Source: an uncultured Bacteroidota bacterium | Lineage (GTDB): Bacteria > Bacteroidota > Bacteroidia > Flavobacteriales > Flavobacteriaceae | Direction: 5' to 3' | Assembly (NCBI GenBank): GCA_902512755.1 | Contig: CABXKB010000013.1 | Coordinates: 1 to 37,181 of the forward strand | Length of the DNA: 37,181 nucleotides | In this document: in pieces, positions 1 to 37,181 of the stretch | Position numbering within the stretch: the stretch's first letter is position 1 | Layout: each line of letters begins with the position of its first letter | The notes under the pieces: generated by a model | The model's input: only the letters and a program-made list of their open reading frames with translations | Told to the model about the DNA's origin: nothing | The model's database searches: none | Program-made: the position numbers and the translations under genes

Positions 1-253
1 CTTCAGGAGTTCTGAATTCAAGGCAGCGAGCAGATTTCAATATTGTTCCACCTTTGTTGATTATATTGTTAACACTTCTAGGGTTCATGGGTTTTGTATT
101 GTTATCAATAAGGCCCTGATAACCTTTATAAATAGCTATACATTCTAAATTGTAAAATGCACATGTACGAACTACAGCGCGAACAGCAGCATTCATTCCT
201 GGAGCATCTCCTCCTGAGGTAAGAACTCCAATACGCTTTATGTTATTCTTCAT
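1..253 (-). CDS. pfkA: 6-phosphofructokinase, N-terminal part (gene runs off the left edge)
   Basis: The minus strand from the ATG at 253-251 reads MKNNIKRIGVLTSGGDAPGM and continues with NAAVRAVVR, the ATP-binding N-terminus of bacterial ATP-dependent phosphofructokinase (glycolysis, fructose-6-phosphate to fructose-1,6-bisphosphate, cytoplasm). The later IYKGYQGL and INKGGTILKSAR stretches align with the same positions of the E. coli PfkA N-terminal domain, including the SAR segment that contacts ATP. Only about 84 codons are in the window; the remainder lies to the left. The gene has its own candidate promoter at 270-298 and is separated from the upstream minus-strand tamB gene by a long hairpin, so it is probably transcribed independently. 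Identification is firm despite truncation. Confidence 0.93.
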   Translation of the reverse strand, partial: MKNNIKRIGVLTSGGDAPGMNAAVRAVVRTCAFYNLECIAIYKGYQGLIDNNTKPMNPRSVNNIINKGGTILKSARCLEFRTPE

Positions 254-269
254 TAATGTGGTTTCGCTG

Positions 270-298
270 CAAATTTAAATATTAAATTCATTGTACAA
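270..298 (-). promoter_or_regulatory. candidate Bacteroidota promoter of pfkA
   Basis: On the minus strand TAAATTTG (277-270) matches the Bacteroidota -7 consensus TAnnTTTG exactly. A TTG (298-296) lies 18 bases upstream, where the -33 element is expected. The predicted transcript would start about 10 bases before the pfkA ATG, giving a very short leader. The motif match is seen; the function is inferred. Confidence 0.5.
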
Positions 299-302
299 TA
301 AC

Positions 303-338
303 AAGGCAAGAGTTTTTACAAAAAACTACGCTTGCCTT
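303..338 (-). terminator. nested long hairpin between tamB and pfkA
   Basis: AAGGCAAG (303-310) pairs with CTTGCCTT (331-338). Inside it AGTTTTT (311-317) pairs with AAAAACT (321-327) around an ACA loop, with a three-base bulge, giving about 15 paired bases. It lies 5 bases past the tamB stop codon. There is no clean U-tract on the minus strand (GTTATTG follows), so termination is less certain than the structure itself. Confidence 0.5.
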
Positions 339-343
339 ATAAT

Positions 344-3300
344 TCAATTCTTTTTTACAAATTTAATTATTTCGCTATTTATATTTTTGCCAAGGGAGTC
401 CACTACTCCTATTGATTTTTTTTTATTAGAAACTATTTTTTGAATCATCCCCTTAAATGTATTAAAATCAACATCATAAGAAAGTCCTACACCTTGTGTA
501 TAACCTAATTCATCTCCAATGTAGCGAAATTCATTCTCTTTATTAAACACCTTAGCTCTAAGAGAACCTTCATCATTTAAAATAAAATCAATTTGGACAT
601 TTCCTACAATTAATGTTTGCTCTAAACCTCCGACAGGCACACCAATTTTACCATTTAAAAGAATTTTATCACTTATTTTAGTAGAAAGTGTGAAACCTAA
701 TCGGTCCTCTGTAGCAATGTCTAAAAGTGCACTTTTATCACCTTGAAGGTAATCAATCCCTACTTTTAATTTATCATCATCCTCACTTATTAAATTACTC
801 ACAATATCAGATGCTTTTTGATATAAATTGTTTGTAATTCCCTGCATTGAGACACTCACCTCATTTATAAAAATACCTTGAGAAAGCAGTGAAATTGCTT
901 GCAGTTGACTTCTTTGAGGATCCGATAATCGGTAGTTAATTTCAGAAGCAACTGTGCCGCTGGTATTTGGAAAATTAATTTCAAAAATAGGATCATCAGG
1001 TTTAAGCAGGTTGCCTTGTAGGCGAATTAATACCTCAGTTGGTATCTTTTTATTAAAATTAGGATTATCAAGTAATAATGCAGGATTTGCTCCTCCGGGG
1101 ACATCATAAACAGCCTCAAGAGACATTTGGGCGTCTAAAGGGTTACCTTCCCAAAGTATAGTGCCCCCTGGTTTTAAATTAAATTTTTTATCTATCACTC
1201 CTAGATTTTTAAAATTATAAATGCCGTCAACAGTTATAAAATCTCCCCACATATTAAACTTACCTTTTGTGTTTATTTCCATAAATAAGTTCCCAGCTCC
1301 ACTTCCGCTTAGATAGCTGCCCGTATCCTTATCAATAACAATTTCAATAGTAGCATTATTATTTACATCCAGTTCAAAATCTAGCTCCAATCCTTTAATG
1401 TCTTTTAAAACTTTACTTTTTTCTGTATTTTTAAAACGAGTACTTGCTTTTTTATTTACAAAACTAACAAATGAAATATCGGATAAACCATAGCTTTCAG
1501 CCCAAGGAATTTTAATGGAAGTGCCTTCTTCAGTGTTCCCTTTTAATGATATTTTTAAACTTTTCGTTGGTCCTTCTATCATAACAGATCCGTCAAGGTA
1601 TCCCTGTCCAAAAAACAATGATTCTGATTTTTGTTTTTTGTTAAGTAACAACATCCTATCAGAGCTTATATTTAAGTTTGCTAGCCAGTTGGAGAAATTT
1701 GAGTGAGAAAAACTTCCGCTCATTAGCGCAGAAGTACCCTTAACATTATCTTGAAGCACGGAAGATTTAAATATAAAGCTTTTATTATTTAAAGTAACAT
1801 TTGTAGACTCAACATCATATTTTACGTTAAGAAAAGGGACTGAAAAACCTCCATTAACCCAACTTAAACTACCATTGTGTTTAATATCAGTTAATGAACC
1901 TAAAAGGGTCAAAGAACCACCAACTTTTCCGCGAATATCGTTTAATGATTTCTTCCCTAGTGGAGAAAGAAAAGCTATATCTAAATCATTAAAATTTAAA
2001 TTAAAGTTTAAATTTGGATCTTCTATACCTTGCCAAAGACCTTTTGCTTCAATACTTGTAGTTGTCCCTTTACGTAAATTAAGACTTGCTATGTAAGTAT
2101 TAAGCTTAGTATTTCCTTTAGATGCAAATCTTAGATTTCCTAAGTGATTATTATTTATGTTTAAATCCCTAACATTAGTATCTATGTCTAATTGATTTTT
2201 TGAAGATGAACGAACGATATTAGCATTTAAATTTATTTCTCCAGCTATCTCAAAGGTTGGAATTGTTGGGAGTATATTTTCGAGTAATACATTTGTTACA
2301 TCCAATTTTAAATCAAAAAAATCATTGTTCAAATACCTTCCGTAAATTGAAAGTGACTGGTTTCCTGATGAAGCATAAAGCGAATTCAAAAGTATTTCCT
2401 TAGATTTTGTTGAATAGCTAATCTTTTGATTACTCAAATCCAAAGGGTTGACTGTCCAAACGCTTATACCCAAAGGGATTATAGATTTTTTAAAGCCAAA
2501 ATAAGAAGTTCCTTTATTATCATTTGTGTGATAAAAATTGACTTCAAACGGAGATTTTGAAGAGGTAGGTCCTTGGAACTCTGAATGAAAAAAAAGTGTA
2601 TCTCTTTTTTTTGTGCTAACGAGATTAAAATCTTTTCCTTTGAAGTACTTATTAGAAATGTTTTTTACACTTAAATAAGAGTTGAGTAATGGATTTTTTG
2701 TGTCGAACTCAAAATGTAGTTTTTCAAATTGAACTTCTTTATATCTAATAAGAGGAGTGTCCAAGATCAATTTACTACTGGATTCATTTGTATTTATAAT
2801 TCCGTTTAAAGTTATATTTTCAGATATTGAAAAACTAGGATACATTGCATCCAATAATTTTTTATAAATTTTTAATTTAAACTTTACGTTTTGTTTGCTA
2901 GTAACATTCTTTTTTGGCAAAAATGGATATACCTGATGAAATGAATTTTGAAATAAAGCACTTAGCTCTGAAATTTTAAATTCTCCTTTTATCTCACCTT
3001 CAATACAATCTGAATTTACTATTTTTAAAAAGTTTATATTGTTTATCGAATCATGTTTAATAGATATGGGATTGAGTGTTACAGTTTGAATTTCATTTTC
3101 AATAGTAGCTGACGAAATATTTATGTTGCCTTTCAAATCATCAATATTTCCACCTTTAATGTTAGACGAAATGATTCCTTTAAATTCTTTTTTCCCCTTA
3201 CCCGACATAAACCCTATGGTATTTAAGTCCAAACTTTCGATATTGGCTAATAATGTTGTTTGAGGAATATTTAGATTATAATTATATAAAGCATCACTCT

Positions 3301-4732
3301 TTAATTTAATGTGATGAGAATTTATAGTTAATCTATTTCGAAATTGACTTTCTTCAATTCTTCCTTCCATTTCAATGCCATCAATATTAAACTTTTTGGA
3401 TGAAATTGTTGAGTTCTTTAATTTCCAGGAAAAAAATGGATTTTCTTTATCTAAATAATCTCCTTTTACTGATAGATTTCCTCCAAATTGAAAGTTTATT
3501 TTTTTTGAAATCCACCTTGATAATTCTAAATTGATAAAGTTCGCTTTTACTGAAAAGCTTTTGTGCAAATTTCTTCGATCAAAAATACCATTCATTAAAA
3601 AATTACCCCAAGAATTTTTTGAGTTAAAATTAAAACTAATGGAGTCATTTGAAATTAAACTTGTCCCTTTAAGTTTAATATTTGGTATATTATTTAGCTT
3701 CTGCTTTAGTTCATTTGGTATAAAGGTAATAGGTTGAAGTTTTTGAGTCTTAATTAGAAGAGAATCTATCAAAAATTCCAAGCTTAAGTCATCTGCATCG
3801 AATATGTTTTTTGCATATGCATTACCCTGAAAATCTAGAATTGAATTTGATGCTTTAAGATTATTAAACTCTAATGATGACAACTTGCCATGAGTAACAA
3901 AAGAAGCCTCTAATGAGGAAAAGTTTTTTAATTTTTGACTTTCTGGAAACAAACTTTTAAAATCCCAATAACTTGCTAAAGCCTCCATGTCTATAACACC
4001 ATTTGAACTAAAATTTTTAAAGCTTTGATTCAATCCTAATAATCTTAAACGTCCGTTAAAGAAGTTTTTTCCAGAGGTTAACTGCAAATTTTCTAAATAT
4101 AATTCTCCAGGCTCATAGTTTAAAAGGGTGTTTATTTTAAATGACTTTGCATTAGGCGAACTTGTTTGACCTTCAAAGTTTTCTAGCACAACCTTTAGAC
4201 TGTTATCTTCAAAGCTTAATTTTTTTGCTTTAATAATTAAAGAATCTAAATAAACGGGACGCAATTCTATTTTGGATTCATCTTCATAAATAAAAGTTAT
4301 TTGTTCCAAATCAACCTCGTCAATTTTAAAAACCACTTTTTGATCATTTATGGAGTCCTTAATAAATTTATCGAAAAGGATTTTTAAAGAATGAGTACTT
4401 TCGTCTTTGTATTTTTTTAAATTTAAGAAAATACCCTTTGCGCTAAAATTAGATATTTCAAAATAGTTTTCATTTAAACGCTTAAGGTCAAGCAAAGATG
4501 TTTCTATGGCTTTAACATATAGTAATGTGTCTTTATGGTGGTCTTCTAGGTAAAAGTTTCTAAACTCTAATTTTCCATCCCAACTTAGTTGCAGGTTTTC
4601 AAAAGCGATTTTCTGTTGGGTGGTTTTGGTAAAGTTTTGTGTAAGTTTCTTTACGATCCTAGTTTGTATATAAGAAGTTGAGATCAATCCTATAAGGATA
4701 ATCCCTAGGAATAATATGCTTCCTAAAAGCAT
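344..4732 (-). CDS. tamB: TamB-family translocation/assembly module protein
   Basis: A very long protein of about 1462 residues with one N-terminal membrane anchor (MLLGSILFLG and onward). A long central part of repetitive short beta-strands rich in N, K, S and L follows. The C-terminal region has the TamB/DUF490 look (GTVASEINYRL, then DKLKVGIDYLQGD and LNGKIGVPVGG near the end). TamB-family (AsmA-like) proteins span the periplasm and work in outer-membrane protein assembly or lipid transport. The gene is divergent from tsaD. The ATG at 4732 is used; a TTG lies directly before it. The open frame continues upstream to a stop at 4771-4769 and encodes a basic stretch (IKKTYKIP) that would make a natural N-terminus for the anchor, but has no ordinary start codon, so the true start is uncertain. 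Confidence 0.85.
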   Translation of the reverse strand: MLLGSILFLGIILIGLISTSYIQTRIVKKLTQNFTKTTQQKIAFENLQLSWDGKLEFRNFYLEDHHKDTLLYVKAIETSLLDLKRLNENYFEISNFSAKGIFLNLKKYKDESTHSLKILFDKFIKDSINDQKVVFKIDEVDLEQITFIYEDESKIELRPVYLDSLIIKAKKLSFEDNSLKVVLENFEGQTSSPNAKSFKINTLLNYEPGELYLENLQLTSGKNFFNGRLRLLGLNQSFKNFSSNGVIDMEALASYWDFKSLFPESQKLKNFSSLEASFVTHGKLSSLEFNNLKASNSILDFQGNAYAKNIFDADDLSLEFLIDSLLIKTQKLQPITFIPNELKQKLNNIPNIKLKGTSLISNDSISFNFNSKNSWGNFLMNGIFDRRNLHKSFSVKANFINLELSRWISKKINFQFGGNLSVKGDYLDKENPFFSWKLKNSTISSKKFNIDGIEMEGRIEESQFRNRLTINSHHIKLKSDALYNYNLNIPQTTLLANIESLDLNTIGFMSGKGKKEFKGIISSNIKGGNIDDLKGNINISSATIENEIQTVTLNPISIKHDSINNINFLKIVNSDCIEGEIKGEFKISELSALFQNSFHQVYPFLPKKNVTSKQNVKFKLKIYKKLLDAMYPSFSISENITLNGIINTNESSSKLILDTPLIRYKEVQFEKLHFEFDTKNPLLNSYLSVKNISNKYFKGKDFNLVSTKKRDTLFFHSEFQGPTSSKSPFEVNFYHTNDNKGTSYFGFKKSIIPLGISVWTVNPLDLSNQKISYSTKSKEILLNSLYASSGNQSLSIYGRYLNNDFFDLKLDVTNVLLENILPTIPTFEIAGEINLNANIVRSSSKNQLDIDTNVRDLNINNNHLGNLRFASKGNTKLNTYIASLNLRKGTTTSIEAKGLWQGIEDPNLNFNLNFNDLDIAFLSPLGKKSLNDIRGKVGGSLTLLGSLTDIKHNGSLSWVNGGFSVPFLNVKYDVESTNVTLNNKSFIFKSSVLQDNVKGTSALMSGSFSHSNFSNWLANLNISSDRMLLLNKKQKSESLFFGQGYLDGSVMIEGPTKSLKISLKGNTEEGTSIKIPWAESYGLSDISFVSFVNKKASTRFKNTEKSKVLKDIKGLELDFELDVNNNATIEIVIDKDTGSYLSGSGAGNLFMEINTKGKFNMWGDFITVDGIYNFKNLGVIDKKFNLKPGGTILWEGNPLDAQMSLEAVYDVPGGANPALLLDNPNFNKKIPTEVLIRLQGNLLKPDDPIFEINFPNTSGTVASEINYRLSDPQRSQLQAISLLSQGIFINEVSVSMQGITNNLYQKASDIVSNLISEDDDKLKVGIDYLQGDKSALLDIATEDRLGFTLSTKISDKILLNGKIGVPVGGLEQTLIVGNVQIDFILNDEGSLRAKVFNKENEFRYIGDELGYTQGVGLSYDVDFNTFKGMIQKIVSNKKKSIGVVDSLGKNINSEIIKFVKKN

Positions 4733-4769
4733 CAACGGTATTTTGTATGTCTTTTTAATGCTAATCGTT

Positions 4770-4777
4770 TATTTTTG
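4770..4777 (+). promoter_or_regulatory. candidate -7 element for tsaD operon
   Basis: TATTTTTG matches TAnnTTTG and lies 19 bases before the tsaD ATG, in the 64-base gap between the divergent tamB and tsaD genes. The nearest upstream TTTG (4742-4745) is 24 bases away, longer than usual, so the -33 element is doubtful. Confidence 0.35.
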
Positions 4778-4796
4778 TAACGTTATTTAAAACTCA

Positions 4797-5816
4797 ATGT
4801 TGCGCGAAACTGATATTATACTTGCCATTGAATCTTCATGTGATGATACTGCTGCTGCGGTATTGAAAGGCCGAAAAGTACTATCCAACTGCATTGCTAA
4901 TCAAAATTTGATTCACAAAGCTTATGGAGGAATTGTTCCAGAACTTGCTTCACGCGCACATCAGTCCAAAATCATTCCTGTAGTCTCGCAAGCATTGACA
5001 GAAGCAAATATCGATAAAAAAGAGTTAACTGCAATCGCATATACCCAAGGACCTGGCTTACTAGGTTCTCTACTGGTGGGAAGTTCATTTGGAAAATCTA
5101 TGGCCATCGCCCTTAATTTGCCTTTACTACCTATAAATCACATGCAAGGACATCTTCTAGCTCACTACATTGAAAATGAAAACATAACACCCCCGGTCTT
5201 TCCATTTCTAGGAGTCACTCTTTCTGGTGGACATACCCAGCTTATTTTGGTCAAAGAATATTTTGAAATGGAACTAATTGGAACTACACTAGATGATGCT
5301 ATTGGAGAGGCTTTTGATAAATGTGGTAAGCGGATGGGGCTAAATTATCCAGCGGGACATCAAATTGACAAACTTGCCCAAGATGGTGATCACTTGCGAT
5401 TTACTTTTCCGATAACCAACCTTAAAAAATATGACGTTAGTTATAGTGGCGTTAAAACTGCATTCACAAACTTTATTCAAAAACAAAAAGATCCTGATTT
5501 TGTTACTAAGCATCTAAACGATCTTTGTGCAAGCTTACAGTATACTTTGATCCAAATTATTTTAAATAAGATTGAAAAAGCCGCTCAAGATTATGGTATT
5601 AATCAAATTGTTATTGGCGGTGGAGTTGCAGCAAATTCAGAAATTAGAAAGCAATTAAAAAATATTTCAAAATCTAAGGATTGGGAAGTGTTTCTTCCTT
5701 CTTTATCCTTAACCACCGATAATGCTGCTATGATTGGCGTAGCCGGTTATTACAAACTTCAGCAAAATAAATACGGTAGTATTTCCGACAGTGCTCAAGC
5801 TAGATTAAAAATATAA
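4797..5816 (+). CDS. tsaD: tRNA N6-adenosine threonylcarbamoyltransferase TsaD
   Basis: 339 residues, the usual length for TsaD (Kae1/Gcp/YgjD), which transfers threonylcarbamoyl to A37 of ANN-decoding tRNAs in the cytoplasm. Visible hallmarks are IESSCDDT (residues 11-18), YGGIVPELASRAH (43-55), the metal-binding HMQGH with H115 and H119, LSGGHTQL, GEAFDKCGK, GGGVAANSE and TDNAAMIG. All expected catalytic and metal residues appear present. It is first of a plus-strand run, with rsmE starting 3 bases after its stop codon, and is divergent from tamB. Confidence 0.97.
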   Translation: MLRETDIILAIESSCDDTAAAVLKGRKVLSNCIANQNLIHKAYGGIVPELASRAHQSKIIPVVSQALTEANIDKKELTAIAYTQGPGLLGSLLVGSSFGKSMAIALNLPLLPINHMQGHLLAHYIENENITPPVFPFLGVTLSGGHTQLILVKEYFEMELIGTTLDDAIGEAFDKCGKRMGLNYPAGHQIDKLAQDGDHLRFTFPITNLKKYDVSYSGVKTAFTNFIQKQKDPDFVTKHLNDLCASLQYTLIQIILNKIEKAAQDYGINQIVIGGGVAANSEIRKQLKNISKSKDWEVFLPSLSLTTDNAAMIGVAGYYKLQQNKYGSISDSAQARLKI

Positions 5817-5818
5817 GT

Positions 5819-6526
5819 ATGCTTTTATTCCACGATACTCAAATTAAAATAGAAACACAAAATTTTATTTTCCAACGATCTGATAGCAAACATCTCGCAA
5901 AAGTTTTAAGAAAGGGAATAGGAACTGAAATTAAAATTACAGATGGAAAAGGAATTGAATGGACCGGTAAACTCACATTTTTAACTCCACAAAAAGTCTG
6001 TGCTAAAAAAATTGAAGCAGTAAAGCATGACCGCCCTAAAAAACTAATTCACTTAGCTATTGCACCTACAAAAAGTAATGAAAGGATGGAATGGTTAGTG
6101 GAAAAACTGACTGAATTAGGAATTTCCTCTATAACTCCAATTCTTTGTAAACACTCTGAGAGAAAAGTTATAAAAACTAAAAGACTAATAAAAATTGCTA
6201 TTTCGGCCCTTAAGCAGTCAAATCAATTTTTTCTTCCAGAAATTAAGCCAATCACTTCTTTTAAAGATTTTTTAAAAACACTTCAACATTCAGGATTAAT
6301 AGCCCACTGTCATCCTACTCCAAAAATAGCTTTGTCAGAGTATTTAATCCAAACAAATGAAATCAGCTTGTGTGTTGGACCTGAAGGAGATTTTAGTCCT
6401 TCTGAAATTGAATTAGCTACCTTATCAGGATTAACACCTGTAAGTCTGGGTAAGCAAAGATATAGAACTGAAACCGCAGGCATTTTAGGATGTCACAGTA
6501 TTTCACAACAATATCAAAAAAAATAA
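5819..6526 (+). CDS. rsmE: 16S rRNA (uracil1498-N3)-methyltransferase RsmE
   Basis: 235 residues, typical of RsmE, a SPOUT-class SAM-dependent methyltransferase acting on 16S rRNA. The N-terminal PUA-like part contains HLAKVLRKGIGTEIKITDGKG. The C-terminal knot carries the SAM-binding signature VGPEGDFSPSEI followed by SLGKQRYRTETAG, matching the LGxRILRxETA family motif. Another conserved block, KSNERMEWLVEKLTELG, lies in the middle. It starts only 3 bases after tsaD and is almost certainly co-transcribed with it. No defects are visible. Confidence 0.95.
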   Translation: MLLFHDTQIKIETQNFIFQRSDSKHLAKVLRKGIGTEIKITDGKGIEWTGKLTFLTPQKVCAKKIEAVKHDRPKKLIHLAIAPTKSNERMEWLVEKLTELGISSITPILCKHSERKVIKTKRLIKIAISALKQSNQFFLPEIKPITSFKDFLKTLQHSGLIAHCHPTPKIALSEYLIQTNEISLCVGPEGDFSPSEIELATLSGLTPVSLGKQRYRTETAGILGCHSISQQYQKK

Positions 6527-6553
6527 AGTTTTAAACTTTCATATCTTTAACAA

Positions 6554-7642
6554 ATGAATGCAAAAGAAATTACCAAAGGAATCTTTTGGGCAGTAATCCA
6601 AATCATAGGTTTATCCATAATTACCTGGTTACTTTTCCAGCTAAAAATACTTTTGATTTATATGCTTATTGCTGCGATTATCAGTTTAATTGGACGACCA
6701 ATAAATCAATTTTTAATTCAACGCTTTAAAATGCGTAACATCTTAGGGACAAGTATCACTATAATTATTTTATTAGGCTTTTTAATTAGTCTTTTTTCTC
6801 TTTTTTTGCCCCTTCTAATTCAACAAGGAGAGAACCTATCACTTTTAGAAGTTGATCTATTAAAGGGGAATATTGAAACTCTTGTAGAGGAAATTAGTGT
6901 TTACTTTCAATTAGACAATAGCTTTTGGCAACAACAAATTTCTGTAGAAAATCTCTTTCAAAATGTAAATTTTGGTCTTCTCCCTGAACTATTAAATCAA
7001 ACTTTAGAATTACTTGGAGGTTTCACTGTTGGCCTTTTTTCTGTAGTTTTCATACTATTCTTTTTCTTAAAAGATAGTCATCTTCAAAAGCGCATCATTT
7101 TAGCATTAGTTAATGATAAAATTACTAACCGTGTGGAAAAATCAATCGAAAAAACTAAGAACTTGCTTTCAAGATATTTTTTAGGATTATTACTTCAAAT
7201 AAGCATCTTATTAGTTATTTATAGTATTGTTTTAGGAATATTCAACGTGGAAAATGCTTTTATAATAGCTTTTCTATGCGCTTTGCTCAATTTGATTCCA
7301 TACCTGGGCCCTATAGTTGGTGCAGTATTAATGACGCTTTTAACAATGAGTAGTTTTATAGGTGCAGACTTTAGCTCAGTAATTCTCCCGAAAACTATTT
7401 TTGTCATGATTGGATTTTTTATTGGACAATTGATTGACAACTTCTTCAGCCAACCTTTTATCTTTTCTAACAGCGTGAAATCACATCCATTGGAAATCTT
7501 CATTGTGATACTTGCCTCAGGCACTTTGATAGGTCCCGTTGGTATGATTATAGCAATTCCACTTTATACAACACTTAAGGTAATCGGTCAAGAATTTCTC
7601 GCAGAAAATAAAATTGTTAAGTCACTAACCCGAAACTTCTAA
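6554..7642 (+). CDS. AI-2E family transporter (PF01594-type permease)
   Basis: 362 residues of membrane protein with about seven to eight hydrophobic helices. It has the family pattern of N-terminal helices, a soluble loop (about residues 95-140), then a C-terminal helix block with FFFLKDSHLQKRI, LNLIPYLGPIVGA and LEIFIVILASGTLIGPVGMIIAIPL. These match the AI-2E/PerM/YdiK-like family. Despite the family name, members do varied jobs (autoinducer export, sodium/proton antiport), so the substrate cannot be stated. It lies 27 bases after rsmE; TATCTTTA at 6542-6549 is a near match to a -7 element, so it may also have its own promoter. The next gene starts 3 bases after its stop. Confidence 0.88.
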   Translation: MNAKEITKGIFWAVIQIIGLSIITWLLFQLKILLIYMLIAAIISLIGRPINQFLIQRFKMRNILGTSITIIILLGFLISLFSLFLPLLIQQGENLSLLEVDLLKGNIETLVEEISVYFQLDNSFWQQQISVENLFQNVNFGLLPELLNQTLELLGGFTVGLFSVVFILFFFLKDSHLQKRIILALVNDKITNRVEKSIEKTKNLLSRYFLGLLLQISILLVIYSIVLGIFNVENAFIIAFLCALLNLIPYLGPIVGAVLMTLLTMSSFIGADFSSVILPKTIFVMIGFFIGQLIDNFFSQPFIFSNSVKSHPLEIFIVILASGTLIGPVGMIIAIPLYTTLKVIGQEFLAENKIVKSLTRNF

Positions 7643-7645
7643 TAA

Positions 7646-8935
7646 ATGAATAAAACGTATTTAATTTTATTTTTTATTGGAGGCTTAATTACCAATACAT
7701 ATTGCCAGAAACTCAGTAAAACCGAACTCAAAATCATTGAAAAGGCAAAAGCCTTCCATGAAGAAAGTATAGATTTTTTAGAAAAAGTTGTTAATATTAA
7801 TAGTGGCTCTCTAAATTCAAAGGGGGTTCGAGAAGTAGGTGATGTTTTTAGTAATGCTTTTAATGCCATTAATTTTAATACTCGCTGGATTGATATGCCT
7901 AAAGAGATGAATCGTGCGGGGCATCTTTTTGCTTCAATTAATGGTAAAAAAGGTAAAAAATTACTTTTGATCGGTCATTTGGATACGGTCTTTGAAGAAA
8001 ACAGTCCTTTTCAAACATTTATACGTCAGGATAGTATTGCATATGGTCCTGGGGCTAACGATATGAAAGGTGGAAATGTGGTTATACTTTATGCCTTAAA
8101 AGCCCTACAAGATCTTAATTTATTAAAAAAAGCTTCTATCACTGTAGCATTTACTGGAGATGAAGAAAGCACAGGAAAACCACTATCAATTTCACGCAAA
8201 GATTTAATCGAAGCTGGTAAAGAGGCTGATATTGCACTTGGTTTTGAAAATGCATCTGGTTTTGATTATGCTACTGTTGCTCGAAGAGGTTCATCTGGCT
8301 GGCGAGTCGAAACCCAAGGAAAACGATCTCATTCTTCAGGTATTTTTAATGATGTTGTGGGTGCTGGTGCTATTTTTGAAATGAGTAGGATTCTAAATGC
8401 TTTCTACGAGGAGGTTCGTGGTGAACAATATCTAACCTTTAACCCCGGAACGCTTCTTGGTGGAACTTTTGTAAACTATAACATTCAAAATAGCGGTGGT
8501 GAAGTATTTGGAAAGTCGAATGTCGTTGCTCAAAAGGCATTAGTATATGGAGGTCTACGTTTTATATCAGAAAAACAAAAAGAGAATGCACGTTCTAAAA
8601 TGCGAGAGATTGTTGCTCAAAATCTCCCTCACACCTCTGCAACTATAAGCTTTAACGACAGCTACCCTGCCATGGGTCCTTCAAAGGGTAATTTAGCATT
8701 GTTAGCTGAATTAGATCAGGTAAGCAAGGACATAGGACAAGGGGGTGTAAATCCTTATGACCCTCTAAAACGGGGTGCAGCAGATATATCATTTGTAGCA
8801 GATTATACAGATGGAATTGACGGACTAGGAACTATGGGTACTGGAGCACATACCCCTCAGGAAACAGTGAATCTAAAAACAATGAATGCATTGATACAAA
8901 GAAGTGCAATTTTAATTTATAGACTTACGCGCTAA
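7646..8935 (+). CDS. secreted M20 family metallopeptidase (glutamate carboxypeptidase-like)
   Basis: 429 residues beginning with a signal peptide (MNKTYLILFFIGG, cleavage near C20-Q21), so periplasmic or secreted. The dinuclear zinc motifs of M20 enzymes are all present: H111-L-D113 (IGHLDTV), D139 in GPGANDMKGG, E173-E174 in FTGDEES, and a C-terminal GTGAHTPQETVNL supplying the last histidine. The dimerisation domain lies between (RRGSSGWRVETQGKRSHSSG). The closest family look is carboxypeptidase G2, which removes C-terminal glutamate from peptides or folates, but the substrate is inferred only. It sits 3 bases after the AI-2E permease and is convergent with the next gene. Confidence 0.9.
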   Translation: MNKTYLILFFIGGLITNTYCQKLSKTELKIIEKAKAFHEESIDFLEKVVNINSGSLNSKGVREVGDVFSNAFNAINFNTRWIDMPKEMNRAGHLFASINGKKGKKLLLIGHLDTVFEENSPFQTFIRQDSIAYGPGANDMKGGNVVILYALKALQDLNLLKKASITVAFTGDEESTGKPLSISRKDLIEAGKEADIALGFENASGFDYATVARRGSSGWRVETQGKRSHSSGIFNDVVGAGAIFEMSRILNAFYEEVRGEQYLTFNPGTLLGGTFVNYNIQNSGGEVFGKSNVVAQKALVYGGLRFISEKQKENARSKMREIVAQNLPHTSATISFNDSYPAMGPSKGNLALLAELDQVSKDIGQGGVNPYDPLKRGAADISFVADYTDGIDGLGTMGTGAHTPQETVNLKTMNALIQRSAILIYRLTR

Positions 8936-8957
8936 ATTCAGTGATTTCATCGTGAAT
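8936..8957 (+). terminator. weak hairpin after the M20 peptidase gene
   Basis: ATTCA-G-TGAT (8936-8945) can pair with ATCG-TGAAT (8949-8957) with one bulged G and one G-U pair, starting immediately after the stop codon. The downstream T-tract is weak (AATTTACTT). It is a possible terminator between convergent genes. Confidence 0.3.
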
Positions 8958-8983
8958 AATTTACTTAAAAATAAGATTTCGTT

Positions 8984-9958
8984 TTAAAAGTACTTTTTAT
9001 AATTTTTTTGCTGATTCTCTAAAGCATTCTTAAATTGATTTTTAAGTTGGCTAATCAGATCCGAAGTTGACTTTATGTCATCTATAGATGTAACTCCCTG
9101 TCCTGCAGACCAAATGGTTTTCCATGCTTGAGCTTCTGCTTTTGCGGCATCTAGTTCACTTCCAAAATCAATTTTTTTTGTTTTACTCCAGAGTTCTTCA
9201 GTAATTCCCATGGCTTCTAGACTAGGTCGTAAAAAATTTGCATTGACACCTGAAACAGCAGCAGTATAAACAATATCCTCTGCCCTACTATTAATAATCA
9301 TTTCTTGATACTTGGGGTCTGCCATACTTTCCTTAACATTGATAAATCGAGTTCCCATATAAGCAAGGTCTGCACCCATTTGAAGGGCAGATGCAATGTC
9401 TTGTCCCGTACTAATACATCCAGAAAGTAAAATAGTTTTCTTGAAAAAACTTTTTATTTCATTTATCAAAGCTAATGGGCTTAAAGCTCCTGCATGACCA
9501 CCAGCACCAGCAGCTACTAAAATTAACCCATCAACTCCAGCTTCTGCAGCTTTTTCTGCATGTCTTTTTTTAATTATATCATGATAGACTAAACCACCAT
9601 AACTCTGAACCGCACTTACTAAATCAGAAACAGCTCCTAATGAAGTAATAATTAAAGGAACCTTATGCTTAATACAAATTTCAAGATCGGGTTGGACACG
9701 AGGATTTGTTGGATGTACAATTAAATTAACTCCAAAAGGAGCAGCCTTTTTTCCTGTTTCCTTTTCAAAAGTGTCTAGAGCTTCTTTGATTTCGATAATC
9801 CACTTCTCAAAACCTTCGGTAGTTCGTTGGTTTAGAGCCGGGAAAGTACCCACAATTCCATTTTTACAACATTCTATAACAAGTTGAGGTCCAGAAATTA
9901 AAAACATTGGTGCTGCTATAGCTGGAAGTTCTAATTCATTTTCGAAAGGTATATTCAT
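8984..9958 (-). CDS. nitronate monooxygenase family flavoprotein (2-nitropropane dioxygenase-like)
   Basis: 324 residues forming an FMN-dependent TIM barrel of the NMO/2-nitropropane dioxygenase family (PF03060). Visible marks are PAIAAPMFLISGP near the N-terminus, FGVNLIVHPTNPR (about 75-87), and VAAGAGGHAG with H155 in the place of the catalytic histidine. Phosphate-binding loops (LLSGCISTGQDI and GADLAYMGTRFI) follow. The family oxidises nitronates, but many bacterial members have unproven substrates, so the exact reaction is open. It is third in a tight minus-strand operon, 3 bases after the DUF4442 gene. Its 3' end is 48 bases from the end of the convergent M20 gene. Confidence 0.87.
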   Translation of the reverse strand: MNIPFENELELPAIAAPMFLISGPQLVIECCKNGIVGTFPALNQRTTEGFEKWIIEIKEALDTFEKETGKKAAPFGVNLIVHPTNPRVQPDLEICIKHKVPLIITSLGAVSDLVSAVQSYGGLVYHDIIKKRHAEKAAEAGVDGLILVAAGAGGHAGALSPLALINEIKSFFKKTILLSGCISTGQDIASALQMGADLAYMGTRFINVKESMADPKYQEMIINSRAEDIVYTAAVSGVNANFLRPSLEAMGITEELWSKTKKIDFGSELDAAKAEAQAWKTIWSAGQGVTSIDDIKSTSDLISQLKNQFKNALENQQKNYKKYF

Positions 9959-9961
9959 AAT

Positions 9962-10417
9962 TTAGTTTTTTAAAAGTAATGTCCATTCAAATTCAAAGGT
10001 AGATACTATGTCGCCATTTTGATCAATACCCTTTGAGGAAAGCCAAATAGTTTGTGGCTCTTGAGTTTGGATAAGTTGATCCATAGCTATTGATAATTTT
10101 TGTTTTTCATCGCATTTAAATAAAATTTTACCTCTTGCTTTTTTTGAAAAATTTCCGCGATTATTAAGAACCAACATTGAAACTTTACGATTTGAATTAT
10201 GAATAGCCTCCATAATTAATACTCCGGTGGTTAATTCAGCTGCCATTCCCTGCACTGCCCAAAACATTGACTTGAATGGATTTTGATTAATCCATCGATG
10301 GACAACTTTCACTTGACAAGAGATGTTATCAATTTTAGTGACACGAATTCCACACCACCATACTGAAGGTAATTTAAAAAAAATAAAAACGTTAATTCTA
10401 GTGGGTGTGAAATTCAT
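9962..10417 (-). CDS. DUF4442 hotdog-fold protein (thioesterase-like)
   Basis: 151 residues, cytoplasmic, no signal. The block NPFKSMFWAVQGMAAELTTG (about residues 46-65), followed by strands ending in STFEFEWTLLL, matches the DUF4442 group of hotdog-fold proteins related to acyl-CoA thioesterases. In related hotdog enzymes the NPF and helix segment shapes the active site, but no activity can be assigned here. It lies between ald (1 base) and the nitronate monooxygenase-like gene (3 bases), so the three are surely one transcript. Confidence 0.75.
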   Translation of the reverse strand: MNFTPTRINVFIFFKLPSVWWCGIRVTKIDNISCQVKVVHRWINQNPFKSMFWAVQGMAAELTTGVLIMEAIHNSNRKVSMLVLNNRGNFSKKARGKILFKCDEKQKLSIAMDQLIQTQEPQTIWLSSKGIDQNGDIVSTFEFEWTLLLKN

Positions 10418-10418
10418 T

Positions 10419-11534
10419 TTAAATTTTAATTAGTGATGAAACATTTATATGATCTAAATCAAATACATCTGCAACTTGTTTATACACAACATTTCCTTGT
10501 ATTATGTTAAGACCTTTTCTCAAAGCCTCATTTTCTATACATGCAGTTTTCCAGCCTTTGTTTGCAAGTTCTAAAGCAAAATTTAATGTTGCATTTGTCA
10601 AAGCAGTAGTTGAAGTATTGGGAACTGCACCAGGCATGTTTGTAACTGCATAATGAATAATGCCTTGTTTGATCACAATAGGGTCATCATGTGTAGTTGG
10701 TTCGCTTGTTTCGAAACAGCCGCCTTGATCAATAGCAACATCCACCAAAACAGTACCAGGCATCATATTATCTAACATATTTTTAGTAATAAGTTTGGGA
10801 GCTTTAGATCCGGGTATTAATACTGTTCCTATTATTAAGTGAGATCTTTGAATTTCTTGATCAAGAGCAAAAGGGTTAGAATAAATTGGCGTTACATTAG
10901 AAGGCATTGTAATTTCTAAATAACGTAGGCGATCTAAATTAGTGTCAAAAATGGTGACATTTGCACCTAAACCGGCTGCCATTAGTGCGGCTTCAGTTCC
11001 TGCGACACCACCTCCAATAACCATTACATTGGCAGGTTTTACACCAGCAACTCCACCTAAGAGAATCCCAAAGCCTCCCTGGGGCTTTTCCAAATATTTT
11101 GCTCCTTCTTGAGTTGCCATCCTTCCGGCAACCTCAGACATTGGGATTAGTAAAGGTAATTTTCCATCCTCTTCAACAGTTTCATAAGCCAGGCAAATAG
11201 CTTTGGATTCAATCATTGCATTCGTTAATTTTTTGCTTGAGGCAAAATGAAAATATGTAAACAACAGTTGATTGGGCTTAATCAAAGAATATTCTTCTTC
11301 AATAGGCTCTTTTACCTTTATTATCATTTCAGCAAAATGATAAATATCTTCAATATTGTCATTAATAGTGCAGCCTGCATTTTGATAGGATTTATCACTA
11401 AAACCACTCAATAAACCAGCACCTTTTTGAATATGTAATTCATGACCTGCTTGTATTAGGGAAAAAGCACCCGCGGGGGTTACTCCTACACGGGCTTCTT
11501 GGGGCTTGATTTCCTTAGGAACTCCTATTATCAT
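10419..11534 (-). CDS. ald: alanine dehydrogenase
   Basis: 371 residues, the family length. It begins MIIGVPKEIKPQEARVGVTP, with R15 for substrate binding; K75 (KVKEP) and H96 (YFHFAS) are the catalytic and pyruvate-binding residues. The NAD-binding loop GGGVAGTEAA (174-183) and VDVAIDQGGCFETSEPT with D269 follow. The enzyme interconverts L-alanine and pyruvate plus ammonia using NAD in the cytoplasm. It leads a three-gene minus-strand operon with the DUF4442 and NMO-like genes. The tRNA-Arg gene and its terminator lie just upstream, so it must start from its own promoter within 11535-11601. Confidence 0.96.
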   Translation of the reverse strand: MIIGVPKEIKPQEARVGVTPAGAFSLIQAGHELHIQKGAGLLSGFSDKSYQNAGCTINDNIEDIYHFAEMIIKVKEPIEEEYSLIKPNQLLFTYFHFASSKKLTNAMIESKAICLAYETVEEDGKLPLLIPMSEVAGRMATQEGAKYLEKPQGGFGILLGGVAGVKPANVMVIGGGVAGTEAALMAAGLGANVTIFDTNLDRLRYLEITMPSNVTPIYSNPFALDQEIQRSHLIIGTVLIPGSKAPKLITKNMLDNMMPGTVLVDVAIDQGGCFETSEPTTHDDPIVIKQGIIHYAVTNMPGAVPNTSTTALTNATLNFALELANKGWKTACIENEALRKGLNIIQGNVVYKQVADVFDLDHINVSSLIKI

Positions 11535-11601
11535 CTATTAAATTTTATCGAAGATATTAATTTGAATGTATTTTACGTTGGAAAATAAGATTCAAATAAA
11601 A

Positions 11602-11632
11602 ATAGCCTTATTCATTTTGGAGATAAGGCTAT
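11602..11632 (-). terminator. intrinsic terminator of tRNA-Arg
   Basis: A perfect 10-base stem, ATAGCCTTAT (11602-11611) with ATAAGGCTAT (11623-11632), has an 11-base loop. On the minus strand it is followed directly by a T-rich tract. It starts 12 bases past the tRNA 3' end and isolates the tRNA from ald. Confidence 0.8.
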
Positions 11633-11644
11633 AAAGAAATTTTG

Positions 11645-11718
11645 TGATCGCGATAGGATTCGAACCTATGACCGTCTGCTTAGAAGGCAGATGCTCTATC
11701 CAGCTGAGCTACGCGACC
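11645..11718 (-). tRNA. tRNA-Arg (anticodon UCU)
   Basis: A complete 74-base cloverleaf on the minus strand. The acceptor stem GGTCGCG pairs with CGCGATC (one G-U), followed by discriminator A. D-arm GCTC/GAGC, anticodon stem TCTGC/GCAGA with loop CTTCTAA giving anticodon TCT, and a T-arm with TTCGAAT are all present. CCA is not encoded. It would read AGA and AGG. Confidence 0.97.
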
Positions 11719-11825
11719 ATTTGTACTGTTTATAGTTCTTTCAAAAGGGTTAAACTAAATTTTTAATTGACATTAAAAACAAAAATCACAATCAAAATTA
11801 CAAAATAAGTGAAAACACGTTATCT

Positions 11826-11993
11826 AAGAACTGCGGCAAAAATAAAAAATTTACTGTAAACTGTAAGAGGTTTACACCTTATTCTGAATTACCAATATTT
11901 AATGGTCTTCTTTCAGTTTCCCAACCTTCCCCTGATTCATCTCTGGAGATAATGTCAACAAACAAAGGAACGTCTTTATGTTCTGTTTCTTCT
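11826..11993. repeat. 168-base direct repeat, copy 1
   Basis: By hand alignment this copy matches 14237-14404 in the same orientation with 9 mismatches and no gap (about 95 per cent identity). Matching stops abruptly on both sides. It covers the last 38 codons (including stop) of a 66-residue minus-strand ORF plus about 50 bases of 3' flank. The flank contains the palindrome TTTACTGTAAA overlapping a tandem ACTGTAA pair. There are no terminal inverted repeats and no target-site duplication. Confidence 0.9.
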
Positions 11994-12079
11994 TCAGCAG
12001 TTAAGCTGATAAACCTATTTATATAATCTAAAAATGGCTTATTATTCAGACGTTTTAATTTGTGCGCTATATATATCAT
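11879..12079 (-). CDS. small hypothetical protein with repeat-encoded C-terminal tail (66 aa)
   Basis: 66 residues with no recognised domain. Residues 1-29 (MIYIAHKLKRLNNKPFLDYI and on) are unique in the window. From about residue 30 the sequence EETEHKDVPLFVDIISRD, followed by a GEGWETERRPLNI segment, is nearly identical (35 of 37) to the tail of the 96-residue protein at 14290-14580. The tail is acidic and tryptophan-containing. The ORF starts 15 bases after the stop of the serine hydrolase gene, so it may be the last gene of that transcript. Alternatively it may be a truncated or hybrid remnant created when the repeat was copied. Function unknown; whether it is expressed is uncertain. Confidence 0.5.
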   Translation of the reverse strand: MIYIAHKLKRLNNKPFLDYINRFISLTAEEETEHKDVPLFVDIISRDESGEGWETERRPLNIGNSE

Positions 12080-12094
12080 TATATAAAGCCTTTC

Positions 12095-13897
12095 CTACGA
12101 CCATAATCTAAAAGGTAGTACACTCCAGTAAACTAATATAAGGGTCCATTGCAAGATAAATAAAATCCCAATTGAGTCTATTGAAAATGTTTTGTTCTTC
12201 CAAGTTTTTAAACTTCCAAAAATCATTGCTAGTGGTAAAACTCCGGTTACAATTGCTAGTAATATATTTGCAATGGTAAGGTCTCCTAAGTTTAAAAAAG
12301 ATTGATTTAGAAGGAAAGGGATAGGAATTAAAAGCCCTAAAACGGATAAAAATGGAAACGTTATTATCTGATTGTTTTTAAACAGTTTTTTCTGAAACAG
12401 TAAATAGAATCCACGAAACAAAATAAAGATTATACCTGTTAACCCCAGAATAAGACTTAGCCACATTAAAACTAAATAAGTTGTGTTTACTTTTTCATAG
12501 GTTGCTAATCCATCACTAATTATTGGTACACTTCCGTTTTTGTATAAAACGTGTGAGGGTTTCACTCTATCTTTTTTTCTGAATAAATTATTTCCAACTG
12601 GTAAAAGACTGTAAGTTTCTTTTTGAATGGATTTAATTATCAATATATTATTTTCCTTTTTCACTTTTATTGAATTAAAAAGTAAATCTAGATAAGCAAA
12701 CATTTTAAATCGAACGGGATTCATTTTATAATAACCTTCAAATACTTCAACATTCGATGGAATCTTCTCTTTTACACTCAGTTTTTCAGGTTTATTAATA
12801 CCTAAGTGATTTATAAATATCGTATTAAACCTCCCATAGTTAGCAGTTTCACTATCAGTATTAAAACTGATAAAAAAACCTTTTTTTTGCTCAGGAAATA
12901 AATAGAATGTCGCTCTGTAACCTATTGTGTTACCACGATGATATTTTCCTAAAACTCCATATCTGTCTCGGTAGCTAAGCCCAAATTGATACCCTGACTT
13001 TAATCCATTTTTATAGGATTCAATCGATCTGGGATTACCCATTTGATTTAATAGTTTTTTATCAATAAACGACTCTCCATCAATTGTTCCGTCACTCATT
13101 AAGAATTTTGCTAGTAGTGCCATATCTTTTGCAGTTGTGGTAAATTGGCCTGCAGGACGTAAAAACATTGGAATATTTTCTTGTGTTGTCCCATTATCAA
13201 AATGTCCCATTGCTAGGGTTTTTCCTGTATTTTCTTGACTCTGTGTGACAAAAGAAAAAGTGCTATTGTTCATTCCTAGTGGAATTAGTAGATTCTTGTC
13301 CAAATAATTTTCATAGGACTCTTGTGTGACTTTTTCAATAATTAAACCTAATAAAGAATAACCCATATTTGAGTAAGAAAATCGAGTTCCAGGTATGGTT
13401 CTCACTTTTAATACAGATGTGTTTTTAGAAAAAATATATTCTAAGGGTGTTGTAGAGGTAGGTTTAGTACTAAATACTTGCCAAAATCTGGAATCTTCAA
13501 TTCCTGAAGTGTGATTTAATAAATCTCTTATTGTAACTGGATTAGTTTCTTTCCAAGGGTTATCAAAAGTGATTTTGGGTAAAATTTTGTAAACAGGAGA
13601 ATTAACGTCTAATTTTCCCTGACTTGATAAATGAAGAACCCCTGTTGCAATTAAAATTTTTGTTATTGAACCAATTAATACTCTGTCGTTGTCATCCAAA
13701 ATTTCTTTAGTATCTGAATTCTTTATACCGATTGCTCCAGCTGTAACTATATCATCGCTAATGGTTGACCATACTGCACCAGTTAAATTCTCGTCGGCAA
13801 TAGTGTTTTTTAACTCTTCATTTAAAGCAGCAAACTCTTGTGCGACTGAGAAATTAATTAAGAATAAGCAAAGAAAAAGTATTAACGACTTGAACAT
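12095..13897 (-). CDS. serine hydrolase (class C beta-lactamase/penicillin-binding-like) with C-terminal membrane segments
   Basis: 600 residues. A signal peptide (about residues 1-19, ending FSVAQ) is followed by a beta-lactamase-family catalytic domain (about 25-365). It contains S77-I-T-K80 (SxxK nucleophile), Y175-S-N177 (YxN) and H320-R-G322 (HxG in place of KTG), and RDLLNHTSGI is the usual conserved block. A linker of about 100 residues leads to four to five hydrophobic helices from about residue 468 to the end. The family includes D-aminopeptidases, esterases and muropeptide-processing enzymes, so the substrate is open. It lies between the two 168-base repeats and 32 bases after a small membrane-protein gene. 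Confidence 0.88.
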   Translation of the reverse strand: MFKSLILFLCLFLINFSVAQEFAALNEELKNTIADENLTGAVWSTISDDIVTAGAIGIKNSDTKEILDDNDRVLIGSITKILIATGVLHLSSQGKLDVNSPVYKILPKITFDNPWKETNPVTIRDLLNHTSGIEDSRFWQVFSTKPTSTTPLEYIFSKNTSVLKVRTIPGTRFSYSNMGYSLLGLIIEKVTQESYENYLDKNLLIPLGMNNSTFSFVTQSQENTGKTLAMGHFDNGTTQENIPMFLRPAGQFTTTAKDMALLAKFLMSDGTIDGESFIDKKLLNQMGNPRSIESYKNGLKSGYQFGLSYRDRYGVLGKYHRGNTIGYRATFYLFPEQKKGFFISFNTDSETANYGRFNTIFINHLGINKPEKLSVKEKIPSNVEVFEGYYKMNPVRFKMFAYLDLLFNSIKVKKENNILIIKSIQKETYSLLPVGNNLFRKKDRVKPSHVLYKNGSVPIISDGLATYEKVNTTYLVLMWLSLILGLTGIIFILFRGFYLLFQKKLFKNNQIITFPFLSVLGLLIPIPFLLNQSFLNLGDLTIANILLAIVTGVLPLAMIFGSLKTWKNKTFSIDSIGILFILQWTLILVYWSVLPFRLWS

Positions 13898-13929
13898 ATT
13901 AATAATTTATAACATAGTAATTTATCAAT

Positions 13930-14166
13930 TCATTTGTTACTAACTTGCATTATACTATCAATAAACAAGGTAAGAAAAACCAATATAAAAGCTATTCCAA
14001 ATCCCAAAACGCCAATATTAATACCTAATAGCGTCTTTTCACTTCCATCTAAGTATCTCATTGAGCCCCCATAAAATTCTCGTAAAATAAATGCTAATAA
14101 AAAGCCTCCTGTGATAATCAAACTCAAAATTGCACTGATTTTTGTTTCTTTTTTTACCCAAACCAA
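13930..14166 (-). CDS. small two-helix membrane protein (78 aa)
   Basis: 78 residues, not recognised. A short basic N-terminus (MVWVKKETKIS) is followed by two hydrophobic segments (about residues 12-28 and 48-70) separated by a polar loop (REFYGGSMRYLDGSEKT). It lies 32 bases upstream of the serine hydrolase on the same strand and may be co-transcribed with it; the hydrolase itself has a membrane tail, so a partnership is conceivable but not shown. Copy 2 of the direct repeat lies about 70 bases upstream. Confidence 0.55.
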   Translation of the reverse strand: MVWVKKETKISAILSLIITGGFLLAFILREFYGGSMRYLDGSEKTLLGINIGVLGFGIAFILVFLTLFIDSIMQVSNK

Positions 14167-14236
14167 CCATATTTAAATGGAGTCGTTTCATATTGATTTT
14201 TATAAAAGCTAAAAGTATGGACTAATCAACATATTA

Positions 14237-14404
14237 AAGAACTGCGGCAAAAATAAAAAATTTACTGTAAACTGTAAGACCTTTACACCCTATTCTGAGT
14301 TACTAATATTTAATGGTCGTCTTTCCGTTTCCCAACCCTCCCCTGTTTCATCTCTGGAGATAATGTCAACAAACAAAGGAACGTCTTTATGTTCTGTTTC
14401 TTCT
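14237..14404. repeat. 168-base direct repeat, copy 2
   Basis: Same orientation as copy 1 (11826-11993), offset 2411 bases, 159 of 168 positions identical by hand alignment. It covers the C-terminal 38 codons of the 96-residue ORF and its 3' flank, including the TTTACTGTAAA palindrome. Together the copies bracket the serine hydrolase and a small membrane-protein gene, which recombination between them could delete. Confidence 0.9.
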
Positions 14405-14580
14405 GACACGTGTTTTAGTTTTGGTAGTAGGTATTGGAGTCCTATTTGCAGCATCTTTATTTTTTGGTCAGTTGTCATTTCTGTAATATCTAATTGAGAA
14501 ACTACGTCATCCATTACTGTTTGTAATTTATCTTTTACTTCTGTGGTAAGTTTATTTGGTACTCCTGCTATTCTGCCCAT
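14290..14580 (-). CDS. small hypothetical protein, GRxxGxPNK N-terminus (96 aa)
   Basis: 96 residues in what look like two parts. Residues 1-57 begin MGRIAGVPNKLTTEVKDKL and continue as predicted amphipathic helices (LQTVMDDVV, KIKMLQIGLQYLLPKLK). This resembles, from memory, the N-terminus of small DNA-associated or phage terminase-small-subunit-like proteins of Bacteroidota; that link is weak. Residues 59-96 form the acidic tail (EETEHKDVPLFVDII and on) shared with the 66-residue protein. It is the fuller and more gene-like of the two. It is divergent from a 50-residue membrane protein whose ATG is 20 bases away. Confidence 0.6.
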   Translation of the reverse strand: MGRIAGVPNKLTTEVKDKLQTVMDDVVSQLDITEMTTDQKIKMLQIGLQYLLPKLKHVSEETEHKDVPLFVDIISRDETGEGWETERRPLNISNSE

Positions 14581-14599
14581 ATTTTATTACTTTGGTATT

Positions 14600-14752
14600 A
14601 TGAAATATTGGAAATGGCTTTGGTTAGCTTCACTTGTGGTTTTTGTTGTATACTTTGTAAAAGAATACCTTGAAAGTGGCTTTGATAGTGTATTGTTTGC
14701 ATCTGGTATAGCAATTTTAGTTTCAGGTGTAGGGTTTCTCAAAAAGAAATAA
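14600..14752 (+). CDS. small two-helix membrane protein (50 aa)
   Basis: 50 residues from the ATG at 14600: MKYWKWLWLASLVVFVVYFV, a polar loop KEYLESGFDS, then a second helix LFASGIAILVSGVGF and a KKK end. The frame is open further upstream (to 14543), but that part overlaps the divergent 96-residue gene. The sequence TTACTTTG (14587-14594), one base off the TAnnTTTG -7 element, would place the transcript start at or next to this ATG, giving a leaderless message. No function can be assigned. The two-helix basic-ended shape is typical of small inner-membrane proteins. Confidence 0.5.
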   Translation: MKYWKWLWLASLVVFVVYFVKEYLESGFDSVLFASGIAILVSGVGFLKKK

Positions 14753-14791
14753 AAACTTGTACTTTATTTTTTATTAATTGTAAGGATTCTG

Positions 14792-14852
14792 GATTTGTTT
14801 ACAAATCTGTTAGTCCTGTGGCTGTGCATTTTACAAATCCTCTAATTTGTAA
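14792..14852. other. two hairpins sharing ACAAATC between convergent genes
   Basis: GATTTGT-TT-ACAAATC (14792-14807) and TTACAAAT-CCTCTA-ATTTGTAA (14831-14852) are two perfect hairpins built from the same ACAAATC word, 24 bases apart. They lie in the 195-base gap between the plus-strand small gene and the minus-strand DUF1080 gene. Neither has a clear T-tract, so they may be terminators, RNA-processing stops or a protein site. Confidence 0.4.
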
Positions 14853-14947
14853 TTCACAAAATCAAAAACACTTAGCTTATCTGTTAGTATTTTGGATAAT
14901 GATTTAAATGGATTTTTTTCTTTTCATCCTTTAAAGGTCATTGATAT

Positions 14948-15667
14948 TTAAAGCTTTTTTATTTTTATATTCCTGAATGATAAATTACTCCCATGGTCTT
15001 GAAGCCCAATATAACCTTCTCTGTATTTTCCATAATCTGGAGCGTTATTCCATTTGCCGGAGTTTCTTCTTTTGTGCCAATCTTTAGTCCAAGGAACAAA
15101 TGAGAGTACTTTTTTCCCATTTAGCCAGTGTTCAACATTTTTAGTTGTAAAAACAATCCTACTGCTATTCCATTTACCGGGTGAATAAAGTACTTTCTGT
15201 GTAGTGTCAGGCACATGCATAGCGTAGTCCGCAGCAGTTAATTGCCAATCTTTTAAATCGTAATTGTGAATTTTAGAATAATTTTCATCATCCAAAAGTT
15301 GATATTCCGGAGCTACAACTGCAGCGCCTTCGTAGCCCTCTTTTAGATGGTAAAAAATACCACTATTTCCTCCTTTAGGTATTTTCCACTCTATATAAAG
15401 ATCGAAATTATCGAATTCTTCAACTCCATAAATAATGTCTCTACTGCCAGTGTAATCATAATCCTTTTCTAAAATTTGGTCAGTCTTAAAGGTTAAAGTG
15501 CTATCCACAATTTTCCATCCGGGAGGCATTTTTTCTCCATTATAAGCTCTCCATCCTTCTAATGACTTACCATCAAAAAGATTAATCCATTCATTGGATT
15601 TTTTCTTTACTTGATTTGAACAAGACAAAACAATAAAACTAACTAGTAATAAAATATTTTTTTTCAT
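14948..15667 (-). CDS. DUF1080 (3-keto-disaccharide hydrolase-type) lipoprotein
   Basis: 239 residues with a lipoprotein signal (cysteine at residue 16, VLSCSNQ), so membrane-anchored outside the cytoplasm. The rest is a single DUF1080/PF06439 jelly-roll domain. It begins INLFDGKSLEGWRAYNG, continues with YDNFDL-like strands (EEFDNFDLYIEWKIPKGGNSG, residues 85-105), EYQLLDD, and ends GYIGLQDHGSNLSFRNIKI, all family hallmarks. Characterised relatives hydrolyse or cleave 3-keto-glycosides made by Gfo/Idh/MocA dehydrogenases. A Tat-type member of that family lies two genes upstream, supporting a shared pathway. The product follows the SGNH esterase gene by 58 bases. Confidence 0.9.
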   Translation of the reverse strand: MKKNILLLVSFIVLSCSNQVKKKSNEWINLFDGKSLEGWRAYNGEKMPPGWKIVDSTLTFKTDQILEKDYDYTGSRDIIYGVEEFDNFDLYIEWKIPKGGNSGIFYHLKEGYEGAAVVAPEYQLLDDENYSKIHNYDLKDWQLTAADYAMHVPDTTQKVLYSPGKWNSSRIVFTTKNVEHWLNGKKVLSFVPWTKDWHKRRNSGKWNNAPDYGKYREGYIGLQDHGSNLSFRNIKIKKL

Positions 15668-15704
15668 AAATAAAACGTTTAATAAATTAACCTATTTTGA
15701 TATT

Positions 15705-15712
15705 CAAAGGTA
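15705..15712 (-). promoter_or_regulatory. candidate -7 element for the DUF1080 gene
   Basis: On the minus strand TACCTTTG matches TAnnTTTG exactly, about 38 bases before the DUF1080 ATG. No convincing -33 TTG is present upstream, where the sequence overlaps the 3' end of the SGNH gene region. Confidence 0.3.
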
Positions 15713-15725
15713 ATTGCCAATATTT

Positions 15726-16853
15726 CTAATACTGCTTTAGAATTCTTCTTAAAACAGGCTCATACGAGTCTGCATAACGTATCATTCCCAAATCATTAGG
15801 ATGAGAACCATCAGTGGCACCCTCTCCATCTTTTCCTAAAAGGTTATCTCCCTCCAAATAAAATAGATTTTCTATTCCAGCGTTAGATAATTCTCTGTAT
15901 GCGTTTTTAAGTGCTATTCTGCTATTTTGATGATGAGTTTTTATTTTCGGAAAAAAGATGGTATTTGTAAAACTTCTATCTTCTACCAATAATATTGGTG
16001 TTTTTTTATGAGCCTCTCTTAATTTTTTAACAAACGGTATAGTTCGCTCTGAAACAGATGTTTCATCCATATTTGGAAGGCAGTCAATTACAAATACACA
16101 GGGGTTTTGCTCTACCAATAAAGAAGCAACCTCAGGTTCCATAATACCATTTCCACTAAATCCAAGATTAATAGTTGGCCTCTTTAATCTTCTCCCTAAA
16201 ATAGCTGGAATTGCCAAACCTGGACGTGATGCACAAGCACCTTGCATAATGGAAGTACCATAAAATAATATAGGCTTTTCCTGTCTCGGCTTTAATGGAT
16301 TAAATGAATGTCCTTTCATTATACCAACTTCCAGGTCATCAACACCATTGTAAAGGGGTAAATAGAGGGTGTATTGACGTAACCCTGGAGCTAAATCTTT
16401 AGCGATTGATAAATCCATATTTTGTTTGTCAGGAAAAATGACAGAAACCCAACGATCAATTCCTTCATTATCATTAGCATACAAATCTAATCCGCTTACA
16501 CCTGTGGCAGGCATGTGAGGCATAGCAAGATCCTCATGATGTAATTTATAACGAACATATATATCAGTTGAATTTGTAGTGAAACGCACACACATTCCAG
16601 CTGAGTGTCGAGAAAGGTTCCATACTGGTTCACGAACTACGCCCTCAGCCTTTGAAGGAAGACGATCAAAATATCTTTTTGTATTTTTCCAACCTTTACC
16701 TTCTACTCCAACTTCTTGAAGATTATACCAATCAATGTCGTCCTTTAGAATTGTGTGGTTGTGTGCCAGCAAGCTAGGAGAAATTCCCATGGTAAATACT
16801 CCACCAAGCAAATGAGTTGTAAATTTTCGGCGATTATATCCTTGATGCCTCAT
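15726..16853 (-). CDS. exported SGNH/GDSL esterase with N-terminal GxDLY domain
   Basis: 375 residues. The N-terminus N-RR-KFTTHLLGG followed by a hydrophobic stretch resembles a twin-arginine signal. A first domain (about 40-185) carries the motif G121-L-D-L-Y125 of the SGNH-associated GxDLY domain. The catalytic domain shows FYGTSIMQG with nucleophile S201, oxyanion residues in G231-FSG-N235, and the D348-G-S-H351 pair. This domain combination is that of carbohydrate esterase-like deacetylases acting on acylated sugars or glycans; the exact ester is unknown. It lies upstream of the DUF1080 gene on the same strand and 404 bases after the Gfo/Idh/MocA gene. Confidence 0.87.
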   Translation of the reverse strand: MRHQGYNRRKFTTHLLGGVFTMGISPSLLAHNHTILKDDIDWYNLQEVGVEGKGWKNTKRYFDRLPSKAEGVVREPVWNLSRHSAGMCVRFTTNSTDIYVRYKLHHEDLAMPHMPATGVSGLDLYANDNEGIDRWVSVIFPDKQNMDLSIAKDLAPGLRQYTLYLPLYNGVDDLEVGIMKGHSFNPLKPRQEKPILFYGTSIMQGACASRPGLAIPAILGRRLKRPTINLGFSGNGIMEPEVASLLVEQNPCVFVIDCLPNMDETSVSERTIPFVKKLREAHKKTPILLVEDRSFTNTIFFPKIKTHHQNSRIALKNAYRELSNAGIENLFYLEGDNLLGKDGEGATDGSHPNDLGMIRYADSYEPVLRRILKQY

Positions 16854-16896
16854 AAAAAATAAATTTTGATTTTAAAATACCTAATTTATAAAAAAA

Positions 16897-16919
16897 CCCT
16901 TTAGGTTAAAACTAAAGAG
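16897..16919 (-). terminator. intrinsic terminator, minus-strand specific
   Basis: CCCTTTAG (16897-16904) faces CTAAAGAG (16912-16919) around a 7-base loop. On the minus strand all eight pairs form (one G-U), while the plus strand has an A-C mismatch. The minus-strand product is followed by TTTTTT. It is second of two tandem terminators below the Gfo/Idh/MocA gene. Confidence 0.6.
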
Positions 16920-16952
16920 GATAACTACTAAACTTTTAAAGAAGAGAATTTC

Positions 16953-16989
16953 AAAAAGGGAGGAGGCTTACTCCCCCCATTCCCTTTTT
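16953..16989 (-). terminator. strong intrinsic terminator
   Basis: AAAAAGGGA (16953-16961) pairs with TCCCTTTTT (16981-16989), with an inner GGAG/CTCC stem. T-runs on both strands make it potentially bidirectional. It lies about 270 bases past the stop of the minus-strand Gfo/Idh/MocA gene. Confidence 0.6.
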
Positions 16990-17257
16990 TTTGAAGGGTT
17001 AGAATTTAATTGTATTAAACTAAATCAACTATTAACTTAATAAATTTAACCAATGTAATTTCTTAGAACCTTCTTAATTAAAAAAACAAAATAAATTTGT
17101 TTTTAGTTTGAAAACACAAAATATTTGGAATTGTATGTTTTAAACTATCAAACATTTAAAATTAATGACGATTCGGTAAGATATTAAATGAAAAAATAAA
17201 CCAAAGGATATTTTATATACAAAATATAATTTTTCATATACGTAAACTAAAGTAACT

Positions 17258-18619
17258 TTATAAACTCCATCCTTTTCTATACTCCTTATGAAGTAATCTA
17301 TTTGCCTCTTCATTATTAGTGAATTTCAAATTTTCTGAATCCCATTTAAGGCGCTGATCTTTTAGTCTTATTGAAATCATTCCAAGCAGTGCCATTTCAG
17401 TCAATGGTCCGCCATAATCAAACGAAGAAGACGCTGGTTCTCCATCTTTACAAGCTCTAATCCAGTCTCCTTCGTGACTTGTATTTACTCTAGGAATAGT
17501 TTTTTCGGGTTGTTTGTAATTTTTCATTTTTTCTTCTGGGATTATTCTTAACCCACTAGCTCCATGGGAATCATGAACTATCTTTCCCTCATCTCCAACT
17601 AACATTGCACCGCTAAGACTGAACCTTTCTCCATCATTGAATTCTTCTGGAATTGGAGGTAATATCCTACCATCTGACCATGTTAAGCTTAACTCTGGAT
17701 GTTTTCCGCGTTTCGGAAATTTCATTCTAACAATAGAAGCTGAAGGAAAAGTTTGTGATGATATCTCTGGAATCCAATGAGTAGATGTAGCCTGAATTTC
17801 AGAAGGTGCACCAAGATCTAATGCATAAAATGAAGGGTCTAAAATATGACATCCCATATCACCCATAGAGCCTGTCCCAAAATCCATCCAAGCTCTCCAT
17901 GATAGGGGGTGATAATCGGGGTGGTAATCTCTATATGGTGCTGGACCTAACCATAAATTCCAGTCAAGTCCATCTGGAATCGGTGGCTTATCTTTTGACA
18001 TTGCCTTTACTGCAAAAGTGTCCCAGGCATGACCACCAACTGGTCTGTCTGTCCAGGCAAACACTTCTCTTACTTTACCAATAGCATCATCATCTATCCA
18101 TTCTTTTAAACTTCTAATTTCATTAGAAGATCGGCCTTGGTTTCCCATTTGAGTTTGAACCTTGTATTTTTTTGCAGCCTCAGTAATCATTCTTGCTTCA
18201 TAAACAGTATGTGTAAGAGGTTTTTGACAATAAACATGTTTCCCCATTTTCATGGCAAGCATAGTAATTACAGCATGATTATGATCTGGTGTTGCTACAA
18301 TAACAGCATCAATATCATTTTGGTTTTCAAGCATTACGCGATAATCTTTATAAACTTTGGCTTTTGGATACTTTTTATAAGTAAGAGATGCTTGTTTTTG
18401 ATCTACATCACAAAGAGCTACGATATTTTCAGTTTCACATTTTGATAAGTTGTTTGCACCCATTCCCCATTTTCGAACTCCAATTCCAGCAATGTTTAAC
18501 TTGTCACTAGGTGATGTATAACCATTTCCTCCAAGGACATGTCGTGGAAGTATTATTATAGAGGGTAAAACGACACTTTTTTTTAAAAAATTTCTACGAG
18601 AATCTTTGTTTTTTTTCAT
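17258..18619 (-). CDS. Tat-exported Gfo/Idh/MocA family oxidoreductase
   Basis: 453 residues. The N-terminus SRRNFLKK plus the hydrophobic run VVLPSIIILP is a textbook twin-arginine signal, implying export of a folded, cofactor-loaded enzyme. The Rossmann domain starts at LNIAGIG (41-47); the conserved CQKPLTHTV carries K133-P134. The C-terminal domain has WLGPAPYRDYHPDYHPLSWR, GTGSMGDMGCHILDP and a late DGEPASSSFDYGGPLTEM block typical of the Bacteroidota/Planctomycetes exported subgroup. Members oxidise sugars, several at C3 of glycosides, feeding DUF1080 enzymes. An oddity is that the nucleotide loop reads GIGVRKWGMG rather than the usual glycine-rich GIGVGGMG type. The gene starts 123 bases after the M20 peptidase gene. 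Confidence 0.9.
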   Translation of the reverse strand: MKKNKDSRRNFLKKSVVLPSIIILPRHVLGGNGYTSPSDKLNIAGIGVRKWGMGANNLSKCETENIVALCDVDQKQASLTYKKYPKAKVYKDYRVMLENQNDIDAVIVATPDHNHAVITMLAMKMGKHVYCQKPLTHTVYEARMITEAAKKYKVQTQMGNQGRSSNEIRSLKEWIDDDAIGKVREVFAWTDRPVGGHAWDTFAVKAMSKDKPPIPDGLDWNLWLGPAPYRDYHPDYHPLSWRAWMDFGTGSMGDMGCHILDPSFYALDLGAPSEIQATSTHWIPEISSQTFPSASIVRMKFPKRGKHPELSLTWSDGRILPPIPEEFNDGERFSLSGAMLVGDEGKIVHDSHGASGLRIIPEEKMKNYKQPEKTIPRVNTSHEGDWIRACKDGEPASSSFDYGGPLTEMALLGMISIRLKDQRLKWDSENLKFTNNEEANRLLHKEYRKGWSL

Positions 18620-18742
18620 GAATTATATTTTGAATTAAAAAATTTCAACTAATTTTTAATTATGAATTCAAGTCATGAAACCTAATAAATAAAAATAGTC
18701 AAATGTTATGGCATTTAAATTAGAGTAAGTTTAATCATTCTA

Positions 18743-20245
18743 TTAAAATTTTGATGTCAAAATAGCTAAATAAGTCTCAATTCCCTTTAAATAATTGCCA
18801 ACTCTAATATTTTCATTAGGACTATGTTGATTGTTATCTAGATTAACTGTAGGAACACCTATGGCGGGTACTCTCAATTCCGAAACAAAGGGTGAAATAG
18901 GAACAGAACCTCCACTAGTTCTTATTATAACAGGACTCTCGCTATAGTAATCCTCAATAATCTTAGTCAACCATTTTCCTTCTTTAGTTTGAGTGTCAGT
19001 TCTATATGCAGGATAAGCAATTTTCGAATTTATTTTAATAATTTTTGCATTGTTCAAACGCTCTTCCTTTGTAGGTTCATGATTCAACACTGTATAGCCT
19101 AAATTTTCAATGTGTAGTTTAACTCCTGCAATTAAAGCCAATGGATCACTTTCAACAACCAGGCGAATATCCATTTCAGCTGTAGCGGTTGCTGGAATAA
19201 TTGTTCGTGCTTCTTTGCCAACCCATCCGCTTCGCATCCCCCTAATATTCAAAGAGGGATATTGAATTGATTCTTGATAAGTCAACCCAACTTGATCTGT
19301 AGTTGAAATTTGAGTACGGGATTTTATAGAAGCATCCTCTGAAGGAACAGCCTCTAAAACTTTCTTGGTAAGTGGGTCTATAAAAACCCCATTATAAAAC
19401 TTAGGTACTACCACCCGACCTAAATCATCCTTCATCGAAGCTAAGACTTTAGACAACGCTAAAGCAGGGTTAGGAATATAGTTCCCATAATGACCACTAT
19501 GTTGGGCGGTTATTGGCCCATAAGTTGTCAAAGTCAAAGTAGCTATTCCTCTATTTCCAAAAACTAGAGTTGGGCGTCCTGAGCTATGCATGGGGCCGTC
19601 AAAGATTAAAAGTAACTCAGCAAGCAAATCTTCTTTATGTGTTTTTACCGATTCAGGAAGACCTGGAGAACTCTGTTCTTCTTCAAAATCGAGAATCAAT
19701 TTTAAGTTATATTCAGGACGCTTATTTTTACTATTTAAATAATCCAGAGCCGTCAAAAACATTGAAAAAGGTCCTTTATCATCAGAACTTGATCGAGCAA
19801 AGATTCTTAAATCATCAATGTTATCATCATTTAATACATCCCAAGAAATGATCTGAAAACCTGTTGCGTTTTTTTGCTTAATTACCGCTTTATAAGGATC
19901 TTCTTGATTCCATTTTGAACGATCAACTGCCTGTCCATCCAAATGCATATAAAAAGCTACAGTAGGAAGTTTATTGTTTATTGTAAGGTTAGCAATCATT
20001 AAAGGCAGTGAAGAAGTTTTTAATAATTTTACTTCAAAATCATGTATATAAAGTTGCTCTTCTACCCAACGAATATTGTCTTGTATTTCATTTCCATTAG
20101 ATGCATCATTAGCAAGAGCCAAAAAACTTTTAAAGCGTTCTAAGCTATGAATCCCTATCTCTCTTGCGCCTTTCTCATATTCTCTTTGAGCATTTACATT
20201 AATACTTAAAACAAATAAATAAAGTATCCAGTGTTTCAATTTCAT
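18743..20245 (-). CDS. secreted M20 family dipeptidase-like metallopeptidase
   Basis: 500 residues from the ATG at 20245, chosen because it directly begins a signal peptide (MKLKHWILYLFVLSINVNAQ) and has AAAGGAAAC just upstream. The frame is open to 20356, but that extra stretch is basic and unlike a secreted N-terminus. M20 zinc residues are visible: H101-L-D103 (YMHLDGQ), the D pair in RSSSDDKGP, E-E-E in LDFEEEQSSPGLP, and late histidines in DNNQHSPNENI. The dimerisation domain contains AQHSGHYGNYIPNPA. This matches larger M20 dipeptidases of the CNDP/PepV-like type acting outside the cytoplasm. It is divergent (118-base gap) from the first DUF5916 gene. Confidence 0.87.
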   Translation of the reverse strand: MKLKHWILYLFVLSINVNAQREYEKGAREIGIHSLERFKSFLALANDASNGNEIQDNIRWVEEQLYIHDFEVKLLKTSSLPLMIANLTINNKLPTVAFYMHLDGQAVDRSKWNQEDPYKAVIKQKNATGFQIISWDVLNDDNIDDLRIFARSSSDDKGPFSMFLTALDYLNSKNKRPEYNLKLILDFEEEQSSPGLPESVKTHKEDLLAELLLIFDGPMHSSGRPTLVFGNRGIATLTLTTYGPITAQHSGHYGNYIPNPALALSKVLASMKDDLGRVVVPKFYNGVFIDPLTKKVLEAVPSEDASIKSRTQISTTDQVGLTYQESIQYPSLNIRGMRSGWVGKEARTIIPATATAEMDIRLVVESDPLALIAGVKLHIENLGYTVLNHEPTKEERLNNAKIIKINSKIAYPAYRTDTQTKEGKWLTKIIEDYYSESPVIIRTSGGSVPISPFVSELRVPAIGVPTVNLDNNQHSPNENIRVGNYLKGIETYLAILTSKF

Positions 20246-20363
20246 GTTTCCTTTGTATTTATTCTTTAAATATAGCCGTTGAATCTTAACCAGCAATAAT
20301 TTAAGCTTACAAGTTTTATTTGTAAGTTCGTATTTTCCAGATATTTTAAAAAACAAAAAGCAT

Positions 20364-22571
20364 TTGAAAAACTATCTAATAGTAATAACTATATTTATAG
20401 GATGCTGCAGCATTGCGCAAAAAAATAACCCCAATCAAAATTTAAATTTCCAAATCACATTTTTAGAAAATAATCCAGTTATTGATGGCAATATACTTGG
20501 AGAACCATTGTGGAAAAAAGTCCCTGTGATTCAAAACCTTAAACAAATTAAACCAAACTATGGACTGCCTGCCTCTGAGAAAACATCAATTCGTGTTGCT
20601 TACACTAATAAAATATTATATGTTTCTGTAGTTTGTTATGATTCTGCTCCAGATCAAATTGTAATTTCAGACTCCCGTAGAGATGCAGATTTAAGTGATG
20701 AAGACAGCTTTCTTTTTATTTTGGATACTTATAATGATCAACAAAACGGTTTCTTATTCGGAACTAATGCAAGTGGAATGGAATACGATGCGCAAATTGA
20801 TAATGAAGGAGAAGGAAACTTTACCGCCAACAGACAACAAGGGGGAGTTGTAGGAGGCACTAATATAAATTGGGATGCATCTTGGGAAGTAAAAACAGAA
20901 AAAGGTGATTATGGATGGAGTGCAGAATTTGCAATTCCTTTGAGGTCTATTCGTTTTAATAGTGGTTCTAATAAAGTCTGGGGGATAAACTTTCAACGCA
21001 ATATTAGTAAAAGAAGTGAAACAGCTTATTGGGCTAATCTTCCTTTAGGTTTTGATATAAAACGCTTGTCTCTTGCGGGTAAAATGTCAGGGATCAATCT
21101 TAAATCTCCCAAAAATCTTAAAATTATTCCTTATGCCCTAACTCAAGTAGCTGGAAATATAACGTCGTCAAAAAATACATCTTCAAAAGCAGCTATTGGA
21201 GGAGATTTTAAATACAGTCTAACTCCTGGTTTGACTTTGGACCTTACCTATAATACAGATTTTGCTCAAGTAGAGGTTGACAATCAACAGGTGAACCTTG
21301 ATCGTTTTAATCTTTTTTTTCCTGAAAAGAGACCTTTTTTCCTTGAAAATGCAGGACAATTTAGTGTAGGCAGCCCTGGTGAAGTTGATTTATTTTTCAG
21401 TAGACGAATTGGTATTGGAGAAGGTGGGTCTTTGGTTCCTATAATTGGTGGTTCTCGTGTCTCTGGAAAGGTCGGACAAACTAATGTTGGCCTTCTAAGT
21501 ATGTTTACTGATGAAGTTGAAGGCCAGGGTGATATTGGTATTATAAAAAATAATTATTCAGTTGCTAGGGTAAACCATGACTTTGCTAAGAGCCGTTCTT
21601 CTCTTGGGGGTTTATTTGTAAATCGAAATGGCATTGGGATTTCTGATGATTACAATCATGTTTTTGCAATTGACGGTAAGCTTGGTTTAGGCAAAAAAGC
21701 TCAAATAACAGGCTATCTTTCTAAGAGTAATACTCCAGGAATTGAACTTAGTGACCATGCGCTAAATATTTTAGCTGTCTACAACTGGAACGGATGGAAT
21801 TTACGTGCAGGTTATACCGAAGTAGGTGAAGGATTTAATCCTGAAGTTGGATTTTTACTGCGCTCAGCCTTTAAAAAACATGAGTATCTTATTTTTAAAC
21901 AATGGCGTCCAAAGAATACAGGAAAATTCCTAGAAGTCCGTCCCCACATATCATATCGAGGGTATTGGAACTTTAACAATACCCAAGAAACAGGTTTTTT
22001 ACACGTGGATAATCACTGGGTATGGGAAAGTGGGTTTGAGATTCATACCGGAATTAATTTTACTAAAGAAACTGTAATTGACCCCTTCCCTATTTCACTT
22101 GTCAAAGTAGATCCTGGGATTTATGATCATCAAGAATTTCAATTTGTCTTATTTACAAATCCAAACAACAAAGCTTCCTTTAGAACACGAACAATTATTG
22201 GAGGTTATTTTGGAGGAAATCGTATTTCCAGCAACAATACAGTTAACTTTCGTTTAGGTGATAAGTTTAACACAGAAGCAAACTTAAATTACAATCGTTT
22301 AAATCTTCCAAATGGAAGTACTAATGTAATTATTACTGGCGCACGTCTGGCCTATTCATTTTCTCCAAGGATGTTTTTACAAAGTTTAATCCAATACAAT
22401 AATGTAAGTGAAATGACTTCTATAAATGCGCGCTTTGGATGGCTGCGAAACGCCAATACAGGACTTTTTGTAGTTGTTAATATTATTAAAGAAAATGATT
22501 TTATGAATCGAATTAACAATCAAAGTATTACGATTAAATACAGTTATCAATTTGACTTATTAGGAAATTAG
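20364..22571 (+). CDS. CBM9/DUF5916 outer-membrane protein 1
   Basis: 735 residues with a signal peptide (MKNYLIVITIFIGCCSIAQ). The only start codon that keeps the signal is TTG at 20364; no in-frame ATG lies upstream. The N-terminal CBM9-like domain (about 35-235) contains DGNILGEPLWKKVP and WSAEFAIPLRSIRF. The DUF5916 region follows with the signature TDFAQVEVDNQQVNLDRF and PEKRPFFLEN. The remainder is a series of amphipathic strands ending YSYQFDLLGN, consistent with an outer-membrane beta-barrel. No biochemical function is established for the family. It is convergent with the M19 dipeptidase gene (5 bases between stops) and divergent from the M20 gene. Confidence 0.85.
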   Translation: MKNYLIVITIFIGCCSIAQKNNPNQNLNFQITFLENNPVIDGNILGEPLWKKVPVIQNLKQIKPNYGLPASEKTSIRVAYTNKILYVSVVCYDSAPDQIVISDSRRDADLSDEDSFLFILDTYNDQQNGFLFGTNASGMEYDAQIDNEGEGNFTANRQQGGVVGGTNINWDASWEVKTEKGDYGWSAEFAIPLRSIRFNSGSNKVWGINFQRNISKRSETAYWANLPLGFDIKRLSLAGKMSGINLKSPKNLKIIPYALTQVAGNITSSKNTSSKAAIGGDFKYSLTPGLTLDLTYNTDFAQVEVDNQQVNLDRFNLFFPEKRPFFLENAGQFSVGSPGEVDLFFSRRIGIGEGGSLVPIIGGSRVSGKVGQTNVGLLSMFTDEVEGQGDIGIIKNNYSVARVNHDFAKSRSSLGGLFVNRNGIGISDDYNHVFAIDGKLGLGKKAQITGYLSKSNTPGIELSDHALNILAVYNWNGWNLRAGYTEVGEGFNPEVGFLLRSAFKKHEYLIFKQWRPKNTGKFLEVRPHISYRGYWNFNNTQETGFLHVDNHWVWESGFEIHTGINFTKETVIDPFPISLVKVDPGIYDHQEFQFVLFTNPNNKASFRTRTIIGGYFGGNRISSNNTVNFRLGDKFNTEANLNYNRLNLPNGSTNVIITGARLAYSFSPRMFLQSLIQYNNVSEMTSINARFGWLRNANTGLFVVVNIIKENDFMNRINNQSITIKYSYQFDLLGN

Positions 22572-22576
22572 GACTG

Positions 22577-23644
22577 TCAAGGAAGATTTTTTAGTAGAAA
22601 AGTGATTCCATTTTGAGATAAAATCTTTTTTATATCCTGTTCTGAATATCCACGTTTACTGAGAATATTATCTAACTTTTGTAAATCAGAAATGGTATCT
22701 AAATCACTCGGACATTGTTCTTTACCAAATCCCCCATCCAAATCCGATCCAATCATTACATGCTCAGCATTTCCAGCAAGTTGGCAAATATAGTCTATGT
22801 GATCAACTATAGTTTCTATTACAAGACCGCTAGTTTTAGGTCTTGTAATGCCTCGTTTCCAATTTGGTAACATCATCCAAGCATCAAAAGCCATACCAAT
22901 AACCGCTCCTCGATCTAATAATGCTTTTATTTGTTGGTCTTCAAATTGTCGTTCATTTGGAACCCAATGCCTACAATTACTATGACTTGCCCATATTGGT
23001 CCATCATAAACATCTAAAGTTTCCCAAAAACTCTTATCACAAAGGTGAGTAGCGTCTAAGATTAAATTTAGCTCTTGTATCTTTTTTAGTAAAATTTTTC
23101 CATTTTCTCCTATTCCCCCATTAGAATCGGTTCCAAACGCATAAGTGCCTGGGCCGTAATGAGCAGGTCCTATAGCACGTAAGCCCTTTTGATGCATTAT
23201 TTCCAAATGCTTCATGGATATTATGGAATCTGCTCCTTCCAAGCTTAAAACATATCCCAGGGCAGTATTTAATAGATTCTCTTTCCAAGCATTAAGATGT
23301 TCTTTTAACTGTTTAGCCGTTTTAATTTGAATAAGCTCCTTTTGAGATTCCATTTCCTTATACCAAGCAAGTTGACCCTGAGTTTGAGCCCACGCTTGTT
23401 CTGGTGAATTCCAACCAGGTAGTGAATTTCCTGGTTTTACATATCTTGCAATAAGAGTAGCAACGCATAAACCAATGTTACCATGCCGCAAAGCTGGAAA
23501 AGAAACGGTTCCTCCTCCCCTGTCAGGCAAGTCCTGCATGCCATTCTCGTTTTTACGAATTTCATGCACAGGTAGACGAAAATCACGGTTCCATTCTAAA
23601 GCATTCATGGATAGGTCTAAATGAGCATCGAATATAAATTTCAT
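22577..23644 (-). CDS. M19 (renal/membrane-type) dipeptidase, cytoplasmic
   Basis: 355 residues of an M19 TIM-barrel dipeptidase. All metal ligands are visible: H8 and D10 (DAHLDL), E136 (LSLEGADS), H200 (LDATHL), H221 (ASHSN) and D301 (IGSDLDGG). There is no signal peptide, so it acts in the cytoplasm. Bacterial M19 enzymes favour dipeptides whose second residue is a D-amino acid. Its ATG overlaps the stop of the PLP enzyme gene (ATGA, 23644-23641), so it is the last gene of the four-gene operon. It would supply free D-amino acids to the preceding enzyme. This link is inference from context; the family call is firm. Confidence 0.9.
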   Translation of the reverse strand: MKFIFDAHLDLSMNALEWNRDFRLPVHEIRKNENGMQDLPDRGGGTVSFPALRHGNIGLCVATLIARYVKPGNSLPGWNSPEQAWAQTQGQLAWYKEMESQKELIQIKTAKQLKEHLNAWKENLLNTALGYVLSLEGADSIISMKHLEIMHQKGLRAIGPAHYGPGTYAFGTDSNGGIGENGKILLKKIQELNLILDATHLCDKSFWETLDVYDGPIWASHSNCRHWVPNERQFEDQQIKALLDRGAVIGMAFDAWMMLPNWKRGITRPKTSGLVIETIVDHIDYICQLAGNAEHVMIGSDLDGGFGKEQCPSDLDTISDLQKLDNILSKRGYSEQDIKKILSQNGITFLLKNLP

Positions 23645-24759
23645 GATTTATATATTCCTTGTTGATAATCTCGTGCTTCAATTTCCCAAAAAACACCTAA
23701 ATCTCCTCTATTAACCGTATAAGCTTTACTGTATTTTGCAACGGTGGGACAAATGTGGTATGGGATTGCATAAAATAAATCACCCACTTTATAATTATCA
23801 GCATCTTTATGTTCAACTATAAGATGTTCCTCACTTTGCCCTCTATGTAAAGCTCCTTCTAGACCTATAATTTCAACTCGTGGCAGTGGAGTTTCAGATG
23901 CTACAGCCTTGTGGCCTAGATCAAAGCAGAGAATATTGGTGTTTGGCTTGCTTATCAAACGTATTGCCAAAATAGCTGCATTAATAAAGGGAGATTCGTT
24001 CCAGATTTTTTGATAACCTAAATCCCACAAAAGCGTTGTTCCTGGACTTAAGCGGTTTGTTTTAACCATAGAGTGGGGATAAAAGCTTGGAGAACCACCT
24101 GTTATTTGTTCTGGCACTTCTCCACCAAGCTTTTGAATTTCAGCAATCAAATCCTTAACAGATTGAAAATCATTATTACATTGCTCTATTCGTTTTTGTA
24201 ACTCTATCGTCCTAATATGACCATCATATACATGAATGCCTTTAAGGTTGATATTGTTATTGTTATGTAGGCTCATGTAAAGTTTTGCTGCATGTTTTGG
24301 AATTATTCCTGTTCTGTTCATTCCGTTGTTAACATCCATCCATAAATTTATTTTCTGATTCTGATTTTCAGCTAAATTTGAGAATAGTGTTAAGGAGTAC
24401 GAATTATCAACCAGGGTAGAAAAAATTATTTCTGGGTTTTGCTTTTGAGCGTCAAGAAACTGAATCATTTTTTCTCTAGTAGGCTGCATAGCAAGTAAAA
24501 TGTGTTTCACTTTACAAGAAATCAACATTTTTAATTCTCCAAGGGTAGCACACTTAAATTCTTTAATGCCATAGCTCATTTGCAAGTTTACTATAGCTGG
24601 CATTTTATAGGTTTTAACGTGTGGTATTAATCGATTAACATCTCCAGATATAGCAATCATAGATTCGATATTCTGTTTTACTCGATTTGGATAAATCAAT
24701 AAGGCTGGAGTGGTTAACTTTGCCTGATCCTTTACTCGATACCAATTTTCTTTTGACAT
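23641..24759 (-). CDS. D-threonine aldolase/D-serine dehydratase-fold PLP enzyme
   Basis: 372 residues of the fold-type III (alanine racemase N-terminal) group. The PLP lysine is K49 in PHVKTYK, matching the RPHVKTHK signature. ITGGSPSFYP is the phosphate-binding loop, LSPGTTLLWD a further family block, and a C-terminal GDLFYAIPYHICPTVAKY supplies metal ligands H335 and C337. In chicken D-serine dehydratase the zinc is held by such a His-x-Cys pair, whereas D-threonine aldolase of Achromobacter xylosoxidans uses His-x-Asp. The residue pattern therefore leans to D-serine dehydratase or a relative. It is third gene in a tight operon (3 bases after RidA). Confidence 0.88.
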   Translation of the reverse strand: MSKENWYRVKDQAKLTTPALLIYPNRVKQNIESMIAISGDVNRLIPHVKTYKMPAIVNLQMSYGIKEFKCATLGELKMLISCKVKHILLAMQPTREKMIQFLDAQKQNPEIIFSTLVDNSYSLTLFSNLAENQNQKINLWMDVNNGMNRTGIIPKHAAKLYMSLHNNNNINLKGIHVYDGHIRTIELQKRIEQCNNDFQSVKDLIAEIQKLGGEVPEQITGGSPSFYPHSMVKTNRLSPGTTLLWDLGYQKIWNESPFINAAILAIRLISKPNTNILCFDLGHKAVASETPLPRVEIIGLEGALHRGQSEEHLIVEHKDADNYKVGDLFYAIPYHICPTVAKYSKAYTVNRGDLGVFWEIEARDYQQGIYKS

Positions 24760-24762
24760 ATA

Positions 24763-25230
24763 CTATTTTTCTAATAAAAAAGAAGCCTCTATCTCTACTG
24801 GAATGTTTTGAGGCAGGTGCATCCCTACTGCGCTTCGAACACCTATACCATTTTCTTCACCAAAAACTTCAGCGAATAGCTCACTAAATCCATTTATTAC
24901 ATAAGGGTGGTTTTCAAATTCTGGAGTAGCATTTACCATGCCAAATACTTTAATAACCCTTTTAATTCTTAATTCTTCGGGAGCGTGATTAACAATGGTA
25001 GATAACATAGTTAACCCTACTTGTCTTGCAGCAGCTTTACCTTCTTCTTTGTCTAAGAGTGAGCCCACTTTTCCATATATCAAACTTCCATCTTGAAGAA
25101 CAGGTCCTTGCCCAGAAATATAGAGCTGGTTCTCAATTACTAAAATAGGGCGATATACACCTGCTGGTTTGGGTGCAGGAGGCAATTCTAGCCCCATGAA
25201 TTCTAATCGATCTTTTAGTTGTTTACTCAT
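24763..25230 (-). CDS. RidA/YjgF family enamine/imine deaminase
   Basis: 155 residues, slightly longer than the 125-130 of classic RidA because of an N-terminal extension with LPPAPKPAGVYRP, known in a common RidA-like subgroup. QLYISGQGPV and the active-site block with R132 (GVRSAVG) and E147 (PVEIEASF) are present. RidA hydrolyses 2-aminoacrylate and similar enamines released by PLP-dependent serine/threonine dehydratases. It lies between a GntT-type permease (1 base) and a D-serine dehydratase/D-threonine aldolase-fold enzyme (3 bases), which makes clean-up of that enzyme's intermediate its likely job. Confidence 0.92.
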   Translation of the reverse strand: MSKQLKDRLEFMGLELPPAPKPAGVYRPILVIENQLYISGQGPVLQDGSLIYGKVGSLLDKEEGKAAARQVGLTMLSTIVNHAPEELRIKRVIKVFGMVNATPEFENHPYVINGFSELFAEVFGEENGIGVRSAVGMHLPQNIPVEIEASFLLEK

Positions 25231-25231
25231 T

Positions 25232-26548
25232 TCAGATAAATTGATTTAAAAATAAAACACCTAGCAAACCGGAAATGCCAATACAAGTTTCCATAACTGT
25301 CCATGTAGAGAGAGTTTCTTTCACGCTTAAATTAAAATATTCTTTAAATAACCAAAAGCCACTGTCATTTACATGAGAAAGCATTAAGCTTCCAGAACCT
25401 ATGGCTAAAACCATAAGCTCTGGACTCACGTCTGTTGTTTGTATTAAGGGCAATACAATGCCAGCTGTAGTAAGCCCTGCAACTGTAGCTGAACCAACTG
25501 AAAAGCGAATTAGCGTCGCTATGATCCACCCTATCAATAAGGGAGATATAGAAGTGATTTGTAGTAATCCCCCGATATACTGACTCACGCCACTGTCAAT
25601 TAAGATCTGCTTTAGGGCGCCTGCGCCAGATATGATTAGTAAAACCATAGTAATTCCTGAAACTGCAGTAGCATAAATTTTCATAATTGCATCCATAGAG
25701 TTTCCCCGGGAAATGCCTAAGGAATAGGTTCCAATTAAAAGTGTTAACAATAAAGCTATAGCTGGATTTCCAATAAAATTAAAAAGGCCATATAAAATGC
25801 TCTCCTCATTAAGAAAACTAGAAATTATAGTAGCAAAACCAATCAATAAAACTGGCAATAAGGCAGTCAATAAACTATTAGTCAAGCTCGGAAGTTCTGA
25901 GATAGTAAAAGTTTTTGAAGCCATAAATTCTTTTAAAGGTTTCGCTTCTACTTTTGGGAGAAACCGAGTAAGTACTGGGCCTGAAATCAAAATGGCAGGT
26001 ATTGCTAGTATAATACCATATATAAGTGTCTTACCTAGGTCTGCATTAAACATAATTGATAAAGCCGAAGGTGCTGGATGAGGAGGTAAAAATCCGTGAG
26101 TAACTGATAAAGCGGCAAGCATAGGAAGCCCAACTCCTATCAGAGAAAGTCTTGTTGCGTTTGCAACGGTAAAGACTAATGGCACTAAAATCACAAATCC
26201 TACTGAGTAAAACATTGTAATTCCAACAATAAAACCTGTTAGCATTACTGCTGCTCTAGTGTTTTTAACCCCGAAGATTCGAATTAGTCCATTGGTGATT
26301 TGTTGAGCAGCTCCACTTTCTGCGACAAGTTTACCCAACATAGCACCCAGGCCTAGAATAATCACTAAAAAACCTAAGGTGTTCCCAATCCCCTTTTCAA
26401 TTGAGTTAACTACAGTATCCAAAGGCATGCCTTGACCGATTCCAATTCCAATAGCAACTATAATAAAAGCAATGAATGCATTAAGGCGACAGATTACAAT
26501 TAAAAAAAATAAAAAAAGAATTCCTAGAGATACTACTAATAAAGGCAT
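25232..26548 (-). CDS. GntP family permease, GntT-like
   Basis: 438 residues from the ATG at 26548 (MPLLVVSLGILFLF). This start matches the MPL-type start and length of E. coli GntT; the GTG at 26563 would add five residues and falls in the predicted leader. About 12-14 hydrophobic helices are present, with family blocks QGMPLDTVV, LGLGAMLGKLVAESGAAQ, HGFLPPHPAPSA, GSATVAGLTTAG and HVNDSGFWLFKEYFNL. GntT-type carriers import gluconate with protons; the same family includes the D-serine importer DsdX. Sequence blocks are nearer GntT, while the downstream D-amino-acid enzymes suggest another substrate. It is first gene of the operon. Confidence 0.92.
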   Translation of the reverse strand: MPLLVVSLGILFLFFLIVICRLNAFIAFIIVAIGIGIGQGMPLDTVVNSIEKGIGNTLGFLVIILGLGAMLGKLVAESGAAQQITNGLIRIFGVKNTRAAVMLTGFIVGITMFYSVGFVILVPLVFTVANATRLSLIGVGLPMLAALSVTHGFLPPHPAPSALSIMFNADLGKTLIYGIILAIPAILISGPVLTRFLPKVEAKPLKEFMASKTFTISELPSLTNSLLTALLPVLLIGFATIISSFLNEESILYGLFNFIGNPAIALLLTLLIGTYSLGISRGNSMDAIMKIYATAVSGITMVLLIISGAGALKQILIDSGVSQYIGGLLQITSISPLLIGWIIATLIRFSVGSATVAGLTTAGIVLPLIQTTDVSPELMVLAIGSGSLMLSHVNDSGFWLFKEYFNLSVKETLSTWTVMETCIGISGLLGVLFLNQFI

Positions 26549-26572
26549 AGGATAAATAATCACTTGTTAGAT

Positions 26573-26580
26573 TAAAGATA
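26573..26580 (-). promoter_or_regulatory. candidate -7 element of the GntT-RidA-PLP-M19 operon
   Basis: On the minus strand TATCTTTA differs from TAnnTTTG only in the last base, and lies about 25 bases before the GntT ATG. It sits in the 51 bases left between that gene and the upstream terminator, so a promoter must be close. No clear -33 element is seen. Confidence 0.35.
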
Positions 26581-26599
26581 AAAGAATTTAGATATAAAA

Positions 26600-26621
26600 A
26601 AACCCTCCATAGGGAGGGTTT
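26600..26621 (-). terminator. strong intrinsic terminator of the secreted orphan gene
   Basis: AAACCCTCC (26600-26608) pairs perfectly with GGAGGGTTT (26613-26621) around a 4-base loop, followed on the minus strand by a T-run. It starts 19 bases after the stop of the 228-residue gene and insulates it from the GntT operon. Confidence 0.85.
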
Positions 26622-26639
26622 AATTAAATCAAAAGAGTT

Positions 26640-27326
26640 TTACCAACTTTTAACATTAACTAAAGTCATTGATCCCAAGAAAATAGAATATTTATTGGTT
26701 AATTTTTGGAATTTCACAAATGCTTCTTGCTGGGTCTTTGTTTTAGGACCCCAACCTAATGCAGAACCATAATCTTCATGAGTCGTATAAACATAATGAG
26801 ATTCTCCATTACTACTTATTCCATGAGTAAATTGTCCTAAAGATAAATAACCCATTTGTGGAAAAGCTTTTATCAGATCAGTGAATGCTGCAGCGAAGCT
26901 AGGTGAGTCTTCTACTCGCCATTTCCAAACTTGTACTACTGGAAGTCCAGCCTTAGCTAAATTCATTCTCATAAGTGTTGAACCTCCTGAAACAGATACA
27001 ACTTTACCGAATTTTAAAATATTAGAATTAAATGATGAATAAACACTCCCTCCTCTAATTTTACGCAATTCAGCTAGACCTTCTACAGATCCTGTAAAGG
27101 TTAAGTAATGCGTAGCTTTAACTTCTTCGGATTTAAAATACACTCGATTTAATGATATATTTACACCTTCTGGCTTTTCAATATTACCATAGAATCCATC
27201 AAGTAAGTCTAATACATAGGCTGAACTTCCTGATTCTACTTGAATACCTACTTGCTCAAAAGAAATATTTTGCGCAAACGCAAGGTTTGAAGCTGCGAAT
27301 AGCAGCAAAAACATAATTTTTTTCAT
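26640..27326 (-). CDS. secreted protein of unknown function, apparent internal duplication (228 aa)
   Basis: 228 residues with a clear signal peptide (MKKIMFLLLFAASNLAFAQ). No family was recognised. The mature part looks like two similar units of about 65-75 residues (roughly 25-90 and 130-205). Each has a short acidic serine-rich lead, an amphipathic helix and a strand containing (T/S)HYLTF- or SHYVYT-type sequence followed by another helix. A tandem ferredoxin-like (dimeric alpha-beta barrel, NIPSNAP/EthD-like) fold would fit this spacing, but that is a guess. The gene stands alone, with its own strong terminator, divergent (117 bases) from the second DUF5916 gene. The complete signal and terminator argue for a well-expressed real gene. 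Confidence 0.8.
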   Translation of the reverse strand: MKKIMFLLLFAASNLAFAQNISFEQVGIQVESGSSAYVLDLLDGFYGNIEKPEGVNISLNRVYFKSEEVKATHYLTFTGSVEGLAELRKIRGGSVYSSFNSNILKFGKVVSVSGGSTLMRMNLAKAGLPVVQVWKWRVEDSPSFAAAFTDLIKAFPQMGYLSLGQFTHGISSNGESHYVYTTHEDYGSALGWGPKTKTQQEAFVKFQKLTNKYSIFLGSMTLVNVKSW

Positions 27327-27443
27327 TTTAAATTGATTTAAGATTGTTTTAAATATATATATTTTAAATGAAAATATTTTAAAAAGACATAGCTTCTTTA
27401 TTAAACACTTAAAGAAATCAGTTTAATTCTATAACTTGCATTT

Positions 27444-29690
27444 TTGCATAAACCAAGTCAATTGAAAACTCGCTTTTTTATTTTTCTTTATTTATTGACA
27501 GGGATTTTAGCACAAGGGCAAGATAAATTTATTCCCTCAAAACTTATAGACTCTCAAATTTTAGTTGATGGAATCATTCAAAGTAAGGAGTGGGAAGGAT
27601 CCGAGATAATAATTTTAGATTATGAAGTGAATCCAGGAAATAATATCCCGCCAAAGGAAAAAACAACTGCATATATTACTTACACGGGCACTCACTTATA
27701 TATTGGCATTCATTCTTATGCTAATCCAGAAGATATAAGAGCTTCTATTCGTTCACGTGATGACTTTGGAATGATCAGTGATGATTTTGTACTGGTTCGC
27801 TTTGACACATACGCTGATGGTAGAAATAATTATTTATTACTTGCCAATGCTTTCGGAAGTCAATTAGATGCTAGAGCAGTAAATGCTCTTACAGACGAAG
27901 AACGCTATGATATTAGTTTTAACTTAGATTATGAAACTAAAGGAACTATTGTTTCAGATGGTTATCAAGTAGAGTTTAAAATCCCCTTTTCATCACTCCC
28001 TTTTCCCAATGGCACAAATCAGCAGTGGAATTTTAATGTCTCAAGACAGGCGTTTAGAAATGGCATCCCTATAGACATAAGAAGTCAGCCATTTGATAGG
28101 ACAGATCCTTGTCAAGTTTGTCAGACGACTGATAAACTAGTACTTAATGAAATAACCATTGAAAAAAGAACTGAACTTCTACCTTATGTTTCTGGCGGTC
28201 TTGGAGGAAAGAAAAATTCAGTAAATGGGTCTCTTATTTATGATAAAATTAAACCAAATGCAGGGTTGGGAATGAATCTTGACCTTAATAAAAATAGTAC
28301 CCTGGAAATAACTTTTAATCCTGATTTTTCTCAAGTAGAAGCTGATGTAACTCAAATTGATATTAACTCATCAGTTGCTCTTGAATATCCAGAAAGAAGG
28401 CCTTTTTTTAATAGAGGTACCGATATTGTTAAATACACCAGTGGCGTCTTTTATTCTAGATCCATAAATAACCCCTTAATCTCTACAAAACTAATTAGTC
28501 AAGGTAAAAAAGAGAGGATTTATTTTTTATCAGCTATAGATCAAAATTCTGTATATCAAATAGCTGGTGAAGACCGATCATACTTGGGACAAGGTGGGCA
28601 ATCTTTTGTTAATGTATTTCGTTATCAACGATTAATAAATAAAAACTCAAGGCTTGGATTAATATCCACCAATCGATATTATAAAAATGGTGGTTATGGA
28701 AATCTTTTTGGAACTGATGGTTGGTTTTTATTTTCAAAAAACTGGCGCTTTACCTATGAACTATTCTTGAATTTTAATGAAGAACCCCTTGCCGACTGGA
28801 TAGATACCAAGGATCAAGTAGCAGGGAGAAGTATTGCTCTTAACAAAGAAAGATTTAAAGGTAATTTGTTTTTTTTACAACTTTATCGAAATACCGAACA
28901 TTGGAAGTCTTACTTCACTTTTAGTGACACCTCTCCAAATTTTCAAGCAGATGCTGGGTTTATAGTGAAAAACAATAGACGATGGGCTACTCTATCTCAT
29001 GCTTATCAATTATTCCCAAATAAACCTGCAATACAATTTTTAAGTGTTGGGACTAAAGCAGATATACTATATACCTACCAGGATTATCTTAAAACAATTA
29101 GTATTGACGGTCTTGTAAGCATAAAAACGCTGTTTAATACCGAAATTAATTACACTTATGATTGGGATGTTTTTAAAAACTTTTTAGGGCGTGATTATAA
29201 AAATTTGGTTAGCAATAGATTTGATATTCAAAATAATCCAAGTGAATCTTTTTCAATGAATATAAAATTAACTTTTGGAAGAGATTTAGCATACAATGAA
29301 GAAGATCCAGAGATTGGAAAAGAATTTAATTTTTTCATAATGCCTGGATTTCAAATAAGCAATAAACTTAAATTTTCACCTTCAATACGATATGCAAGAT
29401 TAAAAAAATTAGAGGACGATACTTATTATTATAATGGATCAATTACACGTTTTTCCATACGTTATCAATTTAATAACTTCTTTAATATACGTCTGGTCTC
29501 AGAATATAATTCTTTTACACAACGCTTTTTTGTACAGCCTTTAATTCAATGGAATCCAAACCCATCTACTGTTTTTTATATAGGTGGCAATCAAAACTCA
29601 TTAAATGATTTTAATGATGAGTTTAATTCCTTTTTCCGTATCGATCAGACCCAATTCTTTTTAAAGTTCCAGTATTTAATAGGTGTCTAA
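27444..29690 (+). CDS. CBM9/DUF5916 outer-membrane protein 2
   Basis: 748 residues if started at TTG 27444; a second TTG at 27462 would give MKTRFFIFLYLLTGILAQGQ, a cleaner signal peptide, and may be the true start. The CBM9-like domain (about 35-230) includes LVDGIIQSKEWEGSE and QVEFKIPFSSLPFP. The DUF5916 signature follows as NPDFSQVEADVTQIDINSSV and YPERRPFF. Strands to the end (FFLKFQYLIGV) fit a beta-barrel. It is a distant paralogue of the 20364-22571 protein, with CQVC and EEDPEIGKEF as local differences. The orphan barrel-like gene at 29749 follows 58 bases later on the same strand. Confidence 0.85.
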   Translation: MHKPSQLKTRFFIFLYLLTGILAQGQDKFIPSKLIDSQILVDGIIQSKEWEGSEIIILDYEVNPGNNIPPKEKTTAYITYTGTHLYIGIHSYANPEDIRASIRSRDDFGMISDDFVLVRFDTYADGRNNYLLLANAFGSQLDARAVNALTDEERYDISFNLDYETKGTIVSDGYQVEFKIPFSSLPFPNGTNQQWNFNVSRQAFRNGIPIDIRSQPFDRTDPCQVCQTTDKLVLNEITIEKRTELLPYVSGGLGGKKNSVNGSLIYDKIKPNAGLGMNLDLNKNSTLEITFNPDFSQVEADVTQIDINSSVALEYPERRPFFNRGTDIVKYTSGVFYSRSINNPLISTKLISQGKKERIYFLSAIDQNSVYQIAGEDRSYLGQGGQSFVNVFRYQRLINKNSRLGLISTNRYYKNGGYGNLFGTDGWFLFSKNWRFTYELFLNFNEEPLADWIDTKDQVAGRSIALNKERFKGNLFFLQLYRNTEHWKSYFTFSDTSPNFQADAGFIVKNNRRWATLSHAYQLFPNKPAIQFLSVGTKADILYTYQDYLKTISIDGLVSIKTLFNTEINYTYDWDVFKNFLGRDYKNLVSNRFDIQNNPSESFSMNIKLTFGRDLAYNEEDPEIGKEFNFFIMPGFQISNKLKFSPSIRYARLKKLEDDTYYYNGSITRFSIRYQFNNFFNIRLVSEYNSFTQRFFVQPLIQWNPNPSTVFYIGGNQNSLNDFNDEFNSFFRIDQTQFFLKFQYLIGV

Positions 29691-29748
29691 TATTCAAATT
29701 CTTTACATTTACGCGTCAATCAAAATCTGATATCAACAAAAAGCATAA

Positions 29749-30810
29749 ATGAAAAATTGCATTCAAGAGGTGAGATTTCTAAAAGGTCTTTTTTTTATAA
29801 TGCTTTCTTGCGTTTGTTTCAGTCAAGTTGGTGTCAGAAATGCTTTTGACAATAGAGATATTTATAATTATAATTTTGACATGAGCTCGAATGAATCTTC
29901 AGCAGATGATTTGTTACTAGAAAGCAATCCTTATTTTACGCCACTTATAAATGGTTTTCGATACAATGCATATCAGGATAAAATTGTTGATGCTCAGGGT
30001 AAAGTAGCGGATATTTCCAAAGTTAGCCTGGGAGACTATCTGTTTGTTAGGAGAGAATTTTTTCCGATTTGGAAAAAAACTTCAACTACAGGATATCTTA
30101 TTGATATTGGTGATGAAAATTATTTGAGAGTTCAAAAGGTCATAAGCAATAACTACAATCCTAGAATGAACAAAATATCAAAGAAAAAACTTGAAGAAAA
30201 AATCACTTATTATAAACTTATTGAAGGTAAAATAAAACAAGTAAGAAGAAATGAATATAATAATTCACACTTCTTTCTCCAATTAGGATATATACAATCG
30301 AGTTTAAAAGATTTTTCAAATGAAAAATTTAATAACAGAAATTCTGTCTACTACGGGCTAGGTAAAATTTTACATATGAAAAATTCTATTGATTTAGTAG
30401 GTCATTTTTTTTATTCAAAAAATGGAGGATATAAATATTATACGGAAGCAGAAGAAAAAGGGAAAAAAATAATTATATACAATACAATGGGTTTAGAGCT
30501 TTTGGTTAGAAAACAAATTAAGAAAATAGCTTTTTTTACAGGTGTCAGGGCTAATTATGCTTTTAAAAGAGAACAAAGAAAGGCTAGTAGAAGATGGTAC
30601 GGCTTTAGATTTAGAGATGAATATACTTCTTTAGAAAATACTTTAAAAAAAGTTGTTCCAGTAGGAGCAACTTTTGGAATTTCATTTAAGTTTTTAGAGT
30701 CTATAAATTTTGAAGTTAAATATAATCGTGGCCTATCAGTTATTAGTGAAGATCTTTCTGAAAAACCTAAATTAAATTCATTCCAGGCAGGTTTTACCTA
30801 TAGAATGTGA
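29749..30810 (+). CDS. putative outer-membrane beta-barrel protein of unknown function (353 aa)
   Basis: 353 residues, no family recognised. A signal peptide (about residues 1-26, LFFIMLSCVCFSQ) is followed by a mixed N-terminal part (about 27-165, with GFRYNAYQDKIVDAQGKV). The second half has alternating amphipathic strands (SHFFLQLGYIQSS, SVYYGLGKILHM, GLELLVRKQIKKIAFFTGVRANYAF, FQAGFTYRM) that read as an eight-or-more-strand barrel with an aromatic-containing C-terminus. It is rich in lysine and asparagine. It lies 58 bases downstream of the second DUF5916 gene and is probably co-transcribed with it. It is convergent with the GGT-like gene. Confidence 0.72.
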   Translation: MKNCIQEVRFLKGLFFIMLSCVCFSQVGVRNAFDNRDIYNYNFDMSSNESSADDLLLESNPYFTPLINGFRYNAYQDKIVDAQGKVADISKVSLGDYLFVRREFFPIWKKTSTTGYLIDIGDENYLRVQKVISNNYNPRMNKISKKKLEEKITYYKLIEGKIKQVRRNEYNNSHFFLQLGYIQSSLKDFSNEKFNNRNSVYYGLGKILHMKNSIDLVGHFFYSKNGGYKYYTEAEEKGKKIIIYNTMGLELLVRKQIKKIAFFTGVRANYAFKREQRKASRRWYGFRFRDEYTSLENTLKKVVPVGATFGISFKFLESINFEVKYNRGLSVISEDLSEKPKLNSFQAGFTYRM

Positions 30811-30848
30811 TTGTGAAGTTGAATCATATCTATCATAAGTAATCAAAA

Positions 30849-30874
30849 AGACTATAAATATGAATTTTAAGTCT
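30849..30874 (-). terminator. intrinsic terminator of the GGT-like gene
   Basis: On the minus strand AGACT-TAAA pairs with TTTA-(T)-AGTCT around a 7-base loop with one bulged T, then runs into TTTT. It starts 5 bases after the stop codon at 30880. Confidence 0.55.
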
Positions 30875-30879
30875 CTATT

Positions 30880-32484
30880 TTAATAAATTGAATAGTATTC
30901 AACAGTACCTTCCCAATCTGGATCTGCAGCTCCGACCCAAGTTTTAGCTATGGAATCATATGAAATAGCGTGAACCCTTCCAAAGCGAGCTTTTTGGTCA
31001 ATCATCTTTATAGGATACAGATTTGGATCAATTTCCGCATTAAGGTCTTTTACTTCCTTGTGGTCTTCTATCCAAAGAGTGTCTTCAAAAGGATAAATTC
31101 TGGGTAAAAATAAAGATTTGTTTAAATCGTTTTTCTGTGAAAGATATCGATGGGCAACTTGGGTTATAGCAGTTACAATTCTATTACCTCCAGCTGCTCC
31201 TATAGCTAATTGTAATTTTTTGTTTTTCATAAATAAAGTTGGGGAAATAAAAGAATTCGAACGTTCGCCAGGTTTGTATTCTCCCAAATAGCCTCCAAGA
31301 CTAACCGCATAAAGAAATCCTAAGTCTTTTGAAGCAACTTTAGACCCCATATTGGGCCCAATTGTCTGAGTTAAGCTAACCACATTGCCTTGATCATCAG
31401 CTGCGGTTAAATGAGTAGTATGGCCAATAGAAGCAGTCCAATATTCAGTATTATTTTTTAACTTATCTACTACTAAATTTAGTTTGTCATTTTTAATTTT
31501 ATACGCCCATGTATTAGCTTGATTATAATTCAGCATTTTAGCCAATGAATCTTGATTCTGTTGATAATTTCGGTAGGAATAAGCCAGAGTTGTTGAAGCA
31601 TCAAACTGCTTTGACCATAATTCTTCAGAATTTGACTTAGAAAGATGATCCATGATCTGAAGAATTTGAATAGTAATAGCTCCATATGAAGGTAAGTTTA
31701 GAGCATAGACTTGAGTGCCTTCAAATTTACCCTGTAAAACATCTGAATCTAGTGCATTATAATTTTTTAAATCCTCTAATGTGAGGATTCCTCCATTTGA
31801 CTGAATATCATCAACCATTTTTTTGGCAATTTCACCTTCATAAAAACCTGCCTTACCATTTGAAGAAATCAGTTTTAAAGTATTTGCCAATGTTTTTTGA
31901 ACAACTAAATCTCCCGACTGAAATGAATCACCATTTTTATTAAGAAAATGTGCCCTAGTGCCTTCAAAATTTTCAAAGATTGTTTTAGCACTCTGTTGTC
32001 TCATCGATTCTAAGGGTAAAATTCGATACCCCTCCTCAGCATGCTTAATGGCAGGGGCCATTACCTTTTCTAATGAAAGACTTCCATGATTTTTATGAAG
32101 TTTAAGCAAACCTGCAACTACACCTGGAATTCCAATTGTCTTATAACCAAAAGAGTGTTTTTCCTTAGTTGTTTTATAATTCATCGGAACTTGAGTTGAA
32201 GCATCAACCCCACCTATTTTTCCATCAGAATCATGATAAATGGCTTGGAGTCGGCCGCCTATACCACTCATGCTTGGTTCAACTACAGCAAGAGTAAATG
32301 CTGCCGCTACTGCTGCATCAAAAGCATTTCCGTTTAGTTCAAACATTTTTTTGCCTGACAAAGAGGCTAAAGGATGTGCTGAAGAAATTGCGTTGTTATT
32401 TATAATTTTTTCACTTCCTTGATTACACGAAAAAGAAATTAAAAGACAAAATACACTTCCTATAAATCTGAATATATGTTTCAT
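30880..32484 (-). CDS. gamma-glutamyltransferase-fold lipoprotein, divergent substrate pocket
   Basis: 534 residues, a little shorter than typical GGT (about 560-580). Lipoprotein signal with C20 (ISFSCNQ). The Ntn-hydrolase core is intact: the autocleavage and nucleophile site is T356 in GHTTHLTAADDQGN, and the glycine loop is G432-G433 in AAGGNRIV. GNAFDAAVAAAF and GIPGVVAG blocks are also present. However the position of E. coli R114 (DFREMAP) is DASTQVP, giving S96. The NNEMDDF segment with D433 is replaced by LYAVSLGG, and the SS pair before MSPT is SF (411-412). These residues hold the gamma-glutamyl group, so a different acyl or peptide substrate is likely. It follows SusD after a terminator. 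Confidence 0.86.
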   Translation of the reverse strand: MKHIFRFIGSVFCLLISFSCNQGSEKIINNNAISSAHPLASLSGKKMFELNGNAFDAAVAAAFTLAVVEPSMSGIGGRLQAIYHDSDGKIGGVDASTQVPMNYKTTKEKHSFGYKTIGIPGVVAGLLKLHKNHGSLSLEKVMAPAIKHAEEGYRILPLESMRQQSAKTIFENFEGTRAHFLNKNGDSFQSGDLVVQKTLANTLKLISSNGKAGFYEGEIAKKMVDDIQSNGGILTLEDLKNYNALDSDVLQGKFEGTQVYALNLPSYGAITIQILQIMDHLSKSNSEELWSKQFDASTTLAYSYRNYQQNQDSLAKMLNYNQANTWAYKIKNDKLNLVVDKLKNNTEYWTASIGHTTHLTAADDQGNVVSLTQTIGPNMGSKVASKDLGFLYAVSLGGYLGEYKPGERSNSFISPTLFMKNKKLQLAIGAAGGNRIVTAITQVAHRYLSQKNDLNKSLFLPRIYPFEDTLWIEDHKEVKDLNAEIDPNLYPIKMIDQKARFGRVHAISYDSIAKTWVGAADPDWEGTVEYYSIY

Positions 32485-32520
32485 AATTTGAGTAATAGAG
32501 ATAATGTTTTTTTATAAAAA

Positions 32521-32543
32521 AACCACCTCAATATGAGGTGGTT
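32521..32543 (-). terminator. strong intrinsic terminator after SusD
   Basis: A perfect 10-base stem, AACCACCTCA (32521-32530) with TGAGGTGGTT (32534-32543), has a 3-base loop and is followed on the minus strand by a T-run. It starts 29 bases past the susD stop and precedes the GGT-like gene, so that gene depends on read-through or on its own promoter. Confidence 0.88.
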
Positions 32544-32572
32544 TTAAAACATAAATTAAAATTTAATGTATG

Positions 32573-33889
32573 TTATTTAGTATCCCAACTATTTCTAGGA
32601 GAGAAAAGTGTTTCACTTCCTGAGAAATTCGAATTGAAAAGAATCTCATCACCAGAATAATTCCATCTAACAGGTAGTTGAGAACCTGAGGTAGGAGTTA
32701 AAGCTGGGAAATCATTTCTTCTCAAATCATTGAAAACCTCGGGTTGAATAAATAACCCAATATATTTTTGAGTTAAAATATGATCTTCTAAATCTAGACT
32801 TGCGCCTCCAGGGTTTACAGCATTTTGTGCAACATAAGCATCATATTGAGCATCCGTTAAACCTGCATCTTCAAATGAACCTTTGATGCCATTCAAATAT
32901 GCTGTTTCCATATCTGAAGAACTTCCATTAGTTCTTTTCAAACACTCAGCAATGATAAATTGAATTTCTCTATAAGAAATAAAATTTTGATCATAATCAG
33001 CTGTCATATAAGGATGACTAGTAATAAAGGTTTGATCCCAAACAGCTAATCTGTCTGTATCATTTAAACCTTCCATTATAGCCCTCATAGTTGGATGAAA
33101 TTCAATATCTCCGGTTCTACCATCATTGAATCTCCACCAACCACCTTGTTGAGTTGTTCCATACTTATAGGACATGTTGTCTGCTCTTGATGCAAAAGAT
33201 GATCTAGCAGAAGAAAGTGCACTTGCATAATCTCCTAAATGTAGATGACCTCTAGCTTTAAGTGCATTTGCAGCCTTAATCCATGCCGAAACGTTTCCGC
33301 CATAAATTACATCATCTCCACCTACGCTAAATCCACCATCACTTCCATTTAATAATCCAATTCCTGAATCTAAAAGTGAAAATACTTCAGCATAAATACC
33401 GGCTTGACCATCAACTGTAGGATTAATTTCATCAATTCCTAACGCTGCAGATGAATTAGGGATATCACCCCACCAGTCTGTAGCTGCCATCATTGCGCCT
33501 GCCTTAATGATTTGACCTATTCCAGCATAATGATTATAACCATCAGCCGATGCATCTGCTATCATAGAATTCACTTCAATTAAGATATCTTCATAATAAA
33601 TATCCCATACAGTGTTAAATCTAACAGGTGTAAGACCGGAATAATCATTAAAAGATGACCATTGTCTTGCAACACCTTCTGTTTGCTGAGAAAACATTGA
33701 GTTAACCCTAGAAGTCTGACCTCCGTACCAATCCATCATTCTTACTCCAATACTAGGCAAAACAGCATTAAGAGTAACAACACTAGGGTTGTTAGGGTCA
33801 CGATTAATATCATCAGCTATAAAGCTTTCACATGATGCAAAAACCAAGATACAAATGATTGTTTTTATAAAATATTCGATTTTTTTCAT
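32573..33889 (-). CDS. SusD/RagB family nutrient-binding outer-membrane lipoprotein
   Basis: 438 residues with a lipoprotein signal (C20 in VFASCES). The start INRDPNNPSVVTLNAVLPSI and blocks WDIYYEDILIEVNSM, WWGDIPNS, AWIKAANALKARGHLHLGDY, SYREIQFIIAECLKR and QKYIGLFIQPEVFNDLRR match the SusD-like (PF12771-type) subgroup with TPR-like helices. SusD proteins cap the SusC barrel on the cell surface and bind incoming glycans or peptides. It lies 4 bases after susC on the same strand. The nearby GGT-like lipoprotein and peptidases hint that the ligand is peptide-like rather than a glycan; that is inference. Confidence 0.94.
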   Translation of the reverse strand: MKKIEYFIKTIICILVFASCESFIADDINRDPNNPSVVTLNAVLPSIGVRMMDWYGGQTSRVNSMFSQQTEGVARQWSSFNDYSGLTPVRFNTVWDIYYEDILIEVNSMIADASADGYNHYAGIGQIIKAGAMMAATDWWGDIPNSSAALGIDEINPTVDGQAGIYAEVFSLLDSGIGLLNGSDGGFSVGGDDVIYGGNVSAWIKAANALKARGHLHLGDYASALSSARSSFASRADNMSYKYGTTQQGGWWRFNDGRTGDIEFHPTMRAIMEGLNDTDRLAVWDQTFITSHPYMTADYDQNFISYREIQFIIAECLKRTNGSSSDMETAYLNGIKGSFEDAGLTDAQYDAYVAQNAVNPGGASLDLEDHILTQKYIGLFIQPEVFNDLRRNDFPALTPTSGSQLPVRWNYSGDEILFNSNFSGSETLFSPRNSWDTK

Positions 33890-33893
33890 GATT

Positions 33894-36800
33894 TTATAAA
33901 TTTAAATTTAATTTAAACATAACAGAACGGGTTGAAGGCATGTTGAAATAGTCAACACCTTGTCCATTCCCTACACCTGTTAGTGATGTTTCAGGATCTA
34001 CACCATTATAGTCTGTTGAATACCATAAGTTTCTACCCACAATACTAATATTACCTCTATCGATAAAATCAATTCCCATTTTAGCAAGAGGTATGTTGTA
34101 TCCTAAACTTACTTCTCTAAGTCTAAGCCATCCACCGTCTTGAACGAATTGCTCCCAAACAGAACCAAAACCTCCAACTGAAGATTGGTAGTAATACTGG
34201 TCTCTTACAACTGGAATATCATTCGGTGAACCATCTGCTTTAACACCAACTATTGGTGTAGGAGATTCTGTTCTAGTATCAGCAGTTAATTGAGATCTTC
34301 CGAAGAAAGAAAGAGCCCAAGCAACACCATTAAGCAAGTCTCCACCTTCTCTCCAATCTAAAAGGAAACCTAGGTTAAAGTCCTTAATCTTTATAGTGTT
34401 ATTCCATCCTAAAATAAAATCAGGGTTTGGATTACCAATAGATCTTTGAACTGGATCAACTGCCTGGAATCCATACTCATTAGAAGAGGGATCACTGTTT
34501 ACCACAACGTCACCTTCCGGAATATTTAAACCATCATCATTTGCTCCACCAGAACCTGTTCTTAAATAAGTTCCACCAACTACTGCACCATATTGGTTAC
34601 CAGCAATTAAATATGACCCTGCACTACTAAATCCTGCAAGGAAAAGCTTATCTAAACCAGGGGCTAATTCCTCAACTATATTTTCACTACTTGTGAAGTT
34701 AACTTGAGAATTCCAAGAGAAATCGTCAGATTGAATGATTCCTAAATTTAAAGTAGCCTCTATACCTCTACCACTCATACTACCAGAGTTTAACCAGACA
34801 TTGTTATATCCTGTAGAAGCTGGTAAAGAAGCATTTAGAATTGCATCTGTCATTTTTCTTTCATAGTATGCGACATCTAATCCTATCCTGTTATTAAAGA
34901 ATCTAAGATCAACCCCAAATTCAATTTCTTCAGTAAGCTCAGACTTTAATTCTTTATTTCCTAAAATACTATCAATTTCAAATCCTGTAACACCCTGTAT
35001 TGGCCATGTGATAGAGTCTCCCCATCCATCACCAACAGATGTAATACCATATCCAGAAGATGTTAAGTATGAAAATGGTGGAGGTCCACCAACTTGAGCC
35101 CATGACGCTCTTACCTTAGCAAAAGATAAAACATCACTTGCAGGAAGTAATTCACTTAAAAGAATTGAAAGCGAAGCAGCTGGATAAACAAATGAATAGT
35201 CTGATCCTTTAAATTCTGTTCCGGGAACTCCTAGACGTGAGTCATAATCCTGACGAGCTGCAAGTGTTAAATAGAATGTATCATCCCAATCAGCTTCTAC
35301 TTGGGCAACAAGTCCCATCTGAGTGTTTTTTAAGACGCCTTCACCTGCCGAAATATTAGAGGCATTATCTAAATTAACAAAGCCTTGAAATGCTAAATTA
35401 GTTCCTACTGCAGATAAAGATGTTCTTTGGAAAGAAAATGCGTTTGCACTAACTAAATAGTTCAAACTTATTTGATCCGTTAAATCATCTCCTCCAGTTA
35501 TGTTAAGAATAGCATCAGACTGGAAAGTAGTATATTCAGTTCTATCAACTCTACCAGTAGAAGATGTTCTAGATCCACGTTCATAGTTTTGTTTACGACT
35601 ATCACTTGTGAAATCTGCTCCAACATTAAGCGTGGCATTAAACCATTTATCTAAGTTATACTCTGCAGAAAAACTTCCATAAACACGATTTACAGTCTCA
35701 TTTCTTAGTACGTTGTTAACGATCCAATATGGGTTGTCATATCCACCACCACCACGGTAGTTTCTCTGATTACCATTTGCAAATTGATAAGCTGAACGCT
35801 CATCGACAGCATCTTCAGGACTAAATCCATTGGCATTATCAAAAGTAATAGGTGTTCTATATAAACCCAATAGTAATCCAGAAGTATTAGAACCTTGTTG
35901 GATTCTTTGATAATCTGAACGAATATAATTGAATGTTGAAGAAAACTTCAATTTGTCTGTAGCTTGAAGTGTTGAAGCTAAACTAAAAGTTTTTCTTCCA
36001 TATTCTTCGTTAGGAACAATACCTTCATTAGTTAAAAATGAAGTTGAGAAAAAGTAAGTTGCCTTTTCGCTACCACCAGACACACTAACATTATTCAATG
36101 ACTGCATGGCATCTCTAAAGAAACCTCTATAATTGTCTTGGTAATTGTTAGCCATTTGACCATTTCCAGTTCCCCTAGGAACTAAGAAACCATTTTTATC
36201 CCATTTGTAATTTCCATCTGCATCAAAATCCCTAGCAGCAGGTGCATCCGGATGATTTCTATCAGTTGAGAATTCAAGATCAGTATATCTAGGGCCATAT
36301 GAGCTAGATTCACCTGTACCAGGTGATCTCCAATATCTTGTTCTATTACTTCTACTTCTGTTTCTACCTTGAGCAAATTCTGTTTGCATATTAAATGTAG
36401 TTGAAAGCCAATCTACACCAGTAGAGTGAGTATAAGAAACTTTCATGTCTCCTTCAGCTCCTTTTTTTGTTGTTATTACAACAACACCGGCGGCTCCAGC
36501 AGTACCATATAAAGCAGTTGCAGCAGAACCCTTAATAATGCTGATGTTTTCAATATCATCATTATTTAAGTCCATCAATCGATTCGATGTTGCAGTACCA
36601 GCAGTAGATGAACCTGAATTTAGAGTTTCATTGTTTGTTCTTACACCGTCAATTACGATAAGTGGTTGATTATTACCAATCATCGAAGTTACACCTCGAA
36701 TTAAGATTCTTGAACCACCACCGGCAGAACCAGCAGATCTAGTAATCTGAACACCAGCAGCCTTACCAACAAGTGCATCTAATGCACTGTTTGAACCGGA

Positions 36801-37181
36801 ATTGGCGATGTCTTCACTTCCTACTGTTTGAATTGAGTATCCAAGAGCTTTAGATTCTCTTTTAATACCCAATGAAGTAACAACTACTTCCTCTAACTCA
36901 TTTCCTAGATCTAAAGAAATAGAATAATTGTCAGCATTTCCAACAGTAAGGTTGGCATCATTATAACCAACGAAACTTATAACAAGTACTTCACCGGTAG
37001 AAGCTTCAATAGAGAAGTTACCGTCAAAGTCTGTTGTAACACCTCTGTTGGTGTCTTGAACTATTACAGTTGCTCCAGGAAGAGGTATACCAGCGTCATC
37101 TTGGACTGAACCTGATATAGTTCTTTGCTGTGCAAAGGTTATAGTTGAAAAGATAGCCAACAAAAATGATAATAAAATTTT
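33894..37181 (-). CDS. SusC/RagA family TonB-linked outer-membrane transporter (5' end just outside window)
   Basis: About 1095 codons are present. The frame stays open to the right edge with KILLSFLLAIFSTITFAQQ, so the signal peptide is cut and the start lies a few codons beyond 37181; the TTG at 37163 is not the real start. Domain order: carboxypeptidase-regulatory-like domain (ISGSVQDDAGIPLPGATV and on), the EEVVVTSLGIKRESKALGYS stretch that precedes the plug, plug (VQITRSAGSAGGGSRILIRG, NIIKGSAATALYG), then the barrel ending STRSVMFKLNLNL. SusC channels import oligomers handed over by SusD using TonB energy. It heads a susCD pair with a strong terminator behind it. Confidence 0.95.
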   Translation of the reverse strand, partial: KILLSFLLAIFSTITFAQQRTISGSVQDDAGIPLPGATVIVQDTNRGVTTDFDGNFSIEASTGEVLVISFVGYNDANLTVGNADNYSISLDLGNELEEVVVTSLGIKRESKALGYSIQTVGSEDIANSGSNSALDALVGKAAGVQITRSAGSAGGGSRILIRGVTSMIGNNQPLIVIDGVRTNNETLNSGSSTAGTATSNRLMDLNNDDIENISIIKGSAATALYGTAGAAGVVVITTKKGAEGDMKVSYTHSTGVDWLSTTFNMQTEFAQGRNRSRSNRTRYWRSPGTGESSSYGPRYTDLEFSTDRNHPDAPAARDFDADGNYKWDKNGFLVPRGTGNGQMANNYQDNYRGFFRDAMQSLNNVSVSGGSEKATYFFSTSFLTNEGIVPNEEYGRKTFSLASTLQATDKLKFSSTFNYIRSDYQRIQQGSNTSGLLLGLYRTPITFDNANGFSPEDAVDERSAYQFANGNQRNYRGGGGYDNPYWIVNNVLRNETVNRVYGSFSAEYNLDKWFNATLNVGADFTSDSRKQNYERGSRTSSTGRVDRTEYTTFQSDAILNITGGDDLTDQISLNYLVSANAFSFQRTSLSAVGTNLAFQGFVNLDNASNISAGEGVLKNTQMGLVAQVEADWDDTFYLTLAARQDYDSRLGVPGTEFKGSDYSFVYPAASLSILLSELLPASDVLSFAKVRASWAQVGGPPPFSYLTSSGYGITSVGDGWGDSITWPIQGVTGFEIDSILGNKELKSELTEEIEFGVDLRFFNNRIGLDVAYYERKMTDAILNASLPASTGYNNVWLNSGSMSGRGIEATLNLGIIQSDDFSWNSQVNFTSSENIVEELAPGLDKLFLAGFSSAGSYLIAGNQYGAVVGGTYLRTGSGGANDDGLNIPEGDVVVNSDPSSNEYGFQAVDPVQRSIGNPNPDFILGWNNTIKIKDFNLGFLLDWREGGDLLNGVAWALSFFGRSQLTADTRTESPTPIVGVKADGSPNDIPVVRDQYYYQSSVGGFGSVWEQFVQDGGWLRLREVSLGYNIPLAKMGIDFIDRGNISIVGRNLWYSTDYNGVDPETSLTGVGNGQGVDYFNMPSTRSVMFKLNLNL

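Follow-up and report, generated by a model that had tools for sequence, protein, structure and literature searches.

The catabolism of C1-oxidised chitin has been described for the ong cluster of Pseudoalteromonas prydzensis (PMC9537276, PMC12017989). The experimentally worked-out pathway comprises a TBDR, a GH20, a symporter, a deacetylase, a PLP deaminase, RidA and a KDG kinase, and in some genera a KDG-6-P aldolase is also present (PMC9537276). The PLP enzyme OngC deaminates D-Ser and D-Thr as well, and reports of this catabolic route cover Gammaproteobacteria and a single betaproteobacterium (PMC9537276). Here, we analysed a window of 37,181 nucleotides from an uncultured member of the Flavobacteriaceae (Bacteroidota). 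It contains a four-gene operon whose predicted functions follow the same order of roles as the ong pathway, with an importer, an amide hydrolase, a fold-III PLP deaminase carrying an H-x-C site and a Rid protein. The features of the locus are as follows.

26600..26621, minus strand: intrinsic terminator behind the upstream gene, with a 9-pair stem and a U-tract, which sets the operon apart from that gene
25232..26548, minus strand: gene 1, GntP-family permease nearest to GntT (ATG at 26548; Pfam and NCBIfam matches)
24763..25230, minus strand: gene 2, Rid-family protein of the PF14588 type (Pfam YjgF_endoribonc; a homologue lies near the M19 gene in 98 of 120 loci)
23641..24759, minus strand: gene 3, PLP enzyme of the DSD1/D-threonine-aldolase fold, predicted dehydratase (Pfam, conserved residues)
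22577..23644, minus strand: gene 4, M19 dipeptidase homologue, candidate deacetylase or amidase (Pfam, conserved residues, M19 structures)

The first-pass annotation had described a tightly packed operon isolated by an upstream terminator, and both features were borne out. The first three genes are separated by gaps of 1 and 3 bases (permease stop 25232, Rid start 25230; Rid end 24763, PLP start 24759), and the PLP and M19 genes overlap by 4 bases (23641-23644). All four proteins passed the Pfam cut-offs (GntP_permease, YjgF_endoribonc, Ala_racemase_N plus D-ser_dehydrat, and Peptidase_M19, respectively). The terminator had a folding energy of -18.2 kcal/mol over the 43 nt folded (z = -5.5), and none of 200 shuffled sequences was equally stable. 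The near-consensus promoter claimed in the same annotation was not recovered, since neither the sigma-70 scan nor the Bacteroidota-type scan gave anything above chance. The sigma-70 scan listed no minus-strand site between the upstream terminator and the permease start codon, and found 42 sites in the whole region versus 38.6 expected. The scan for TTTG/TANNTTTG, the Bacteroidota-type promoter consensus, scored no better than shuffled sequence.

Conservation of the gene order, which the first-pass annotation had proposed as a check, was assessed in 120 loci picked by their M19 gene. The complete order was kept in 75 of them, so the adverse case of a gene order that is not conserved does not apply. 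Both the M19 and PLP genes were present in 29 of 395 Bacteroidota genomes and were adjacent in 24 of these 29 (association p about 1e-26, uncorrected for relatedness). In this phylum sample, nine genomes had the PLP gene without M19 and twelve had M19 without the PLP gene, and nine fetched genomes had the PLP gene at a site away from the M19 gene. Such exceptions would suit housekeeping salvage genes that are neighbours by chance and share no pathway. However, the shared order, the adjacency and the association make that explanation, already disfavoured, extremely improbable. Our results showed that the gene order is far above chance and that the four genes are a genuine functional unit. PLP-only genomes were considered as places where OngB might stand in for M19, but among the loci listed for them (locus L211 in part), neither OngB nor M19 was found beside the PLP gene. 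No description of an M19-PLP-Rid unit and no function assigned to it appeared among the open-access papers listed, most of which were assessed by title and abstract opening.

The M19 protein scored 165.8 bits against Pfam Peptidase_M19 (cut-off 26) and matched M19 structures in the PDB. No signal peptide was seen on inspection by eye, and H8, D10, E136, H200, H221, R232 and D301, positions to which we assign presumed metal or catalytic roles, were invariant in all nine aligned proteins. The Pfam domain and these positions are shared with the M19 membrane (renal) dipeptidases (PDB 3fdg, 3ly0, 3neh). In contrast to these dipeptidases, the window protein belongs to a Bacteroidota subfamily with its own motifs, H-Y-G-P-G and W-A-S-H-x-N-C-R, and is encoded together with a PLP deaminase and a gluconate-type permease in one operon. 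To our knowledge, M19 enzymes are known solely as dipeptidases and beta-lactam hydrolases.

The PLP enzyme has the invariant residues K49, H335 and C337. Its top PDB sequence matches were D-threonine aldolase and the 3-hydroxy-D-aspartate aldolase BhcC (7dib, 4v15, 6qkb; 61-64 bits), which carry H-V-D or H-C-D, whereas the window enzyme carries H-I-C. The H-x-C site of dehydratases was found in 95 of 95 PLP homologues. Because this site replaces the H-x-D metal site of D-threonine aldolases, the enzyme is predicted to be a dehydratase, not an aldolase. Of the earlier proposal that it cleaves or dehydrates its substrate, dehydration is thus the predicted part and aldolase cleavage was dropped. 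An identity as D-threonine aldolase was rejected on the same residues, and an identity as BhcC was rejected by model score (NF045642, 76 bits versus a cut-off of 690). The fold III, the PLP lysine, the H-x-C site and the Pfam pair Ala_racemase_N and D-ser_dehydrat are common to the window enzyme and the DSD1-type D-serine dehydratase (PDB 3anu), but the overall similarity was low (50 bits, phmmer). The lysine and H-x-C are likewise shared with OngC, but the two enzymes are just 25% identical across 234 aligned positions; the PLP tree was rooted on OngC, so kinship with OngC is not a result of that tree. A DSD1-like gene from Vibrio campbellii was not retained for comparison, since a reading of the ORFs on its replicon placed it outside any ong cluster.

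The other components also differ from their ong counterparts. The window Rid protein passed YjgF_endoribonc but fell short of Ribonuc_L-PSP (26.0 versus a cut-off of 27.3) and did not match OngD convincingly (E 0.015), being of a different subfamily from the OngD-type RidA of the ong cluster. The importer is the SSS symporter OngIT in ong and a GntP permease in the window; the hydrolase is the D-aminoacylase-like OngB in ong and an M19 protein here. No OngB match was found in the 120 loci (E 1e-5), where M19 stands instead. The regulator is RpiR in ong and DeoR in g2, a genus of the same family as the window, with otherwise no regulator adjacent. Unlike the ong cluster, the window copy has no kinase, aldolase or GH20 gene in the operon. 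KDG kinase and GH20 genes were also absent beside it, and no recurrent sugar genes were found beside the window operon and its close relatives.

The permease scored 516 bits against Pfam GntP_permease and passed NCBIfam TIGR00791 (GntP, gluconate type) with 532 bits (cut-off 293). GntT (NF011560) was the top-scoring equivalog model with 512 bits, under its cut-off of 744, and the D-serine transporter DsdX (NF007395) gave 266 bits, under its cut-off of 618. Gluconate models outscored DsdX for the permeases of the window, of a second genus of the same family (g2) and of Parabacteroides. By these scores, the window permease is a GntP-family member closest to gluconate carriers, without reaching the GntT or DsdX cut-off. 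These scores bear on the scavenging of D-Ser and D-Thr, in which a D-amino acid or L,D-dipeptide would be imported, M19 would cut off the C-terminal D-residue, the PLP enzyme would dehydrate it and Rid would clear the aminoacrylate. The M19 and DSD1-like families fit such dipeptide breakdown, the GntP family includes DsdX, and OngC accepts both amino acids. The M19-PLP pair is strongly linked, also at loci without a nearby sugar gene, and a Deinococcus ficus M19 (32% identical) lies beside ABC-transporter genes, a D-aminoacylase-related amidohydrolase and serine hydrolases. However, the permease is nearer to GntT than to DsdX, and we know of no GntP carrier described as a dipeptide importer.

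The operon of g2 also bears on the substrate. In 5 of 9 g2 loci the row reads SusC, SusD, GntT, Rid, a PfkB-family KDG-kinase-like gene, a KDPG-aldolase-like gene, PLP and M19, with DeoR and GH20 beyond; DeoR and a GH20 hexosaminidase adjoined the operon in all 9 loci. The gene families were verified on single members, and the kinase and aldolase passed Pfam but fell below the NCBIfam equivalog cut-offs. These SusC/SusD, kinase-like, aldolase-like and GH20 genes add further ong-like roles, although the in-operon kinase and aldolase were found in this one genus only (one event). Both would be without a role in D-Ser or D-Thr breakdown. Together with the permease scores, the g2 genes argue against the earlier view of D-serine/D-threonine dipeptides as the source, which we regard as possible but rather unlikely. 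The g2 PLP genes form a separate clade from that of the window, and the g2 permease and Rid also group apart. The same M19 subfamily is paired with very different genes in other lineages (a class-III aminotransferase, a 3HCDH-type dehydrogenase and a ceramidase-like amidase). This would agree with lineage-specific N-acylated D-3-hydroxy-amino acids, an amino sugar acid in g2 and another compound in the window clade, such as a D-3-hydroxyaspartate or galactosaminate derivative, with the PLP enzyme and permease swapped. However, the M19 proteins of the window and g2 are about 60% identical and belong to the same clade in the M19 phylogeny, which suggests one kind of M19 substrate, and we consider such divergence quite unlikely.

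In the window's own genome, KdgK-like and Eda genes lie side by side, in what appears by eye to be a uronate-type cluster. KDPG/KHG aldolase homologues were present in the own genome and in all 40 of the other carriers sampled, versus 23 of 30 non-carriers, and GH18 homologues in 9 of 9 M19 carriers of g2 versus 4 of 10 non-carriers; in both comparisons genome size is a confounder and the non-carriers were chosen non-randomly. KdgK/Eda genes near M19 in loci L119 and L142 were not counted as support; L119 adjoins alginate-lyase-like genes (by eye). Genome-wide mutual exclusion of M19 and OngB relatives was not supported, as 16 of 40 carriers had an OngB relative, as did 8 of 30 non-carriers (p 0.31; counted at E 1e-30, with most listed matches spanning part of the query). 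None was found in the 9 g2 carrier genomes at this threshold. Of 395 sampled genomes, one encoded an AA10 LPMO, and the 41 carriers sampled, among them the own genome (55% complete), had none. An LPMO of their own feeding the pathway was rejected for these carriers, and GlcNAc1A would therefore need scavenging.

In conclusion, the operon probably serves to take up a gluconate-like acid, hydrolyse an amide bond and release the amino group. The generic chemistry proposed earlier, with amide hydrolysis, PLP-dependent deamination and Rid, is supported. We tentatively propose, at slightly below an even chance, that the operon acts on an N-acylated D-3-hydroxy-amino acid. Under this proposal the best candidate is a 2-amino-2-deoxy sugar acid, for example N-acetyl-D-glucosaminate (GlcNAc1A) or one of its near relatives. 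The sugar acid (GlcNAc1A/GlcN1A) is suggested because of the gluconate-type permease and the KDG-kinase-like, KDPG-aldolase-like and GH20 genes of g2. Evidence to the contrary comes from the sampled carriers, in which no AA10 LPMO was found, from the window copy, which has no sugar genes at its sides, and from its PLP gene, which belongs to a different clade. The GntT-like permease would take up the gluconate-like acid, and the cytoplasmic M19 enzyme would deacylate the D-configured amino group, taking the role of the deacetylase OngB in an ong-like route. The free D-3-hydroxy-amino acid would then be dehydrated and deaminated by the PLP enzyme, glucosaminate giving 2-keto-3-deoxygluconate (KDG), and the Rid protein would clear the enamine or imine. 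The route would be completed by a KDG kinase and a KDPG aldolase, whose genes belong to the operon in one genus and lie at another site in the window's genome.

Whichever reading holds, M19-PLP-Rid is a widespread module. It is possible, though rather doubtful, that Bacteroidota have their own, largely non-homologous GlcNAc1A pathway, with M19 as the sugar-acid N-deacetylase, a gluconate-type importer and no LPMOs, the oxidised ends coming from others. If so, the oxidised-chitin route would also be present in Bacteroidota, rebuilt by convergent assembly, and cross-feeding on LPMO products would be suggested. The label 'membrane dipeptidase' would then hide a new carbohydrate de-N-acetylase, an unsuspected sugar-acid deacetylase.

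The four genes lie compactly on one strand of the window, and Pfam searches upheld the families that the first-pass annotation had given them:

26548-25232, minus strand, permease (Pfam family)
25230-24763, minus strand, Rid protein (Pfam family)
24759-23641, minus strand, PLP enzyme (Pfam family)
23644-22577, minus strand, M19 dipeptidase homologue (Pfam family)

In gene order they are spaced by a 1-base gap, a 3-base gap and a 4-base overlap. The strong terminator described directly upstream was confirmed, and the near-consensus promoter was not, as promoter scans gave nothing exceeding chance. At the 3' side, a convergent gene (20364-22571) ends 5 bases short of the operon's end. The window is on contig 13 of a 1.2 Mb assembly estimated to be 55% complete. 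A 228-aa protein (26640-27326) has no Pfam match, and its homologues are found close to the same operon at three other loci (L076, L078 and L083). By eye, the genes outside the operon include an alanine dehydrogenase-like gene (10419-11534) and an M20 peptidase-like gene (18743-20356), as well as gamma-glutamyltransferase-like (30880-32484) and SusD/SusC-like (32573-37163) genes.

In a sample of 395 Bacteroidota genomes, the M19 subfamily (E 1e-60) was found in 41 carriers and a window-like PLP enzyme (E 1e-40) in 38 genomes. Comparison of the lists by hand gave 29 genomes with both, 12 with M19 only and 9 with the PLP enzyme only (Fisher p ~1e-26, relatedness ignored). According to the coordinates, the two genes adjoin on the same strand in 24 of the 29, are separated by one gene in 2 (G224, G340) and are located elsewhere in 3 (G365, G415, G549). 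We also fetched 120 loci, 40 from order and phylum draws (including a distant M19, L042); the remaining 80, the best of 574 confirmed, came from named genomes selected on their M19. The first-pass annotation had proposed a search for the four-gene order across Bacteroidota; the complete order GntT-Rid-PLP-M19 was conserved at 75 of the 120 loci (15/40 drawn and 60/80 named, contig-end-cut loci counted). It was present in 16/41 carriers of the phylum sample, with the window counted and the locus of G423 left out. Nine loci have GntT-Rid-M19 without an adjoining PLP gene, which is elsewhere in all nine genomes, and 12 of the 120 have M19 without the other three genes. The operon is present without GntT in Hymenobacter and with an inserted DUF4833 gene in Parabacteroides (in P. 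distasonis between permease and Rid, L155:7964-8485). Two verrucomicrobial assemblies carry M19 relatives, one alone (L128) and one with Rid and PLP genes (L146). The closest named M19 relatives are from Flavobacteriaceae and Bacteroidetes assemblies (71-78% identity).

The M19 subfamily also occurs with varying partners in other Bacteroidota families (L060, L062, L064, L066 and L068; also L166, for which the gene concerned is that of the PLP enzyme, judged by eye). An OngD-like Rid protein is combined there, in assortments that differ between loci, with genes for a class-III aminotransferase, a dehydrogenase of 3HCDH type and an amidase resembling ceramidase, and we regard this as a second, different M19 module. 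In two further families (L069-L073, L216-L218), Rid and then a symporter gene (SSF family, as verified for L069) come after M19, so that the pair has a further kind of transporter here. At most of these loci M19 is preceded by a TonB-receptor-like gene, judged by eye, and by a gene resembling DUF4249, whose score on L072 (26.6 bits) falls slightly short of the Pfam cut-off. A penicillin-acylase-like gene, judged by eye, is near the operon at 13 loci (e.g. L086, L088, L089, L095); a similar-looking one is near a lone PLP gene at L204 and L205, a pattern that would fit loss or gain of the other operon genes at these loci.

The top structure matches of the PLP enzyme were D-threonine aldolase, BhcC and D-serine dehydratase. 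We aligned the window protein with two OngC proteins and with the 92 PLP proteins at the 120 loci whose ORFs measured 340-430 aa. In this alignment K49, which presumably binds PLP, and H335-x-C337, presumably the metal-binding pair, were invariant (95/95). The metal-site motif is H-A-C in D-serine dehydratase (3anu) and H-P-C in D-serine deaminase (3gwq), whereas it is H-V-D in two D-threonine aldolases and H-C-D in BhcC. We are therefore fairly confident in predicting from sequence a dehydration or deamination rather than aldol cleavage. In M19, H8, D10, E136, H200, H221, R232 and D301, which we equate with the residues that bind metal and act in catalysis in renal dipeptidase, were kept in 9/9 sequences, and no signal peptide was seen by inspection.

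The first-pass annotation proposed that the operon scavenges D-amino acids. D-serine or D-threonine as the specific source is not favoured by the permease. Its score was 512 bits for the GntT model (cut-off 744) and 266 bits for DsdX (cut-off 618), reaching neither cut-off; the ranking was the same in Parabacteroides (461 versus 228 bits) and in g2, a genus of the window's family (394 versus 226 bits). D-glucosaminate, of 2R configuration, belongs to the gluconates as well as to the D-3-hydroxy-amino acids and would therefore suit a carrier of gluconate type that is paired with D-amino-acid enzymes. Sugar genes in g2 point the same way. At 5/9 g2 loci, KDG-kinase-like and KDPG-aldolase-like genes (Pfam cut-offs passed, NCBIfam cut-offs missed) lie between Rid and PLP, with SusD and SusC genes 5' of GntT (verified on L041 and L050). 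We know of no route from D-serine or D-threonine through KDG and KDPG, which are on the route from D-glucosaminate. At 9/9 g2 loci the operon is followed by genes for a regulator of DeoR type and a hexosaminidase of family GH20 (families verified on L036). GH18 homologues were found in 9/9 g2 carriers versus 4/10 g2 non-carriers examined (p 0.011; carriers' genomes are mostly larger). We judge scavenging of D-serine or D-threonine rather unlikely.

The gene roles of g2 follow the layout of ong in Pseudoalteromonas. According to PMC9537276, ong is a pathway for oxidised chitin ends, in which OngB deacetylates N-acetyl-D-glucosaminate, OngC deaminates D-glucosaminate to KDG (and acts on D-Ser and D-Thr), KdgK phosphorylates KDG, and OngD (RidA) is essential with an unknown role; in Vibrio, Klebsiella and Serratia the clusters further contain a gene for a putative KDG-6-P aldolase. 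PMC12017989 describes OngB as a deacetylase resembling D-aminoacylases. The string 'bacteroid' does not occur in the main texts of these two papers, and the literature searched for N-acetyl-D-glucosaminate with Flavobacterium gave one paper, judged by its listing a strain survey. Near M19 at L061:13011-16907 there are a DGOK-type kinase, a KDPG-aldolase-family gene and a PQQ-dependent dehydrogenase; a kinase of DgoK type and an aldolase are likewise found in an ong-type cluster on a Klebsiella plasmid. Compared with this cluster and the ong-type cluster of Pseudoalteromonas shioyasakiensis, the Bacteroidota operon has another importer and another hydrolase, its Rid protein is not convincingly similar and its PLP enzyme is distant, and it is not a member of this cluster type. 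M19 enzymes cut amides of C-terminal D-residues, which makes M19 a sensible candidate for removing the acetyl group from N-acetyl-D-glucosaminate.

Several results weigh against an amino-sugar acid. The presence of kinase and aldolase within the operon counts as a single genus-level event. In the PLP tree, g2 genes are in a 30-tip clade (support 0.56) and the window's in an 83-tip clade (support 0.80), both including stand-alone copies; g2 permeases and Rid proteins also branch apart, but g2 M19 shares the window's clade (94/121 tips, support 0.94). Thus M19 was retained and the genes beside it were replaced. This speaks for a fixed partnership of M19 with a deaminase, but it weakens transfer of the substrate. 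A KDPG aldolase homologue, set as a refuting test, was found in 40/40 carriers and the window's genome, but also in 23/30 non-carriers, so this is weak support. The KdgK/Eda pair of the window's genome lies, by eye, in a uronate-type-looking cluster. AA10 LPMO was found in 1/395 genomes and 0/41 carriers (the window's genome being 55% complete). OngB relatives (E 1e-30) were absent from the 9 g2 carriers and present in 16/40 carriers overall and 8/30 non-carriers, so M19 and OngB relatives are not mutually exclusive.

In conclusion, we are highly confident that the M19-PLP-Rid operon is a real conserved catabolic module, uncharacterised in function in the literature searched. Its substrate is, at somewhat under even chances, an amino-sugar acid, and the Bacteroidota operon may work like the ong pathway.
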